Shown here: positions 1-64,000 of the stretch, piece after piece
Layout of the letters: each line of letters begins with the position of its first letter
How positions within the stretch are numbered: the stretch's first letter is position 1
Source: Pseudomonadota bacterium
GTDB taxonomy: Bacteria > Pseudomonadota > Gammaproteobacteria > Steroidobacterales > JBCBZW01
DNA length: 64,000 nt
Direction of reading: 5' to 3'
NCBI GenBank assembly: GCA_039815145.1
Contig: JBCBZW010000003.1
Coordinates: 1-64,000 of the forward strand
Program-made: the position numbers and the translations under genes
Notes under the pieces: model-generated
The model's database searches: none
Told to the model about the DNA's origin: nothing
Seen by the model: the letters and a program-made list of their open reading frames with translations, nothing else

Positions 1-1
1 C

Positions 2-112
2 ACGCGCTTGCCCGTGCCCGATGCAGCCGGCCACTACGAGCTGGTGGTCACGGCCTACGACCCGGTGACGGGTAACGTCGGGGTGACGAGTGCGCCAGTA
101 GACGTGCACTAG
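2..112 (+). CDS. C-terminal fragment of an unidentified protein (5' end outside window)
   Basis: The second forward frame is open from the window edge to a TAG at 110-112, giving 36 residues that end in ...TSAPVDVH. The alternating hydrophobic pattern (HYELVVTAYDP, GVTSAPVDV) looks like the last strands of a beta-sandwich or Ig-like domain, as often ends extracellular proteins. The fragment is too short for assignment. A strong hairpin terminator follows about 115 bases later, which supports a gene ending here. Confidence 0.5.
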   Translation, partial: TRLPVPDAAGHYELVVTAYDPVTGNVGVTSAPVDVH

Positions 113-226
113 CAGATCCGCAAGCGCTCCCGGTCGACGCCGTCGCTGTCCACCGGGTTGGCGCCGACATGCGCCCACGTGTCGCTCTTAGGTGCATCAC
201 CCAGCGGATCCAGCGACTTCCAGCAA

Positions 227-259
227 AAAGGGCCGCGCTCTGCACGAGCGCGGCCCTTT
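227..259. terminator. Bidirectional rho-independent terminator
   Basis: A perfect 14-bp inverted repeat (AAAGGGCCGCGCTC / GAGCGCGGCCCTTT) with a 5-nt loop. It has A-residues on the left arm and TTT on the right arm, so it can act in both directions. It sits between the plus-strand gene ending at 112 and the minus-strand ompA-like gene whose stop is at 342, and can serve both. Confidence 0.85.
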
Positions 260-341
260 GCGTATTGGCCTCGGGTCCGCGGCCTCCGGGCCGATCGTCA
301 GCGTGCTGGCGATCGGCTGGCGGAGGCGCCCGGTAGATCCC

Positions 342-1640
342 CTACTGGAGGACCTTGAGGGTCACTCGGCGGTTGGCCGCGCGGCCTTCAGCCGTCTCGT
401 TGGAGGCGATCGGCTGGCTCTCGCCGTAGCCACGTGCGCTCAAACGATCGCCGTCGATGCCGCGGTTTTCGAGGTAATCACAGACCGCCACAGCGCGACG
501 CTGGGACAGGTTCTGGTTGTACTCAGCTGCGCCGCGCGAATCCGTGTGACCGTCACACTCCACCACCAGGTCGCTGTAGCGACGCAGGGTGTCCACCGCG
601 CCGTTCAGGGTGCGGACGGAGCTCGGCAGGAGCACGTCCGAGTTGTTCTCGAAGTTCACGCCCGGGAGGCTGATCTCGTCACGGATCTCGCAACCGCGGA
701 AGTCGACGCGAGCACCGGCGCGGGTGTTCGGGCACTCATCGCTGTCGTTGAGCACGCCGTCGCCATCATCATCGAGGGTGCAGCCGTCTTCACCCACGGG
801 GGTGCCGGCCGGCGTGTTCGGGCAGCGGTCGCGGTAGTCGGGCACGCCGTCGCCATCGCTATCGAGGGCGCAGCCGTTGCTGTCGACTTCCACGCCACGT
901 TGGGTGCCCGGGCAGCGGTCGATGCGATCGGGCACGCCGTCGCCGTCACTGTCCAGTTCACATCCAGTGGAGTCGACGATGGCGCCGATCGGTGAGTTCG
1001 GGCAGCGGTCGAGGTCGTCAGTAACGCCGTCGCCATCGCTGTCCGCAGGCGCCGCGGCGGCGACCTTGCCGAACGGGAACATCATACCGGCGGACACGAG
1101 CACGTCCGTCAGGTTGGCGCCGTCGATCTGGTCGTTGCGCACGCGCACTTCCGTGCGCAGCTTGCCGGGGAAGCTGCCGAGGTTGTAAAGCGCACCGCCG
1201 CCCAGGGAGAGGCTGAGGTTGTCCGTGTCTTCGACCCCGGGCGAGTTGGGCGCCTCGTTGATGTTCGAGTTCAACAGGCCCGCGCCGAACACGGCGTAGG
1301 GGGCCACGGTACGGGAGGTATCGCCGATGGCGAGCAGGTCGACGTTGATACCGAACTGACCCGTTTCGTTGAAGCCGGTGATGCGCCCACCGTTGGCATT
1401 CACCTCCATGCCGACGTGGTCGCCGAACATGTAGCCGATGCCGAACTGGCCGCCCCAGCCACTGTCACCGAGGCGATCCTTGTCAGGCTCAATGAACGTC
1501 ACCATCGGAGACACCCACCACTGGCCCTTCTCGATGATCGCGTCGTCCGAAGACTGCGCGAGCAGGGCGGGTGAGGCGCTTACCAGCAGTGCCGCCAGAC
1601 CGGCCGCACGTGCGAATTTGTTGACGGAGGAAACGAACAT
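342..1640 (-). CDS. OmpA-family outer membrane protein with TSP3 calcium-binding repeats
   Basis: 432 residues. Residues 1-29 are a signal peptide ending in LLAQ. Residues 30-195 form an OmpA-like beta-barrel region (alternating strands, e.g. GQFGIGYMFG). Residues 200-318 hold four thrombospondin type-3 repeats with the DSDGDGV...DRCP...GC pattern, expected to bind calcium and form a stiff linker. Residues about 328-432 are the OmpA/MotB peptidoglycan-binding domain, with HTDSRG (D367) and the SxxRA arginine (R382) that contact diaminopimelate. It should tether outer membrane to cell wall, like OprF-type porins. A good RBS (AGGAG about 10 nt upstream) supports the ATG. It appears monocistronic and is closed by the hairpin at 227-259. 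Confidence 0.92.
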   Translation of the reverse strand: MFVSSVNKFARAAGLAALLVSASPALLAQSSDDAIIEKGQWWVSPMVTFIEPDKDRLGDSGWGGQFGIGYMFGDHVGMEVNANGGRITGFNETGQFGINVDLLAIGDTSRTVAPYAVFGAGLLNSNINEAPNSPGVEDTDNLSLSLGGGALYNLGSFPGKLRTEVRVRNDQIDGANLTDVLVSAGMMFPFGKVAAAAPADSDGDGVTDDLDRCPNSPIGAIVDSTGCELDSDGDGVPDRIDRCPGTQRGVEVDSNGCALDSDGDGVPDYRDRCPNTPAGTPVGEDGCTLDDDGDGVLNDSDECPNTRAGARVDFRGCEIRDEISLPGVNFENNSDVLLPSSVRTLNGAVDTLRRYSDLVVECDGHTDSRGAAEYNQNLSQRRAVAVCDYLENRGIDGDRLSARGYGESQPIASNETAEGRAANRRVTLKVLQ

Positions 1641-1734
1641 AGTACGTGGCTCCTGTTTTCTATTGCCGTTCCATGCCTGGAAGCTTTTTTGCAGCGCGCA
1701 AGGATAAGCCCTGACCCGTCTGTTTTCCAGGATT

Positions 1735-2667
1735 TTACGAATCTTTGCGCCTACGGGCAGCCAGGGCCGTCAGGGCGGAGCCCAAGACCAGCACCAGGGC
1801 ACCGAGCAGGCTCAGGGCGTCGAGTGGCTCGCTCGCGAGGCGTCCTGGGGTGATCCAGGCCAGTACCTGCATCAGGCCGATGGTGAGCAGGGGCGTCACG
1901 GCCAGCACGGCGCTGACGCGCGAGGCCTCCCAGTGGGCCAGGGCTTCGGCGAAGCAGCCGTAGGCGATCATCGTGTTGAGGCTCGCGAAGGCGAGCAGGG
2001 CGATCGTCTGGCCATCCAGCGCGAGGAGCTGGGACGGCTGCGCCAGCGGTAGGAAGAGGAAGATCGCGGCGGCGTACACGCACCACATAATCGCGTCGGA
2101 GCGCCAGTGATTGAGCAACTGTTTCTGGGCCAACGCGTAGGCCGCCCAACTGACGGCGGCACCGACCACGATGAGCACGCCGTGGCCGAACTCATCGAAG
2201 CGGAAGATCTCGCTGAGGCGGGCGTGGAAATACAACCCCAGCCCGCCGACGACCAGCGAGAAGCCGAGCCACTGAAGGGCGCTGAAGCGCTCGCGAAACA
2301 GCACCAGGCCGCCGATGGCCAGGAACAGGGGCGCCAGCTGGATGACCACCTGGGCCGCGCTCGGGGTGACGCGATCGAGGCCGAGGAGGTAGAGGATGTA
2401 GTTGCCGCACAGGCCGAGCACCACCAGGAGCAGGAGCAACCGTTCGGTGCCGGCCAGGCGCCAGGGGATCGGGAGCCGTCCGCGCCACGCGAGCCAGGCG
2501 CCGACCAGCGCGGCGGAGGCGGCGAAGCGTAGCCAGGTGAGGGTGTAGGCGTCGATGCGCTCCAGCAGCAGCTTCAAAGCGATCGGCAGGGAGCTCCAGA
2601 GCGCCACCGTGACCAGGGTCAGGGCGAGCCCGAGCTGCCAGCGTCCGGTGGTCACGTGCTTGGCCAT
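1735..2667 (-). CDS. EamA/DMT-family transporter
   Basis: 310 residues with about ten hydrophobic helices arranged as two EamA repeats, typical of drug/metabolite transporters that export amino acids or other metabolites across the inner membrane; the substrate cannot be told. The open frame extends to a TTG at 2724, but a TACAAT -10-like hexamer lies at 2711-2706 on the minus strand, inside that extension. The ATG at 2667 (MAKHVTTGRW) is therefore the better start, giving a leader of about 30 nt. It is followed by the ompA-like gene on the same strand after 94 bases. Confidence 0.85.
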   Translation of the reverse strand: MAKHVTTGRWQLGLALTLVTVALWSSLPIALKLLLERIDAYTLTWLRFAASAALVGAWLAWRGRLPIPWRLAGTERLLLLLVVLGLCGNYILYLLGLDRVTPSAAQVVIQLAPLFLAIGGLVLFRERFSALQWLGFSLVVGGLGLYFHARLSEIFRFDEFGHGVLIVVGAAVSWAAYALAQKQLLNHWRSDAIMWCVYAAAIFLFLPLAQPSQLLALDGQTIALLAFASLNTMIAYGCFAEALAHWEASRVSAVLAVTPLLTIGLMQVLAWITPGRLASEPLDALSLLGALVLVLGSALTALAARRRKDS

Positions 2668-2705
2668 CAGTGATCCGATAGAGGGGGTGGAGGCGGCGGA
2701 GCGCG

Positions 2706-2711
2706 ATTGTA
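2706..2711 (-). promoter_or_regulatory. -10-like hexamer (TACAAT) of the EamA transporter gene
   Basis: TACAAT read on the minus strand, 38 bases upstream of the ATG at 2667. No convincing -35 is visible at 16-18 nt spacing. Its main use is to argue against the upstream TTG start. Confidence 0.4.
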
Positions 2712-2836
2712 CCGCCCACCACAAGGGCGCGCCTCATAGGCGTACTGCAACCGATGTCGGTTCGGTGGTGGTTTGTCGGACGGTCGCTTACCATGAAGTC
2801 CCCATCGGGTGATTCAGGGACGAGGTAGCGAGCGGA

Positions 2837-4099
2837 ATGAGCGAAGAGATCAGCGGCCGTTACGTCAGCCGGCTAACACGCGAGACCCTCGCCCTGGTGC
2901 TCGCCGGCGGTCGCGGCAGCCGCCTCAAGCACCTGACGATCAATCGAGCCAAGCCGGCCACGCCCTTTGGCGGCAAGTTCCGCATCGTCGATTTCCCGCT
3001 CTCCAATTGCGTTAACTCTGGGATTAGGCGCATCGGCGTTCTGACCCAGTACAAGGCTCACCCCCTGATCCAGCACCTGCAACGCGGGTGGAGTTTCCTA
3101 CGCGGTGAGTTCGGCGAGTTCCTCGAGCTGCTGCCGGCGCAGCAGCGCGTCGACGGATCCTGGTACCAGGGCACGGCCGACGCCGTGTACCAGAACCTCG
3201 ACATCATCCGCGCCCACAAGCCCACGCACGTGCTCGTGCTCGCTGGCGATCACATCTACAAGATGGACTACGGCCCCATGATCGCCCAGCACGTGGAGCG
3301 CGAGGCCAAGATCACCGTCGGGTGCATCGAGGTCTCCCTGGAGGAGGCCCGCGAGTTCGGCGTCATGTCCGTGGACGACGAGCTGCGGGTCAAGGCCTTC
3401 ACGGAGAAGCCGGCGCAGCCGGATCCGATCCCGGGGCGTACGGACACGGCGCTCGCCTCCATGGGCATCTACGTTTTCGATGCGGACTTCCTCGCCGAGG
3501 AGCTATCCGCAGACGCCAAGAACTTCGAGTCCAGCCACGACTTCGGCAAGGACATCGTGCCGCGCAACGTGCCGGACGGCACCGTGTGGGCGTACCCCTT
3601 CCGCGACGTGAAGACGCGCGCCCAGCACTACTGGCGCGACGTGGGTAACGTGGACGCCTTCTTCGAGGCCAACCTCGAACTCGTCGGCGTCAACCCCGAG
3701 CTGAACCTCTACGATGAGGCCTGGCCCATCTGGACCGAGCAACGCCAGTCCCCGCCGGCCAAGTTCGTGCTCAACGACCAGGAGCGTCAGGGTGTGGCCC
3801 TCAATTCGATGGTCTCGGGTGGGTGCATCATCTCGGGCGCTCGCATCGAGCAGTCGCTACTGTTCTGGGACGTGAGGGTGGACTCCTACAGCCGTATCCA
3901 CCGGGCTGTCATCCTGCCCGGCGTACGCATCGGCCGGCACTGTCGCCTGACCAACTGCGTCATCGATGAGAACGTGCAGCTGCCCGAAGGCACGGTGATC
4001 GGCGAGGACCCGGAGGCCGATCGCGAGCGCTTTTTCGTCACCAACAAGGGCGTCGTGCTGGTGACGCCGGATATGCTCGGCGACGAGCCCAGCGTCTGA
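2837..4099 (+). CDS. glgC: Glucose-1-phosphate adenylyltransferase
   Basis: 420 residues, the usual length for bacterial GlgC. It makes ADP-glucose from ATP and glucose-1-phosphate, the committed step of glycogen synthesis. The N-terminal nucleotidyltransferase signature LAGGRGSRL is followed by [22 protein letters not shown]. The ADP-glucose pyrophosphorylase motifs ([33 protein letters not shown]) follow in order. The C-terminal part is the left-handed beta-helix domain ([18 protein letters not shown]) that carries the allosteric site. The N-terminal Arg-rich segment fits fructose-1,6-bisphosphate activation in proteobacteria. The matching glycogen synthase is about 17 kb away at 20040-21533. 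Confidence 0.96.
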
Positions 4100-4102
4100 G
4101 GA

Positions 4103-5206
4103 GTGCTGCCGGGCGGGTTCATCCGCGGTCAGCTACCAACTGACCTTCGTCGCTGGACGCTCAAGTTCTACGGCCGCTTGCGCAGCCTCACCTGGCTGCT
4201 GCTGCTTGCCCTGGTGGTGCTGCACTTCTCCGCCTGCTACGTGCTGCTCACCGGCCTCGGTGAGCACACCCTCGCCGATCTCGATGTCTTCTGGTACTTC
4301 TACATCACCACCGCCACCACGGTAGGCTATGGGGATTATTCGCCGCAGACCGTAGGCGGGCGCTACGTCACCACCCTGTTGCTCATGCCGGGTGGCATCC
4401 TGCTGTTTACTTCCGCCCTGGCCAAGCTCGCCCAGGCCTTCATCGATCAGTGGAGGAGCCGAATGAAGGGCTACGCAGACCTGCAGCACCTGCAGGACCA
4501 TATCGTTGTGGTGGGGTGGCACGGGCGCCGCTCCCAGCGCATGTTCGAGCTGCTCAAAGCCGATCCCAGCGAGGAGCGTGCGATCGTGATCCTCGCCAAC
4601 CTGCCGGAGAATCCGCAGCCCGAGGCTGCCTACTTCGTGGCGAGCAGCTTGCTGAGCGATCCCGAGTCCATGCGGCGCACGGGGATTGCGCGGGCAGAAC
4701 TGGTGATCGTGGTCGGTCGCGACGACAACGAGACCTTAGGCGCGTCGCTGGCGGCCGGCGCGCTCAACAGCCGGGCCCACCTGGTGTCCTATTTCATCGA
4801 CCCAGCGCCGGCCAACATCCTGCGTCTGCACTGCCCACAGGCCGAGTGCATCGTCTCCATGTCGATCGAGAACACGGTGCGCGCCGCCCAAGACCCTGGG
4901 GCATCCAGCCTGGTGCGTCAGTTGCTTTCCTCTCTGGAGGGCAATGCCAACGTCTACCGTATGGCCGTGCCGGGGGGAGGGCATCAGACCACCTATTGGA
5001 AGCTCTTGGTGCACCTGAAGGAGCAGCACGACGCCACCCTGATCGCGATGGGCCACGGCAGCGATGACGGCGTGTTGCTCAATCCGGCCGGCGACACGCC
5101 GGTGCGTGGCGGCGACGAGGTGTTTCTCATCGCCGCCAAGCGCCTCGGGGCCGATGAGGTGCAATGGGCTTCCGTGCTCGAGCCTTCGGCCCCCCGCGAC
5201 GCCTGA
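4103..5206 (+). CDS. Two-TM potassium channel with RCK (TrkA-N) domain
   Basis: 367 residues. TM1 is at about 30-50, the pore loop has the K+ selectivity filter TVGYGDYSP (about 73-81), and TM2 is at about 90-110. A cytosolic RCK/TrkA-N Rossmann domain follows from about 132, then a C-terminal regulatory part. In the Rossmann domain the usual GRGRxG nucleotide loop is altered (VVGWHGRRSQ), so ligand binding may differ from NAD-type RCKs. The GTG start lies 3 bases after the glgC stop, with GAGG overlapping that stop, so translation is probably coupled to glgC. Related to Kch/MthK-type channels. Confidence 0.88.
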   Translation: MLPGGFIRGQLPTDLRRWTLKFYGRLRSLTWLLLLALVVLHFSACYVLLTGLGEHTLADLDVFWYFYITTATTVGYGDYSPQTVGGRYVTTLLLMPGGILLFTSALAKLAQAFIDQWRSRMKGYADLQHLQDHIVVVGWHGRRSQRMFELLKADPSEERAIVILANLPENPQPEAAYFVASSLLSDPESMRRTGIARAELVIVVGRDDNETLGASLAAGALNSRAHLVSYFIDPAPANILRLHCPQAECIVSMSIENTVRAAQDPGASSLVRQLLSSLEGNANVYRMAVPGGGHQTTYWKLLVHLKEQHDATLIAMGHGSDDGVLLNPAGDTPVRGGDEVFLIAAKRLGADEVQWASVLEPSAPRDA

Positions 5207-5257
5207 GGCCTTCGGGAGCACCTCGGGCGGCGCGACCAACCCGAGGCGCGAGGGGGC

Positions 5258-5506
5258 TTAGAGAGAGCGGGCGGCGGCTTCGATGTCCTCGGCGGTGGAG
5301 AGGACGATCACCGCGGGCTGCTCCTGGCGGGCGTTGATGTAGTCATCGATGGTCCACGCCGGGGCGTCCGTTACCGGGGCGGCGCTCAGCACGGCGTTGG
5401 CGGGTTCCAGCGGCAGGGCGCCGGCGACGTCGTCGGCCCACGCATCGCCGAGGGCGGCGAAGAAGGCGGCGGAAGCGAGGGCGGCAGGTCCGATGTAGTT
5501 CTTCAT
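5258..5506 (-). CDS. Small secreted or lipid-facing hypothetical protein
   Basis: 82 residues. Residues 1-24 look like a Sec signal peptide (MKNYIGPAALASAAFFAALG, then DAWAD), leaving a mature acidic chain of about 58 residues with no recognised domain. A strong RBS (AGGAG, about 10 nt before the ATG) supports the call. It lacks the shared TGAGCC-N17-CGCCT promoter of the neighbouring block; instead an AT-rich region with repeats lies upstream (5563-5607). Confidence 0.7.
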   Translation of the reverse strand: MKNYIGPAALASAAFFAALGDAWADDVAGALPLEPANAVLSAAPVTDAPAWTIDDYINARQEQPAVIVLSTAEDIEAAARSL

Positions 5507-5562
5507 GGCTAGCGTCTCCTAAGGGGGTGTGGGCGGTCGCACCGCCTCGATGGGGCTTAGGA

Positions 5563-5607
5563 TCATCTAGAGCCAGTCCAAATGAAAATCGATTGTTTTC
5601 ATCTAGA
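5563..5607. repeat. AT-rich palindrome and duplicated TCATCTAGA upstream of 5506
   Basis: TCATCTAGA occurs at 5563-5571 and again at 5599-5607. Between them is an inverted repeat ATGAAAA (5582-5588) / TTTTCAT (5596-5602). The AT-richness stands out from the surrounding DNA. It lies between the 3' end of the acidic protein gene (5656) and the start of the small secreted protein (5506), so it may be an operator or promoter of the latter, or an AT-rich terminator of the former. Confidence 0.4.
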
Positions 5608-5655
5608 AGATACTCTGAAGCTATCGTACGTTACCGTCGTCGTGCTTATGCGTCG

Positions 5656-6672
5656 TCAGTCGTAGATCGTGTCGTCCTCTGCCGGCTCCGGCTCCAGGTG
5701 TTCGCTGATCGAAGGGGCGTCCGGTGCGGCGAACTCGTAGACATCAACGCCGTCGAGCGCGCCGTCGAGCATCGAACTGCCGGCGCCCTCACGCTCAGCA
5801 CTCAGCCGCTCCACACCGCTCGCCACGTAGGCATCGCCTGGGTCCGCGTGCAGGATCTCCGTCTCCACCTCCATGTCCGTGAGGACGGCGGCCTCGGCGA
5901 CGGGCCGGGCGCTCTCCACCATCGCCAGGACGCCAGGCTCCGCCACGGTGACCTCCAAGGCCACCTCGTCGCCGCCGGCCAAGGCCTCGCTACGCTCCTC
6001 CACCCACTGCAGGTCCTGCTCGAAGCGCTCCGTAAAGGAGGGGCCGGCGCCCTCGAGGTCGCCGAGGTTCTGCCACACGCCCGCGTGGGACTCCATGTAC
6101 TCCCGCGCCCATTGCTGGGCCTGCGCGGGCGATTGCCCCGCGTCGATGCGCTCGCGCATCCCCACGTCGAGGAAGTCCTTGGTGGACTGGTAGGCGCCCA
6201 TGGCGCCCTCGGTGGCGCTGGCCTCTCGCAGCTGCCCGTCGGGGCCGAACTGTTGATACTCGGTTAGCTTCTCCGATAGCGCCTCACCGGTCTCGTGCAC
6301 GGCGTAGTTCAGCATCACCCCGCCGGGGCCTAAGCTGTCGAGGTAGCCACTCGCCACCCCGTCCACCACCTCTGCCCCGAGCTTCGCGCCCGCGTACTCC
6401 AGGTCGCCGCGCTCCACGGCCTGGGCGATCTCCACCGCCTTGCCCAACTTGTCGATGGTGTCGAAGTGCTTGCCGAGCGCTTCGGTCTTCTGCGCGAGGT
6501 CGGCGTAGTCCTCGAGGCGATGCACCGCGTCGAGGGCCGTGTCCCAGTCCTTGGCCTTGGCCGCAGACACCAGCGTCTGCAATGACTCGCTTTGACCGTG
6601 CTTGGCCGCCCAGGCGGTCAGTTCGTTGAAGGTCTTGGCTTCGCTCGGCACTTCGGGGAGATCACCGGCCAT
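5656..6672 (-). CDS. Acidic hypothetical protein of the shared-promoter regulon (ends DDTIYD)
   Basis: 338 residues, no signal peptide and no clear membrane helix, strongly acidic and rich in Ala, Glu, Leu and Asp, largely helical by composition. I recognise no domain. The last residues EPAEDDTIYD resemble the tails of two other proteins in the block (DYDGPDVYV and GDSSIYTDVS), and T-I-Y-D fits the general pThr-x-x-Asp pattern read by FHA domains; that link is inference. It is transcribed from promoter 6735-6707, one of seven identical-spacing promoters, divergently from the small membrane protein at 6818. Confidence 0.75.
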   Translation of the reverse strand: MAGDLPEVPSEAKTFNELTAWAAKHGQSESLQTLVSAAKAKDWDTALDAVHRLEDYADLAQKTEALGKHFDTIDKLGKAVEIAQAVERGDLEYAGAKLGAEVVDGVASGYLDSLGPGGVMLNYAVHETGEALSEKLTEYQQFGPDGQLREASATEGAMGAYQSTKDFLDVGMRERIDAGQSPAQAQQWAREYMESHAGVWQNLGDLEGAGPSFTERFEQDLQWVEERSEALAGGDEVALEVTVAEPGVLAMVESARPVAEAAVLTDMEVETEILHADPGDAYVASGVERLSAEREGAGSSMLDGALDGVDVYEFAAPDAPSISEHLEPEPAEDDTIYD

Positions 6673-6698
6673 CTCTGGTTCCTCGTCTCAATGGGCTG

Positions 6699-6735
6699 TA
6701 CCCCCTTAGGCGCTGGAACGGGGCGAAGCGGCTCA
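6699..6735 (-). promoter_or_regulatory. Shared-motif promoter (TGAGCC-N17-CGCCTA) for the gene at 6672
   Basis: On the minus strand: TGAGCC at 6735-6730, 17 nt, CGCCTA at 6712-6707, and a TA start dinucleotide with the predicted +1 A at 6699. The leader to the ATG at 6672 is 27 nt. It is divergent to the similar promoter at 6758-6794. Confidence 0.8.
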
Positions 6736-6757
6736 ACGGCCGCTCAGGGCGCGAGGG

Positions 6758-6794
6758 TGAGCCAAGCCGTCGCTCGATGACGCCTTACGGAGCA
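6758..6794 (+). promoter_or_regulatory. Shared-motif promoter (TGAGCC-N17-CGCCTT) for the gene at 6818
   Basis: TGAGCC at 6758-6763, 17 nt, CGCCTT at 6781-6786, and a CA start dinucleotide with predicted +1 A at 6794. The leader to the ATG at 6818 is 24 nt and contains the RBS AGGAGG. Confidence 0.75.
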
Positions 6795-6817
6795 ACGCTT
6801 CCAGGAGGTTGTTGCCG

Positions 6818-7285
6818 ATGTCCGCTCCGTCCCCCTCGCGCCGCGGCGGTGCGCCCCGTGTCGTCTACCGCTACGGCGCCCTCGCGTGGGTGTGGCGCGC
6901 CATGATCGCCGTGGCCATCGCGCTCACCGCCGGTGCCCTGCTCTTGGACTTGAGCCTCGGGGAATGGGGCGTGACCTACGTGGCGCTACCGATGTTCGTG
7001 CCGGCGGTCATCGGCGGCTGGGTCACGGTGACCCGCATCGAGGTGCCGGCCGGTGAGGGCAAGGTGCTCGAGGTGCGCAACCTCTTCGGCATCCGCCGGC
7101 GGATCAAGCGTCGGCGCCTGCGCGGCACGTGGAAGCGCGACACGGTCTATGGCACCTACGGGCAACCGTTACCGGCACCGCGCCTGTGGGTGTGGGTGCG
7201 GGGCGGCATGCCCCTGTATCTGGACCTGTTGGCGCCGCTGGTCGATCGTGCGGCCCTGCAGCGCCTCATCGCCACCCGTTTCTGA
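6818..7285 (+). CDS. Small two-helix membrane protein of the regulon
   Basis: 155 residues. Two hydrophobic helices (about 28-48, with VAIALTAGALLLDL, and 52-72, with ALPMFVPAVIGGW) precede a basic cytosolic tail (RNLFGIRRRIKRRRLRG), the general layout of small bacterial PH-like membrane proteins, but I do not assign a family. The frame is open from a TTG at 6809, but RBS AGGAGG at 6803-6808 is 9 nt before the ATG at 6818, which I take as the start. Its stop codon TGA (7283-7285) is also the first half of the next promoter's -35 element. Confidence 0.7.
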   Translation: MSAPSPSRRGGAPRVVYRYGALAWVWRAMIAVAIALTAGALLLDLSLGEWGVTYVALPMFVPAVIGGWVTVTRIEVPAGEGKVLEVRNLFGIRRRIKRRRLRGTWKRDTVYGTYGQPLPAPRLWVWVRGGMPLYLDLLAPLVDRAALQRLIATRF

Positions 7286-7319
7286 GCCGATTTCGCGCTC
7301 CGCTACGCCTGAAGGGATA
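7283..7319 (+). promoter_or_regulatory. Shared-motif promoter (TGAGCC-N17-CGCCTG) for the gene at 7348
   Basis: TGAGCC at 7283-7288, 17 nt, CGCCTG at 7306-7311, and a TA start with predicted +1 A at 7319. The leader is 29 nt. The first three bases of the -35 are the stop codon of the upstream gene. Confidence 0.8.
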
Positions 7320-7347
7320 ACCCCCACAGGAAAGATGGAGCTGAGCA

Positions 7348-8229
7348 ATGGCCGAAGGCAACCCCTCTGACAAGAACCAGGACACCCCCGCGGAACTCGC
7401 TCCGAACATGTGGTTCACCGAGTACGGCATGCCCTTCACCACCATGATCCTCGAGGCGGAGGCTGCCGAGCGTAACAACCCGGAGGCGCCTCCCCAGGAG
7501 GAGCGCAGCGATCTCGCCCAATTCATCATCGATCAGGAGACGGCCGTCGCGCGCGACTACCACGCCGGCCTCATCACCAAAGAGGAGTTCGAGGGCTACA
7601 AGGCCGACGCCCAGGATCGCTTCGACAACATGGTCGACAAGCTGAGCACGGAGATCGAGGAGTTCGGCGATGACTTCGAGGACTGGGGTAAGGACTTCGA
7701 AGTGTCGGTAAAGGACTTTGCCGACGAGCACGGGGGAGAGATCGAGTCCATCGTGGATCTCGCCAAGACCCGCGAACTCGAGGCCAAGGACGTCTCCCTG
7801 CACCTGATGGCCGATGCCATGGGGCTCGGCGTCGATGGCGTGGACGATCTCCTCGAGCGCATGCCGCCGCACCTGCACGACATCGTGGACGCCTTGGGCG
7901 AGGAGACCGTGGGCGTCGCCCATCACCTGCTCGATGCCCGCGAGGAACTCAGCTCTGCCGACCAACACGACCTCAGCCGCGACGAGGCCCGCCTGGAGGA
8001 GATCGAACCGGTGTTCGAAGCACAGATCGATGAGGCCCACGAAGGCATCGACCAAGACTTCGAACGCATCGACAACGACTTAGGCATAGTCCAGGACTAC
8101 GTCGAAGCGGCTCAGGATCACGGTGAGAACTATCCCGAGCTCACGGTGGAACACATGCCCTATCGCACCACCGAAGACTACGATCTGCCCGAGCAGATCG
8201 AAGATGAAACCGGCATCACGGACGCGTAG
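7348..8229 (+). CDS. Acidic hypothetical protein of the regulon, co-transcribed with FHA protein
   Basis: 293 residues, no signal peptide or membrane helix, very rich in Asp and Glu. It has long charged helical stretches (EEFGDDFEDWGKDFEVSVKD, EIEPVFEAQIDEAHEGIDQD) that could form coiled coils. No domain is recognised. The tail is QIEDETGITDA; the TD near the end recalls the YTDVS end of the 17361 protein. An RBS-like GGAG precedes the ATG. The FHA gene starts 6 bases after its stop, so the two form an operon driven by the promoter at 7283-7319. Confidence 0.75.
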   Translation: MAEGNPSDKNQDTPAELAPNMWFTEYGMPFTTMILEAEAAERNNPEAPPQEERSDLAQFIIDQETAVARDYHAGLITKEEFEGYKADAQDRFDNMVDKLSTEIEEFGDDFEDWGKDFEVSVKDFADEHGGEIESIVDLAKTRELEAKDVSLHLMADAMGLGVDGVDDLLERMPPHLHDIVDALGEETVGVAHHLLDAREELSSADQHDLSRDEARLEEIEPVFEAQIDEAHEGIDQDFERIDNDLGIVQDYVEAAQDHGENYPELTVEHMPYRTTEDYDLPEQIEDETGITDA

Positions 8230-8235
8230 GCAACG

Positions 8236-8856
8236 ATGAACGCGTCCTACCCCGAGGGTCGCTTAGGCGTCGGCGCGCGGGTGCTGCGCACGACCGGCTT
8301 GTACACGGTGGCAGCCTGGGGCGCCGCGCTCGGCGCGCCCGAGCTGCTGCCGAGCTTCGGTCTCGACGACGACGTCTACGTGCGCTGGGTCGCTATCGTG
8401 GCGGCCGCCAGCGTGCCTATCGTCGCCGTTAGTGCTTGGTGCTGGGAACGTGCTCAGGGTGCACCGTCTCCTGCGACGACCGCGCCGAGTCCCTCGCCAA
8501 CGCTCGCCATGGACCCCACGGTCGCCGCCACCGGGCGAGCGGCCGTCTCCGTACAGTGGCGTGGTGAGCTGCATCACTTCTCGCAAGACCTGGTGATGGG
8601 GCGGGCGCCCAGCTGCGCCCTGCACCTGGACGATCCGCAGATCTCCCGTCGCCACGCGGCGATCGAGTTTCGCCGCGGGCGCTGGGTGCTGCGGGATCTC
8701 GGTTCGCGCAACGGCACGCGCCTCGACGGCAAGCTGATCGACGGCGAAGCCCCCCTCGGTGCCACGGCCCGCATCGACCTCTACGAAGGCGGCGTCCCCC
8801 TGGTCGTGCACACCGGCATCGGCGGTGACACGACCGTCAGCGACAGCGCTGGCTGA
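8236..8856 (+). CDS. Membrane-anchored FHA-domain protein
   Basis: 206 residues. Two hydrophobic segments (about 20-38 and 50-68) are followed by a Pro/Ala/Ser/Thr linker (about 75-100) and a complete FHA domain (about 104-195). It has the canonical residues: GR (122-123), SRRH (137-140) and SRNGT (157-161). FHA domains bind phosphothreonine peptides, so this protein is the natural reader of the Ser/Thr kinase encoded next door on the opposite strand. The two genes overlap tail to tail by 20 bases (8837-8856). It is co-transcribed with the acidic protein at 7348. Confidence 0.9.
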   Translation: MNASYPEGRLGVGARVLRTTGLYTVAAWGAALGAPELLPSFGLDDDVYVRWVAIVAAASVPIVAVSAWCWERAQGAPSPATTAPSPSPTLAMDPTVAATGRAAVSVQWRGELHHFSQDLVMGRAPSCALHLDDPQISRRHAAIEFRRGRWVLRDLGSRNGTRLDGKLIDGEAPLGATARIDLYEGGVPLVVHTGIGGDTTVSDSAG

Positions 8857-11323
8857 GTCGCTCCTGCACGGGGTCCAGGCCGCCGGCGATGTCGGCGGCG
8901 GAGAGCGTGCCGCCTTCGCGTTGCAGGCTCCGAAAGAGCGTCTCGGCGTGGCGGTAGTAGGGGCAACCGTCTTCCGCCTGATCTGTCGTGGCCGCGGCGA
9001 TATCCCCAGCGTCGGTCAGGGCGATCGCCTGGTCGCGGACCAGGGCGTCGTTGTCCTCCTCATCCTCGGCGAGCTGGCGAAAGGTGTTCACCGCGAGGTC
9101 GATGCTGCTGCGCGCGTCGTCGTGGCGCTCGAGGCCCGACAGCGCCTTGGCGATCTGCTGGTGGGTGAGGGCCAGGTTGCGCCGGCTCTGGGCGTCGCGT
9201 GGCTCGGCGTCGACCAGTGTCTGGGCCGCCTCGCGACTGGCGATGCCGTAGCGCAGGGCGTCCTCGAACTGGTCGAGGGAGGCGTGGAGGTTGCCGAGGT
9301 TGTGGTTGAAACGGATCAGTTGCACCAGCAACTGCACGTTCTCCGGCTCCTCGGCGGCACGCCCCTCGTAGAACTGCAGTGCCTCGAGGTAATCCGGGAT
9401 GGCCGCTTGGGCGTCGCCTGAGTCGGCGTAGGTTTCCCCGCGCAGGCCGTAGGCGTAGGCCCGCTTGCCCGCCCAGTTGCCCAGGTTCTCCCGCCACGCG
9501 GGCTGCTCCAGCTGCGGTAGGTACTCCCCGAGCAGGTTCAGGGCGTCCTCGAACTCGCGTGCCCAGACGAGCACCTTCACCAGATCGATGCGCAGATTCC
9601 AGCGTCGGCTCTGCAGCGTCCAATCGGGGGTGGCTTGCTGGTCGATGGCGCGATCGGCGAGGGTCAGGCCCTCGCGGGCATGGGCCTGCGCGGCGTCGGT
9701 GTTCATGTCGTAGTGGAGCGTGTGGTTGGTGGCGAGGCGCTTCACCCACACCATCTCCGTGACGGCCTGTGTGTTGTCCGGTTCGAGCTCGAGGAGCTTC
9801 TCGAGGGCGAGTTCCGCCTTATCGAGCTGCTCGAGCCCGCGCTCGTTCTGCCCGAGGCTGGAGACGCCCAGCCCAGCGAACACATCGTATAGGCGCGAGT
9901 AGTTCGAGCCGATGTCGAGGAGCAGATCTGGAGGGGCGGACGGATCTGCCGCGAGCTCGTCGAGGAAGCGTTCGCCGGTGGCGGCCAGTTGCTCCCGGGC
10001 GGGCAGCGTGCCTTGCACGTGGGACATGCGATCGTAGACGTCGTAGAGCACTTCCCGGGCCAGCCGGCGGGCCTGGTCGAAGCGCGCATCGGCCCGCTGG
10101 CGGGCCTCGGTCGCCGCCTGGTACTGCACCAAGGTGATGGCGTAGGCCACGGCCAGCGCCGCGATCGCGACGGTGGCGCCGGCCACGGCGAAGCGACGCC
10201 GCCGCACGAACTTACCCACTCGATAGGCCAGGGAGTCGCCCTTGGCCTGCACGGGGAAGCCCTCGAGGTAGCGGCGCAGGTCATCGGCGAAGGCGGCGAC
10301 GGAGGGGTAGCGTCGCTCCGGCTCCTTGGCCATGGCCTTGAGGACGATCGCATCGAGCTCGCCACGCAGGTGTCCCCACTCGGCGAGGTCGCGCTGGCGG
10401 GCGCGCTGGCTCGGCGCATCGGGCCGTCGCTGGGTGATCACCTGCTCGTACTGCGAGGGCGAGAGGCTCTCGGTGTCGAAGGGACGTTCGCCGGTCAACA
10501 TCTGATAGAGGGCGACGCCGAGCGAGTACACGTCCGTGGCGGTGGTCAGCGGTTCACCGGTGACCTGTTCGGGGCTGGCGTAGGCCGGGGTGAGGAGCAT
10601 GGCGACGGTCTCCTCGCCGCTCTCCTTCGGCAGCAACGAACGGGCGATCCCGAAGTCCAGGAGCTTGGGTTCACCGTCCTCGGTGACCAGCACGTTGCTG
10701 GGCTTGATGTCGCGGTGGATCACCAACGCGCGGTGGGCGTGCTCGACGGCGCCACAGATCTTCAGGAACAGGCGAATGCGATCGGCGATGGGCAAGGGAT
10801 GGGTGCGCAGGTACACATCGAGGGGATCGCCATCGATGTACTCCATGACCACGAAGGGCAGGCCGTCGTCGGTGGTGCCGCCGTCGAGCAGGTTCGCGAT
10901 TCCCGAGTGGCGCATGTCCGAGAGGATCTGCCGTTCCCGCTCGAATTGCGCCACGGCCCGGCTACCGATCGCCGACGCACGGATCACCTTCACCGCCACC
11001 TTGGCGTCGAAGGCGCCATCGTCGCGCTCGGCCAGATAGACCTGACCCATGCCGCCCTCGCCGATCAGCTCCAGCACCCGGTAGGGCCCGATCCGCTGGC
11101 CCGTGAGCCGCTGCTCCGCCGAGCGCACCATGAGGGTGATCTCGTCTTCGCCCATGCCCGTCTCTTCCGCGGCGGCGCTGATCAGGCGTTCGGCGCGCGA
11201 GCGAAGGGCGGCGGGGCAATGCTCATCCAGCCAGGGGGTGCGTTCGGCGTGGGGAACATCGAGAGCGTCCTCCACCAGGCGCAGGAGTTGTTTTCCCGTA
11301 TCTTGGGAGTCGGGTTCTGTCAT
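8837..11323 (-). CDS. Transmembrane Ser/Thr protein kinase with TPR-like sensor region
   Basis: 828 residues. A short helical region (1-75) precedes the kinase domain (about 80-355), which is intact: P-loop GEGGMG (88-93), VAVK lysine K112, catalytic HRDIKPSN (from 203), DFG (223-225) and the activation-segment TPAYASPEQV. One membrane helix at about 379-399 follows a basic RRRR stretch. The remaining 425 residues are helical TPR-like repeats, predicted outside the cytoplasm. This is the PknB-like architecture often found beside ECF sigma factors of the TIGR02999 type, and one is encoded divergently 80 bases away. The upstream region lacks the shared TGAGCC promoter, so the kinase is likely an input of the regulon and not an output. 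Confidence 0.93.
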   Translation of the reverse strand: MTEPDSQDTGKQLLRLVEDALDVPHAERTPWLDEHCPAALRSRAERLISAAAEETGMGEDEITLMVRSAEQRLTGQRIGPYRVLELIGEGGMGQVYLAERDDGAFDAKVAVKVIRASAIGSRAVAQFERERQILSDMRHSGIANLLDGGTTDDGLPFVVMEYIDGDPLDVYLRTHPLPIADRIRLFLKICGAVEHAHRALVIHRDIKPSNVLVTEDGEPKLLDFGIARSLLPKESGEETVAMLLTPAYASPEQVTGEPLTTATDVYSLGVALYQMLTGERPFDTESLSPSQYEQVITQRRPDAPSQRARQRDLAEWGHLRGELDAIVLKAMAKEPERRYPSVAAFADDLRRYLEGFPVQAKGDSLAYRVGKFVRRRRFAVAGATVAIAALAVAYAITLVQYQAATEARQRADARFDQARRLAREVLYDVYDRMSHVQGTLPAREQLAATGERFLDELAADPSAPPDLLLDIGSNYSRLYDVFAGLGVSSLGQNERGLEQLDKAELALEKLLELEPDNTQAVTEMVWVKRLATNHTLHYDMNTDAAQAHAREGLTLADRAIDQQATPDWTLQSRRWNLRIDLVKVLVWAREFEDALNLLGEYLPQLEQPAWRENLGNWAGKRAYAYGLRGETYADSGDAQAAIPDYLEALQFYEGRAAEEPENVQLLVQLIRFNHNLGNLHASLDQFEDALRYGIASREAAQTLVDAEPRDAQSRRNLALTHQQIAKALSGLERHDDARSSIDLAVNTFRQLAEDEEDNDALVRDQAIALTDAGDIAAATTDQAEDGCPYYRHAETLFRSLQREGGTLSAADIAGGLDPVQERLSQRCR

Positions 11324-11403
11324 CGGTGTGCTACTTCTGCAAAACTGCTCGTAGGGTTGGAGCTGGATCCGTCACGCCATCATCGAGAAGAGCTGAACAG
11401 GCC

Positions 11404-11958
11404 ATGAGTGACATCACCCAAGTGCTGCAGAACTGGTCGCAGGAGTCGTCGGAAGAGCGCGGCCGGGTGGTTGCGGCCATGTACGATGAGTTGCGGCGCA
11501 ACGCCGTCTCCCACCTGCGCAACGAACGCCATGGGGATCTGCAGCCCACTTCGTTGGTTAACGAAGCCTTCATGCGCCTAATCAACATAACGCGCATCGA
11601 CCTCAAGGGACGCAATCACTTCCTCGGCCTCGCCGGGCGGATCATGCGCGAGATTCTGGTAGACGAGGCGCGCAAGCTGCGCGCCGCCAAGCGCGACCAC
11701 GGCCTGCAGACGCGCTTCACCGGCGAGCACATGGGCAGCGACCTGCCCGTGAGCGACCTGCTGGAACTGGATGAGCTCCTCAACGGCCTCGAGGCGATCG
11801 ATCCCGTCTACGTCAAGCTCTTCGAAGCGCGTGCGTTCGCAGGCATGACCATCGAAGAGGCGGCCGAGGTGCTCGAGATGTCCCCAGCCACGGTTAAGCG
11901 TAAGTGGAAGGTCGCCATGGCCTGGGTGCGCGAGCATATGGGCGAACCTACTGAATGA
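11404..11958 (+). CDS. ECF sigma factor, TIGR02999-like, probably phosphorylation-controlled
   Basis: 184 residues, with sigma regions 2 and 4. The region-4 helix-turn-helix is MTIEEAAEVLEMSPATVKRKWKVA, given here in parts: MTIEEAAEVLEM then SPATVKRKWK. Where classic ECF factors carry an acidic DAED-like segment in region 2.2, this one has LQPTSLVNEAF (T49, S50). In the EcfP-PknT pair of Vibrio parahaemolyticus such a Thr is phosphorylated by the partner kinase to allow core RNA polymerase binding; the same is inferred here with the kinase at 8837-11323. The frame is open from a GTG at 11326, but the ATG at 11404 (MSDITQVLQ) matches family N-termini. Its 3' end overlaps the protease gene by 11 bases. 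Confidence 0.9.
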   Translation: MSDITQVLQNWSQESSEERGRVVAAMYDELRRNAVSHLRNERHGDLQPTSLVNEAFMRLINITRIDLKGRNHFLGLAGRIMREILVDEARKLRAAKRDHGLQTRFTGEHMGSDLPVSDLLELDELLNGLEAIDPVYVKLFEARAFAGMTIEEAAEVLEMSPATVKRKWKVAMAWVREHMGEPTE

Positions 11959-12610
11959 CGATGGCCTGCTCCCAGATCTGAGCGACCTGCGAGAAGGGCA
12001 CCGGCTGGGTGTAGTAGGCCATGGGATCGTTGATGATCAACATCGGCTCGACGGTGCCGTAGGGCGTCGGCATCCAGGCCATCCCCCGCAGCACCACCAC
12101 GTGGCCGGCGAAGGGTGAGCTCTTCACCGCCATGATGATCGCCTTGCCCGCCGCCAGGGTCTGATACAAGGTCATCGGATCCGTTGGGCGCTGCACCGAC
12201 GAGTGCCGACCGCCGAACTCGGCGATCAATGCCTGAATCTGTGGCAGTTGCCCGGTGACGGTGCAGTTGGCGGGGTTGCCGCAGCAGCTGTTGGGGTGCT
12301 GGCCGAAAGCGCGGGCGACGAGGGCGCACTGGGGCGGTGTGGCCTGCGGGCCGCGCGTCGCCATGATGATCTGCTGTGCCACCGCCGCCCAACACCACAC
12401 CTGCGTCTGCTGCGGGATGTTCTGGATCGGCAGATCGACGGGCGGCGGCAACTGCGGCGCTTGGGGCTGACCCCAGCCCGGCGGCGGGCCAGGCTGAGGG
12501 TAAGGGTATTGCGCCTGGGCGACGCCCGCGGCGATCAGGAGCAGCAAGGCGAGGGTGGACCTGAGCACGGTCTTGGCGCTGGTGGTCGTCGACCGAGGCC
12601 GGCTCACCAT
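11948..12610 (-). CDS. Secreted papain-like cysteine protease (C39/C70-like)
   Basis: 220 residues. An N-terminal signal peptide (about 1-34, ending AQAQ) leads into a Pro/Gln/Tyr-rich stretch (YPYPQPGPPPGWGQPQ). The protease domain has the papain-like elements QTQVWCWAA (Cys73), GHVVVLRG (His170) and IINDP (Asp195), a plausible Cys-His-Asp triad of the AvrRpt2/C39-like type. Four extra Cys lie in the CGNPANC region. The ATG overlaps the stop of the GYGPQ-repeat gene by 7 bases (ATGGTGA), so the two are translationally coupled. Its Pro/Gln-rich N-terminus resembles its neighbours' composition, suggesting it works on or with them. The frame stays open further upstream, but that part only mirrors the neighbour gene. 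Confidence 0.85.
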   Translation of the reverse strand: MVSRPRSTTTSAKTVLRSTLALLLLIAAGVAQAQYPYPQPGPPPGWGQPQAPQLPPPVDLPIQNIPQQTQVWCWAAVAQQIIMATRGPQATPPQCALVARAFGQHPNSCCGNPANCTVTGQLPQIQALIAEFGGRHSSVQRPTDPMTLYQTLAAGKAIIMAVKSSPFAGHVVVLRGMAWMPTPYGTVEPMLIINDPMAYYTQPVPFSQVAQIWEQAIVIQ

Positions 12611-13203
12611 TCCCCGTCCGCTTCGTTGCCGTCGATCACCACCTCGCCGGACTGATTCCAGCCGGTGTTGGGGCCTTGCGGTCCGTAGCCTGGAGCTTGG
12701 GGCCCGTAGCCGGGCGTTTGCGGTCCGTAGCCGGGGCCAGGACCCTGCGGGCCGTAGCCTGGGCCCTGCGGACCGTAGCCGGGCCCCTGCGGTCCATAGC
12801 CTGGCGTCTGCGGTCCGTACCCGGGCGCCTGTGGGCCTTGGGGGCCGTACCCCGGCGTCTGCGGTCCGTAGCCCGGACCCTGGGGGCCATAGCCAGGTCC
12901 CTGCGGCCCGTAGCCAGGGCCCTGGGGGCCGTAGGGGGCGGGCTGAGGTCCGTTGGGCCCGTAGCCCGGGCCGTTGCCGGGCACCGGCGCGCAGCCGCCG
13001 TTGCTGCCGGGCCCCGCCGTCGGGAGCATGCCCGGCGGGCATTGAGAGTAGGCCTGCTGGTTGTCCCAGGGATTGTTGCCGTACGGGTCGCCGAGCAGTC
13101 CCTGCTGTTCCGCCCACAAGTAGCCGCCCATGCCTACCGCGATGGCGGCGATGAGGGCGATGCGCTGTTGGCCGGTGAGCGTCTTGAGCTTGTTCAAGTC
13201 CAT
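12604..13203 (-). CDS. Membrane-anchored GYGPQ-repeat low-complexity protein
   Basis: 199 residues. A short basic N-terminus, one hydrophobic helix (about 14-30, ALIAAIAVGMGGYLW), a Cys-containing spacer, then about 110 residues of near-perfect GPGYGPQ heptads (about 12 GYGPQ copies with TP/AP variants), and an acidic end EVVIDGNEADGEW. The repeat is Gly/Pro/Tyr/Gln-only and should be disordered or form self-associating fibrous material. No family is assigned. ATG at 13203 is preceded by GGAG. It is driven by the promoter at 13274-13238 and coupled to the cysteine protease by a 7-base overlap. Confidence 0.8.
   Translation of the reverse strand: MDLNKLKTLTGQQRIALIAAIAVGMGGYLWAEQQGLLGDPYGNNPWDNQQAYSQCPPGMLPTAGPGSNGGCAPVPGNGPGYGPNGPQPAPYGPQGPGYGPQGPGYGPQGPGYGPQTPGYGPQGPQAPGYGPQTPGYGPQGPGYGPQGPGYGPQGPGPGYGPQTPGYGPQAPGYGPQGPNTGWNQSGEVVIDGNEADGEW
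12670..12972 (-). repeat. Coding tandem repeat (GYGPQ heptads)
   Basis: About 300 bases of imperfect 21-base direct repeats encoding GPGYGPQ units, interrupted by TPGYGPQ and APGYGPQ variants and by two insertions. The high identity at DNA level makes copy-number change by slippage or recombination likely. This is inside a gene and is not a CRISPR array. Confidence 0.85.
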
Positions 13204-13237
13204 GGTCGTGGCTCCGATGTGATGCTTGCTTGTTGCC

Positions 13238-13274
13238 TGTTTCCCTAGGCGCACTCGGGGCGCCGATTGGCTCA
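13238..13274 (-). promoter_or_regulatory. Shared-motif promoter (TGAGCC-N17-CGCCTA) for the GYGPQ-repeat gene
   Basis: On the minus strand: TGAGCC at 13274-13269, 17 nt, CGCCTA at 13251-13246, CA start with predicted +1 A at 13238. Leader 35 nt to the ATG at 13203. Confidence 0.8.
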
Positions 13275-13286
13275 CGGCAGGGCGAT

Positions 13287-13694
13287 TCAGAAGTTGTCCT
13301 GGTGGTGGTCCGCGTCGGGGTTCGGGTAGGTCTCACGTTGCGGATACATGGCGCTGTCCATGCCCGGCGTCAGCTGCGGGTAGGCGCCTGCCTGGCCGGG
13401 GACGCCCGGGTAACCGGGCTGTTGCGGGTAACCAGGCTGTTGCGGGTAGCCAGGTTGCTGCGGGTAGTAGGCGCCCGGGCCCTGCTGTATCAGGCCGTTC
13501 ATCTGCTGCATCTCGAGCATCATCTGTTGCTGCTGTTGCTCGATTTGCTGCTGCGACCATGCGGCGTACTCCTGGGCCTGCTGCTGCATGGCGGCGTTCT
13601 GCGCCGCCACGCTGAGGGGCCCGGCCAGCTTGGCCAGGACGACCAGGCCGATGATGCCGAGGAGGAAGAGTTTCGGGAGGACGCTGCTGTTCAT
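13287..13694 (-). CDS. Membrane-anchored Gln-rich / YPQQPG-repeat protein
   Basis: 135 residues. An N-terminal hydrophobic helix (about 7-25, LFLLGIIGLVVLAKLAG) serves as anchor or signal. Residues 36-72 are a Gln/Met/Ala-rich helix (QQQIEQQQQQMMLEMQQM), then three YPQQPG units (77-95) and a Tyr/Pro-rich acidic-His tail. No domain is recognised; in layout it is a smaller sister of the GYGPQ protein that follows after 83 bases. The frame is open much further upstream, but the ATG at 13694 fits the hydrophobic start and the promoter at 13761-13725. Confidence 0.75.
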   Translation of the reverse strand: MNSSVLPKLFLLGIIGLVVLAKLAGPLSVAAQNAAMQQQAQEYAAWSQQQIEQQQQQMMLEMQQMNGLIQQGPGAYYPQQPGYPQQPGYPQQPGYPGVPGQAGAYPQLTPGMDSAMYPQRETYPNPDADHHQDNF

Positions 13695-13724
13695 GGCCTG
13701 GAGGCTCCGGTTGCGTAGGGGCTG

Positions 13725-13761
13725 TACCGGTCTAGGCGAAAGCGCTGGGGATTTTGGCTCA
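13725..13761 (-). promoter_or_regulatory. Shared-motif promoter (TGAGCC-N17-CGCCTA) for the gene at 13694
   Basis: On the minus strand: TGAGCC at 13761-13756, 17 nt, CGCCTA at 13738-13733, TA start with predicted +1 A at 13725. Leader 31 nt. Back to back with the divergent promoter at 13784-13820. Confidence 0.8.
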
Positions 13762-13783
13762 CGGCGGCGCCGCACTGTGGCCG

Positions 13784-13820
13784 TGAGCCGATTCGGGTGT
13801 GCTCCGCGCCTAAGGGGGCA
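13784..13820 (+). promoter_or_regulatory. Shared-motif promoter (TGAGCC-N17-CGCCTA) for the operon from 13851
   Basis: TGAGCC at 13784-13789, 17 nt, CGCCTA at 13807-13812, CA start with predicted +1 A at 13820. Leader 31 nt. It probably drives 13851, 14714 and 16228. Confidence 0.8.
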
Positions 13821-13850
13821 ATCCATCCTCAAGTACGACCGGAGCTGACC

Positions 13851-14714
13851 ATGACTGCCACCGAAGCCACCATCGCCTGCCCGAAGTGCGGCAATCCGAA
13901 CCCGATCGGCGCCAAGTTCTGCAGCAGCTGTCGCACGGCCCTCGGTGTCGCAACGCCGCCCCCGGGCCCGACGCCGCCGCCGCCCCAGCGGCCGGCCGGG
14001 GGACTCGCGGGCATGGTTGGCGCTGGCGCGGGCAAGAGTGAGACGCGGCAACTGCAGGCGGACGCGGGCGCCGTGTTCGAACACCTGGCGAACGGCCTGC
14101 GCAACCGCGGCGGTCAGGTGCAGCAGGAGATGCCGCAGCAGTTGAACATCAAGGTGCCCTACAAGAGCTTCTGGCTCACCCTGGGTGCGGTGATCCAAGT
14201 CGACACCGCCCTGCAGGTGGTGCCGACGGCGGCGGGTCAATGCCAGGCCACACTCACCACAAAGACCGATGGCAGCAGCCTGAACAACGTGTGGACCTGG
14301 TTTGGTCTGTCCTTCACGGTTCTGCTGTTCCTGAACCTCTACATCTTCCCGATCATCATCCTGTTCGGTGCCGCGAGCGCCTTCCTCACCCATCGTCAGC
14401 TGAACAGCCAGCCCGGCGCGAAGATCACCGAGGGACTCTTCGCGGATCTCAACAACAACCTATCTTCCTTGTCAGCTAGTGCGGATCAGCCCACGCAGCC
14501 CGCGCCAGGGCCCAGCCCGCAACCCGCACCCCAGCCCACGCCGCCACCGGGCCCGCAGGCGAGCGCTCCCGCTAGTGACGCGAGTGCCGACGATGCCGAA
14601 GCGGAAGAGGAGGTCTTCGAGCGCCTGGCCAAGCTCGCCAAGTTGCGCGAGATGGGGGCGGTGACAGAGGAGGAGTTCGACGCCAAGAAGGCCGAACTTC
14701 TGAAGCGGATCTGA
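13851..14714 (+). CDS. Zinc-ribbon membrane protein with C-terminal SHOCT domain
   Basis: 287 residues. An N-terminal zinc ribbon (CPKC at 10-13, CSSC at 24-27), a Pro-rich linker (35-50), a globular region (about 65-145), a hydrophobic segment or hairpin (about 150-180), a second Pro/Gln-rich linker (212-240) and a C-terminal SHOCT helical hairpin (about 253-287, LAKLREMGAVTEEEFDAKKA). SHOCT domains are short oligomerisation modules. The start ATG 13851 has GGAG 8 nt upstream; a longer frame from 13797 would overlap the promoter. Its stop overlaps the next start (TGATG). Confidence 0.85.
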   Translation: MTATEATIACPKCGNPNPIGAKFCSSCRTALGVATPPPGPTPPPPQRPAGGLAGMVGAGAGKSETRQLQADAGAVFEHLANGLRNRGGQVQQEMPQQLNIKVPYKSFWLTLGAVIQVDTALQVVPTAAGQCQATLTTKTDGSSLNNVWTWFGLSFTVLLFLNLYIFPIIILFGAASAFLTHRQLNSQPGAKITEGLFADLNNNLSSLSASADQPTQPAPGPSPQPAPQPTPPPGPQASAPASDASADDAEAEEEVFERLAKLAKLREMGAVTEEEFDAKKAELLKRI

Positions 14715-16213
14715 TGGTGAGTGAAGCGGCCGCGCAGTACTGCGTCGCCTGCGGCCATGCGCTGCAGGCGGGCGCCAGCTTCTGTACCGAGTGCGGCCAC
14801 GAGGTGGGCAAAGCGCCAGCCGCTCAGCATGCGCCGCAGATGCTCGGCGGCGCCTGCACCACGTGCGGTGGCGACGGCAGCGGCCTCGCCGCGAGCCAGG
14901 TGTACTGCCCCAGCTGCCGCTGGCTGCGTCCCCTCGGCGAGGATTACTTCGTCGATCTCGATGCCTTCATCTGGCAGATGGACGCCCAGGCCATGCAGGC
15001 CCTCAACAGCACCGGCGCGGTGGCGAGCGCCGCGCACTCCATCGCGGAACGCTACGGCCGACCGGTCTTCGAGGCGGCCACCAACGGCATCCGGCTCTCG
15101 GAGCGGCAGATGCCCGAGATCTTCGATATCGCGATCCGCGCCGCGCGGCTCCTGTCCCTGACCCACATGCCCGAGGTGTACATCTCCGGCCAGCGCATGT
15201 GGGACGTGTACTCCCTCGGTGGCTTCAGCGGCAGCTTCGTCTCGATCGGTAGCGTGCTGATCAACTTCAAGCCGAAGGATCTCCTGTTCCTCATCGCGCG
15301 GGAGATGGGCCACGTGCGCGCCGGCCACGTGTACTGGTCGACCGCCATGCAGTTTCTGATGGGGCAGTCCAAGGGTCAGGGCACGATCCTCGGCGAGGGC
15401 GTGTTCCAGTTCCTGAACCCGACCAAGATCATCGAGTCGGCGATCGAGGCGCCGATGATGCGCTGGGCGCGCCATTCGCAGATCACGGCGGATCGCGCGG
15501 CAGCGCTGGTGACCGGGGATATCGACACGGCCCGACGGGTGCTCACCCAATGGGCCATGAAGTCCTTCCCCGTGGCCGGCAAGATGAACCTCGATGCCTG
15601 GCTCGAACAGGAAGCGGCCGCGGACGACCCTTACCTGAAGCTGTCCGAGTGGACCATGTCCACCGAGCCCTACCTGGCGCCGCGCTTGAAGTCCCTGAAC
15701 GAGTTCGTGCACTCCGACGCCTTCGTCGAGTGGTTCGCCTACATCCAGCACTGGAGCGAGCAGGCAGGCCTGCCATCGCTGGCTGAGGTTGGGGCGAAGA
15801 AACCCGCTAAGCGAGGCAAGCCGGCCCCGCCGCCTCCCAACACGGAACGCATCGAATGTCGCGCCTGCGGCGAAGGGATGCGCGTGCCCAACCACGTGCT
15901 GGCGGGTGATAAGCCGGTCAACATCCGCTGCCCCAACAAGGCCTGCCGCAAGGTGCTCAGGGTGAAACCGCAGCCGCAGCCGCAAGCAACCGCTCGCGAG
16001 GAGTCGGCGCGGACGCGACGGGCGAGGGAGAAGGTCAAGCTCAATTGCGCCGCCTGCGGCGAAGCCATGATGGTGAACCGGGCGGATCTGGCGGGCGATG
16101 AGCCGGTCAACGTGCGCTGCCCAAATGCGGCCTGCGGCGAGGTGCTCACGATCAAACCAAAGAAGAAGCGTGATGACGGCCCCGCCGAGCGCCCGGACCT
16201 GATGGCTGACTGA
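14714..16213 (+). CDS. M48-like zinc-ribbon protein with degenerate metalloprotease site
   Basis: 499 residues. N-terminal zinc ribbons (CVAC...CTEC at 10-27; CTTC...CPSC at 48-68), a central M48-like domain (about 100-290) and two similar C-terminal zinc ribbons (CRACGEGM...CPNKAC and CAACGEAM...CPNAAC), suggesting internal duplication. The M48 HEXXH site reads AREMGH (R196 in place of the first zinc His; E197 and H200 kept), and the usual ExxAD third-ligand Glu is Gln (SQITADRA, Q257). By contrast the HtpX in this window keeps HEIAH and EFRAD. Probably a pseudoprotease or adaptor. Its start overlaps the previous stop by one base, so they are coupled. Confidence 0.85.
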   Translation: MVSEAAAQYCVACGHALQAGASFCTECGHEVGKAPAAQHAPQMLGGACTTCGGDGSGLAASQVYCPSCRWLRPLGEDYFVDLDAFIWQMDAQAMQALNSTGAVASAAHSIAERYGRPVFEAATNGIRLSERQMPEIFDIAIRAARLLSLTHMPEVYISGQRMWDVYSLGGFSGSFVSIGSVLINFKPKDLLFLIAREMGHVRAGHVYWSTAMQFLMGQSKGQGTILGEGVFQFLNPTKIIESAIEAPMMRWARHSQITADRAAALVTGDIDTARRVLTQWAMKSFPVAGKMNLDAWLEQEAAADDPYLKLSEWTMSTEPYLAPRLKSLNEFVHSDAFVEWFAYIQHWSEQAGLPSLAEVGAKKPAKRGKPAPPPPNTERIECRACGEGMRVPNHVLAGDKPVNIRCPNKACRKVLRVKPQPQPQATAREESARTRRAREKVKLNCAACGEAMMVNRADLAGDEPVNVRCPNAACGEVLTIKPKKKRDDGPAERPDLMAD

Positions 16214-16227
16214 GGGAGGACGATCAG

Positions 16228-16716
16228 ATGAGCGAGCGAGATGTACCGCAGGAGTTCGAGGTGTCCCTGGCCGAAGATCGCCATCAGGAAGTGGCGGCAG
16301 AAGAGGCGACTGCCGACGAGAGTGCGCTCGAGCGGGCGATGGCCGGTCGCGAGAGTGCGGCCGCGGCGAGTGCCCAGGCCTCGGCAAGCCTCGCCCAGAG
16401 TCAGGCCCAGGCGCACGCCAACGCCCAGGCCCAACAGACCCTGGCCGAGGACGAAATCGTCGAGGCCGACCTGCTCGCTGAGGAGCAGGTACACAAGCGG
16501 GAGGAGGAGCATCGCCTCGAGGTGGAGATCGCCGAGGATCAGCGACAGGAGGCGCTCGAGGCGCAGGCCGAGGCGGAGGCTGAGCGGCAGGAGGCCGAGG
16601 AACGCGCACGGGAGGAAGAGGAAGCCCGAGAGCGCGAGGAAGCCGAGGCGCGCGAGCGGGAAGAGGAGGAGGCCGAGGATGACGAGGACTACGATGGACC
16701 CGACGTCTATGTCTGA
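16228..16716 (+). CDS. Glu/Ala-rich coiled-coil protein (ends DYDGPDVYV)
   Basis: 162 residues, almost entirely helical and charged. An Ala/Ser/Gln-rich stretch (about 45-72) is followed by a continuous Glu/Arg heptad region (about 78-150) that should form a long coiled coil, and an acidic tail DDEDYDGPDVYV. No signal peptide or domain. A very strong RBS (GAGGGAGGA, 7 nt before the ATG) follows 14 bases after the M48-like gene, so it belongs to the operon from 13851. Its TGA stop starts the next promoter's -35. Confidence 0.75.
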   Translation: MSERDVPQEFEVSLAEDRHQEVAAEEATADESALERAMAGRESAAAASAQASASLAQSQAQAHANAQAQQTLAEDEIVEADLLAEEQVHKREEEHRLEVEIAEDQRQEALEAQAEAEAERQEAEERAREEEEAREREEAEAREREEEEAEDDEDYDGPDVYV

Positions 16717-16750
16717 GCCGATTTACGCGCGCGCCACGCCTAATCAGGCA
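16714..16750 (+). promoter_or_regulatory. Shared-motif promoter (TGAGCC-N17-CGCCTA) for the gene at 16780
   Basis: TGAGCC at 16714-16719 (its TGA is the stop codon of the upstream gene), 17 nt, CGCCTA at 16737-16742, CA start with predicted +1 A at 16750. Leader 30 nt to the ATG at 16780. Confidence 0.8.
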
Positions 16751-16779
16751 AGCCCCTAGATCAACCGAGGACACGTCCC

Positions 16780-17361
16780 ATGGCCGAATCACGTTACACC
16801 GACATCGATCGACCCGAGCCCGGCACCGCCGAGGCCGTCGAGGCCGAGTACGAAGTTGAACTCGCCGGACTCAACGAGCATGAGACCGCGCAGGTGAAGG
16901 AGGCGATCAGCGAGGCGCAGTTCAACGATGAGCTCGATCAGCTGGACGTGAGCGAAGAGGTGCAGCAAGCCCAGTTCGCCGAGGAGGCCCGCGCCGAAGC
17001 CGAGACCTTGCGTGAGCAACAGGTGGAGGCGGCCGATGCCGGCAACTACGATGCGGCCCGCGAGCGCGCCGAGCAGGTGCGCGACGAGCTGCGCGAGTCG
17101 AGCGAAGAGCACGGCGGCCAGCTGGATACCGCCCTGGCCGAGAACGCCCACGATGTGGAGGTGCTGAACGAGGCGGACTTCCAGCAGGAGAACGCCGAGT
17201 TCTTCGAGGACGCGGTGGTGGACATGCCGAGCGGCGAGGGGGCCGACGGTGCCCTGGACGATGCCTGGGACGCGCAGGACGCCGCGGACGATGCTGCCGA
17301 CGACAGCACCGACTTCGAAGACACGGGCGGTGACAGTTCCATCTACACGGACGTCAGCTAA
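16780..17361 (+). CDS. Highly acidic hypothetical protein of the regulon (ends SSIYTDVS)
   Basis: 193 residues, about one third Asp plus Glu with very few aromatic residues. Helical Ala/Glu-rich region (about 15-140), then an Asp/Ala-rich tail (DDAWDAQDAADDAADDSTDF) ending GGDSSIYTDVS. No signal peptide, membrane helix or known domain. GAGG lies 9 nt before the ATG. It is followed after 5 bases by another small acidic-tailed gene, so the two are co-transcribed from the promoter at 16714-16750. Confidence 0.75.
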   Translation: MAESRYTDIDRPEPGTAEAVEAEYEVELAGLNEHETAQVKEAISEAQFNDELDQLDVSEEVQQAQFAEEARAEAETLREQQVEAADAGNYDAARERAEQVRDELRESSEEHGGQLDTALAENAHDVEVLNEADFQQENAEFFEDAVVDMPSGEGADGALDDAWDAQDAADDAADDSTDFEDTGGDSSIYTDVS

Positions 17362-17366
17362 GGCGG

Positions 17367-17666
17367 ATGAGCACTCGACGGCAGGGGCGCTGGGTCGAGG
17401 CGACGCCGGCGGACCCGCAGCGCGCCGAGCAGCGGCGCGCTCAGGTTACGACGCCCCCCGAACAGGCTATCCCGGGCGATGGCAATCCGCCCCTTGAAAC
17501 GGAGGCGCTCGAGCCGCCGGCGGCACTCACGGTGGCGGGCGAGCGCCTGATCGAGGCCAGGCCTGCGCTCGAGCATGAGGTGGATGACATCGCGGGTGAG
17601 GATGTGGCGGTGGCCGATGTCGCCGGCGAGGATCCGAGTCCGGACACCCTGAGCGAAGAGGACTGA
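17367..17666 (+). CDS. Small hypothetical protein with acidic tail
   Basis: 99 residues: a basic N-terminal third (MSTRRQGRWVEATPADPQRA), a Pro-rich middle and an acidic C-terminal third ending DPSPDTLSEED. No recognised domain. It begins 5 bases after the stop of the previous gene with AAGGCGG as a close RBS overlapping that stop. It could be a partner of the acidic 193-residue protein. Confidence 0.6.
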   Translation: MSTRRQGRWVEATPADPQRAEQRRAQVTTPPEQAIPGDGNPPLETEALEPPAALTVAGERLIEARPALEHEVDDIAGEDVAVADVAGEDPSPDTLSEED

Positions 17667-17687
17667 TCCTCTCGCGATAGCCCCGAC

Positions 17688-18551
17688 TCAGGCGCTCTGC
17701 GCGCGGGCGCCGAACTCCGGCCCCTGCGGACCGCCACCATCACTGAGCGCCAGATGCCGCGCTCGGATAAGGGGCTTGCGCTGCTGCTTGCGCTCGTAGA
17801 GAGATCTGTCGGCCCGGGTAAGTGCTCTGGAGACGTCCTCGTCCTCCTGCAACCACGTCGTACCGATGCTGCAGCTAACCTCATCGGGCCCGCGACCCAG
17901 CTCGCTGGGTAGGGGTAGCGTCAACGTCGTGCACTGGGTCTGCAGCGCGTGTTCGAGGCACTCGGCTTCGCCGTGTTCCGCGCTGATGACGAATGCGAAC
18001 TCGTCGCCCCCGAAACGCCCGACGATCCCGTAGTCACCGATGAGCTCCCTCAGCGCTTCGCTCACGCGAATCAGGGCGCGGTCGCCGATGTCCAGACCGA
18101 AGCTGTCGTTGAGCTCCTTGAAGCGGTCCATGTCGACCATGCCGACCAGGCAACTGCGTGTGGCCGATCGCTCGCCGATCAGGCGAGAGAGCGCGGTGAA
18201 GAAGCCTCGGCGATTGTAGGTGCCGGTCAAGGGATCGGTGGTCGAGAGGTGGAGCACGAGGTCCAGCGTACTATCGAGGTGGCCCAGGAGACGAACGATC
18301 AGCACGCTGGCGGCGGGCGCCACCACGGCCGGTATCACGCCGGCCAGGACGAACGCGAAGCGCGTGTCCTGCGGTGTGAAAGCGCCCGAGCGGATCTGTG
18401 AGCTCAGGCCCACGGCTGTAATGGCCTCGGACATCACGATGGCGAAGATCGTCACGCACGCGATGATGCCGCCGCCGCCGATATCCCGGTACAGGCTCAG
18501 CAGGCGACTGTTGAACTTGTCGAGTCCCAGCTCGCGTTCTTCTTGCGTCAC
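17688..18551 (-). CDS. GGDEF-domain diguanylate cyclase
   Basis: 287 residues. Two membrane helices (about 25-48 and 66-90) precede a GGDEF domain (about 102-265) with DPLTGTYNRRGF and an intact GGDEF (181-185) active site. It should make cyclic di-GMP. No RxxD inhibitory site is visible five residues before GGDEF. No separate sensor domain is present beyond the short loop between the helices. GTG start with GGGGGAG upstream. It converges on the acidic-protein operon, and its promoter lies in the 229-base gap before 18781, which lacks the shared motif. Confidence 0.9.
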   Translation of the reverse strand: MTQEERELGLDKFNSRLLSLYRDIGGGGIIACVTIFAIVMSEAITAVGLSSQIRSGAFTPQDTRFAFVLAGVIPAVVAPAASVLIVRLLGHLDSTLDLVLHLSTTDPLTGTYNRRGFFTALSRLIGERSATRSCLVGMVDMDRFKELNDSFGLDIGDRALIRVSEALRELIGDYGIVGRFGGDEFAFVISAEHGEAECLEHALQTQCTTLTLPLPSELGRGPDEVSCSIGTTWLQEDEDVSRALTRADRSLYERKQQRKPLIRARHLALSDGGGPQGPEFGARAQSA

Positions 18552-18741
18552 GACGCTCTCCCCCGATCAACTCTCTTCGAGGGAGATGCTCGCACCGTCC
18601 ACAGGCTTTGGGGATGCGGTAGATCGCAGTCTTAGGGTACGTCTGGGGGCGCCGGCGCTTGCCAGTGATCGAAGTGTGATGCTCGTCGAGGGAGGATTCG
18701 CTCGCGAGGCGTCTTTTGTAAAGTGAAGTGGATGGTTAGGT

Positions 18742-18770
18742 GCGCTGCCGACAGGTGCCGTCGGCAGCGC
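18742..18770. terminator. Perfect stem-loop downstream of the ATP-grasp gene
   Basis: GCGCTGCCGAC (18742-18752), a 7-nt loop, GTCGGCAGCGC (18760-18770): an 11-bp perfect stem 11 bases past the stop of the minus-strand operon (18781). No T-run follows, so it may be a rho-independent-like or mRNA-stabilising hairpin. Confidence 0.5.
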
Positions 18771-18780
18771 GAGTAGTCGA

Positions 18781-20001
18781 TCAGGACGCGCGGACCTGCA
18801 CGGTCTCACCGATATCGTTCAGAATATGTCGCAGGTGATCGTAGTCGGGGTGGCGCACACGCATCCAGGCGCCCGCCATGTAGCCGCCCTCCACAGAGCC
18901 AGCTGGGGCGCCTGGGCTCGGGATGTTCGCTGCCACGATGTCGTTGTGGTAGCGCTTGCCGATCTCATCGAGACCCTCCACGTGGGTGACGCGGCCGTCG
19001 CGATCGGCGCGTAGGGCGATCATGCCGCAGGCGAAGCGGCGCGAGGGACGCTGCACGGTGCGTCCGTGGCATACGGCCATGGCCCAGTCGCGGTAGAGGT
19101 CGATGTCGTTGCCGGCGTTGTAGACATCCCACTGGCACACGCCCGGCGGCCGACAGCCGATCTCGGAGAACTTCAATCCCTTCGGCCCGATGAACCACTC
19201 CATGTGGGTGGCGGCGGTGGGGATGCCGAGCACCTCGATCACCCGCTGGGCCATCGCCTTGACCTCGTTGTAGCCCTCGGCGTCCACCCGGTTGGTGGCC
19301 ACCATCTGGGGTGAGATCCAGCGCGTGCGCATGGCCTCGAGCACGTTCGGGTAGTAGTGGGTGATGAACTCGTAGGCGATCTGACCGTTCACAGTGATCG
19401 TGTCGAGAAAGCCCTCGTGGCCCTCGATGAATTCCTCCACCGCGGTGGGTGCGCCGCGGTCCACGCCGCTCTCGCTGATGGCCGTCTCGAGCTCTTCCTT
19501 GGTGCGCGCCTTCCAGGTGCCGGCGGCGCCGGCAGCGGCGCGCGGCTTCAAGATCACCGGCAGCCCGACCTCGTCGACGAAGTCACGCACTTCCTCGGCG
19601 GAGCTGGCACCGGTGGAGAGGGCGCAGGGCACGCCGGCGGCGCGCAGCACCTCCTTCATGGCGGGCTTGTCGCGGCAGAGGTAGGCGGTGCGCGCCGAGA
19701 CGCCGGGGATGCCGCAGCGCTCGCGCACGTTGGCGGCCGCCTCCACGTGGGCTTCGACGGTGGCTTCCAGGCGATCGACCCACAGGCGCCCTTGAATTCC
19801 GCGCACGGCTTCTTCGAGCTGACGCTCGTTCACCACCGAACCGATCTGCACGTAGTCGAACAGCCAGCTCGAGAGCTGCGGGTCGAGCCAGTCCCGCGGC
19901 CGCTCGCCGATGCCGATCACCGTGGCGCCGGCTGCGTGCAGGCCGCGCACGAATTCGCGCTGGTTGGCGGGGAAACAGGGTTCGACGAAGATCACGTTCA
20001 T
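18781..20001 (-). CDS. ATP-grasp carboxylate-amine ligase-like protein
   Basis: 406 residues with a pre-ATP-grasp Rossmann-like N-terminus (MNVIFVEPCFPANQREFVRG) and an ATP-grasp core: [33 protein letters not shown] (nucleotide lysine and glycine-rich loop), VEEFIEGHEG, and the metal-ligand region FSEIGCRPPG. Such enzymes join a carboxylate to an amine using ATP through an acylphosphate. The substrate is unknown. It is the last gene of the minus-strand run that includes glycogen synthase and a second ATP-grasp-like gene. Confidence 0.85.
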   Translation of the reverse strand: MNVIFVEPCFPANQREFVRGLHAAGATVIGIGERPRDWLDPQLSSWLFDYVQIGSVVNERQLEEAVRGIQGRLWVDRLEATVEAHVEAAANVRERCGIPGVSARTAYLCRDKPAMKEVLRAAGVPCALSTGASSAEEVRDFVDEVGLPVILKPRAAAGAAGTWKARTKEELETAISESGVDRGAPTAVEEFIEGHEGFLDTITVNGQIAYEFITHYYPNVLEAMRTRWISPQMVATNRVDAEGYNEVKAMAQRVIEVLGIPTAATHMEWFIGPKGLKFSEIGCRPPGVCQWDVYNAGNDIDLYRDWAMAVCHGRTVQRPSRRFACGMIALRADRDGRVTHVEGLDEIGKRYHNDIVAANIPSPGAPAGSVEGGYMAGAWMRVRHPDYDHLRHILNDIGETVQVRAS

Positions 20002-20039
20002 GGCGTCACCGCAGCGAATGCTGATTTAGTTAGCAAGAG

Positions 20040-21533
20040 TTATAGGTTTCGCATGCGCGCATACACATGCAGATACTCGCGCGCACGACGGGGCCAGCTG
20101 AAGTCGGCGCGCATGCCGTTGTCCATCATCTTGCGCCAGTGATTGGGTTGGCGCCACAGGCTTAGAGCGCGCTCGATGGCCCAGATTACGCCGCCCGAGT
20201 CGAAGTGGTCGAAGACGATGCCGTTGCCTTCGCCGGAGCTGGTGTCGTACTGCTCGACCGTGTCGGCGAGGCCGCCCGTACGGCGCACGATGGGTATCGT
20301 GCCGTAGTTGAGGCTGTACATCTGGTTCAGGCCGCAGGGCTCGTAGCGCGAGGGCATGAGGAACATGTCCGCGCCAGCCTCGATGAGGTGGGCGAGGCGT
20401 TCGTTGTAGCCCCGGTAGAAGCACACGCGGCCGGGGTAGCGGCTCTGGAGGCTGGCGAAGAACTCCTCGTACTTGCCTTCGCCGCTGCCGAGCACGGTCA
20501 CCTTCATCGGGTGGCGTTCGAGCAGATGGGGCAAGGAGTCGAAGAGGATCTCCAGGCCCTTCTGATAGGTGAGGCGGGTGACCATGCCGAGCACGGGGGT
20601 CTTCTCGTCCACGGTCGGGTTGCCGCTGCTGATGCCCAGCGCCTGCAGCAGGGCCACCTTGTTGTCAGCCTTGCCGGCGGGGGCGTCGGCGGAGTAGGGC
20701 TGCTCGAGGTGTTCGTCCGTTACGGGGCTCCACACCTGCGTGTCGATGCCGTTCAGAATGCCGACGAAGGTGGCGTGGCGGGCGCGGAGCATCTCGTCGA
20801 GGCCCTCGCCGTGCTCGGGCGTTTGCACCTCGCGCGCGTAGGTCGGGCTCACGGTGGTGAGCGCGTGGGCGTGCAGCACGCCGGTCTTCAGGAAGGACAT
20901 TACGCCGCGGCCGAGATCCTCCTGATGGACCTGGCTGCGGTGCTCGGCGAGGCCCACGTCCGTCACGGCCTGATCGCCGAACCACCCCTGGTAGGCCATG
21001 TTGTGGATCGTGAGCAGGGATCGCGCGCGGTAGAACAGGCTGTCCCAGGCGAACAGAGTTCTAAGGTAGAGGGGGATCAAGCCCGTCTGCCAGTCGTGGC
21101 AATGGACCACGTCCGGATCGAAGCCCATGCGCTGGCAGCACTGGAGCGCCACGTGGGAGAGCACGGCGAAGCGCAGATGCTCGTCGACGTCGTCGGTGTA
21201 CAGGCCGCCGCGGTGGTAGAGCACGGGGCAGTCGATCAGGTAGATCCACAGGCCCGACCCCGGCAGGGGCACCGTGTAGACGTTGCACACGTAGTCGTGG
21301 GGGCCGAGCTGCACCCGCAGGTTCTGCAGGAACTCGACCGGCACGAAGTAGGCCTGGCTACGATCGATCGTGTCGTAGAGGGGCATGAAGATGCGCTGCT
21401 CGACCCCGAGGTCGTGCAGATGCCGCGGCAGGGCCGCCGCCACATCGCCGAGACCGCCCGCCTTGGCGAAGGGGGCCATCTCGGAGGTGACGTGAACGAC
21501 GCGCAGGGTGGCGTCGCGGTTCTCCTCGCTCAT
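20040..21533 (-). CDS. glgA: Glycogen (starch) synthase, ADP-glucose
   Basis: 497 residues, a GT5 glycosyltransferase with GT-B fold. The N-terminal MAPFAKAGGLGDV loop is the ADP-glucose-binding KxGGL motif. HCHDWQTGLIP, the catalytic-domain GMVTRLTYQKG and the C-terminal PSRYEPCGLNQMYSLNYG (catalytic Glu) and IVRRTGGLADTV motifs follow in order. It extends alpha-1,4-glucan chains using ADP-glucose from GlgC (2837-4099). It starts 4 bases after the upstream ATP-grasp-like gene, with GAGG spanning that stop, so it is part of the five-gene operon. Confidence 0.96.
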   Translation of the reverse strand: MSEENRDATLRVVHVTSEMAPFAKAGGLGDVAAALPRHLHDLGVEQRIFMPLYDTIDRSQAYFVPVEFLQNLRVQLGPHDYVCNVYTVPLPGSGLWIYLIDCPVLYHRGGLYTDDVDEHLRFAVLSHVALQCCQRMGFDPDVVHCHDWQTGLIPLYLRTLFAWDSLFYRARSLLTIHNMAYQGWFGDQAVTDVGLAEHRSQVHQEDLGRGVMSFLKTGVLHAHALTTVSPTYAREVQTPEHGEGLDEMLRARHATFVGILNGIDTQVWSPVTDEHLEQPYSADAPAGKADNKVALLQALGISSGNPTVDEKTPVLGMVTRLTYQKGLEILFDSLPHLLERHPMKVTVLGSGEGKYEEFFASLQSRYPGRVCFYRGYNERLAHLIEAGADMFLMPSRYEPCGLNQMYSLNYGTIPIVRRTGGLADTVEQYDTSSGEGNGIVFDHFDSGGVIWAIERALSLWRQPNHWRKMMDNGMRADFSWPRRAREYLHVYARMRNL

Positions 21534-21537
21534 CGCC

Positions 21538-22779
21538 TCAGGCCGCGCCGCCTTCCTCGGCCAGGTAGCGCTGGATGCGGTTCCAGAACAGCTCCGTGAA
21601 CTCCTCGTGCTCGTGCTCGGGGAACAGGGCCTTTACCTTCTGGTTCACCGCGTCCTGCGCCATCGGCGAGGAGAAGAACTCGGCCGCCACCTCATCCAGG
21701 TGCGAGAGATGCTTGGCGCAGAACTCCTCGAAGCGATCGGTCTCGAAGCGCTGGTGGGCGATCTTGGCGTAGGCGCGCAGGCGCTCGCGGTAGGGCAGGT
21801 CCTGCTCGGCGATCTTGTAGTAGGGGTCGAAGTTCAGGTTGGAGTGGAAACGACGATCCGTCGCCGCGCAGAAGATCGACCAGCGCAGGTTGGCCTTGAT
21901 CAACCACGGGAAGTGGTAGTGCAGGGAGGTGACCTGCGAGTCCGGGCAGGCGTTGGCGTAGTCGATCGGGTGCCACACGGTGCCCTGGCGCAGGGCCTCG
22001 CAGCTGTTGAAGTCCCAGCCGAAGAAGCTGTTGATGGTGAGCGTCATGTCCTCGAGCAGGGAGGCGTCCTCGGCGCTCAGGAAGTCGTGGTCCATCGTGT
22101 AGCGGTCGTGCAGGGGCGCGCTCGGGGCGTAGTTGACCAGGCGGATCTGGGGGCCCAAGCCGACGGCGCGGATGTAGAAATCGTGAGGAAGCACGGCCTT
22201 CTGCACGTTCATCACGGTCTTGCCGCTGGCGTCGTAGGCTGCGCGCAGCTGCTCCGAGTTGTCGGCTTTGGTGACGCCGACCCAGCCGCCGCCGTGGTAG
22301 GGCTTCATGAAGACGGGGTAGCCGATCTTCTCGCCGATCTCGTCGAGATCGAAGAGCTTGGCGTAGCGCTCTAGGGTGACGTCGAGGTCCGCCGAGCTCT
22401 CGTACTCCTTGGCCGGGATCATCCAGGTGCGCGGCACGGGGAGCCCTAAGCGCATCATGGCGCAGTAGGTGGTCTGCTTCTCCATGGACTGCAACGACCA
22501 GGGATTGTTGTAGACGTACAGGTCGTCGAGGATCACCGACTTCTTGATCCACTCGCGGGTGGGCGAGTACCAGTGCGTCAGGCGGTCGATCACCACCTCG
22601 TACTTGCAGGGCTGCTGCAGGTCGAAGGGCTCGATGGTCACCCGCTCGCTCTCGAAGCGCAGGGTGTCGCCGCCCATGGGCACGCGCAGGTCGAGGCGCT
22701 GCAGAATCTCCTCGTAGCAGATCGGCCAGCACACGTCGGCCCCGAGCGAGAGCCCAATCAGTCTCGTTACCTCAGCCAC
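21538..22779 (-). CDS. ATP-grasp-like protein in the glycogen-synthase operon
   Basis: 413 residues. The core has ATP-grasp features: EKQTTYCAMMRLGLPVPRTW (domain entry), IGYPVFMKPYHGGGWVGV (lysine and glycine-rich loop), and a late acidic/Asn region (FNSCEALRQGTVWHPIDYAN) matching the metal-binding part. This resembles RimK-like and glutathione-synthase-like ligases, but I do not recognise a characterised family. GTG start with GGGGAGAG 5 nt upstream. The N-terminus (LGADVCWPICYEEILQRLDL) looks like a lid or substrate domain. Confidence 0.75.
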   Translation of the reverse strand: MAEVTRLIGLSLGADVCWPICYEEILQRLDLRVPMGGDTLRFESERVTIEPFDLQQPCKYEVVIDRLTHWYSPTREWIKKSVILDDLYVYNNPWSLQSMEKQTTYCAMMRLGLPVPRTWMIPAKEYESSADLDVTLERYAKLFDLDEIGEKIGYPVFMKPYHGGGWVGVTKADNSEQLRAAYDASGKTVMNVQKAVLPHDFYIRAVGLGPQIRLVNYAPSAPLHDRYTMDHDFLSAEDASLLEDMTLTINSFFGWDFNSCEALRQGTVWHPIDYANACPDSQVTSLHYHFPWLIKANLRWSIFCAATDRRFHSNLNFDPYYKIAEQDLPYRERLRAYAKIAHQRFETDRFEEFCAKHLSHLDEVAAEFFSSPMAQDAVNQKVKALFPEHEHEEFTELFWNRIQRYLAEEGGAA

Positions 22780-22845
22780 AGTTCTCTCCCCTTAGCCATT
22801 GATGCCGGCGCCGCAACAAGCCCCGCGGGCGCCGCGAAGTGTCCG

Positions 22846-24009
22846 TTATTCGTAGGTCATCCAGAGGGGCCCGGGGAACAGCCAGCTGAGCGCGTCCTGC
22901 AGGCGATCGCGCCAGTTCTCCCAGTTATGGCCATCTCGCACCTCACGGTAGCGGATGTCCGGCCCCTTGTCCTGCAGGAACGCGATCATGGCGCGGTTCT
23001 CGCGGATCAGTGATTCGTAGACCCCACAACTGATGAACATGCGGTCGGCGGGCAGGCCCGGGGCCGCGCGCCACTCGTTCATGAAGCGGACCACGGGGTC
23101 GAAGACCTCGCCGCGGTCGTGGTGGCCGATGTCCGTGAAGGCGAAGGAACCCGACTGCAGCAGCAGGTTGCCGAAGACGCCCGGGTGGCGCCACGCGGTG
23201 TAGAGCGAGGCGACGCCGCCGAAGCTCGCGCCCATCAGGGCGCGGGCGGCGGGCGTGTCGCGCAGGGGCAGGCGCGAGGTGAGCGTCGGCACCAACTCCT
23301 CGGCGATGAAGCGCGCGTGGCGGTCGTCGGCGGCGTACTCGCGCAGGCGGTCCGGCGACTGGGTGAGGGCGACGATCATCGGCTCGATCTCGAGGCGATG
23401 GGTCAGGTTGTCGAGCACGGCGTGCAGGTCGGCGAAGCGCAGGAAATCGTCGCCGTCGTGCACCACCAGCAGCGGGTACTGGCGGCTGCGACGAAAGCGC
23501 GCCGGCAAGTAGAGGCGTACCCGTCGGGTGTCGCCGAAGGCGGCGGAGGGGATCCCGATCTCCTCCAGCGAGCCGTGGCGGGACTCGGCGTTGGGAATGG
23601 ACCAGTCGGGCCGCTCGTAGCCGTGGGCCTGGCAGACGGAGTTGGCGCCGAAGGGATCCTCCGCAAGCGCCGGGTTGAGCGGGTCTAAGATCCAGCGCGT
23701 GCCGCCCTCTTCCTGCTCCAGTTCGATCTTGTACTCGACGCGCGAGCCCGGCGGCAGGTCCATGCGCACCCACCACAGCTCCGTGCCCTCGATGGCGTGC
23801 AGCGGCTCCGCGTGGGGCAGGCCGAAGCCGAAGTGGCGAAGGCGCACGGCCTTGGCCCGTCCCCGGTAGAGGAAGGTGACGCCGAGGGGGTCGCTCACGG
23901 GCCATTCGTGCTCGGCGATGAACGCGTCGAGGCGTTCAGGGCTCGGGTTGCCGTCGGCCAGCAGGGGCTGCAAGAAGTCCGGTAGGGCCACCGTGTTCGA
24001 TGGGCTCAT
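22846..24009 (-). CDS. Enterochelin-esterase-like alpha/beta hydrolase
   Basis: 387 residues. An N-terminal Ig-like, CBM48-like domain (about 20-125, VTFLYRGRAKAVRLRHFGFG) precedes an esterase D/Fes-type hydrolase with nucleophile elbow MGASFGGVAS and a late His in EVRDGHNWENWRD. Both Fes esterases and glycogen-acting proteins carry such N-terminal domains. No signal peptide, so cytoplasmic. Its ATG overlaps the stop of the preceding S51-like gene (ATGA), so they are coupled. Substrate unknown; a phosphate or carboxylic ester or a product of the ATP-grasp enzymes is possible. Confidence 0.85.
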   Translation of the reverse strand: MSPSNTVALPDFLQPLLADGNPSPERLDAFIAEHEWPVSDPLGVTFLYRGRAKAVRLRHFGFGLPHAEPLHAIEGTELWWVRMDLPPGSRVEYKIELEQEEGGTRWILDPLNPALAEDPFGANSVCQAHGYERPDWSIPNAESRHGSLEEIGIPSAAFGDTRRVRLYLPARFRRSRQYPLLVVHDGDDFLRFADLHAVLDNLTHRLEIEPMIVALTQSPDRLREYAADDRHARFIAEELVPTLTSRLPLRDTPAARALMGASFGGVASLYTAWRHPGVFGNLLLQSGSFAFTDIGHHDRGEVFDPVVRFMNEWRAAPGLPADRMFISCGVYESLIRENRAMIAFLQDKGPDIRYREVRDGHNWENWRDRLQDALSWLFPGPLWMTYE

Positions 24010-24944
24010 GGGGAGCTCTCCATGGTGGCCGTGATCACCGTCCCGCGGGCATGCAGGCGTTGGCAGGCGTCGATCGACTGCCAGCCGCGCTCGTCGCCGA
24101 GGATGCGCGAGCCGGCATCCAGGGTGATGGCCGGGTCGGGCCCGAAGCGGCGGGCCATGAGGGCGACGCGCTCGGGGTCGTTCAGGCGCAGGCGCTCCCG
24201 AGCATGAGGCAGGGGCAGCAGCGCCGGCAGCAGGTCGAGGCCGGCATCGAGGACTTCGGCGTAGCCCGGGCCCTGGGGCGGCGAGTCATGGAACAGGACG
24301 ATGCGTCGGGAGAGGGCCATCGCCCCCGCGGACCATGCGACGATCGGCTTGCGGGCGATGATCTCGCCGAGGCCGAACAAGCGCAGGCGCCCGATCAGGG
24401 TGCTGACATGACCGCCCGCCACCAGCACCGCCTTCGCCTTCTCGACCTCCTCGGCGATGCGCTCGCGGACCGGCGCCAGCGTGGGGTGGCGGCTCGGGTC
24501 CCAGGTTTGGTCGAAATTCGCATGCACGTCTTTGATGTGGCGCAGGTGCTGGCGGTCCAGATTGCGCAGGGTGTTGATCGCGGCCCGCCGCTCCCGTTGC
24601 ACGATTTGCGCATCGCCCGTTGCGCCCAGCATCTCCACCGCGGCTGCGGCGGCATGGTTGAGGCGCTTGCGGTAGAGGGACTGCAGCAGGCGCAGCTTGT
24701 CCTGGCGCGCCCGGTGCGCGTGGAACAGGCTGGGATCTGCGCGGAACGCCTCATTGACCGCCTCGTACAGGCGCAGATCGGTGCAGGGCCGATCGATATG
24801 GCCGACCAGCTCATCGAGTTCGCCCTCGCGCTCCTGCCAGCCCGCGGTCACGGCGCACACGGGCCCGTCGATGGCGAGCGCATCGAGGGTTTGGGCCAGG
24901 TTGGGCAGATGACGTTGCGGGCCGAGAACGGCGATAGCTGGCAT
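24006..24944 (-). CDS. Peptidase S51 / type 1 glutamine amidotransferase-like protein
   Basis: 312 residues. The nucleophile elbow VAWSAGAMALS (Ser205) and the LLPLPHARERL segment (His247) match the S51 fold shared by peptidase E and cyanophycinase. A helical insertion (about 60-140) is unusual for small peptidase E. It may hydrolyse an Asp- or amino-acid-linked product; the presence of two ATP-grasp ligases downstream makes a make-and-break pair plausible, which is inference. First gene of the minus-strand operon. Confidence 0.75.
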   Translation of the reverse strand: MPAIAVLGPQRHLPNLAQTLDALAIDGPVCAVTAGWQEREGELDELVGHIDRPCTDLRLYEAVNEAFRADPSLFHAHRARQDKLRLLQSLYRKRLNHAAAAAVEMLGATGDAQIVQRERRAAINTLRNLDRQHLRHIKDVHANFDQTWDPSRHPTLAPVRERIAEEVEKAKAVLVAGGHVSTLIGRLRLFGLGEIIARKPIVAWSAGAMALSRRIVLFHDSPPQGPGYAEVLDAGLDLLPALLPLPHARERLRLNDPERVALMARRFGPDPAITLDAGSRILGDERGWQSIDACQRLHARGTVITATMESSP

Positions 24945-25124
24945 GGCGGCGCGGCGGATCTAGCGGTGACGGGGACGCGAGCTAAGGCTCGCCGGGCGCG
25001 ATGGTAGGGGCGAGCTCGGGCGGCGGTCAAACCGCCGTCGGGCCCGTGGCATACTCGCCCTCCCGCGACTGCGCCACCGCTGTGGTGAAGGCGCGCCGAA
25101 CTGCCGTGTGTCCCGGAGTCGATC

Positions 25125-26438
25125 TTGAACCTAGCAAGTCCATTGTCTCGCGGCGGCGCAACGCTGCTCAGCGCCCTGCTGCTCGCCGCCCCCGCCCTCG
25201 CCTGCGACGCCGACAACGGCGGTATCGCCCTGCCGGCAGGCTTCTGCGCGACGGTCTTCGCCGATGAGGTGGGCCGCGCCCGGCGCCTGGTGGCCGCGCC
25301 GAACGGCGTCGTGTATGTGGCCAACCAGAATAGCGGTGGCGACGGCATCGTCGCCTTGCAGGACGTCGACGGCGACGGCAGGGCCGACCGTCGCGCCAGC
25401 TTCGCCGCGCCGGGCGGCGGCGGTCTGGGGTTGCGCGGGGGTTGGCTCTACTACGGGCTCGACGATCGCATCGTCCGCTATGCCCTGCCGCCGAAGGGCC
25501 GGCTGGTGCCCGCCGCGAAGGCCGAGGTGGTGGTGAGCGGCTTCCCGAGCCAGCGCCAGCACGCCACCAAGACTTTCGCCTTCGACGGCGAAGGGCATCT
25601 CTACGTCAACGTCGGAGCGCCGTCGAACGCCTGCCAGCGCGAGATGCGCCAGGCAGGCTCACCGGGCCTCGACCCCTGTCCGCAGCTGGAGCGGCAGGCG
25701 GGTATCTGGCGCTTCAGCGCGGATCGCCTCGGCCAGACACAGCAGCGCGACGGCGAACGCTACGCGAGTGGTATCCGCAATGCCGTCGCCATCACCTGGG
25801 ACGACGCCGGCGATCGCCTCTACGTGGTTCAGCACGGACGCGACCAGCTCGCCGAGCTTTGGCCCAAGTCCTTCACGGATGCGCAACGCGCCGAGCTCCC
25901 CGCCGAGGAGCTGTTCGCCGTGGCCCAGGGCGATGACTTCGGCTGGCCCTACTGTTACTACGACCCCATGGCGCGGTCGAAGCGCTTGTCGCCCGAGTAT
26001 GGAGGCGATGGCAAGGCCGTCGGCCGCTGCGAAGATGCGGTGTCGCCGGTGGTGGCCTTCCCGGCCCATTGGGCGCCCAACGACATCGTCTTCTACCACG
26101 GCGAGCAGTTTCCGCCCGCCTACCGCGGCGGGGCCTTCGTCGCCTTCCACGGCTCCTGGAATCGCCAGCCCTTCGAGCAAAAGGGATTTCGCGTGACCTT
26201 CGTGGCCGGCCAAGAGGCGGGTCTGGCGTCGACCTACGATGACTTCGCCACCGGCTTCGTCGGCCGCCAGGGCATCACCTCGCCCGGCCAGGCCCGCCAT
26301 CGCCCGGCCGGCTTGGCCGTCGACGCCGAAGGCGCGCTCTACATCGCGGATTCCAACGGTGGCCGTATCTGGCGTGTGACCTACGCGGCGGCCGGTGCCA
26401 GCGCTGCGGTGGCGCGCGACAGCGAGGGCAGCCGGTGA
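25125..26438 (+). CDS. Sorbosone dehydrogenase-like six-bladed beta-propeller, exported
   Basis: 437 residues. A signal peptide (about 1-26, LLSALLLAAPALA) and a Cys-containing mature start are followed by a beta-propeller with sGDH/sorbosone-dehydrogenase motifs: LVAAPNGVVYVAN, HATKTFAFDGEGHLYVNVG, ASGIRNAVAITWD, QGDDFGWPYCYYD, FVAFHGSWNRQP, HRPAGLAVDAEGALYIADS. This family oxidises sugars or sugar lactones using PQQ or binds related ligands in the periplasm. Start is TTG at 25125 with GGAG 6 nt upstream. Its stop overlaps the next gene (GTGA). Confidence 0.88.
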   Translation: MNLASPLSRGGATLLSALLLAAPALACDADNGGIALPAGFCATVFADEVGRARRLVAAPNGVVYVANQNSGGDGIVALQDVDGDGRADRRASFAAPGGGGLGLRGGWLYYGLDDRIVRYALPPKGRLVPAAKAEVVVSGFPSQRQHATKTFAFDGEGHLYVNVGAPSNACQREMRQAGSPGLDPCPQLERQAGIWRFSADRLGQTQQRDGERYASGIRNAVAITWDDAGDRLYVVQHGRDQLAELWPKSFTDAQRAELPAEELFAVAQGDDFGWPYCYYDPMARSKRLSPEYGGDGKAVGRCEDAVSPVVAFPAHWAPNDIVFYHGEQFPPAYRGGAFVAFHGSWNRQPFEQKGFRVTFVAGQEAGLASTYDDFATGFVGRQGITSPGQARHRPAGLAVDAEGALYIADSNGGRIWRVTYAAAGASAAVARDSEGSR

Positions 26439-27487
26439 GCGCGGTGGGCAGCTTCTTCAGCGACAACGAGGGCACGGTCGCGGCGCCGATCATGCAGGCA
26501 CTGCAGGCGGTCAACGTCGATGCCGTGCACTCCTACGGCGAGGACCCCACGACGGCCGCCCTGGAGGCGCGCCTTCGCGACTGGTTCGAACGCGACGACC
26601 TGCAGGTGTTTCCGGTGGTCACCGGGACGGCGGCCAACGCCCTCGCCGCGGCCCAGCTGGTGCCTCCCTACGGCGCCCTCTACTGCCAGCAGCACGCGCA
26701 CGTGAACACGGACGAGTGCGGTGCGCCGGAGTTCTACACCGCCGGGGCCAAGCTCACCGGCGTGGACGGGGCCCACGGCAAGATCGATGCGCAGGCCTTC
26801 GCCCGCGTGCTCTCGACGGCCGGTGACCTGGGTGTCCACGAGGTGCGCCCGTCCGCCCTCACCCTGACCCAGGGCACGGAGCTCGGCACCGTCTACACCC
26901 AAGGCGAGGTGCAGGCCCTCGCCGATCTCGCCCGCGGCCGCGGCCTCGGCGTGCACATGGACGGCGCCCGCTTCGCCAACGCCCTGGTGCACCTGGGCTG
27001 CAGCCCCGCCGACATCACCTGGCGCTTGGGCGTCGATATGCTCTCGCTCGGCGCCACCAAGAACGGCGCCATGGCCGCCGAAGCATTGATCACCTTCGGT
27101 GGCGAACAACATCGTGAGGCACTCGCCTATCGGCGCAAGCGTGCGGGCCACCTCCTGTCCAAGCAGCGCTACGTGTCCGCCCAGCTGCTCGCGTGGCTGG
27201 AGGACGACCTGTGGCGGGAGCTGGCGGCGCGCGCCAACCGTGGCGCCCAACGCCTCAGCGCCGGCTTGGACAGCCTGCCCGGCGTGACGGTGGCACACCC
27301 TACCCAGATCAACGAGGTCTTCGCCGTGATGCCCCCGCCCCTCGTGGCCGGGCTGCACGAACAGGGTTTCGGCTTCTACGACTGGCCGGGCGGCGAGGCC
27401 AACCTGCACCGCCTGGTGGTGAGGTGGGATACGCCCGACGAGCATATCGATGCGCTGCTCGACAGCGCGCGACGGCTCGTCGAGTGA
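26435..27487 (+). CDS. Threonine aldolase-family PLP enzyme
   Basis: 350 residues, type I PLP fold. Typical features: FFSDNEGTVAAPIM start, VVTGTAANALA, HAHVNTDECG, VHMDGARFANA and the LGATKNGAM segment holding the Schiff-base lysine. It should cleave L-threonine or L-allo-threonine to glycine and acetaldehyde, or act on related beta-hydroxy amino acids. GTG start overlapping the preceding stop (GTGA), so translation is coupled to the beta-propeller gene, although no functional link is obvious. Confidence 0.9.
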   Translation: MSAVGSFFSDNEGTVAAPIMQALQAVNVDAVHSYGEDPTTAALEARLRDWFERDDLQVFPVVTGTAANALAAAQLVPPYGALYCQQHAHVNTDECGAPEFYTAGAKLTGVDGAHGKIDAQAFARVLSTAGDLGVHEVRPSALTLTQGTELGTVYTQGEVQALADLARGRGLGVHMDGARFANALVHLGCSPADITWRLGVDMLSLGATKNGAMAAEALITFGGEQHREALAYRRKRAGHLLSKQRYVSAQLLAWLEDDLWRELAARANRGAQRLSAGLDSLPGVTVAHPTQINEVFAVMPPPLVAGLHEQGFGFYDWPGGEANLHRLVVRWDTPDEHIDALLDSARRLVE

Positions 27488-27525
27488 CGGATGACATCGA
27501 CTCGAACCAACGAGAAGGAGCTTTG

Positions 27526-28356
27526 ATGAACGAGCAAACGACGCGCGCCCTCGGCGCCGTGGCGGTGGCCCTCGCAGCCGCCTCCGTCCTCATGACGGCA
27601 CCCGCCAGCGCCGAGCACTTCGAAGGCCTCGCGGTCGCCACCTGGGGCGATCATCGCGCCGAGGGCAACCGTGAACGCAATCGCTACCGCCATCCCATCG
27701 AGACCCTCACCTTCCTAGGTGTGGCGCCGACCATGACCGTGGCCGAAGTCAGCCCCGGCGGCGGCTGGTACACGGAGATCCTGGCGCCCTACCTGCGCGA
27801 GCAGGGCAAGCTCTACGCCGCCGCCTACGACCCGCAGAGCGAAGGGGAGTACTACCGCAACAGCGCCAGTCGTTTCCGCGAGAAGCTGGCAGCGCACCCG
27901 GAGGTCTACGACAAGGTGGCGCTCACGGTGTTCGAGCCTCCGAGCAAGCTCGAGGTGGCGCCCGACGGCAGCGCGGATGTGGTGCTGACTTTCCGTAACA
28001 TGCACGGCTGGCTCAGAAACGACACGGCGCGGGCCGCTTTGGATGCGATGCACCGCGCACTCAAGCCGGGGGGCGTCCTCGGTGTGGTGCAGCATCGCGG
28101 CCAGCCGGGAAATCCCGCCCATCGCTCCGGCGACGAAGGCTACCTCGACCAGAATTACGTAATCGGCTTTATCGAGGCGGCCGGTTTCGAGCTGGTCGAT
28201 AGCAGCGAGATCAACGCAAATCCCGCCGATCCGAAGGATCATTCCGTGGGCGTGTGGGCCCTGCCGCCCTCGCTCGAGCTCGGGGACCAGGATCGCGAGC
28301 GCTACCTGCGCATCGGCGAGAGCGATCGCATGACCTTGAAGTTCGTCAAGCGCTGA
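27526..28356 (+). CDS. Exported predicted SAM-dependent methyltransferase (COG4798-like)
   Basis: 276 residues. An apparent Sec signal peptide (about 1-29, ALAAASVLMTAPASA) precedes a class I methyltransferase fold: EVSPGGGWYTEILAPYL (motif I), LYAAAYDPQ, DVVLTFRNMHGW and MHRALKPGGVLGVVQH. Members of this family carry signal sequences although SAM is cytoplasmic, so either the fold has another role or the signal is not cleaved. GAAGGAG 5 nt before the ATG is an excellent RBS. The stop is followed by a hairpin (28370-28396). Confidence 0.85.
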   Translation: MNEQTTRALGAVAVALAAASVLMTAPASAEHFEGLAVATWGDHRAEGNRERNRYRHPIETLTFLGVAPTMTVAEVSPGGGWYTEILAPYLREQGKLYAAAYDPQSEGEYYRNSASRFREKLAAHPEVYDKVALTVFEPPSKLEVAPDGSADVVLTFRNMHGWLRNDTARAALDAMHRALKPGGVLGVVQHRGQPGNPAHRSGDEGYLDQNYVIGFIEAAGFELVDSSEINANPADPKDHSVGVWALPPSLELGDQDRERYLRIGESDRMTLKFVKR

Positions 28357-28369
28357 GATCGGCGGTACG

Positions 28370-28396
28370 CCGGCGCTGACGAACGGTCAGCGCCGG
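28370..28396 (+). terminator. Stem-loop after the methyltransferase gene
   Basis: CCGGCGCTGAC / GTCAGCGCCGG, an 11-bp perfect stem with a 5-nt loop (28381-28385), 13 bases after the stop at 28356. It has no T-run, so a weak or Rho-assisted terminator. Confidence 0.5.
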
Positions 28397-28457
28397 ATCG
28401 CCTTGTCGGCGTGTCCCAGCAGTTGCTTAGTTTTCGGAAATACGCGAATCTGCCGCA

Positions 28458-29855
28458 ATGAGCACGGATCCACACCTTGAACACTTCGGCCTCAGCGAGC
28501 CGCCCTTCTTGCTCGCTCCGGATCCGGAGTTCCTGCACCTGAGCACCCAGCATTCGCTGGCCCAGGCGTACCTGAGCTACGCCCTGCTCAACCGCGACAG
28601 CTTCGTGATGCTCACGGGCGAGACCGGCACCGGCAAGACCACGCTGATCAACAAGCTGATCGCCTCGGCCGGGCAGAAGGTGGTGATTGCGCGTATCGCC
28701 CATTCCCAGCTCACGCCGCTCGAGCTGCTGCAGTCGGTGTTGCTCGGCTTCGGTATCCGCGCCTTCGACAAGCAGAAGGTTGAACTGCTGACCATGCTCG
28801 AGGACTACATCAACGAGCAGTACCAGCAGAAGCGCCAGGTGCTGATCGTGGTGGACGACGCCCACAACCTCGGCGTCGACGTGCTGGAGGAGATCCGCCT
28901 GGTCACCCAGCTGGTGACGCGTAAGGACGCGGCGGTGAACTTGATCCTGAGCGGGCGTCCGTCGCTTCGCGACGTGCTCGAGTTGCCCGTGCTGGAGCAG
29001 CTTCGCCAACGCATCCGCTTCAACTTCCAATTGAAGCCCCTGTCGGCCCAGGAGACGGCGGAGTACATCGCCCGTCGCCTGCAGGTGGCCGGGGCGGAGC
29101 GCGAGCTGTTCCCGGCGCAGTGCGTGGAGACCATCTACGAGTACACCGGGGGCATCCCGCGCCTGATCAACATCCTCTGCGACACGGCCCTGATGTCCGC
29201 CTACACCGAGGGCGAGCCCGACGTGCAAGCGGCCACCCTGCGCGCGGCCATCGAAGAGCTCGACTGGCATCCCGTGCAAGATCTCGGTGACCAGGATGAC
29301 GTGGACGCCACGGGCTTCGATCACGAGGCGGCCGAGCCCCTCGATCTGCCCTTGCCCGATGATGACGTGGAACTCGCCGAGGACATCGATCGCTCCATCG
29401 CGAGCCTCGCGAGCCTTCGCGGCGGCGGTTCCCAGGAAGCGCGCGCCGCTGCGGCCAACAGTCCGCCGCGCACGGAGACGCGAGCGTCGTTCCAGCTGTT
29501 TCTCGACGACGACGCGGTCGCCGAGCACCGCCTCACGGGCGAGCGACTCACGATCGGGCGCGATCAGGACAACGACATCCAGATCAATGCCGAGTACGTG
29601 AGTCGACACCACGCCCAGGTCAGCTGGTTGCGCGGCGGTTGCTGGATCGCCGATCTGAACAGCACCAACGGCACCTTCGTCAACGGCTTGCGCGTACGTC
29701 GCCGGCTGCTGCGCGACGGCGATGAGATTCAGTTCGGCCGTCACCGCCTGCGCGTGCACTGCGCATCCCCCTCCGCCGAAGCGGTGGAGGTCGACAATGA
29801 CGATCGCTGGCGGGAGACGTTGGTGATCTCGGAAGAGCAGGCGCAGAAGGCCTGA
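28458..29855 (+). CDS. ExeA/GspA-type AAA ATPase fused to an FHA domain
   Basis: 465 residues. An ExeA-like AAA domain with EHFGLSEPPFLLAPDPEFL, Walker A GETGTGKTT (54-62), Walker B VLIVVDDAHN and the GIPRLINILCD sensor-2 segment comes first. An acidic linker follows (about 280-330), then a complete FHA domain (about 345-435: TIGRDQDND, SRHHAQ, NSTNGTFVNG). ExeA/GspA proteins normally end in a periplasmic peptidoglycan-binding domain; here that is replaced by a phosphothreonine reader and there is no membrane helix. It may respond to a Ser/Thr kinase such as the one at 8837-11323. Confidence 0.88.
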   Translation: MSTDPHLEHFGLSEPPFLLAPDPEFLHLSTQHSLAQAYLSYALLNRDSFVMLTGETGTGKTTLINKLIASAGQKVVIARIAHSQLTPLELLQSVLLGFGIRAFDKQKVELLTMLEDYINEQYQQKRQVLIVVDDAHNLGVDVLEEIRLVTQLVTRKDAAVNLILSGRPSLRDVLELPVLEQLRQRIRFNFQLKPLSAQETAEYIARRLQVAGAERELFPAQCVETIYEYTGGIPRLINILCDTALMSAYTEGEPDVQAATLRAAIEELDWHPVQDLGDQDDVDATGFDHEAAEPLDLPLPDDDVELAEDIDRSIASLASLRGGGSQEARAAAANSPPRTETRASFQLFLDDDAVAEHRLTGERLTIGRDQDNDIQINAEYVSRHHAQVSWLRGGCWIADLNSTNGTFVNGLRVRRRLLRDGDEIQFGRHRLRVHCASPSAEAVEVDNDDRWRETLVISEEQAQKA

Positions 29856-29902
29856 CGCTGACTGGCTCGGCGTCCTGGCCGGGCCGTAATTCCGCCTCGC
29901 CT

Positions 29903-30967
29903 TTAGCTCATCGCCCGCGTGAGCCGGTGGAACGTCACCTCAGCAGGGCAGTTCAAGCGCAGGCGCAATGGCGTCGCGCCGCAGCCAGCAGAGGTATAGC
30001 CGCTCAATCCGCGATGACGCCAGCTTCCCCTGGATACCTTGGCGGGTGCGCTCACAGTGTTCACCAGCGGTTGGCCGTTGGGCAGGCAGAGCTGGCCGCC
30101 GTGCGTGTGGCCGCACAGCATCGCCTGGAAGCCTGCGCGCGCCGCCCGACGGTAGATCTCCGGCGAGTGGGCGAGCAGCACGCTCGTCGCGCCGGCGGGA
30201 ATGCACTGCAGGGCGGCATCCACGTCATCGGCCTTGAAGTAGGCCGGATCATCCACCCCCGCGAGGTAGAGGCGATCGCTGCCGTAGGTGAGCGCGACGC
30301 TCTCGTTGACCAGCACGCGCAGTCCCAGCTGTTCCAGGCGGGGGACGACCCACAGGGAGTCTTCATCGCCGAGCACGGCGAAGGCCGGGCCGCCGTGCTG
30401 GTCCAGCACCCGTGCCAGGGCGGCCAGGGCAGCGTCCGCCCGCGCCGGGGACAGTGCGCTGGTGAACAGATCCCCGGTGAGCACCAGGGCGTTGCTCGGC
30501 GCCGCAGCCACGGCCGAACCGAGGGCACCGACGCAGAGGCCCGAGCAGAGATCGAGGTGCAGGTCGGAGACGTGGGCGAGGGTGAGGCCTTCCAGCGCGT
30601 CGGGCAGCTTCTCCAGCGCCAGCGCGTGGTGCACCACGCGCGGCGGCTGCCGGTCGGTGGTCCTCCCGAGTCCTGTGAAGCGTGCGAGGCGCGCGAGCAT
30701 GGAGACCGGGGTCAGGACGCTCCTGCCGGCGCCGTTACGCACCTTGCCGGGCTCAGCAGCGGGGCGTTTCGCCTCCAGGCTGAGGCGGTAGCGGGCGTGC
30801 AGAAAGCCCACGCGGGACTCCAGGCTCGAGCCCCGAGCCGCTTTGTTCCCAAGCGGCAGGCCGGCGACCTCGTCGCTCCACAGCATTGTCGCCACGTCAC
30901 CGGGCGCCGGCGCAAACCGACCTACCCGGTGCTCTTCCCCTCGCACCGAATCAGGCATGTAGTCCAC
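29903..30967 (-). CDS. Calcineurin-like metallophosphoesterase with altered active site
   Basis: 354 residues from a GTG at 30967; an ATG is at 30958, and 30703 (MLARLARF) is also possible because the first 90 residues match nothing. The phosphoesterase motifs are HVSDLHLD, LTGDLF, LLAHSPEIYR and CGHTHGGQ. The normally invariant GNHD motif reads GDED (VLGDEDSL), changing the metal-binding Asn and the catalytic His. Related to YaeI/LpxG-type phosphoesterases. Activity may be reduced or redirected. Confidence 0.8.
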   Translation of the reverse strand: MDYMPDSVRGEEHRVGRFAPAPGDVATMLWSDEVAGLPLGNKAARGSSLESRVGFLHARYRLSLEAKRPAAEPGKVRNGAGRSVLTPVSMLARLARFTGLGRTTDRQPPRVVHHALALEKLPDALEGLTLAHVSDLHLDLCSGLCVGALGSAVAAAPSNALVLTGDLFTSALSPARADAALAALARVLDQHGGPAFAVLGDEDSLWVVPRLEQLGLRVLVNESVALTYGSDRLYLAGVDDPAYFKADDVDAALQCIPAGATSVLLAHSPEIYRRAARAGFQAMLCGHTHGGQLCLPNGQPLVNTVSAPAKVSRGSWRHRGLSGYTSAGCGATPLRLRLNCPAEVTFHRLTRAMS

Positions 30968-30984
30968 TGATTTATTTATGATTT

Positions 30985-31006
30985 CCTGAGTTCTATTACA
31001 CTCAGG
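30985..31006. repeat. Inverted repeat CCTGAGT-N8-ACTCAGG
   Basis: Arms at 30985-30991 and 31000-31006 around an AT-rich spacer, just upstream of the phosphoesterase start at 30967 and downstream of the HDAC gene. It could be an operator or a short terminator stem. Confidence 0.35.
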
Positions 31007-31072
31007 CTACCCCCCAAAGGCAGGCTGTCATCGTGCCGTAAGACGGGCAGCAGTGGAACCCCTAATCGGACA

Positions 31073-32005
31073 CTAGGCATCGAGCAACGCCGCCACGTGG
31101 GCGCAGGCGCTGCTGGCCAGGGCCTGCAGGTCGTAGCCCCCCTCGAGCGCTGAGACGACGCCCCGGGCACCGACCTCGCGTGACAGCCCGGCGAGGGCGC
31201 TGGTCAGCCAGGCGTAGTCGCTCTCCTCGAAGGAGAGTCCGCCCAGGGGGTCGCGCCGATGGGCGTCGAAGCCCGCCGAGATCAGGAGGAGTTCGGGTGC
31301 GTGGGCGCGCAGGGCGGGTGCCCACTCCCTGTCCCAGGCCTCGCGCAGCGCCGCGCCGCCCGCGCCTGGGCGCAACGGGACGTTCACCATGCGGCCCGGG
31401 ATGTTGGCTGCGACCTGGTAGGGATAGAGGGGAGATTGGTACAGGGAGCACATGAGCAGTTGCGGATCCTGGCAGTCTGCCAAGATGTGCTCTGTGCCAT
31501 TGCCGTGGTGGACGTCGAAATCGAATACTGCGACTCGGTTCAGACCATGGGCGTGAACGGCGTGCAGCGCCGCCACGGCAATATTGTTGAACAGACAGAA
31601 CCCCATCGCCTTGGCGCGCTCGGCGTGGTGCCCGGGTGGACGCACGTTGCAGAAGGCTGCTTCGGCCCGGCCCCCGAGCACCTCGTCGACGGCAGCTACC
31701 GCGGCACCGGCCGCATGCAGCGCCGCGTCGAGGGTGGCGGGCATCATGGAGGTATCGCCATCGAGGTGGACCCGGCCGTCCGCTGGCGCCGCTGCGAAAA
31801 TCGCCTCCACGTGTTCGCTCGTGTGGGCTCGTCGCAGCTGTTCCCGCGTGGCGCTGGGGGCGGGGAGGCGTTGCTCCACCCGCGCCAGCAAGCCTCGCTC
31901 GGTCGCAGCCGCTTCGATGATCTCCAGGCGCGCAGGGACTTCGGGGTTACCGACTTCGTTTTCGTGAGCGATGCAAGAGGGGTGCGTCAGCCATAGGGTC
32001 TGCAA
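31073..32005 (-). CDS. Histone-deacetylase family protein (acetylpolyamine amidohydrolase type)
   Basis: 310 residues, the whole arginase/deacetylase domain: HPSCIAHE start, RPPGHHAERAKAMGFCLFNN (tandem catalytic His), FDFDVHHGNGT (zinc ligands), SAGFDAHRRDPLGG (zinc Asp) and EGGYD (catalytic Tyr). Bacterial members deacetylate polyamines or other acetylated small amines using zinc. TTG start with GAGG 8 nt upstream. Transcribed away from gltA; the 235-base gap holds both promoters. Confidence 0.92.
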   Translation of the reverse strand: MQTLWLTHPSCIAHENEVGNPEVPARLEIIEAAATERGLLARVEQRLPAPSATREQLRRAHTSEHVEAIFAAAPADGRVHLDGDTSMMPATLDAALHAAGAAVAAVDEVLGGRAEAAFCNVRPPGHHAERAKAMGFCLFNNIAVAALHAVHAHGLNRVAVFDFDVHHGNGTEHILADCQDPQLLMCSLYQSPLYPYQVAANIPGRMVNVPLRPGAGGAALREAWDREWAPALRAHAPELLLISAGFDAHRRDPLGGLSFEESDYAWLTSALAGLSREVGARGVVSALEGGYDLQALASSACAHVAALLDA

Positions 32006-32025
32006 TGTGCTTACCTCGCTTAGGT

Positions 32026-32087
32026 GTGGCGCCGATTCGGGCGCTGCTCAGGGCCTGGTGAACGGGTCGCGGTGGCGCCGATTTCGG
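32026..32087. repeat. Direct repeat GTGGCGCCGATT(T)CGG in the HDAC-gltA intergenic region
   Basis: GTGGCGCCGATTCGG at 32026-32040 and GTGGCGCCGATTTCGG at 32072-32087, 46 bases apart, between the divergent HDAC and citrate synthase genes. Each contains the palindrome GGCGCC. It could be a paired operator. Confidence 0.4.
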
Positions 32088-32240
32088 TGTCCCCGCGGCC
32101 GTGGGACCCGGTTGCGAACCGGTCGTCGGGCTGGTTGCTCTGGCGTCGTTCCACTACACTGACGCACTGCACTGCGTGGGTTGCGTCGGACCCGCGTCCC
32201 GAGCGCGATCCCCGCCTCGGGTTTTGTCAGAGGACTTTTG

Positions 32241-33527
32241 ATGACTGAAATGGTAACGGTGAAGCTGGCCGACGGCAGGGAAGTCCAACTCCCCGTACGC
32301 CACGGTACGTCGGGCGCGCCGGTCATTGATATCTCCCGCTTGCCCGCCGAATCCGGCCACTTCACGTTGGATCCGGGGTTCGTGGCGACCGCAAGCTGCG
32401 AAAGCGCCATCACCTACCTCGACGGTTCCGCAGGTGAGCTGCTCTACCGCGGCTACCCCATCGAGCAGCTGGCCGAGCAATGCTCGTACCTGGAGGTCTG
32501 CTACCTCCTGCTCTACGGGGAACTGCCCAACCGCACGGAGCACGATGACTTCGTGGACCTCATCACCCACCACACGATGATCAACGAAGGCGTTCGCCGC
32601 TTCCTCGACGGTTTCCGCTACGACGCGCACCCAATGGCAATGATGACCGCCAGTGTCGCCTCGCTTTCCGCGTTTTATCACGACACGCTCGACATCAACA
32701 ATCCGCAGCATCGCAAGATCACGGCGCACCGTTTGATCGCCAAGATGCCCACCATCGCCGCCGCGGCCTACAAGCACAGCATCAGTGAGCCTGTGATGTA
32801 CCCGCGCAACGATCTCAGCTACTGCGGCAACATGCTGTACATGATGTACGCCCGTCCGCCGATGGACTACGAGGTGGATCCGGTGGCCGAGAAGGCCATG
32901 GACGTGCTGTTCATCCTGCATGCGGATCACGAGCAGAACGCCTCGACCTCCACCGTGCGCCTGGCGGGCTCGTCGGAGGCTAATCCCTACGGGGCGATCG
33001 CCGCGGGCCTCGCCAGCCTGTGGGGTCCGGCCCACGGCGGCGCGAACGAAGCCGTGCTTCGTATGCTCAACGAGATCGGTGACGTCAGCAATATCGATAA
33101 GTACGTGGCGAAGGCTAAGGACCGAAACGATCCCTTCCGGCTCATGGGCTTCGGTCACCGCGTCTACAAGAACTACGATCCGCGGGCCAAGATCATTCGC
33201 CGCATCGCCCATGAGGTGTTGGCCAAGTACGGCAATGACCCACGCATGGAGCTGGCGATGCGCTTGGAGGAAATCGCCCTCAAGGACGAGTTCTTCATCG
33301 AACGCAAGCTCTACCCGAACGTCGACTTCTACAGCGGCATCATCTACCAGGCCCTGGGCGTGCCCGTGAGCATGTTCACGGTCATGTTCGCCATCGGGCG
33401 TACCGTGGGGTGGATGGCGCACTGGATGGAAATGACCTCGGATCCGAAACGGAAGATCGGTCGCCCGCGGCAGCTGTACACCGGCGCTGCGGAGCGTCCC
33501 GTGACAGCCATGGACGAGCGCGGCTAA
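32241..33527 (+). CDS. gltA: Citrate synthase
   Basis: 428 residues, matching the 427-residue E. coli-type hexameric enzyme. It condenses oxaloacetate and acetyl-CoA to citrate. The N-terminal beta-rich domain has TFDPGF-like HFTLDPGF. Catalytic motifs are [18 protein letters not shown] (His), [12 protein letters not shown] (His) and [20 protein letters not shown]. The long N-terminal domain suggests NADH-sensitive type. ATG at 32241 has AGAGGA upstream; the open frame from 32181 is a spurious extension. Confidence 0.97.
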
Positions 33528-33566
33528 GGCCAGGTGGGTCGGCGCGCGAAGCCGCAAGGCGCGCCC

Positions 33567-35645
33567 ATGACGACCTACCGATGGCCTCGGCCCCGGTGGG
33601 TAGGGCTCGCGCTCGCGCTGCTCGTTATCGGGGGGAGCCTTCTTGCGGCAGGCACCTCCACGGCGCGCGTGCTCGACATCGAGATCGACACCACCTGGGA
33701 GGTGCCTCGGATCCCGGGCGCGACCCATCCTGACTACGTGGTGGACGTCGGCCGGGTCCAGTTCGGCGTCGATCCTAACCTGCCTGCTAACCGCGCTGTG
33801 GTCGATCTCGATCGTGCACCGCGCGATGCGGACGGCCTCGTCCGCTCCACCGCTGACCTGGTGATCCTGCGTCCCCGCGATCCCGATGATGGCGCACGGA
33901 CCTGCCTGATGGGCGTGAGCAATCGGGGCGGCAAGGCGCTGCTTCGCTACTTCAACGCTGGCAGCCGAGGGCCCCTCTCGCCGGACTCGCCCGAGGTCTT
34001 CGGCGATGGCCTGCTCATGGAGCTCGGCTTCACCATCATCTGGGTCGGCTGGCAGGCCGACGTGCCGCGGGAACCGGGGCGGCTGCGCCTGGAGGTGCCC
34101 GTCGCCACGGATAACGGGCGGGCCATCGGTGGCTTGGTGCGCACGGACTGGGTGGTCGATCAGCGAGTCGACCGCCTGACCCTGGGGCATCGCGGCCACG
34201 TCGCTTATCCGGTCGTAGAACCAGACGACGTGCGTAACGTGCTGACCCGCCGTGCGGGGCGCGACGCACCGCGCAACGTGGTGCCGCGGTCTCGCTGGTA
34301 CTTCGGCACCCAGCAGGACATTCGCGCCCGTGGCGTCTTCGACCCCGGGTTCATCTACGAGCTCGTGTACCGCTCGCGAGATCCCCGGGTGATGGGCCTC
34401 GGCTTCACCGCAGTGCGTGACATGGTGAGCTACGCCAAGTACGCGGATGACCGTCGCTTCCAGGCGGAGCACTGCCTGGGCTTCGGCGTCTCCCAGACCG
34501 GGCGGTTCCTGCGCCACTTCCTGTACCAGGGGTTCAACGGCGACGAGCTCGGTCGTCGCGCCTTCGATGGGATGCTGATCCACACCGCGGGCGCCGGGCG
34601 AGGGAGCTTCAACCATCGCTTCGCGCAGCCCTCGCGCGACGGCCATCGCTACTCATCGTTCTACTACCCCACGGACGTGTTTCCCTTCACGTCGGCTGAG
34701 GAGAAGGACCCGATCAGCGGCCGCGAGGACGGCCTGTTGGCCGCCTACGCGGAGACGGAACTCGCCCCGCGCATCCTCTACACGAACACGGGCTACGAGT
34801 ACTACGCCCGCGCCGCTTCGCTCATCCACACCTCGGCCGACGGTCGCCGCGACGTGGAGGCGTTGGATAACGAGCGCATCTATCTGCTCGCCAGCGGCCA
34901 GCACTTCGTCGATAGCTGGCCACCCGCCGTGAGTGCGGATCGGGTCGCCTCGCGTGGCAACCCGGTGGACTTCCTGGTGAACCTGCGGGCCCTGATCGTG
35001 GCTCTATCGACGTGGGTGAAGGACGATGTGGCGCCTCCCCCGAGCTTATATCCCCGTTTGGTGGGCGGGTCGCTGGTGCCGGTCAATAAGCTCGACTTCC
35101 CCTACATCCCTGGCGTGCTTCGCCCGGAGGTGGTGCACACGCCGGCGCGCTTGGACTTCGGGCGCCGTTGGACTGAGGGCGTCGCCCTACGCCAGCCGCC
35201 GACGGTGAGCGACCCCTACCCGGTCTTCGTGCCGCAGGTGGATCGCTTCGGCAACGAATTCGCTGGCGTGCGCAACGTCGAGCTGCGCGCGCCGCTCGCC
35301 ACCTACACCCCGTGGAGTTTCCGCGACGGGTTGGCTAACCCGTCGGAGTTGGCCGACTTTCGTGGCCTCTTCGTGCCCTTGCAATTGGATACCGCCGCTG
35401 CGAACGACGCGGGTGACGAACGGCCCGCGGTGGGTGAGATCTACGCGAGTCGGGCGGCCTACGTGGCGCGGGTGGATACGGCGATCGAGGCGCTGGTGTC
35501 CGAACGCTTCCTGCTGCCGCGAGATCGCAGTCGCGTGCGTCAGCGAGCCCTGGCGACGTGGGATCTGGTGGTCGGCGCCCAGGGGCTGGTGGAAGAGGAA
35601 AGTCAGGCGGCCAACACCCAGCCGACCGAACCCGCTTCGCGCTGA
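33567..35645 (+). CDS. Exported alpha/beta-hydrolase-domain protein
   Basis: 692 residues. An N-terminal signal or anchor (about 7-34, WVGLALALLVIGGSLLAAG) is followed by a large protein of the alpha/beta hydrolase domain family seen in gamma- and alphaproteobacteria. The likely nucleophile is in FGVSQTGRFLRHF (GxSxxG); DGMLIHTAGAGRGSFNHRF and SGQHFVDSW follow. Substrate unknown. ATG 33567 is preferred over GTG 33534 because it places the signal peptide near the start. It is 39 bases after gltA and closed by a strong terminator at 35663-35700. Confidence 0.8.
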   Translation: MTTYRWPRPRWVGLALALLVIGGSLLAAGTSTARVLDIEIDTTWEVPRIPGATHPDYVVDVGRVQFGVDPNLPANRAVVDLDRAPRDADGLVRSTADLVILRPRDPDDGARTCLMGVSNRGGKALLRYFNAGSRGPLSPDSPEVFGDGLLMELGFTIIWVGWQADVPREPGRLRLEVPVATDNGRAIGGLVRTDWVVDQRVDRLTLGHRGHVAYPVVEPDDVRNVLTRRAGRDAPRNVVPRSRWYFGTQQDIRARGVFDPGFIYELVYRSRDPRVMGLGFTAVRDMVSYAKYADDRRFQAEHCLGFGVSQTGRFLRHFLYQGFNGDELGRRAFDGMLIHTAGAGRGSFNHRFAQPSRDGHRYSSFYYPTDVFPFTSAEEKDPISGREDGLLAAYAETELAPRILYTNTGYEYYARAASLIHTSADGRRDVEALDNERIYLLASGQHFVDSWPPAVSADRVASRGNPVDFLVNLRALIVALSTWVKDDVAPPPSLYPRLVGGSLVPVNKLDFPYIPGVLRPEVVHTPARLDFGRRWTEGVALRQPPTVSDPYPVFVPQVDRFGNEFAGVRNVELRAPLATYTPWSFRDGLANPSELADFRGLFVPLQLDTAAANDAGDERPAVGEIYASRAAYVARVDTAIEALVSERFLLPRDRSRVRQRALATWDLVVGAQGLVEEESQAANTQPTEPASR

Positions 35646-35662
35646 GCACCTCGCAAGATAAA

Positions 35663-35700
35663 AAGGCCCGGGCGCCTGTTGGCGTCCGGGCCTTCCTTTT
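35663..35700. terminator. Rho-independent terminator, bidirectional
   Basis: AAGGCCCGGGCGCC / GGCGTCCGGGCCTT, a 14-bp stem with one G-U pair and a TGTT loop, preceded by A-residues and followed by CCTTTTT. Between the hydrolase stop (35645) and the stop of the minus-strand repeat protein (35723), serving both. Confidence 0.9.
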
Positions 35701-35722
35701 TCTGGTGGTGGTGCGGTGGCGC

Positions 35723-36688
35723 TTAGCTGTCGTCGCCGCTGTCACCGCCTTCCGGTGCATCGTCGGGGGGCGGCGTCCGCGTGGTGCTGACGTCGCGCTT
35801 CACATCGCCCGTCTCCGGATCACGGACCACGGTAACGTTGCGCGTGCCGCTGCCACCCTGGCGACCGTCGATGGTCGTGTCGCGGGTGAAGCCGTCGTCC
35901 GTCCGCGTGGTGGTGGTGTTGCGCGTGCGGCTGTTGCCCTGCGCATCGGTGGTCACCACATCCTTGGAGAACGTGCCCGCCTCGCGATCGACCGTACCGG
36001 TGGTCTCGCGGGTGCGCACCTGACCGTCGGCGCCGGTCACCGTGCTTTGGCGTTCGAAGCCCGTGTCCGTGCGGGTGGCGGTCTGGTCGATGGTCCGGGT
36101 GGTGCCATCGGGGTTGGTCACGGTGCGCTCGCGCGAGACCGAGCCTTCGCCGCGAGTGGTCGTGCTGTCGACCGTGCGTGTGTTGCCGTCGGCGCCGGTG
36201 ATGGTGCTCTGGCGGCTGACCGACCCGTCGTCGTTGCGCGTGGCGGTCTGGTCGACCGAGCGGGTTCTACCCTCCGGCCCCGTCACGGTGCTGGAGCGGC
36301 TGGCGGTACCGGCTTCGCGGTCCACCTCGCGGCTGCGCGTACGGGTGGCGCTGCGGCCGTCTTCGCCGGTCACGGTGGTGGTGCCACGGGCGCCGTTCTC
36401 CGTGCGTTCGCGTTGGCGATCAACGGAGCGATTCTCGTTGCGGTTGCCGCGGTCCGTGCTACGTCGCTCGCGCTGGGGGCGATCGGCGCCACCGCGACGG
36501 TTGCCTCCGCGATTCGCACCGCGTCGACGATCGTTGCTCTGGGCGAGGGCGAAGTCGCCGCTCAGCACCGACAGCAGCGAGCCTTGCGAGGCCGCCGGCG
36601 CGCTCGTCGCCGTGGCGGCGGAGGCGCTGCCAGCGCTCAGCAGTGCGGCCACGGCCAACATCAGCATAGGTCGGTGAAAGTTGTTCAT
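35723..36688 (-). CDS. Secreted tandem-repeat protein (Thr/Arg/Asp/Gly-rich)
   Basis: 321 residues. A signal peptide (about 1-24, MLMLAVAALLSAGSASA) is followed by an Arg/Gly/Asn-rich basic region (about 50-95) and then about seven imperfect 26-29-residue repeats (core TVTGADGxxRTxDxTxTR), ending with an acidic tail EGGDSGDDS. The alternation of Thr/Arg with Gly-Asp turns suggests a beta-helical or beta-sheet fibre. No catalytic motif. ATG 36688 is supported by GGGAG 8 nt upstream; a TTG at 36703 is less likely. It may be a surface or matrix protein. Confidence 0.8.
   Translation of the reverse strand: MNNFHRPMLMLAVAALLSAGSASAATATSAPAASQGSLLSVLSGDFALAQSNDRRRGANRGGNRRGGADRPQRERRSTDRGNRNENRSVDRQRERTENGARGTTTVTGEDGRSATRTRSREVDREAGTASRSSTVTGPEGRTRSVDQTATRNDDGSVSRQSTITGADGNTRTVDSTTTRGEGSVSRERTVTNPDGTTRTIDQTATRTDTGFERQSTVTGADGQVRTRETTGTVDREAGTFSKDVVTTDAQGNSRTRNTTTTRTDDGFTRDTTIDGRQGGSGTRNVTVVRDPETGDVKRDVSTTRTPPPDDAPEGGDSGDDS
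35800..36400 (-). repeat. Coding tandem repeats of about 80-87 bases
   Basis: About seven diverged copies encoding (T/S)(T/I)TG.(D/E)G..RT...T.TR units in the secreted protein 35723-36688. Repeat units differ by several residues, so this is old duplication and not recent expansion. Limits are approximate. Confidence 0.7.
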
Positions 36689-36791
36689 GTCAATGGCTCC
36701 CAATAGATAGAAATTCCAGCTGTTTCATGGCCTTGAGTGAGCCAAGGGTCAGCCTTCCCTGGCCTGTAACAACGCGGATCCAGGTCGCACG

Positions 36792-36817
36792 TTGACACGC
36801 GAGGCCGGTGCTATAGT
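36792..36817 (+). promoter_or_regulatory. Possible sigma-70-type promoter with extended -10 for the gene at 36897
   Basis: TTGACA at 36792-36797 and TATAGT at 36812-36817, the latter preceded by TGC (extended -10). The 14-base spacing is too short for a normal -35, so the extended -10 probably dominates. Leader about 73 bases. Confidence 0.4.
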
Positions 36818-36896
36818 GACCGCCCGCCGCGCGTTGGGCAGTCCCAGGGTAGTTCGCGCGCTTCTCGTATCGCCGCATTGATGAGGGCTCCAAGCG

Positions 36897-38819
36897 ATGC
36901 TCGAAACTCGCGACGGACGCATCATCGAAGTCCGTCAGGCCAGCGACGACGCCGTCACCGTACGCATTCGTTTCCCCCTGTCCGCCCGCTTTACCACGGT
37001 CCTTCAGTCGCGTCCCGAATCCGTGGTGTTCTCTGCGCGCAGTCGCGTCGCGCGTCTCGGCATCGATGTGCGCCCGAGCTCGCCACCGCAGCTGGAGCAG
37101 GCCCAGGGCGCCGCGATGCTGGAGGCGGTGATTCGCCCCTGGGTGTTCCTCGAGGAGGTCTGGCCGCTAGCCCGCGAACTCATCTTGCCGGGCCTCGCCG
37201 TGGGCCGACTGCTCTACTGTCCGGAGGAGCGTCGCCTGAGCGCCAGCGAGATCTTCGATGGCTATCAGCGCAATCAGTTCAAGCTCCCCGCGGGCTTCTC
37301 CATCACCAATGACGGGCGGGTGGTCATCCCGCCGCACCTGCAGATCTACGAGTTCGCCCGTAAGCTCAGCGCGCAAGATATCTGGACCGTGCTTACCGCG
37401 GCGGAGGGACGCACCTTACTCAACCGCTTGCAGATGCCGCGGCCGGTGCAGAATCTGGTGCTCGCGCCCGGGGAGGGGCTGATCACCTCCTGCACCGCGT
37501 TCTTGTTCAAGCACTTCGCGATGCTCGACAGCCGCCCCTCACCGATGGGCGGCCATCTGGAGGCGGTCGCCCTGGACCCGGTGCAGACGGCAAGTACACG
37601 CACCTTTCTGGAGCTCTTCAACAGCACGGATAACGTCGTCGTCAACCCTAGCGTCTACGCTAGCCTCTACCATGCGGATGCCGGCGACGACATTCCGCCA
37701 GCACGTCGGCCGCCGCCGCCGCGAGCCGATAACTCGGCAAGCCTGTACCAGCCCGGCGACTACCAGGCGCTGTGTGAGGTGTTCACCTACCCAGCCAACG
37801 GCGAGCGCACCTACGAGGCACGCCACGCGGCCGTGGTCAGCGATCCGCTGCCGAAGGAGATGCCCGAGTGGGTGACGCCCCGCGCCGTCGGGTCGTTGCA
37901 GCCGGGGCGCCTCGCCGTGCGCGCGCCGAGTACGATCCAGGAGCACGCGACGGCGCTGCTCGGTGAGCGCCAGGGTGTGCACCTGCTGCGCTATTTCCCG
38001 AACCTGACGGAGCACGCGGATCTCCTCGACCGTATGCGACGGGGCCTGGTGCGCGCCCTGGTGTTCGACAACGCCTCCTACGAACACAGCTTCTACCTGT
38101 CGGCGCGCGATCATGCGCGCTTGGCGGACTACGTCGATCTCGGCGTCGACGTCTATTGGTTGAACCGCGATCTTGGTCACCTGGTGAAGTACGTGGTCCG
38201 CGGCACGCGGGGATACTTTTGCGAGATCGACGAGATCGATCGCTTCATGACCTCGATCGTTGTGGCTGTCTACGGCTCTTCGCGCGCCCTCGGGGAGCGG
38301 GAGGAGTCTCGCTTGCGCCAGCTTCTGATCGAGCTGCAGGACTTCTTCGGCGGACGCCTGGCGGTGATTACGGGCGGCGGGCCGGGCGCCATGCGCGCGG
38401 CGGCCACGGTCGGCCGCGAACTCGACATGCTGGTGGGGGCGAGCTACCTGGAGATCGAGGATCAGCGCCACAACCGCCTGGCTCAGTTCTACCAGGTGTT
38501 TCAGGAGTCCTCACGCCATATTCGCCAGCGCTGGTTCGACATCGCCAGCTTCAACATCTTTCTGGTGGGCGGCGTGGGCACACTCGAGGAAGTGGGGCTG
38601 ACGCTAACCGACATGAAGCTCGGCCTCGCCGATGCGACGCCGCTGATTTTCTTAGGCGAGAATGAGGACGGCGATGCCTACTGGCAGCACCTCCGGGGAC
38701 AGTTGGCGCAGATGGTGGAGGCGGACCGCGCGCCCGCCAGTCTGCTGGACAACAGCCTGGTGACCGCGGACGCTGAACAGGTGATCCCCTTCTACCGCCG
38801 TGTCCTTCGCATCGGCTGA
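36897..38819 (+). CDS. Large protein with C-terminal LOG (lysine-decarboxylase-like) Rossmann domain
   Basis: 640 residues. About 450 residues of unrecognised N-terminal and middle sequence precede a C-terminal LOG-type domain with TGGGPGAMRAA (about 494-502) and VGGVGTLEE (about 557-565). LOG enzymes release nucleobases from nucleoside monophosphates (cytokinin activation in plants, PpnN in E. coli). The usual PGGxGTxxE motif has Val in place of Pro here but keeps the Gly-Thr and Glu. The unusual length and N-terminal half distinguish it from PpnN (about 454 residues). GAGGG lies 11 nt before the ATG. Confidence 0.7.
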   Translation: MLETRDGRIIEVRQASDDAVTVRIRFPLSARFTTVLQSRPESVVFSARSRVARLGIDVRPSSPPQLEQAQGAAMLEAVIRPWVFLEEVWPLARELILPGLAVGRLLYCPEERRLSASEIFDGYQRNQFKLPAGFSITNDGRVVIPPHLQIYEFARKLSAQDIWTVLTAAEGRTLLNRLQMPRPVQNLVLAPGEGLITSCTAFLFKHFAMLDSRPSPMGGHLEAVALDPVQTASTRTFLELFNSTDNVVVNPSVYASLYHADAGDDIPPARRPPPPRADNSASLYQPGDYQALCEVFTYPANGERTYEARHAAVVSDPLPKEMPEWVTPRAVGSLQPGRLAVRAPSTIQEHATALLGERQGVHLLRYFPNLTEHADLLDRMRRGLVRALVFDNASYEHSFYLSARDHARLADYVDLGVDVYWLNRDLGHLVKYVVRGTRGYFCEIDEIDRFMTSIVVAVYGSSRALGEREESRLRQLLIELQDFFGGRLAVITGGGPGAMRAAATVGRELDMLVGASYLEIEDQRHNRLAQFYQVFQESSRHIRQRWFDIASFNIFLVGGVGTLEEVGLTLTDMKLGLADATPLIFLGENEDGDAYWQHLRGQLAQMVEADRAPASLLDNSLVTADAEQVIPFYRRVLRIG

Positions 38820-38891
38820 GAGGGGCGAGCCCCGCGTGCCCCTGATCGCCTGTGGGGAACGGTGACGTTCGCAGAACGGTCGAAGCTATCG

Positions 38892-39581
38892 ATGATCCCG
38901 ATTCGTGACGAGAACCCCGCCACCCTGACTCCGGTGATCACCGTGCTGGTGCTGATCGCCTGCGTGGGGGTGTTCGTCTGGCAGCTCTCGCTAGGGCGGG
39001 CGAATCAGCTGGCAGTGCTCAGCCTGGGGCTTACGCCTAAGGTGCTCTTCGGCCTCGCCTCGCTGCCTTCGGAACTCACCCTGGTGCCGCCCGTGGCCAC
39101 CGTGTTCAGCTCCATGTTCCTGCACGGCTCGATTCTGCATATCGGGTCGAACATGCTCTACCTGTGGGTCTTCGGCGATAACGTCGAGTCGGAGTTGGGA
39201 CACGTCGGTTTCGCCCTCTTCTATCTCGCCTGCGGCGTGGCGGCAGCGCTTGCGCAGGCGATACCCGATCCCACCTCGACGGTACCGATGATCGGCGCGA
39301 GCGGCGCCATCTCGGGCATCCTCGGCGCGTACATGATCCTGTTTCCCACGGCGAAGGTGTCGGTGTTGTTCCCGCCGTTCTTCTTTCTGCGGCCGATCCC
39401 GCTGCCGGCCGTGCTCGTGCTGGGCGCCTGGTTCGCGCTGCAGCTGTTGGCCTCCCAGGCCGCGCCCGTGGGTGAGGGCGGTGGCGGCGTGGCCTTCCGC
39501 GCCCACATCGGCGGTTTCATCGCCGGGATTCTTCTGCTCAGCGTGTTTCCGCGCCGAAAGCACCGCCCCCAGGCGTCCTGA
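38892..39581 (+). CDS. Rhomboid-family intramembrane serine protease
   Basis: 229 residues with about six to seven membrane helices. Catalytic Ser137 lies in GASGAISG and His205 in FRAHIGGFIAG; HGSILHIGSNMLYLWVFGDNVE is the conserved first-half motif. It cleaves transmembrane substrates in the inner membrane; targets unknown. The start ATG 38892 (MIPIRDENP) matches the family; a GTG at 38862 with GGGGAAC upstream is the alternative. Its last 44 bases overlap the convergent oxoprolinase gene. Confidence 0.9.
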   Translation: MIPIRDENPATLTPVITVLVLIACVGVFVWQLSLGRANQLAVLSLGLTPKVLFGLASLPSELTLVPPVATVFSSMFLHGSILHIGSNMLYLWVFGDNVESELGHVGFALFYLACGVAAALAQAIPDPTSTVPMIGASGAISGILGAYMILFPTAKVSVLFPPFFFLRPIPLPAVLVLGAWFALQLLASQAAPVGEGGGGVAFRAHIGGFIAGILLLSVFPRRKHRPQAS

Positions 39582-42500
39582 TCACGAGTGTATCGCCGGC
39601 GTCCACCTCCACCTGGGTGCTCGCCGCCAGGTGCTCCTCGCTGCCGTCCGCACGCAGTAGCAGATTCTCGCCCGCCTGCCCTGAGCCGCCCCCCTGCAAG
39701 CCGAAGGGGCCCTGACGGCGATTGTTCGTGAGCAGGGAGAGTCGCATGGGCTCGAGGAAGTGCAGGCGGCGCTCGACGCCGTCGCCGCCGCACCAGCGAC
39801 CCCGTCCCCCGGAGCCTCGGCGGATCATGAAGGCCTCCACGCGCACGGGTAGGCGCCATTCCAGGATCTCCGCGTCCGTGAGGCGGGAGTTGGTCATGTG
39901 GGAGTGAATGGCGCTCGCCCCGGCGTAGCCCGGCCCGGCGCCGGTGCCCCCGCACAGGGTCTCGTAGTACTGGTGCGTGTCGTTGCCGAAGGTGATGTTG
40001 TTCATCGTGCCCTGGGCGCCAGCCTGCACGCCGAGGGCCCCGTACAGGGCGTCGGTGACGCACTGGGAGGTCTCGACGTTGCCGGCCACCACGGCGGCCG
40101 GCGCGCGAGGGTCGAGCATGGAGCCTTCGGGTATGGTCAGTTCGATCGGCGCCAGACAGCCTTCGTTCATGGGGATGTCGCGATCGACCAGGGTGCGAAA
40201 CACGTACAGCACGGCGGCGCGGCATACGGCCGCCGGCGCGTTGAAGTTGTTCGAGGCCTGCGCCGAGGTGCCGGTGAAGTCGACCACCGCCGTGCGCGCC
40301 TTCGGATCGAGGGCCACCCGGACGCGGATCTGCAGGTCGTTGTCCAGGGGGTAGTCGAACTGGCCAGCCGCTGGCAAGCGCGCGATCGCGCGGCGTACGC
40401 ACTCCTCGGCGTTGTGCTGCACGTGGGTGGTGTAGGCGCTCAGCACGTTGATGCCGAAGTGTGCCGCCGCGCGCTCCAGTTCCAGTCGGCCGCGTGCATT
40501 GGCGGCTAGCTGTGCCTGTAGGTCGGCGACGTTTCGCTCCGGCGCCCGTGCCGGCCAGCGGCCCGCCGCCAGGTGATCGCGTAGCGCTGCCTCGTTCAGC
40601 AGGCCCGCCTGCACCAGCGGGAAGTGATCGAAGAGTACCCCCTCCTCATCGATGTGCTCACTGAAGGCAGGCATCGAGCCCGGGGTGGTGCCGCCGATGT
40701 CCGCGTGATGGCCGCGCGAGGCGACGTAGAAATCGGGCGCCTGCGCCGACTCCCGCAGGTACACCGGGCTCACCACGGTGAGGTCCGGGAGGTGAGTGCC
40801 ACCGGCGTAGGGCGCGTTCAGCAGGAAGGCGTCGTCCGGTCGCGGCGTGCGCCCAAGCTGTGCTTCGCCGCGGATCACGGCCCGCACGCTCTCGCCCATC
40901 GAGCCTAGGTGAATGGGCATGTGAGGTGCGTTGGCGACCAGGCCTCCCTGGGCGTCGAAGACGGCGCAGGAGAAGTCCAGGCGCTCCTTGATGTTGACCG
41001 AGGACGCGGTGTGCTGCAGCACCGTGCCCATCTGCTCCGCGATGTGGCGAAAACGGTTGTTGAAGAGCTCGAGCAGGACGGGGTCGGCGTCGGTGTCGGC
41101 GTGGCGAGAGACGTGCGCGCCGGGTGCTTGCTTGCCGAGCGCGTGCCGCTCCAGCAGCAGGTGGCCTTGGGGATCCAGGGTGGCTGACCAGCCCGGGGAA
41201 ATCACGGTGGTGCCGTTGGCATCCACGATGATGGCGGGGCCTTCGATGCGGCCCGGCGCCTCGCATCGCTCGCGTAGGAAGTAAGGGGTGCGTCGCCAGT
41301 CACCGTCGAAGTAGACCTCGTGCACGAGGGCAGCGGCCTCGGCATCGATGCGAGGCGCCGGCGTGGTGTCAGCCGGTGCATCGCCCGTCTGGATGTCCGC
41401 GCCGGGCGCGATGGCTTCCACCTCGATGGACTCGACGACGATGACGCCATCGCGATGCGCGTAGCCGTAGTGCTGCTGGTGCAGGGTGGCGAGGGCCTGC
41501 GCCATACTCGTCGCGTCGTTGAGGGGCGTGGCGTGGGGGGTGTCCGTGCCCTCGTAGCGAAGGTGGGCGCGGTGTTCGAAGCGCAAGGAGGATGCGCTGC
41601 CGGCGCGGGCTCGCAGGGGCTGCCCCGCCTGTGCCTCCAGTGCCGACAGGGTGGGTGCGAGCTCGCCGAGGAGCGTCTCGCTGAGCTTCGCCTCGACCGG
41701 GTGCTGGCGGATCTCGCGGATGTCGGCAAGGCCCATACCGTAGGCGGAGAGCACGCCCGCGTAGGGATGGATGAAGACCCGACGCAGGCCGAGGGCGTCC
41801 GCCACCGCGCACGCGTGCTGACCGCCCGCGCCGCCGAAGCAGCACAGGGTGAAGCGCGCGAGATCGAATCCGCGCTGCACGGTGAGGCGCTTGATGGCAC
41901 TCGCCATGTTGTCGACGGCGATGCGCAGGAAGCCTTCGGCGACATCCTCTTGCGAATAAATTTGTTCGCTCGCTCGATTGATCTCGTCCGTCAGTGCATC
42001 GAAGCGTTCCTTTACCGCGGTGAGATCGAGCGCCTGGTCCGCGTTAGGTCCGAAGACCTTCGGGAAGTAGCGAGGCTCCAAGCGGCCGAGCAGCAGGTTG
42101 GCGTCGGTCACCGTGAGAGGGCCGCCGCGACGGTAGCAGCAGGGGCCGGGGTCCGCGCCCGCCGAGGCGGGACCGACCTGGAAGCGACCGTCCTCGAAGC
42201 TCAGAATCGACCCGCCACCGGCGGCCACCGTGTCGATGCGCAGCATCGGCGCTCGCAGGCGTACGCCGGCCACCACGCTGTCCTGGGTGCGCTCCAGTTC
42301 CCCCGCGTAGAGGGCGACGTCGGTGGAGGTGCCCCCCATGTCGAAGCCGATCAGTGTGTGGAGGCCAACCGCATCACCCGTGCGCACCATGCCGACCACC
42401 CCGCCGGCGGGGCCCGACAACACCGCGTCCTTGCCGCGGAAGTGCTCCGCTTCGGTCAACCCACCATGGCTGCGCATGAAGAGGAGTCGCTGCGGCGTCA

Positions 42501-43218
42501 CCGTGGGGCCGCTGGCGTCTTCGGGCTCGGCCAGCGCCGCTTGGAACTGGGTGACGTAGCGCATCAGCAAGGGCGAGAGGTAGGCATCGGCGACCGTGGT
42601 ATCGCCGCGGCCGGTGAGGCGCGGCAGGGGTAAGACCTCACTGGAGACGCTCACATAGGTGAAGCCCAGGGTGCGGGCGAGGACGGCCGCCGTGCGCTCG
42701 TGCTGCGGGTAGCGATAGCCGTGCAGGAAGGTGATGGCGAGGCTGGTGATGCCCGCCTGGAGGGCGGCCTGTAGTGGGGCTCGCAGGGCCTGCGGATCGA
42801 GCGCTTGCAGTACCTCGCCCCGAGCCCCTATGCGCTCCGCGGCTTCGATCACCTGGGCGTAGAGCGGCGGTGGTCGGTGAATCTCGCGCGCGAAGAGCTC
42901 CGGGCGCGACTGGTCACCGATCGTGAGGGCATCGGCGAATCCAGCGGTGGTGAGCAGGACGCAGGGGTCGCCCTCGCGTTCAAGCAAGGCGTTGGTGGCG
43001 ACCGTTGTGCCCATTCGGATGGCGTGAACTGGCGCACGCCCAGCGTCCTTCGCTTCGCGCAGGATCGAACGCACGCCGTGGGCGGCGGCGTCCGTGTAGC
43101 GCTCCGGTGCCTCGCTCAAAAACTTCCGGCACTGAACGCTGCCGTCAGGGGCGCGCGCCACGATGTCCGTGAAGGTGCCGCCGCGATCTATCCAGAACTC
43201 CCAGCCCGGCGCCTGCAC
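39538..43218 (-). CDS. 5-oxoprolinase (hydantoinase A/B fusion)
   Basis: 1226 residues, the HyuA-HyuB fusion of ATP-dependent oxoprolinases. HyuA half: WIDRGGTFTDIVARAPDG start, ATNALLEREG, GFDMGGTSTDVALY (ATPase fold) and CCFGGAGGQHACAVADALG. HyuB half (from about 720) with PHMPIHLGSMGES, APYAGGTHLPDLTVVSPVY, and ASRGHHADIGGTTPGSMPA. It opens 5-oxo-L-proline to glutamate with ATP hydrolysis. GTG start with GAGGGC 8 nt upstream. Confidence 0.93.
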   Translation of the reverse strand: MQAPGWEFWIDRGGTFTDIVARAPDGSVQCRKFLSEAPERYTDAAAHGVRSILREAKDAGRAPVHAIRMGTTVATNALLEREGDPCVLLTTAGFADALTIGDQSRPELFAREIHRPPPLYAQVIEAAERIGARGEVLQALDPQALRAPLQAALQAGITSLAITFLHGYRYPQHERTAAVLARTLGFTYVSVSSEVLPLPRLTGRGDTTVADAYLSPLLMRYVTQFQAALAEPEDASGPTVTPQRLLFMRSHGGLTEAEHFRGKDAVLSGPAGGVVGMVRTGDAVGLHTLIGFDMGGTSTDVALYAGELERTQDSVVAGVRLRAPMLRIDTVAAGGGSILSFEDGRFQVGPASAGADPGPCCYRRGGPLTVTDANLLLGRLEPRYFPKVFGPNADQALDLTAVKERFDALTDEINRASEQIYSQEDVAEGFLRIAVDNMASAIKRLTVQRGFDLARFTLCCFGGAGGQHACAVADALGLRRVFIHPYAGVLSAYGMGLADIREIRQHPVEAKLSETLLGELAPTLSALEAQAGQPLRARAGSASSLRFEHRAHLRYEGTDTPHATPLNDATSMAQALATLHQQHYGYAHRDGVIVVESIEVEAIAPGADIQTGDAPADTTPAPRIDAEAAALVHEVYFDGDWRRTPYFLRERCEAPGRIEGPAIIVDANGTTVISPGWSATLDPQGHLLLERHALGKQAPGAHVSRHADTDADPVLLELFNNRFRHIAEQMGTVLQHTASSVNIKERLDFSCAVFDAQGGLVANAPHMPIHLGSMGESVRAVIRGEAQLGRTPRPDDAFLLNAPYAGGTHLPDLTVVSPVYLRESAQAPDFYVASRGHHADIGGTTPGSMPAFSEHIDEEGVLFDHFPLVQAGLLNEAALRDHLAAGRWPARAPERNVADLQAQLAANARGRLELERAAAHFGINVLSAYTTHVQHNAEECVRRAIARLPAAGQFDYPLDNDLQIRVRVALDPKARTAVVDFTGTSAQASNNFNAPAAVCRAAVLYVFRTLVDRDIPMNEGCLAPIELTIPEGSMLDPRAPAAVVAGNVETSQCVTDALYGALGVQAGAQGTMNNITFGNDTHQYYETLCGGTGAGPGYAGASAIHSHMTNSRLTDAEILEWRLPVRVEAFMIRRGSGGRGRWCGGDGVERRLHFLEPMRLSLLTNNRRQGPFGLQGGGSGQAGENLLLRADGSEEHLAASTQVEVDAGDTLVIRTPGGGAFGAETR

Positions 43219-43372
43219 GCAGTCAGCCCTCGTTCAGCTTCTCTCAGGTAAGAAGGAAGACCGTGACAGGCCGCCGGGGTAGGCGCAAGGGCGAGCGACA
43301 GTCTATGCTCGGCATCGACATGCGATGGATCACGCCCCTTGCTCACCTCCTGGCTGATGACAGGAGATGCTC

Positions 43373-43927
43373 ATGACTCACCAACGAGACGACGCGCAGG
43401 CCTGCGCGCGCCGGCGTGCCGTGCTAGGTGCTTTGGCTGGTATCAGCGTGGGGGGCTTGGTGCCCGTGCGCAGCGATGCCGCGCTTCACCGTCTGGACTG
43501 GACGCCGGCGCGGGAGATCGTGGTGGAGAAGGCGCGCCGCCAGGTGATCATGTACCGCAGCGACGGCACCGTGCGCGTGTTCCCTTGCGTGCTCGGCGCC
43601 AACCCCCGCGGTCACAAGGAGCGCGAAGGCGATAACCGAACCCCGGAAGGTCGCTACGTCATCGACTTCAAGAACATCAACAGCCGCTTCTTTCTCTCGG
43701 TGCGCGTGTCCTATCCCAACGCCCATGACCGCGCGCGAGCCCGTGCCGCTGGCGTAAGACCGGGCGGCAACATCATGATTCACGGCATGCCCAACGAGGC
43801 GCGCCGTCCCTACCGCGGCTTGCTCACCAAGGACTGGACCAATGGCTGCGTCGCCGTCTCCAACGAGGCGATGATGGAGATCTGGTTGGCCACCCGTGAG
43901 AACACGCCGGTGGTGTTGCGCGCGTGA
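43373..43927 (+). CDS. L,D-transpeptidase (YkuD domain), exported
   Basis: 184 residues. Near the start is an RRR motif followed by a hydrophobic stretch (ARRRAVLGALAGISVGGLVP), suggesting Tat or Sec export. The YkuD domain covers about 55-180, with IHGMPNE and the catalytic TNGCVAVSN (Cys). It forms 3-3 cross-links in peptidoglycan or attaches proteins to it. An ATG at 43367 also exists, but AGGAG at 43362-43366 is 6 nt before the ATG at 43373. Its stop overlaps the next start (GTGA). Confidence 0.88.
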   Translation: MTHQRDDAQACARRRAVLGALAGISVGGLVPVRSDAALHRLDWTPAREIVVEKARRQVIMYRSDGTVRVFPCVLGANPRGHKEREGDNRTPEGRYVIDFKNINSRFFLSVRVSYPNAHDRARARAAGVRPGGNIMIHGMPNEARRPYRGLLTKDWTNGCVAVSNEAMMEIWLATRENTPVVLRA

Positions 43928-45345
43928 GCGATGAGCGCGTGATCGTGCTGATCACGCTGGTGACCTACCAGGTGTTGCTGATCGCCATCGGCTGGTGGGC
44001 GAGCCGGCGCACGCACGACTCCGTAGATTTCTTCCTCGGTGGGCGCAACCTCGGCGGCTTCGTCGCCGCCATCAGCGCCAGTGCCTCCTCCTCCTCAGCG
44101 TGGACGTTGCTCGGCGTCAGCGGGGCGGCCTACGCGTGGGGCCTGCCGGCCCTGTGGCTGTTTCCCGCCACCCTGAGCGGGTTCTTCATCAACTGGGTGC
44201 TCATCGCGCCGCGCCTTCGTTCGCTGGCGAAGACGACTGGTGCGGTGACGCTGACGGACGTGGTGGCGGCTACCGATGGTGGGTCACGGTCCCTCACGGT
44301 GGCGCGCCTTGGCAGTCTCATCATCCTGGTGTCCTTCGGCTTCTACGTCGCGGCGCAGTTCCAGGCGGCGGGGGCGGCCTTCGATAGCCAGTTCGGGCTG
44401 GATGCCGAGCTAAGCGTTCTGATCGGTGCGGCGATCGTCGTGCTGTACACCCTGCTCGGCGGGTTCTGGGCGGTGAGCGTGACGGACAGCGTGCAGGGCG
44501 TATTGATGGCGCTGACGGCGCTCGTGCTGCCCCTCGCTGGCGTGCTGGCCGTGGGTGGCGTGGGTCCGCTCTGGGAGCATCTTGGATCGAGCGCCGGCGG
44601 CGGCCTGTTCGGCGCGAGAGGCGCGCCAGCGGCGATCGGCTTCGTGGCGGGCACCTTGGGAATCGGTCTCGGCTACCCGGGGCAGCCGCACGTGCTCAAC
44701 CGCTTCATGGCCCTGGGCGATGATCAGGCCCTGCGCCGGGCCAAGGTCATCGCGATCGGCTGGGCCGTGGTGGTGTACGCCGGCATGCTGTTCACCGGGT
44801 GGTGCGCGCGGATCCTGCTGGACCCGGCGGGGGCCGGCGGGGAGCAAGCCTTTTACGGGCTGACCGCGACTCTGTTTCCGCCGGTGGTGGCGGGCATCAT
44901 GTTGGCGGCGGTGCTGTCGGCGATCATGTCCACGGCGGACAGCCAGCTGCTCGTGGCTGCCTCCTCCGTATCGCACGATCTGCGCCGCGGTGCTGATGAG
45001 CGTATTTCCCTCTTCACCTCCCGAGCGGTGGTGCTCGGCCTGAGTGCCTTCGCCTTAGGCCTGGCCCTCTACGCGCCCCAGTCCATCTTCTCGCGCGTAC
45101 TGTTCGCCTGGCATGCGGTGGGGTCCGCCTTCGGCCCGCTGGTGGTGACCATGCTGTTGGGACGGACGATTCCGGTGCCGGTGCGCCTGGCGGCCATGGG
45201 CGCCGGTGCCGGCCTCACGGTCCTGGCCCATTGGCTGGCCGACTCGCCGGGGGATTGGCTCGAGCGGCTGGTGCCCCTGGCGGTTTCCGCGCTGATCGTC
45301 TGGGCGGGCTCGAGCGCCACCGACCGCCGTGCGGCGGCCGCCTAG
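43924..45345 (+). CDS. Sodium:solute symporter (SSS family, PutP-like)
   Basis: 473 residues, about 13 helices. The N-terminal SSS pattern (VDFFLGGRNLGGFVAAISASASSSSAWTLLG in parts: FFLGGRNLGG, then ASASSSSAWTLLG) and GYPGQPHVLNRFMA with AILSTVDSQ-like SAIMSTADSQLLVA are the family hallmarks. It takes up an amino acid or organic acid with Na+; substrate not determinable. GTG start coupled to the transpeptidase. Its TAG stop shares CTAG with the convergent gene's stop. Confidence 0.9.
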   Translation: MSDERVIVLITLVTYQVLLIAIGWWASRRTHDSVDFFLGGRNLGGFVAAISASASSSSAWTLLGVSGAAYAWGLPALWLFPATLSGFFINWVLIAPRLRSLAKTTGAVTLTDVVAATDGGSRSLTVARLGSLIILVSFGFYVAAQFQAAGAAFDSQFGLDAELSVLIGAAIVVLYTLLGGFWAVSVTDSVQGVLMALTALVLPLAGVLAVGGVGPLWEHLGSSAGGGLFGARGAPAAIGFVAGTLGIGLGYPGQPHVLNRFMALGDDQALRRAKVIAIGWAVVVYAGMLFTGWCARILLDPAGAGGEQAFYGLTATLFPPVVAGIMLAAVLSAIMSTADSQLLVAASSVSHDLRRGADERISLFTSRAVVLGLSAFALGLALYAPQSIFSRVLFAWHAVGSAFGPLVVTMLLGRTIPVPVRLAAMGAGAGLTVLAHWLADSPGDWLERLVPLAVSALIVWAGSSATDRRAAAA

Positions 45346-46460
45346 CGGTTGCCGAACACGGCTTCCATCTGCGCGTCGAGCGCCTGCATGGGTTGCTCGA
45401 AGTAGCGATGAAATACGCTAGGTAGCTGGCGGTAGTCGATGCCGTCGATGGCGAGGGGACGCGAGTTGTAGGTATTCCAGAAGAGGCTGGGCTGGCCCGC
45501 GACTCTTGGGTCTTGTAGATCCTTTTGAAGGGCTAGCATGGCCTTGCCCGTGTAGGTGCCTTCCAGTACCACGCCGTCGCTCTCGTAGGTGCGGCGCACG
45601 GCCTCGATGGCCGGTGGGGTGTAGCGCGCGTACTCGCCGCCGAAGCAGTCGTGGCGCACCGTGACTCGACAGTCTTGTGGGCCGAGGGTAGGGAAGCTGC
45701 CACCGCTGCGTTCGTGCAGGAGGGAGGAGGTTTGTCGGATCAACGTACGCATACGCTTTTCGTTACCGAAGCGTTCGGCGGTGACGCGCACGGCCACGAC
45801 TTCGCAATCGAGGCCTGCGGCGCGCAGGCCGACCGCAAGTCCGGCCGCCGTACCGGTGGTGCCAAAGGCCATATAGATGCGGGCGGGCGCGTGCAGTTCG
45901 CCGGCCGCGACCTGATTGGCCAGCTCGAACCCGGCGGCCACGAAACCGACGGCACCGAGTGCGGAGGTGCCGCCCCCGGGCACGACGGTGGGCGCGATGC
46001 CGTCCATGCGCTCGTGGCGATCGAGCTGGTAGCGCACGGCGTCGCCGAGTGCTTGCTCATCGGGGTAGTGGTGCATCTCGGCGCCGGCCAGATGGTGGGC
46101 GAGCAGATTGCGACACACCTTGCTCGAGAGCACCTGAGGCACGAGCATGGAGATGGCACCGAGGCCGAGGCGCTTGGCGTGGATCGCCGTGGCCAGGGCG
46201 TGGTTGGAGCCCACAGCGCCGAAGGTCATGACCTTGCGCGCACCGTTGGCCTTGGCCTCGGCCAGCAGGTACTCCAACTTGCGCAGCTTGTTGCCGCCGT
46301 AGGTGGGATCGGCAGCGTCATCACGTTTGAGGTAAAGTGCGGACGCGTCGCAAGCGCGCTCCAGCCCGCCCAGTCGCTGGATGGCGGATGGATAGGTGCC
46401 GAGAGCGAGATGCGGCAAGTGCGCTTCGAGGCTGGGATGGTGCTGGAACAGAGGATTCAA
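45342..46460 (-). CDS. D-cysteine desulfhydrase / ACC deaminase-family PLP enzyme
   Basis: 372 residues, fold type II PLP enzyme. The Schiff-base lysine is in DPTYGGNKLRKLEYLL; TFGAVGSNHALATAIHAKRLG and the AFGTTGTAAGL phosphate-binding loop follow. Related enzymes release pyruvate from D-cysteine or 1-aminocyclopropane-1-carboxylate. The frame continues upstream to a GTG at 46583, but the TTG at 46460 has GGGAG 6 nt upstream and starts where homologous proteins start, so I chose it. That leaves 137 bases for the divergent promoters. Confidence 0.85.
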   Translation of the reverse strand: MNPLFQHHPSLEAHLPHLALGTYPSAIQRLGGLERACDASALYLKRDDAADPTYGGNKLRKLEYLLAEAKANGARKVMTFGAVGSNHALATAIHAKRLGLGAISMLVPQVLSSKVCRNLLAHHLAGAEMHHYPDEQALGDAVRYQLDRHERMDGIAPTVVPGGGTSALGAVGFVAAGFELANQVAAGELHAPARIYMAFGTTGTAAGLAVGLRAAGLDCEVVAVRVTAERFGNEKRMRTLIRQTSSLLHERSGGSFPTLGPQDCRVTVRHDCFGGEYARYTPPAIEAVRRTYESDGVVLEGTYTGKAMLALQKDLQDPRVAGQPSLFWNTYNSRPLAIDGIDYRQLPSVFHRYFEQPMQALDAQMEAVFGNR

Positions 46461-46597
46461 GAGCTTCTCCCGCGGCGTGCCGGGCCCCTGGGGCGCGGTG
46501 AGGGCGCCGCTCCTTTCGACGTGATGCACGAGACCCGCGGAGACGATACACGTAGCGGGTCGCCACCTGCCATCTTCTGCCACCGGGAGGTATGCGC

Positions 46598-47758
46598 ATG
46601 ACGCGGGTTGCCGTGGTCGGCGGCGGTTACGCAGGTCTTGCTTGCCTCACTTCGCTGCGCGCTCAGTTGCCGGCGGTCGATCTGACCTTGATCGATCCCG
46701 CCGCCCATCACCTAAAGCTCACTCACCTGCACGAGTCCGCCTCCAGGCCCTTGGAGGAGTTGCAGATTCCCTTCGCCGAGTTCGCCGATCGGATGCGTTT
46801 CGATCACGTACAGGGCTGGTTGGGAGCGCGCGAGAGTGGCTTTAGCGTCGACGATCTGGCGGCGTGGAGCGAAGCGCGCAGCGTGCCGGTGCGTCTGGCC
46901 GGCGATGCCGAGGCGCTGCAGCACGTGGCCGCGGATTATCTGGTGCTGGCCTGTGGCGGCGAACCGAACCTGGAGGTGCCTGGGGCGCCGAACGTGCTCA
47001 CCCTGCGCGAGTTGCGTCACCTCGATTTGCACCAGCGCCTGCGCGAGCTGCGCGATGAGTTTGGCGCTGCCGTGCGCGTGAGCGTGGTCGGTGCCGGCGC
47101 GAGCGGCGTGCAGTTCGCCTGTGAGCTGGCGGAGGCGATGCGGCGCCTGGGGGCCAGCGGCGCCGTACGCTTGCTCGACCAGGGGCATGCACCGCTCGGC
47201 GAAATGCCCGATCGCGTCAGGCGCTACGCGCTGGAGCGCCTGACGGCCGTGGGCGTGCAATGGTGTCCCCACTCACAGTTCGAGGCTCAGGATGGCGAGG
47301 TGCTGCGTTTTCGTCGAGGCGGCAAGGACGGCGCCGTGCAGGAGATGGCGTCCAACCTGACGTTGCTGATGACCGGCGTGAAACCCTCGCCTTGCCCGAT
47401 GACCACCAACCGTTACGGCCAGGTGCAGCGTGAGGGGCGCACGCTCGAGCGGGTCTTCGCTGCCGGCGATTGCGCCGAGGTGGATGGGGGTGGATCGAAC
47501 GCCGCCACCGCTCAGGTGGCGCTGCGTCAGGGTCGCCACATGGGCGTCAACCTCGCGCGCCACCATCGCCGCCGACCGCTGCTCGAGTGGGTGTTCCAGG
47601 AGCTCGGGTACGTGGTCAGCCTCGGGGTGTTGGACGCGGCCGGTTGGGTGCTCTTCCAAGGCCACGTGGTCACCGGTATGCCTGCGGTAGGGATCAAGGG
47701 TGCGGTCGACACCCAGTACGATCTGTTCCTCGAAGGCATCGACACGTACCTGCTCTAG
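46598..47758 (+). CDS. NDH-2-like FAD/NAD(P)H oxidoreductase
   Basis: 386 residues, pyridine nucleotide-disulfide oxidoreductase fold. FAD-binding GGGYAGLACL at the start, second Rossmann motif VVGAGASGVQFACELAE (NADH site), and VFAAGDCAEV near the FAD flavin. A C-terminal hydrophobic-amphipathic segment (LEWVFQELGYVVSLGVLDAAGW) would bind the membrane, as in type II NADH dehydrogenases. It oxidises NADH, probably passing electrons to quinone. GGGAGG is 7 nt before the ATG at 46598 (the ATG at 46592 is too close). Confidence 0.85.
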   Translation: MTRVAVVGGGYAGLACLTSLRAQLPAVDLTLIDPAAHHLKLTHLHESASRPLEELQIPFAEFADRMRFDHVQGWLGARESGFSVDDLAAWSEARSVPVRLAGDAEALQHVAADYLVLACGGEPNLEVPGAPNVLTLRELRHLDLHQRLRELRDEFGAAVRVSVVGAGASGVQFACELAEAMRRLGASGAVRLLDQGHAPLGEMPDRVRRYALERLTAVGVQWCPHSQFEAQDGEVLRFRRGGKDGAVQEMASNLTLLMTGVKPSPCPMTTNRYGQVQREGRTLERVFAAGDCAEVDGGGSNAATAQVALRQGRHMGVNLARHHRRRPLLEWVFQELGYVVSLGVLDAAGWVLFQGHVVTGMPAVGIKGAVDTQYDLFLEGIDTYLL

Positions 47759-47770
47759 CGGGCCACCACC

Positions 47771-49315
47771 ATGGGATCGGAAATCGCCTTTCGCCTGGTT
47801 CAAGCTGCTGGCGCCATCCTGACCCTGGTGCTCGCCTCGCGCTCCTTCACCGCGCGTGTGCTCACCCTCGGCGACGAGCCGACCCTGCCGCGCTACCAGG
47901 CCCCGAAGGGGCTGTACGGCATCGGCACCGCGAGCTACGCCCTGATCATGGCCCTGCTGTACCTCATGCTGGTGACCGTGTGGACCCCCTTGCGGCCTCT
48001 CATCGACGCCCTGTTCAACCCCGCCACGGCGGATGCCGCCGCCTACCTCGCGAGCATCACCGCTGGCTTGGTGGTGCCGGTGATGGTGATCCTGGTGTTC
48101 TTCTTCCTGCTCACCTGGGAGAGCCCGCTCAATCCCGTGCTGGTCCTGCGCGGGGTGGTGTACAACCTGTTCGCAATACCGCGCCGGGCACAAGACGTCT
48201 ACACCTCCTTGCGTGGCGCCGGCCTGCAGGGGGTGGACGAGGCTCATCGCGAGGCCTGCATCGCCAACCTGCTGGCGGATAGCCTGGCCAAGGAAGACTT
48301 CGATCGCTCGGCCGATACGGTGGAGTATCGCTGGGCGCGTGCCTGCCTGCTGTTCGGGCAGATCCAGAGCTACGCGGACCAGCATTCCTATCACCGCTTC
48401 TTCCAGGAGCCGTCCCTGAAATGGGGGCAGATCTGTATCTCCTTCAACGAGACCTCGGAGAAGGTGGCGAACTGGAAGGGGGCCGAGCCGCACTACACCA
48501 AGACGCTGGAACTGATCGAAAAGCTCGATCAATTGATCCGGTGGCTATGTCGATTGTTAGCGTGCATCGTGGTGTACGGCAGCCCGAACGAGGAGGAGAT
48601 GTGGAAGACCGTCGCGCGCCTCGGGGGCGACCCGCGCCAGGTGCGCCTGCGCCACACCTACCGCCATCTGCTGCTGTTCTCTGCGGCGATCGTGGCCGCT
48701 GTGGCCATCGGTCGTGAGGTCTCGGTGGTGGTCTACAACATGCTGTTCCAGCCGCCGAATGCCCTGGAACACTTCGCCTTCGACACGGTGCGCTGGAGCC
48801 TCTACGCGATCAGCATGTACGTGGTGCCGATGGCAGTGGTCTTCGTCGCCCACGCGGAGGCCTATCGGTCGCCCCGCAACCCCGCGCGCTATTACGGCTT
48901 CTACGCCCTGATGACGCTCATCTGTTTCGTCATCAGCACCTCCATGTCCGCCCTCGTGTTCGGGCTGTCGGCCAATGACACGCAGTTCAGCTTCGCGGCG
49001 AGCTTCGTCGGCTCCATGCGCTTCGGTATCTTGCCGGCGCTGATGTGTGGCTACGTGGCTTACCAGATGGATGCGCCGGCCCTGGAGGATCCGAAGAGCC
49101 TGCGCGATGAGTTGCGTTTGGCGGGGATTCGCGCCGGCATCTGGGCAGTGCTCGCCCTGATCATCATGCTCTACGCGACGGATGAGATGCCCCTGGAGTC
49201 GGAGGGGCTGCGGGTAACCATGACGATCACCTCGGCCTTCGTCTCGGCCTTGATCGCGGCCGCGGCCCGCTTCCGCATCCAGGCGGCTCAGCGGGTGGCG
49301 CCCGGCGACGCCTGA
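47771..49315 (+). CDS. Multi-pass membrane protein of unknown function
   Basis: 514 residues. Hydrophobic helices near 5-25, 50-75 and 93-115, a large soluble loop (about 120-295) with FNETSEKVANWKG and LGGDPRQVRLRHTYRHLL, then about six further helices (from 300 to 505). No recognised family. It starts 12 bases after the NDH-2-like gene with no clear RBS and is probably co-transcribed with it. The central part is rich in Trp and Tyr. Confidence 0.65.
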   Translation: MGSEIAFRLVQAAGAILTLVLASRSFTARVLTLGDEPTLPRYQAPKGLYGIGTASYALIMALLYLMLVTVWTPLRPLIDALFNPATADAAAYLASITAGLVVPVMVILVFFFLLTWESPLNPVLVLRGVVYNLFAIPRRAQDVYTSLRGAGLQGVDEAHREACIANLLADSLAKEDFDRSADTVEYRWARACLLFGQIQSYADQHSYHRFFQEPSLKWGQICISFNETSEKVANWKGAEPHYTKTLELIEKLDQLIRWLCRLLACIVVYGSPNEEEMWKTVARLGGDPRQVRLRHTYRHLLLFSAAIVAAVAIGREVSVVVYNMLFQPPNALEHFAFDTVRWSLYAISMYVVPMAVVFVAHAEAYRSPRNPARYYGFYALMTLICFVISTSMSALVFGLSANDTQFSFAASFVGSMRFGILPALMCGYVAYQMDAPALEDPKSLRDELRLAGIRAGIWAVLALIIMLYATDEMPLESEGLRVTMTITSAFVSALIAAAARFRIQAAQRVAPGDA

Positions 49316-49341
49316 GGGGTGCCGCCGAGCCTCACCGAGGG

Positions 49342-50226
49342 TCAGCCCCCCTGGCGCAGGGCTGCGATGCGGTCTTCCAGGGGCGGGTGGGTCATGAAGA
49401 GCTTCTTCAGGCCACCGGTGCGTCCGCCGGAGATGCCCATCGCGGCCATCTCGTCCGGAAGCTCGCCGCCGCCCGTGCGCAGGCGGTCCAGGGCGCCAAT
49501 CATCTTCTCCCGGCCGGCCAGGCGTGCGCCGCCCGCATCGGCGCGGAACTCGCGGTAGCGCGAGAACCACATGACGATCATGCTCGCGAGCACGCTGAAC
49601 ACCATCTGCATGACGATAGAGACGATGAAGTAGCCCGGGCCGTGGCCGCTTTCCGTGCGGAAGACGGCACGATCCACGATGTAGCCGACCAGGCGCGAGG
49701 CGAACACGACGAAGGTGTTGACGACGCCCTGGATCAAGGTGAGCGTCACCATGTCCCCGTTGGCCACGTGGGCGATCTCGTGCGCGAGCACGGCCTCGAC
49801 CTCGTCCGCCTTCATGCCGCGCAGGAGCCCCACGCTTACGGCGACCAACGCGTTGTTGCGGTTCCAGCCCGTGGCGAAGGCGTTCATCTCGGGGGCATTC
49901 CAGATGCCTACTTCCGGCATGCCGATGCCCGCCTCTTTGGCCTGGCGACGGATCGTGTCCACCAGCCAGCGCTCGTTCTGATCGCGGGGATTGTCCACAT
50001 CCAGCAGCTGCACGCCCATGCTGCGCTTGGCCATCCACTTGGAGCTGAACAGGGAGATCAACGAGCCGGTGAAGCCGATTAACGCAGACATCACGAGCAA
50101 GCCGGTCAGGTCCAATCCGCCCGTTTGGCGGTTGATCGTGCCCTCGAGGCCTAGCAGCGAAAACACCACGCTCACCACCACCAGCACGGCAGCGTTCGTG
50201 GCTAGGAACAGGAAGATGCGAGTCAT
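49342..50226 (-). CDS. htpX: Membrane zinc protease HtpX
   Basis: 294 residues. Two N-terminal helices (about 1-60) precede the M48B protease with [13 protein letters not shown] (HEXXH) and the third-ligand region [11 protein letters not shown], and two further helices. HtpX removes misfolded membrane proteins in the inner membrane. The frame runs upstream to 50286, but the ATG at 50226 with GAGGG 6 nt before it is the real start. A useful in-window comparison for the degenerate M48-like protein at 14714. Confidence 0.95.
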
Positions 50227-50305
50227 CTCGGACCCTCGTATTGCGGTAAATGTTGGGGATATCTGGGCGCGGCTCCCCGGAGTCAAGGCCGCAGAAGGTG
50301 GCGCG

Positions 50306-50334
50306 TTGTCAATCTACACGAGCGTGGGTTATGT
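50306..50334 (+). promoter_or_regulatory. Sigma-70-type promoter upstream of the acyl-CoA reductase
   Basis: TTGTCA (50306-50311), 17 nt, TTATGT (50329-50334). It would give a leader of about 128 bases to the start at 50470, containing a GGCGCC hairpin and the palindrome at 50437-50454. Confidence 0.55.
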
Positions 50335-50436
50335 TTTCGACGACTTATCCGCCGCGGTTGTTCTTGGCCGCGCCTCGACTACCGCCGGCGCCTTCGGCGC
50401 CACCTGACGTACCGGCACGTAGGTCTGCGGGCCTAG

Positions 50437-50454
50437 GTGACGGGCGCCTGTCAC
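50437..50454. promoter_or_regulatory. 18-bp palindrome in the leader of the acyl-CoA reductase
   Basis: GTGACGGGCGCCTGTCAC is a palindrome except for one mismatched pair, ending 15 bases before the ATG and close to the RBS. It could be a dimeric repressor operator or a ribosome-access hairpin. Confidence 0.4.
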
Positions 50455-50469
50455 ATCACGGGGAGCAGC

Positions 50470-52446
50470 ATGGCCTATTTCGTCACCGGGGCAACGGGGT
50501 TCATCGGCAAGCGAGTCGTGCGTCGGCTCCTCGCCCGCACGGGTCATGTGCACGTGCTCGTGCGCGACGCCTCCGATGCGCGCACCGCCGATCTGCTGCG
50601 CTATTGGAAGACCGATGGCACGCGGGTGACCTTCCTCGAGGGCGATATCACCAAGGCGAACTGCGCCCTCGCCGAGGAGCAGGTCGACGCCCTGAAGGGC
50701 AAGGTGGATCACGTGTTCCACCTGGCGGCGATCTACGACCTCACGCGCAACGAGGAGCAGCAGTACAAGGCCAACGTCGACGGCACGCGCCACGTCGTGG
50801 AGCTCGCTGAGCGCCTCGCGGCGGGCTGCTTCCACCATACGAGTTCGATCGCTGCCGCGGGCCTCTACGACGGCGTCTTCCGCGAGGATATGTTCGAGGA
50901 GGCCACGGGCCTCGACGACCCCTACTATCGCAGCAAGCACGACGCGGAAGGTGTCGTGCGCAACGATTGCAGCATTCCCTTCCGTATCTACCGTCCCGGC
51001 GTGGTGGTGGGTGACTCGCAGACCGGCGAGATGGACAAGGTGGATGGGCCCTACTACTTCTTCAAGCTCATTCAGCGCATGCGTCACATGCTGCCTGCGT
51101 GGATGCCGACGATCGGCCTCGAGGGCGGTCGTATCAACATCGTGCCCGTCGATTTCGTGGCCGACGCCATGGATCACATCGCCCACAAGCCAGGGCTCGA
51201 TGGCGAGTGCTTCCACCTGACCGAAGACAAGGCACGCCGGGTGGGCGACATGCTGAACCTCTTCGCCCGTGCCGGTCACGCGCCGGAGATGGCCCTGCGC
51301 TTCGATGCGCGCATGCTCTCCTTCGTGCCGACGGCGCTCCTGCGTGGCATCGGTGCCCTGGCGCCGGTGCAGCGGGCTAAGGACGCGCTGCTCGAAGATC
51401 TGCAGATTCCCGAGCAGGTGCTGCGCTTCATCGGCTACCCCACGCGCTTCGATCGTCGCGCCACGGACGCTGCCCTCGCCGATAGCGCCATCGCGGTGCC
51501 CGAGCTCGAGGACTACGCGTGGCGCCTATGGGATTACTGGGAGCGCCACCTCGACCCCGATCTGCACGTCGATCGAACGCTGAGCGGTGCCGTGAAGGGC
51601 AAGGTGGTGGTGGTGACCGGTGCCTCCTCGGGTATCGGCAAGTCGGCGGCCGTGAAGATCGGTGCAGCGGGCGGTCGCGTCGTGCTCGTCGCGCGCAAGC
51701 TCTCCAAGCTCGAGAAGACCAAGAAGCTGATCGACGAGGCGGGCGGCGAGTCCCATATCGTCACCTGCGATATCTCCGACGTGGAGGCGGTGGACACCGC
51801 CGTGAAGCAGATCGAGGAGACGATCGGTACGGTCGATGTGCTGATCAACAATGCCGGTCGCTCGATCCGTCGCTCGCTGAAGCACAGCTTCGAGCGCTTC
51901 CACGACTTCGAGCGCACGATGCAGCTGAACTACTTCGGCGCCCTGCGCATGATCCTGCGCATCCTGCCGGGCATGGTGGAGCGCCGCGCCGGCCACATCA
52001 TCAACATCTCCTCGATCGGTGTGCTGAGCAACGCGCCGCGCTTCTCCGCCTACGTCGCCTCGAAGGCCGCCCTCGACGCCTTTACGCGCTGTGCCGCGGC
52101 CGAGTTCAACGACGCGGACGTGCGCTTCACCACGATCAACATGCCGCTCGTGCGCACGCCCATGATCGCGCCGACCAAGATCTACCAGAACGTGCCGACG
52201 ATCAGCCCCGAGGAGGCGGCGGACATGATCGTCGATGCGATCATCCGCCGGCCGCATCGCGTGGCGACACGATTGGGCATCTTCGCCGAAATCGCCCATT
52301 TGCTGGCGCCGAATCTGGTCCAGGTGGGCATGAACACGGCCTTCAAGCTGTTCCCGGACAGCCCCAAGGGGACGGACGGCAAGCGCCTGCCGCGCAGTGC
52401 CGAGCAGATCGCCTTCGCCCAGCTCACGCGGGGGATTCACTGGTGA
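50470..52446 (+). CDS. Fatty acyl-CoA reductase (two fused SDR domains)
   Basis: 658 residues. The N-terminal extended-SDR domain has TGATGFIGKRV, HVFHLAAIYDLT, YYRSKHDAEG and RIYRPGVVVGDSQTGEMDKV; the C-terminal classical SDR has TGASSGIGKSA, NNAGRSIRRSL and YVASK. The architecture and many segments match the Marinobacter Maqu_2507-type fatty acyl-CoA reductase that makes fatty alcohols from acyl-CoA with NADPH in two steps, the precursors of wax esters. No wax ester synthase is in the window. ATG 50470 with GGGAG close upstream. Confidence 0.9.
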   Translation: MAYFVTGATGFIGKRVVRRLLARTGHVHVLVRDASDARTADLLRYWKTDGTRVTFLEGDITKANCALAEEQVDALKGKVDHVFHLAAIYDLTRNEEQQYKANVDGTRHVVELAERLAAGCFHHTSSIAAAGLYDGVFREDMFEEATGLDDPYYRSKHDAEGVVRNDCSIPFRIYRPGVVVGDSQTGEMDKVDGPYYFFKLIQRMRHMLPAWMPTIGLEGGRINIVPVDFVADAMDHIAHKPGLDGECFHLTEDKARRVGDMLNLFARAGHAPEMALRFDARMLSFVPTALLRGIGALAPVQRAKDALLEDLQIPEQVLRFIGYPTRFDRRATDAALADSAIAVPELEDYAWRLWDYWERHLDPDLHVDRTLSGAVKGKVVVVTGASSGIGKSAAVKIGAAGGRVVLVARKLSKLEKTKKLIDEAGGESHIVTCDISDVEAVDTAVKQIEETIGTVDVLINNAGRSIRRSLKHSFERFHDFERTMQLNYFGALRMILRILPGMVERRAGHIINISSIGVLSNAPRFSAYVASKAALDAFTRCAAAEFNDADVRFTTINMPLVRTPMIAPTKIYQNVPTISPEEAADMIVDAIIRRPHRVATRLGIFAEIAHLLAPNLVQVGMNTAFKLFPDSPKGTDGKRLPRSAEQIAFAQLTRGIHW

Positions 52447-52595
52447 CTTTAGGGCTTGCCCACAAGTTATTACGTTCAAGCCGCGGACCTGTGATCTAAG
52501 TTCACACCTACTCTCCTGGGGCTGAGTACCATAGCGATGTGTCGGGAATCACCGCACCGCTAAGGGGAGTTAGGCGCTTGCAGAGAAGGGCATTG

Positions 52596-52883
52596 ATGCT
52601 GGCGATCCGCACCGCGGACCATCTGCTGGAGCGCCAGGAGTCGTCGGCCGCGGCAGACGTTCTCGAGCGCTACCTCGCTGCCCATCCCCCCCACGGCCGG
52701 GTGCTGCAGCGCTTGGGTCGCGTGCGTCTCATGCAAGGGCGCGCGGCGGAAGCCGCCCACCTGCTCGAGCAGGCGCTCGAGTGTTGTGCTCCAGAGCCCG
52801 CGATGGACGACGAGGTCGTGGCGATCTGCACCGACGACCAGCAGCTGGCCCCCGCGACCCCGCCTAGCGCCGCTGCTCGATAG
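52596..52883 (+). CDS. Small TPR-like protein
   Basis: 95 residues. Residues 1-60 contain tetratricopeptide-like helices (SSAAADVLERYLAAHPPHGR, then LGRVRLMQGRAAEAAHLLEQ). The remainder is acidic/Pro-rich. GAAGGG lies about 5 nt before the ATG; the frame extends to a GTG at 52539. Its last 20 bases overlap the convergent SDR gene. Confidence 0.55.
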   Translation: MLAIRTADHLLERQESSAAADVLERYLAAHPPHGRVLQRLGRVRLMQGRAAEAAHLLEQALECCAPEPAMDDEVVAICTDDQQLAPATPPSAAAR

Positions 52884-53673
52884 CCTTCGCGGCGATCCGA
52901 TCCAGTAGCGCCGGTAGGAAGGGCTTCAGCAGCAGCCCTAAGCGCGTGCGGCTGGAGGTCAGGCACAGGCGCTTGCGCGCCCAGGTGTCCGCCAGAATCA
53001 TCTCGGCGCAGCGCGACGCGGTCAGCAGCTTGCCTTCCTGCATCGGTGAGGTGCCGAGCGCCTTACCGTCAGCACCGATCGCGCGACGATGGGTCTCGGT
53101 GAGGACGAAATCCGGGGCCGCCACGGTCACGCTCACCCCCCTGTCGCGCAGCTCGATACGCAAGCTGTCCATGAAGCCGACCAAGGCGTGCTTGCTGGCC
53201 GCGTAGGCGGTACGTTCCGGCACGCCCGTCATCCCCGCCGCGCTGGCGACCGCCACCAGGCGGCCGCCCGAGGCGCGCAGGGCAGGCAGGGCGTGGCGAA
53301 TGCAGTTCACGGCGCCCATCAGGTTGACCTGCAGCAGGTGGGGGAAGACGTCGAGGCTCTCCAGTTGATCGAAGCGGGCCCACATGGTGCTGCCAGCGTT
53401 GCACACCAGCGTGTCCAAACCGCCGAACTCGGCGATGCCCGCTTCCACCAGGCGCTGGCAGTCGGCCTCTCGGCTAACGTCGGTCGGCTGGGTGAGCACC
53501 TGCGCCCCGAGTTCACGGCACTCGCTGGCGATCTGTTCGAGGCGCTCGGTGTTGCGCGCGCCCAGGACGAGCTTAGCTCGCACGTCGGCCAGTTGCAGTG
53601 CACACGCACGACCGATGCCCTCCGTGGCGCCCGTGACCAACACGGTGCTGCCTGCGTATGGCGCCTTCGACAT
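52864..53673 (-). CDS. Short-chain dehydrogenase/reductase
   Basis: 269 residues, classical SDR: TGATEGIGRA, LVCNAGS, VASAAG with catalytic Ser and YAASKHALVG with Tyr and Lys. The tail of about 60 residues is basic and hydrophobic (LGLLLKPFLPALLDR), as in lipid or steroid-acting SDRs that touch membranes. It is divergent to the SDR at 53801. Lies between a fatty acyl-CoA reductase and PlsB, so a fatty aldehyde or ketone substrate is plausible. Confidence 0.88.
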   Translation of the reverse strand: MSKAPYAGSTVLVTGATEGIGRACALQLADVRAKLVLGARNTERLEQIASECRELGAQVLTQPTDVSREADCQRLVEAGIAEFGGLDTLVCNAGSTMWARFDQLESLDVFPHLLQVNLMGAVNCIRHALPALRASGGRLVAVASAAGMTGVPERTAYAASKHALVGFMDSLRIELRDRGVSVTVAAPDFVLTETHRRAIGADGKALGTSPMQEGKLLTASRCAEMILADTWARKRLCLTSSRTRLGLLLKPFLPALLDRIAAKAIEQRR

Positions 53674-53800
53674 AGAGCGGGACTCCCCGAAGCTGTTGGA
53701 CTGCGACGCTCCAGCGTCGGTGATGGGTTGTATATACTTTCGCCGCGTTTACCCAGGGTAGGGTGTCACGCGCGAGCGCAAACGGAGAAGCGGAACGCTT

Positions 53801-54625
53801 ATGGTCGACTTCAACGGTCTTCACATCGTCATCACCGGTGCCGCCAGCGGCTTGGGTCGGTTGATGACCGAGCGCCTGTTGGGCGCCGGGGCCACTGTAC
53901 ACGCGGTGGATGTGGATGCCGATGGGCTGAAGGATCTGCAGACCCAAGCCGACGCCGGTGGTAGCGGCCGGCTGCTGCCTTACCCGTGCGATCTCAGCAA
54001 CCGGCGCGCGATCGCTGCCACGGCTGATCAGATCCAGCATGCCTGTCCGGCCGTGGATATCCTGATCAACAATGCGGGAATCGTCTCTGGCCGCCCCTTG
54101 CTCGAGATCAGCGACGAGCAGATCGAACGCACCTTCGCGGTCAACACCTTGGCCCTGTTCTGGCTGACCCGCGCCTTTCTGCCCGCCATGGTTCGGCGCG
54201 ATGCCGGCCACATCGTGACCATCGCCTCCGCAGGTGGCCTCGTCGGCACGGCCCGCTTGACCGACTACTGCGCCAGCAAGTTTGCCGCGATCGGTTTCGA
54301 TGACTCCCTGCGGCTCGAGCTCAAGCGCCTGAACAGCCGCATTCGCACGACGGTGGTGTGCCCCTTCTACATCAACACCGGGATGTTCGAGGGCGTGCGC
54401 ACGCGCTTCCCGTGGCTACTCCCGATCCTCGAGCCCGAGTACGTGGTCGAGCGCACACTGGAGGCCGTCAGGCGCGGGCGTAGGCGCCTGATCATGCCCA
54501 GGTTCGTGCTATCCGTCTTCCTGGCCCGGCTGCTCCCCACCGCGTGGTTCGATGCGGTGATGAGTTTCTTCGGCATCAGCAAGAGCATGGACGACTTCGT
54601 CGGCCGTCGCGGCAAGGCTGAGTAG
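53801..54625 (+). CDS. Short-chain dehydrogenase/reductase (17-beta-HSD/retinol-like)
   Basis: 274 residues, classical SDR: ITGAASGLGR, NNAGIVSGR, IASAGGLVG and YCASKFAAIG. The C-terminal hydrophobic tail (FVLSVFLARLLPTAWFDAVM) suggests membrane association as in the 16C/retinol SDRs. An AT-rich TATACT sequence at 53733-53738 and a small hairpin (CGACGCT/AGCGTCG, 53704-53719) lie in the gap to the divergent SDR. Confidence 0.88.
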   Translation: MVDFNGLHIVITGAASGLGRLMTERLLGAGATVHAVDVDADGLKDLQTQADAGGSGRLLPYPCDLSNRRAIAATADQIQHACPAVDILINNAGIVSGRPLLEISDEQIERTFAVNTLALFWLTRAFLPAMVRRDAGHIVTIASAGGLVGTARLTDYCASKFAAIGFDDSLRLELKRLNSRIRTTVVCPFYINTGMFEGVRTRFPWLLPILEPEYVVERTLEAVRRGRRRLIMPRFVLSVFLARLLPTAWFDAVMSFFGISKSMDDFVGRRGKAE

Positions 54626-54627
54626 AC

Positions 54628-56493
54628 TTACTCCGCCGTGGTGGCGCCGGCCGCACCTAGCACAGGCTTTAGGCGCAGCTTCTGCCCGATGAAGATGTGC
54701 TGGCCGCTCTTCAGGGCGTTCAGGGACACGATACGATTGCGCGGGATGCCGAAGCGCTTGGCGACCTCCCACACGGAGTCACCGCGGCGCACCGTGTACA
54801 CCTCGGGCACGTAGGTCTCGAAGGTCTGTCCCTTGCCGGGGACCACCAGCATCTGTCCCACGCTCAGGCGGTCGGCGTTGCTGAGGCGATTGGCGGCGAT
54901 CAGGTCGCGCTGGCGCACGCCCAGACGTCGGGCGATCACGGAGATGCTGTCCCCCCGACGCACCCGGTAGGTGCCGCCAGGTGCTGTGACGACTGCCGCC
55001 GTGGTCGCGGCCGGTCGGCTGCTCGCTGTCGCCGGGGTGGAGATGGCCTTTGCCGTGACCGGCGCGGGCGTCGGTGCGCGCTGAGTTGCGCGCACGGGAA
55101 GCTTCAGGGTTTGCCCGACGCGGATCAGATGGGCGGACTTCAGGCCGTTCAGTTCCGCGATGGCGCGGGCGCTGACCCCGTAGCGCGCGCCGATCACCGA
55201 TAGGGACTCCCCGCGCTCCACGCGGTGTTGCACATCGGGTGTCTGCCGGGCGAAGCGTTGGGTCGCCGGCACGGCGCCGAGCGCCTCACGAGCGCTCAGT
55301 AGATCGAGGGTGGCCGGCACGCGTAGTGCGTAGCCCTTGGGCACATGCTTCTCGCCGCGCCAGATGGGCCAGCGCAGGGCGGGGTTGAGCTTGCGCAGGG
55401 TGTCGAGGTCCGTGCCGAGGCTCTCGGCCAGCGCCGCCGCCGGCACGAAGTCCGGAATCTCCACCGCGTGATGCGGCACCGGACTGGCCGGGGTGACGTC
55501 GCCGAAGTACTGGGAGGCGTGCTGATGCACGTGGACGGCGGCGATGAACGAGGCGTAGAAGTTTCGCGAGGCAAAGCCGAAGGTGCGACCGTCGTAGCGC
55601 TCGACGATGTCACCGATGTTCTGTGTGCCGAGCTTGACGGTGGCGCGACGCATGCCCGCGACGCCGTGGTTGTACGCGGTGAGGGCGAGTGGCCAGGCGC
55701 CCAGGTCCTCATGGTTCTGCTGCAGCAGGCGGGCGGCGGCCGCGGCGGCCAGGTAGGGGTCCAGGCGTTCGTCCACCACGTGGTCGACCTGCATGAAGCG
55801 CCGCCCCGTGGAACGGGTGAACTGCCACATGCCGACGGCGGCGGCGTGGGAGCGCGCGCCGGCATTGTAGGAACTCTCCACGTGGGGCAGCAGGGCCAGT
55901 TCCTCGGGCAGGCCGAGGGCGGCGAACTCCGCGCGGATGTGATCGAGGTAACGGCCGGAACGCGCGAGGCCCTCACGGAAGCGATTGGCCTGTCCCAACT
56001 GAAAGCGCAGGCGCTTGGCGGCCTGCGCCAGGGTGGCGTTGGTGACGTCCTCGGGCCACAGGCTCAGCACCTCGCGTTGCTCGTCGGTGAGGCCTGAGCG
56101 CGCACCGCTCGCCAGGCGCTCGAGGATGCGTCGGTAATGGGTGATGCGCTTGGACACGAGGCGGCTGCGCTGGCGGCGCGAGAGTTCACCGCCGAGTTCG
56201 ACTACCTCGTAGACCACACCGAGCTCTCGGTTGTCGTGGATGAACCCTTGGCTGGTCTCCACTTCCGTGTAGACGCGGCGCCAGAAGTCCGTTGCCGCGT
56301 GCAGGCTCGGCGGCACGGGGAAATGGGCCGGATCAGCGCCGGTGACGGGGGCGGTGGCCTCGTCGGCCGCTGCCACCGTGGCGAAGAGCCAGACGAGCAC
56401 GGCCAACCAGGGTGCCCAGGTGATGGCTTGCGTCCCTTGGGCCCAGGCCCGTATGGTCCGCCCTTTGGCGGCGCCCCAGCGCAGTTGGCTCAT
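54628..56493 (-). CDS. mltD: Membrane-bound lytic transglycosylase D with three LysM domains
   Basis: 621 residues. A signal sequence (LVWLFATVAAA) precedes a goose-type/SLT lytic transglycosylase domain with LLPHVESSYNAGARSHAAAVG in parts: HVESSYNAGA (catalytic Glu) and AAVGMWQFTRSTG. Three LysM peptidoglycan-binding repeats follow, separated by Thr/Pro/Ala linkers (VERGESLSVIGARYGV, VRRGDSISVIARRLGV, VRRGDSVWEVAKRFGI). It cleaves glycan strands in the periplasm. ATG 56493 with GGGAAGA upstream; the frame runs on to 56592. Confidence 0.93.
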   Translation of the reverse strand: MSQLRWGAAKGRTIRAWAQGTQAITWAPWLAVLVWLFATVAAADEATAPVTGADPAHFPVPPSLHAATDFWRRVYTEVETSQGFIHDNRELGVVYEVVELGGELSRRQRSRLVSKRITHYRRILERLASGARSGLTDEQREVLSLWPEDVTNATLAQAAKRLRFQLGQANRFREGLARSGRYLDHIRAEFAALGLPEELALLPHVESSYNAGARSHAAAVGMWQFTRSTGRRFMQVDHVVDERLDPYLAAAAAARLLQQNHEDLGAWPLALTAYNHGVAGMRRATVKLGTQNIGDIVERYDGRTFGFASRNFYASFIAAVHVHQHASQYFGDVTPASPVPHHAVEIPDFVPAAALAESLGTDLDTLRKLNPALRWPIWRGEKHVPKGYALRVPATLDLLSAREALGAVPATQRFARQTPDVQHRVERGESLSVIGARYGVSARAIAELNGLKSAHLIRVGQTLKLPVRATQRAPTPAPVTAKAISTPATASSRPAATTAAVVTAPGGTYRVRRGDSISVIARRLGVRQRDLIAANRLSNADRLSVGQMLVVPGKGQTFETYVPEVYTVRRGDSVWEVAKRFGIPRNRIVSLNALKSGQHIFIGQKLRLKPVLGAAGATTAE

Positions 56494-56655
56494 CGCGTCT
56501 TCCCGAATGAGGTGAGGGGCCAGAGCGGCGCGTCTGCCGCGGACTCGGCCGAAAACGGGGGATCTGGCGATCCGTGCAACGAATGTTTGCAAGTGTCGCC
56601 ATTACCCTACCCCAAGCGTCGGCCGCCCTCCAACCACTCGTTCCCGATGTGACAT

Positions 56656-57639
56656 ATGCAGTCTTCCGAGCCCGCTGAGGGCGTGCGCAAATCCCAATCC
56701 GTGACGCAGAAAAAGCTTCGCAAGCGCTTGCGCCGCCAGGTCGGTCAGGCCATCGGCGACTACGCGATGATCGAGGCGGGTGATCGGGTCATGGTGTGTC
56801 TGTCGGGCGGCAAGGACTCCTACTCGATGTTGGACGTGCTGCTCGACCTGCAGGCGGCCGCCCCCGTGCCCTTCACCCTCGACGCGGTGAACCTGGATCA
56901 GAAACAGCCGCACTTCCCGGCTCAGGTGCTCCCGGACTACTGCCGTGAGCGAGGGGTGACCCTGCACGTGCTGGAGCAGGACACCTACAGCGTGGTGAAG
57001 CGGGTGGTGCCCGAGGGGCGCACGATGTGCGGCCTTTGCTCGCGCCTGCGTCGCGGCGCGCTGTACCGCTTTGCGCGGGAGGAGGGCTTTACCAAGATCG
57101 CCCTCGGCCACCATCGCGACGACATCCTGGAAACCCTGCTCATGAACATGTTCAACGGCGGCCGGCTGGCGGCGATGCCGCCGAAGCTGCTGAGCGAGGA
57201 CGGCGAGTGCACCGTGATCAGGCCCCTGGCCTACTGCGAGGAGCGGGACTTGGCGCGTTTTGCGGTGCTGCAGGGCTACCCCATCATCCCCTGCCGTCTG
57301 TGTGGCTCGCAGGAGAATTCCCAGCGCCGCAGCGTCAAGGCCCTGCTACGTGAGTGGGAGCGCGATCACCCCGGACGCATCGCCTCCATGTTCAGATCCC
57401 TGCAGCACGTGGTGCCGAGCCATCTGATGGACGCGGAACATCACGATTTCGCCGGCCTGCGAAGCGCCAACGCGCCTGCGCCAGCAGCCAGCGCCGACGC
57501 TAAGGCCTGGCTGATGCCCTCGCCGAGCGCTCAGCAGGCGCCGGCCACCTGCGAGGGGGAGAAGGCAGCCAAGCCGAGCAAGGCCGGCTCCGGCGCGGTG
57601 ATCAGCGCGGTGGGGATGGGCGCCAGCAGCTGCGAGTAG
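56656..57639 (+). CDS. ttcA: tRNA 2-thiocytidine biosynthesis protein
   Basis: 327 residues. The PP-loop [11 protein letters not shown] (ATP binding) and the two CxxC pairs (MCGLC and PCRLC), which bind the iron-sulfur cluster, define TtcA. It thiolates C32 of certain tRNAs. After the conserved core (about residue 265) an Ala/Pro/Ser-rich tail overlaps the convergent glk gene by 109 bases (57531-57639), and may simply be a readout of that strand. Confidence 0.95.
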
Positions 57640-58583
57640 TGGCCCTTGCTCTCGAAGCGCTTGCGGAAGTCCGAGGCGATGAGGCGCGGCCGTAGGCGGG
57701 GCAGGATGCCGCCCGCCAGGTACACCCCCGAGTAGGCGCCGAAGCTCAGGGCCAGGTCGCCGGCGAAGCCGCCCAGCATCGCGAAGAAGATCTGCAGGGT
57801 GCGCTCCGCCACGCGATCGCCCGCATCTGCTCTGGCCACCACCTCCGCCGCGTCCTCCGCGTTGGCCTCGCTGCCGTGTCCGCCGAGGGTGGCCACGGCG
57901 CGGTGCAGGCGCACCAGGCCGGCGCCGCACAGGAGCGTCTCCCAGCTCACGTGCCCCTCGCGCTCGCGCACCCAGGCGATGAGTTCCGCCTCCTGCTCGG
58001 TGAAGGCGGCGGCGGTGGCGTGGCCGCCTTCGCCCTCGATGGCCACGTAGCCCGCGCCGTGGGGGATCAGGGCCGAGACGCCGAGCCCGGTGCCGGGGCC
58101 GAGCACCACCGTGGGCGTGGCGGGCGAACTGCCGCGGTCTGCTCGGCGGGCCACGCCACCCAGGGGCTGCAGTTCGTCCTCACCCAGCCAGGGCAGGCAC
58201 AGGGCCACGGCCGTGAAGTCGTTGATCAGGTGCACCCGCTCGATGCGCAACTCCCGGGCGAGCGATTCGCTGCTGAAGACCCAATCGCGGCGGTTGGTGA
58301 GGCGTACCTCCGTGCCGGTGATCGGCGCCGCCACGGCGATCGCCGCATCCACCGGGGGATGGTCCAGTGCCTCGCCGAGGGCGGCCAGGTAGGCCTTCAG
58401 CGCTGCGGCCAGCCCGGAATGCTCGTCGTTGCGCAGGCGGGCGAGATGGGCCACGGTGCCGTCGCTGGCGACGATGCCGGCGCGGGTGTTGGTGCCGCCG
58501 ACATCGGCGACCAGGCGGTGGGTGACGGGTTGTACGCGAGCGGTCATGGACACTGGCTTCGACTGGGTGGACGACTGCCGCAT
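57531..58583 (-). CDS. glk: Glucokinase
   Basis: 350 residues from the ATG at 58583 (AAGGGG 8 nt upstream); an ATG at 58547 (MTARVQPV) is also possible and is closer to typical N-termini. ROK-independent bacterial glucokinase: [13 protein letters not shown] (ATP site), [43 protein letters not shown] and [13 protein letters not shown]. It phosphorylates glucose with ATP. The extreme C-terminus overlaps ttcA by 109 bases on the opposite strand. Confidence 0.93.
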
Positions 58584-58656
58584 AATACCGCCCCTTGCGG
58601 GGAGAGCACGGAGTAGCGCGATTGGTTGAGCAACGGGCTCACGAGGGAACGCTTCG

Positions 58657-61116
58657 ATGAGGTGGCTGGGGCTGGATCGCCTGCTGTTCGCCCTGGCGCG
58701 GCGCGTGCTGGGGCTGTTGGTCAAGCCCTCGGTGCTGCCCTCGCCGCTGCAGTTCGAGGCCGGCGGCTCGGAGCCGATCTGCTACGTGCTGGAGAATAAT
58801 TCCCTTAGCGACCTGCTCACGCTCGACCTCGTGTGTCTGCGCCACGGCTTGCCACGCCCGGGCCATCCCCTCCTGTCCCTGCACGAGCGCCGCTCGGTCA
58901 TCATGTTGCGCACCAAGCGTCACTGGTATTCGCGACGCCTGACCCGCTCGGCGCGCCTCGAGCGCATGACGGAGATGGTCGCCACGGACTCTGAGCGCGA
59001 CGCGCGACTGATCCCCGTCTCGATTTTCTGGGGGCGAACGCCGGAGCGCGAGAATCCGCGTTCCGTGTTCAAACTCCTCTTCGAAGAGGCCTGGGGCGTG
59101 GGGGGACGCCTGCATCGCCTGTTCGTGATCGCGGCCAATGGGCGCAACGCGCTGGTCCAGTTCTCCCCCGCCATGTCCCTGCGCAAGCCCGTCGACGAGG
59201 GCCTGGACGCGGGGCGCGCCGTACGCCGCACCCATCGCCGCCTGCGGGTGCACTTCCGCCAGCTGCGGGTGGCCGTGATCGGGCCGGATCTCTCTCATCG
59301 ACGCACGCTGACTAGCAGAATCGTTCGCTCCCTGGCCGTGCGACAAGCGGTGGCCCGTGAGGCTCGAGCACAGGATCAACCGCGGCGCAAGGTGCTGAAG
59401 AAGGCGGTGGCCTACACCGCCGAGATCGCCGCGGACTACTCCTACCCGACCGTCCGTGTGCTCGATCGCATCCTCGAGTGGTGGTGGAACCAACGCTACG
59501 AGGGCATCGATATCCACCACCTGGACAAGCTGAAGGCCGTGGTGGAAGGCAACGAGGTGATCTACGTTCCCTGTCACCGTAGCCACATCGACTACCTGCT
59601 GCTCTCCTACGTCTTGCACCGTGCGGGCTTGGTGATCCCTCACATCGCCGCCGGCATCAACCTCAACCTCCCGGTCATCGGCACCTTGCTGCGCCGGGGT
59701 GGGGCGTTCTTCATGCGCCGTAGCTTCCGCGGCAACCGCCTCTACGCGGCGGTGTTCAACGAGTACCTGAGCCAGAACATGGATCGCGGCGTCTCCCTCG
59801 AGTACTTCATCGAGGGCACGCGAAGCCGCACCGGGCGCCTGCTGGAGCCGAAGCTGGGCATGTTGTCGATGACCCTGCGCGGCTTCCTGCGCCATCGCAG
59901 CCGGCCGGTGGTGTTCGTGCCGATCTATATCGGCTACGAGCACCTGTTCGAGGGGCGTGCTTACGTCGGTGAGCTCAGCGGGCAGGCCAAGAAGAAGGAA
60001 TCGGTCATCGACCTGGTGCGTGTGCTGGCCACCTTGCGTGGCAAGTACGGTCGCGTCTCGGTCTCCATCGGCGAGCCGCTCTTCCTCGATGGCTTGCTGG
60101 ACGAGCGCGCCCCTGGCTGGCGCGAGCGCGATGCGCTGGTGCTGGAGAAGGGAAACCCTGCCGCGGGCGGCGGCGGTGTGGTGGCGCGATTGGCGGAGGA
60201 GATCCACCGCCGCATCAACACCACGGCAGCGGTGAACCCCATCAATCTCCTGGCCTTGGCCCTGCTGGCCACGCCGAAGAACGCCATGCTGGAGCGCGAC
60301 CTGGCGGCGATGCTCGACCTCTACACGGAGCTGCTTCGCCGTGCGCCTTACTCACCGCTGGTGAGCGTGGCGGACATGAGCGGTGAGCAGATCATCCGCT
60401 ACGCCGACGGTATGGGCCTGCTGCGACGCCAGTCCCACAAGCTCGGTGACGTGCTCTCCCTGTCCGAGGAGAACGCGATTCTCCTCACCTACCTTCGCAA
60501 CAACGTGCTGCACGTGGTGGCGATGCCGTCCCTGATCGCCTGTTGCTTTCTCAACAACCGGCGCCTCTCCGTGCGCAAGGTGGTGCGCCTAGTGCGCCTG
60601 GTGTATCCCTTCATTCGCTCAGAGCTCTACCTGCAGTGGGAGGATGGGCAGATCGGGGAGGTGGTGCGAAGTACGATCCGCGAACTCGTGCAGCTCGGTT
60701 TGTTGAGCTACGAGCACGGCGACAACGCCGTTCGTCGCCCGGTAGCGGGATCCGTCGAGGCGGTGCGTCTGTCGGTGCTGGCCCAGGGCACGCTGCAGAC
60801 CATCGAGCGCTACTACATGACCTTCGCGCTACTGTTCAAGCACGGCTCCGGGGCGCTCACGGCGCCGGAGCTGGAGAGTCTCTGTCAGCTGATGGCTCAG
60901 CGGATGGCGATGCTCCACGGGCTGAATGCGCCGGAGTTCTTCGCCAAGCAGCTCTTTCGCAACTTCATCCGCGTGCTACAGCAGCGTGGCGTGGTGCGCG
61001 AGGAGGAGGACGGGGGCCTGGCCTTCGACGACAGCCTCAAGGTGATCGAGGCGGACGCCAAGCTGGTGCTCAACGAGCAGATTCGCCACAGCGTCCTGCA
61101 GGTGACGCACGTCTAG
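58657..61116 (+). CDS. plsB: Glycerol-3-phosphate 1-O-acyltransferase
   Basis: 819 residues, the full E. coli PlsB size. The acyltransferase motif VPCHRSHIDYLLLSY (HX4D, around residue 306) is followed by RRGGAFFMRRSFRGN, FIEGTRSRTGRLLEPKLG and VFVPIYIGYEHL. It makes lysophosphatidate at the inner membrane, the first step of phospholipid synthesis. GAGGGAA about 8 nt before the ATG. Transcribed divergently from glk. Confidence 0.96.
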   Translation: MRWLGLDRLLFALARRVLGLLVKPSVLPSPLQFEAGGSEPICYVLENNSLSDLLTLDLVCLRHGLPRPGHPLLSLHERRSVIMLRTKRHWYSRRLTRSARLERMTEMVATDSERDARLIPVSIFWGRTPERENPRSVFKLLFEEAWGVGGRLHRLFVIAANGRNALVQFSPAMSLRKPVDEGLDAGRAVRRTHRRLRVHFRQLRVAVIGPDLSHRRTLTSRIVRSLAVRQAVAREARAQDQPRRKVLKKAVAYTAEIAADYSYPTVRVLDRILEWWWNQRYEGIDIHHLDKLKAVVEGNEVIYVPCHRSHIDYLLLSYVLHRAGLVIPHIAAGINLNLPVIGTLLRRGGAFFMRRSFRGNRLYAAVFNEYLSQNMDRGVSLEYFIEGTRSRTGRLLEPKLGMLSMTLRGFLRHRSRPVVFVPIYIGYEHLFEGRAYVGELSGQAKKKESVIDLVRVLATLRGKYGRVSVSIGEPLFLDGLLDERAPGWRERDALVLEKGNPAAGGGGVVARLAEEIHRRINTTAAVNPINLLALALLATPKNAMLERDLAAMLDLYTELLRRAPYSPLVSVADMSGEQIIRYADGMGLLRRQSHKLGDVLSLSEENAILLTYLRNNVLHVVAMPSLIACCFLNNRRLSVRKVVRLVRLVYPFIRSELYLQWEDGQIGEVVRSTIRELVQLGLLSYEHGDNAVRRPVAGSVEAVRLSVLAQGTLQTIERYYMTFALLFKHGSGALTAPELESLCQLMAQRMAMLHGLNAPEFFAKQLFRNFIRVLQQRGVVREEEDGGLAFDDSLKVIEADAKLVLNEQIRHSVLQVTHV

Positions 61117-61127
61117 AAAGGTCGCGC

Positions 61128-61343
61128 TCAGGCGTTGAGGTCGGGGATCAGCTCGCTCTCGAGGTGCGCGATCATGTCCTTAAGCTGCAACTTGCGCTTT
61201 TTCATTCGGCGCAGTTCCAGCTGGTCCGTGGCCGGACTTACAGCGGCCACCTCGATTTCCTCGTCGAGCCGTCGGTGCGCCAGGCGCAGCTCCTTCAGCT
61301 TGGCGAAGCCCTCGAAGACCTCGGTGTCTATCTTGTCAGCCAT
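61128..61343 (-). CDS. DUF465-family small protein
   Basis: 71 residues. A helical hairpin with a charged pattern; KLKELRLAHRRLDEEI, then MKKRKLQLKDMIAHLESE. DUF465/YdcH-like proteins are small cytoplasmic proteins of unknown function. Convergent with plsB. Confidence 0.85.
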   Translation of the reverse strand: MADKIDTEVFEGFAKLKELRLAHRRLDEEIEVAAVSPATDQLELRRMKKRKLQLKDMIAHLESELIPDLNA

Positions 61344-61396
61344 GGCACGATCTCGCGACGGCGCAGGTGAGCAGGAGCACGGCAGGCCGTGTTCGC

Positions 61397-62212
61397 CTAG
61401 TCCGGTAGATAACTCGTCCAGTCCCGGTCCCCATCCCCATAGACCAGGAAATGGGGGTTGAGAATCTCATCTCGGGCATTGTAAGTCAGCGGCTCTCCGG
61501 ACGTGTTCACCACGCGCCCGCCGGCGGCTTCCACCACGGCTTGGGCAGCCGCCGTGTCCCACTCGGAGGTGGGGCCCAGGCGCGGATAAATGTCGGCGCC
61601 GCCTTCTGCCACGATGCAGAACTTCAGGGAACTGCCCATCGCGATGATCTCGTGTTCTCCGAGCGCTTCGAGATAGCCGTCCAGCAGGGCGCCGCGGTGG
61701 GAGCGGCTGCCGACCACGCGCACAGGCTGCTGGCTGGGCTTGGTGACCTGGATCGAGCGGTGCTCGTCGCCTTCGCTCTTGAAGGCCCCGAGGCCGTCGG
61801 CCCCGAAGTAGTCGATGCCAGCCCCGAGCGCGGGCACGTGAACGACGCCGAGCACCGGGCGGTTGCCGTGGACCAGGGCGATGTTCACGGTAAACTCATC
61901 GTTGCGCTTGATGAACTCCTTGGTGCCATCGAGGGGATCGACCACCCAGAGGGTCTCCCAGGTGCGGCGCGCCTCGACGTCCTCCTTTTTGCTCTCCTCG
62001 GAGAGCACGGGGAACTGCGGCGTCAGCTCGGCCAGTCCCTCCATGATCGCCCGGTGGGAGGCGAGATCGGCGGCCGTAAGGGGCGAGTCGTCGTCCTTCT
62101 TCTCAACGTCGAAGTCGGCGGAATTGTAGATCTCGAGGATTCGACGGCCGGCGCGACGGGCGATGGCCACGACCTCTGGCAGCAGTGACTTGAGCGGCAG
62201 TTGAGCGTCCAT
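61397..62212 (-). CDS. cysQ: 3'(2'),5'-bisphosphate nucleotidase
   Basis: 271 residues, an inositol-monophosphatase-fold phosphatase: DDSPLTAADLASHRAI, LSEESKKEDVE, WVVDPLDGTKEFIKRNDEFTVN in parts (VDPLDGTKEF; the metal-binding DPxDGT) and SEWDTAAAQAVVEAAGG. It converts PAP to AMP, protecting sulfate assimilation and other PAP-sensitive enzymes. The ATG at 62212 replaces an upstream frame extension to 62269. Confidence 0.95.
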   Translation of the reverse strand: MDAQLPLKSLLPEVVAIARRAGRRILEIYNSADFDVEKKDDDSPLTAADLASHRAIMEGLAELTPQFPVLSEESKKEDVEARRTWETLWVVDPLDGTKEFIKRNDEFTVNIALVHGNRPVLGVVHVPALGAGIDYFGADGLGAFKSEGDEHRSIQVTKPSQQPVRVVGSRSHRGALLDGYLEALGEHEIIAMGSSLKFCIVAEGGADIYPRLGPTSEWDTAAAQAVVEAAGGRVVNTSGEPLTYNARDEILNPHFLVYGDGDRDWTSYLPD

Positions 62213-62350
62213 CCGATCCCCGATCTCAGTTGACGTGAGGCGCCCACGAGCGCGCGAGGGCCGTATCATATCCGACCACGGCCGACTCGCGGGTGGCCCT
62301 GGCGCACGTTGTGCGGACCTGGTTCACGAACGGCGCTCTTGGGGGAACAG

Positions 62351-63046
62351 ATGACCGCTGCCATCGACTGGGATCGGGCGCAGACCGTGCTGCTGGACAT
62401 GGATGGCACCCTCCTCGACCTGGCCTTCGACAATTTCTTCTGGCGCGAGCTGATCCCTGAGGAGTATGGGCGCCGCGAGGGTCTGTCTCCCGATGCGGCG
62501 CGCGACCACGTCTACGCCTCCTACGAAGCGCGCTCCGGTACCCTCGATTGGTACTGCCTGGATCATTGGGAGGAGGCGTTCGGTCTTGATCTGGTTGCGC
62601 TCAAGCGCCAGCACCTCGCCGGAGTGTGCTTCTTGCCGGGGGTGGAGGCGTTTCTCGCGGCCCTGGGAGGCGCCGGTCTGCGCCGGGTCATCGCGACCAA
62701 TGCCCATGGCACCACCCTGACCCTGAAGCTGCAGCAGACTGGGCTTGCCTCGTTGGTCGATGAGGTGCATTCGTCCCACCATCTGGGCGCGGCGAAGGAG
62801 GAGCAGGCCTTCTGGCAGGCCTTTCGGCGCAAGCTCGGGTTCGAGCCTGCCAGCACCGTGCTGATCGACGACAACGTAGCGGTGCTGGATGCAGCACACG
62901 CCTTCGGTATTGGTCAGTGTCTGGCGATCAGCCAGCCGGATTCCACCCAGCCGCCGCAGGACGCGACGAGCCTTGAGTATCCGTGGGTGGTGGGTGTCGC
63001 CGCGTTGACGCCCGCGCTCACGCGGGCGCAGGGAAGCGGTGCTTAG
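62351..63046 (+). CDS. yrfG: HAD-family GMP/IMP 5'-nucleotidase (YrfG type)
   Basis: 231 residues. HAD motifs [18 protein letters not shown] (motif I), ATNAHG (motif II) and [12 protein letters not shown] (motif IV), with NWYCLD-like [16 protein letters not shown] in between. YrfG (NagD-unrelated) dephosphorylates GMP and IMP. GGGGGAACAG directly before the ATG is the RBS. Its TAG stop overlaps the convergent helicase stop by 4 bases. Confidence 0.92.
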
Positions 63047-64000
63047 GTCTCGCTAGCCTCGGGGGCGGGCGCGTCGGAGGCCGGGCTGCTACTGCTGGCG
63101 TCCTTACTGGCGTTGGTACCCTCATCCTGGCGCGGGCCTGACCGACGCCGCCGGCGCCGACGCTTCTTCTTCGCGCCGTCGCCTGTAGCAGCAGCCTCGG
63201 CGGGCGCCGAATCACTCGCTGCGCCGTTCTCGGGGGCGCCGGTCGAGGCGTCTTGCGGTTCCTTGTCCGCGTTGTCGCGGGCGTCGGAGCGTGAACGGCT
63301 GCCGCGGCGCGAGCGTCCGCCGCCATCGCCGCGGCCCCCGCGGCGACCCTCCCGCTCTTCGCGGTTGCGCGGTGGGCGACGTGGTGCGCGCTTGACCTCG
63401 GCGAGGTCTTCCTGGGGCACCGCATCGACCGGGATGCGGCGGCCGATATAGGCCTCGATGTCCGGCAGGTTCACCGCGTAGTCTTCGCAGCCAAAACTGA
63501 TGGCATCGCCGAACTCGCCGGCGCGGGCCGTACGCCCGATGCGATGCACGTAGTCCTCCGCGTCCTGCGGAAGATCGTAGTTGATGACGTGCGTGACGCC
63601 CGGGATGTGCAGGCCGCGTGAGGCGACATCCGTACCTACTAGAACGCGTAGCTCTCCGCTCTGGAAGGCCTTCAGCATGCTGAGGCGCTTGCGCTGGGGT
63701 ACATCGCCGGAAATCGCCTGGGCGCTGACACCGTTCACCTCTAGCGTGCGCTGGACCAGATCTGCTGAACGCTTGGTATTGACGAACACCATGGTGCGTG
63801 GGGGATCCATACGGCGCAGCATGCCTACCAGTAGCGGAAGCTTCTCCTGGTTGGCAGGGAAGTAGACCACCTGGCGTACGCGATCGGCCGTGATCTTGTC
63901 TGGCTCCACGCGCACCAGCTGCGGATCGTTCATGTGCTCGTAGGCCAGCTCCAGGACGCGATGGCCGAGCGTGGCGCTGAACAGCAGATTCAAGCGTTCA
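63043..64000 (-). CDS. rhlB: DEAD-box RNA helicase RhlB, C-terminal part (cut by window edge)
   Basis: The visible 319 codons start inside motif III ([18 protein letters not shown]) and include [12 protein letters not shown], the [19 protein letters not shown] and [12 protein letters not shown] motifs of the second RecA domain. A long basic Arg/Gly-rich tail and a charged [12 protein letters not shown] stretch follow. RhlB unwinds RNA in the degradosome; the tail is longer than in E. coli. The 5' end lies beyond 64000. Confidence 0.9.

Follow-up and report, generated by a model that had tools for sequence, protein, structure and literature searches.

The DNA analysed here, a window of 64,000 nt, contains a block of genes with seven copies of a two-box element, TGAGCC followed after 17 bases by CGCCT, which are very probably the promoters of one ECF-sigma regulon whose sigma factor is encoded at 11404-11958 and probably gated by a divergently encoded kinase. 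A pattern scan of the whole window found exactly seven matches to TGAGCC-17-CGCCT, all inside 10 kb, each at the coordinates that a sequence-only reading had assigned, and its remark, made by eye, that the window holds no other full match proved right. The count expected in the window is 0.12 (0.11-0.16 under Markov models of order 1-4), 0/100 shuffles reached seven, and P(>=7) calculated from the word frequencies actually observed is ~8e-11. When the spacing between GAGCC and CGCCT was varied from 10 to 25 bases, no spacing except 17 gave more than two matches, and the exact 17-base gap claimed for these sites is essentially the sole spacing used in the window.

Five of the seven sites are wholly intergenic, and those at 7283 and 16714 take an upstream stop codon as the start of the -35 box, as had been noticed. 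The leaders measure 24-35 nt, as had also been reported, and a pyrimidine-A step marks the predicted start at all seven sites, at a distance of 8-9 bases after CGCCT. The back-to-back arrangement described earlier holds, although the "two sites" of that description should read two pairs (6735-/6758+ and 13761-/13784+), both with exactly 23 bp between -35 starts. Divergent pairs with 22-24 bp between -35 starts, a spacing of about two helical turns, recur in the window, in a congener and in the Luteimonas-type loci L110, L113, L115, L123 and L141, the last group in another gene context. No sigma-70-like site was found in the block.

Table 1. Putative promoters (-35 to predicted +1), regulatory genes and predicted regulon genes of the block, with two sites elsewhere in the genome. 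G000, window genome; G001, congener.
Feature	Position	Strand	Product, or genes predicted to be driven	Evidence or conservation
Promoter 1	6699..6735	-	5656-6672	exact match; congener TGAGCC-17-CGCCC
Promoter 2	6758..6794	+	6818-7285; divergent from promoter 1	exact match; kept in congener
Promoter 3	7283..7319	+	7348-8229 and 8236-8856	exact match; kept in congener
Promoter 4	13238..13274	-	12604-13203 and 11948-12610	exact match; kept in congener
Promoter 5	13725..13761	-	13287-13694	exact match; kept in congener
Promoter 6	13784..13820	+	13851-14714, 14714-16213, probably 16228-16716; divergent from promoter 5	exact match; congener TGAGCT-17-CGCCT
Promoter 7	16714..16750	+	16780-17361, probably 17367-17666	exact match; kept in congener
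ECF sigma	11404..11958	+	184 aa, TIGR02999/PF07638	QPTS in region 2.2, K167 in -35 helix
Kinase	8837..11323	-	Hanks-type Ser/Thr kinase, one membrane segment (about residue 378), then TPR repeats	Pkinase 7e-46, TPR; hydropathy
Regulon gene	5656..6672	-	338 aa, no family	
Regulon gene	6818..7285	+	155 aa membrane protein, no family	
Regulon gene	7348..8229	+	293 aa, predicted long helical bundle	51-60% identical in L085-L087
Regulon gene	8236..8856	+	membrane-anchored FHA (phosphothreonine-binding) protein	FHA 1.7e-17; hydropathy
Regulon gene	11948..12610	-	papain-like cysteine peptidase, signal-peptide-like N-terminus (VWCWAA, GHVVVLRG, INDP)	Peptidase_C70 4.4e-5; alignment; fold matches
Regulon gene	12604..13203	-	membrane segment and GYGPQ repeats	
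Regulon gene	13287..13694	-	membrane segment and YPQQPG repeats	
Regulon gene	13851..14714	+	zinc ribbon, membrane segment, SHOCT tail	SHOCT 4.6e-8
Regulon gene	14714..16213	+	zinc ribbons and M48-like domain, REMGH replacing HExxH	Peptidase_M48 1.1e-8; sequences
Probable regulon gene	16228..16716	+	acidic coiled coil, no family	
Regulon gene	16780..17361	+	acidic helical protein, conserved SIYTD tail	alignment
Probable last gene of promoter-7 transcript	17367..17666	+	99 aa, no family	
Off-block site 1	G000:C7:64390		before Sel1-repeat-like lipoprotein	= G001:C13:77455; Sel1 and lipoprotein reading by eye
Off-block site 2	G000:C27:35938		before acidic 245-aa protein	= G001:C69:6544

The congener (G001) carries all seven block sites at orthologous places, five of them exact and two with one change, and the 17-base spacing is kept at 7/7. 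In the aligned promoters of the two genomes, 2/77 bases changed in the boxes as against 36/119 in the spacers (p=2.6e-7, boxes vs spacer), while the flanks, compared ungapped, differ at 47/140 positions in the 20 bases after the -10 and at 143/280 in the upstream stretch. As tested for ECF-type promoters, the elements are boxes at fixed spacing that lie upstream of genes and are conserved over their spacer.

The sigma of the block belongs to the TIGR02999/PF07638 family, scoring 160 bits against TIGR02999 (curated cut-off 126.15) and 136.8 bits against PF07638 (21.1), and a scan of public genomes for its homologues gave 80 loci. The neighbourhoods of the eight nearest contain 17 matches to TGANCC-g-CGCCT at g=17 vs 0-2 at any other gap; the 21 other gammaproteobacterial loci hold 28 such sites at g=17 vs 0-5 elsewhere, and the remaining 51, mostly from Acidobacteriota, hold 10 vs 1-6 at other gaps. 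In a maximum-likelihood tree of 97 sigmas, whose bootstrap was not fully converged, 25 of the 30 site-bearing loci fall in one 32-row clade (support 97/89), such that a site is present at 25/32 loci inside the clade vs 5/65 outside; the other 7/32 clade members have no site near the sigma. The motif generalised across genomes is TGANCC-17-CGCCY, with a variable fourth base in the -35. As judged from these genomes, the element is not confined to the window genome but goes with a clade of ECF sigmas, most of them kinase-linked. Family members above the cut-off occur in only 18/369 sampled genomes of the class, and TIGR02999 sigmas sampled across the class have no site within about 1.5 kb. A de novo dyad search around the sigma genes was overwhelmed by the signal of conserved coding regions.

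There is strong support for the view that the seven putative promoters are of ECF type and that the sigma at 11404-11958 reads them: the phylogenetic footprint, the cross-genome spacing spectrum, the persistence of sites beside genes that have moved and their absence around 12 paralogous sigmas all point to it. The proposal of this sigma as the reader of ECF-like promoters, made when only the letters had been inspected, is supported by the same four observations. The genome does contain 12 further sigma genes of the family, most with an adjoining kinase, and one of these might read the sites while the local sigma serves something else. We consider this improbable, given that no site was found in 76 kb of neighbourhood around the 12 (loci L166-L177), that they differ in the -35 helix, and that across genomes the sites track the clade of the block's sigma.

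It is similarly improbable that the boxes are binding sites of an activator or repressor and not promoter elements. Two conserved boxes at a fixed 17-base spacing can form a bipartite operator, and the divergent pairs would suit one, yet the boxes are neither symmetric nor repeated, all face the same way, stand within a narrow range of distances from the start codon, are followed at fixed distance by a pyrimidine-purine step, have no sigma-70-like promoter beside them, and co-occur with a sigma clade rather than with a DNA-binding regulator. Least credible of all is chance, or a compositional artefact of a GC-rich genome: although background alone yields about nine matches of the 11-base core per spacing in 6 Mb, it does not account for seven in 10 kb vs 0.12 expected in 64 kb, for conservation of the boxes over the spacers, or for the same spacing spike in other genomes.

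Under the promoter reading, region 4 of the sigma would recognise the -35 TGAGCC, after which come RA and a run rich in T, and region 2 the -10 CGCCT across a rigid 17-base spacer; transcription would initiate 8-9 bases past the -10, on the purine of a pyrimidine-purine step. A logo built from 55 different sites that precede reading frames has the consensus TGANCC-R-N-T-T-Y, then pyrimidines and a G before CGCCT; the pyrimidine-purine step recurs 8-9 bases past CGCCT, and start codons come mostly 30-50 nt after the -10. The transcription starts named here are likewise positions predicted from sequence. Where the residue that follows ATVKR in the sigma's -35 helix is K, R, H, Q, S or N, the 32 loci concerned yield 47 sites at gap 17 as against 1-10 at any other; where it is D or E, 48 loci yield 5 as against 2-8. 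This fits the residue after ATVKR as a specificity residue, a correlation that is confounded by descent and is not followed by some polar-residue sigmas, which have no site.

EcfP and its relatives are without the acidic DAED motif of region 2.2 and are inactive until a Thr at that place is phosphorylated by the neighbouring kinase (PMC8999054; PMC13147305); linker phosphosites and a functional T51A variant of EcfK have also been reported (PMC13147305). The sigma of the window likewise lacks an acidic DAED in region 2.2, has a Thr at the phosphorylated position and adjoins a receptor-type Hanks kinase, as do EcfP/PknT of Vibrio parahaemolyticus, EcfK/PknS of Xanthomonas citri and ECF43 (PMC8999054, PMC13147305), and by its region 2.2 and adjoining kinase we regard it as ECF43-like. 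It differs in having QPTS in place of the QTTA/STTA of the EcfP and EcfK systems, and in that those systems serve T6SS or the polymyxin response, whereas its own predicted targets are papain-like protease, FHA, zinc-ribbon, M48-like, repeat and acidic proteins. From QPTS or QxTA with a kinase next door, together with the ECF43 precedent, we infer a kinase-gated sigma: wanting the acidic residues with which ECF sigmas bind RNA polymerase, and with a Thr there, it would probably be idle until phosphorylated by the membrane kinase, and once active would switch on the block operons together with at least two distant genes.

The kinase and sigma genes of the window diverge, with 80 bp between start codons, and most sigma homologues combine QxT[A/S] (mostly QxTA) at the region 2.2 position with a nearby kinase. 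At L051, L052 and L092 (a short contig), sites are present, no kinase was seen beside the sigma, and Ser or Gly replaces the Thr; because some site-bearing members are of this kind, kinase control appears not to be universal in the clade. In two genomes of another family (L051:11098-11841, L052:6098-6934), the sigma homologue is 49% identical and has no kinase beside it; a divergent site pair comes after it, before a protein with a VPxPA-type C-terminal sorting tail. The motif is absent from both the sigma and the kinase gene of the window, which gives no sign of autoregulation there; in Arenimonas and relatives the sigma gene is immediately preceded by a site, which lies on the strand that encodes the divergent kinase.

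To our knowledge, kinase-activated sigma factors are common and few of their targets are known. ECF promoter families with -35 boxes of TGATCC/GAAC type include ECF11, with TGATCC. These families resemble the window sites in having two short boxes, a TGANCC-resembling -35 and a spacing of 16-18 bases, and the window sites would be set apart from them by a CGCCY -10, an exact 17-base spacer and a kinase-linked sigma clade in place of anti-sigma control. The promoter code is absent from the ECF43 literature examined (PMC8999054, PMC13147305), and the main text of a comparable survey, which reports 29 motifs for 43 subgroups, does not name ECF43 (PMC3817407). No publication that gives the two boxes together turned up in a literature search whose coverage stopped short of the ECF classification paper and its supplement, where the motif may already be predicted. 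Linking a promoter code to one defined clade of sigmas allows regulons to be listed from sequence alone in many genomes, makes the role of the -35 helix in specificity cleanly testable, and draws attention to an envelope or secretion module that is still uncharacterised.

That module is conserved at three loci, L085, L086 and L087, whose sigmas are 86, 67 and 67% identical to that of the window and which share the coiled-coil protein, papain-like protease, zinc-ribbon/SHOCT, M48-like and acidic helical proteins, kinase and sigma. Sites precede most of the module transcription units despite changed order and orientation, with TGATCC, TGACCC and TGAACC as -35 and also CGCCC as -10, and in L086 and L087 the protease gene has been relocated with its own site. 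The site nearest the coiled-coil gene of L086 lies ~540 bp upstream, with a 129-aa frame between. Alignment of the protease finds Cys, His and Asn/Asp invariant, and its structure model, although of low confidence (pLDDT 64), has matches that agree on a papain-like fold, among them staphopain and C39-like peptidases. The 293-aa protein gave no useful structural relative, family scans of the block's uncharacterised proteins returned nothing for most, and PADLOC hits were essentially generic kinase matches. The products presumably act at the cell envelope and the signal is presumably envelope stress or attack, our best guess being an envelope or antagonism response.

More broadly, and with somewhat less than even confidence, we suggest that the whole, mostly kinase-linked clade may read TGANCC(R)-17-CGCCY with a specificity that depends largely on which residue follows ATVKR (in the clade K/H/Q/S/N, elsewhere D/E), and that its window branch may drive an undescribed kinase-triggered module of a secreted papain-like protease, membrane zinc-ribbon and M48-like proteins and a conserved coiled-coil protein from divergent promoters about two helical turns apart.

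Pattern searches of the 6.0 Mb genome gave a divided answer to the genome-wide scan that had been proposed as a check. The bare 11-base core has 19 matches at gap 17 vs a mean of ~9 at other gaps and is near background outside the block; the cluster and an extended form of the motif stand out. Exact matches to the extended form, TGAGCCRA-15-CGCCTR, number eight. The block holds five, and of the three others two recur exactly in G001, the sole congener compared. The sites had been described as controlling a single gene block, a description that needs some widening for these two further conserved sites; their retention in the congener indicates that the predicted regulon reaches beyond the block, with at least two members outside it.

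Active M48 peptidases have HExxH. The REMGH of the M48-like protein is also found in L085 and L087, and the protein may be a non-catalytic pseudo-peptidase kept by selection. The acidic proteins of 5656-6672, 16228-16716 and 16780-17361 end similarly, in DDTIYD, GPDVYV and SIYTDVS; the last of these proteins retains its SIYTD tail in L085 and L087 and has SIHTD in L086, and the tail may be a recognition signal. Close to the module of L086, a second sigma-kinase pair of the same family (L086:2593-4377) lies near divergent sites only 10 bp apart.
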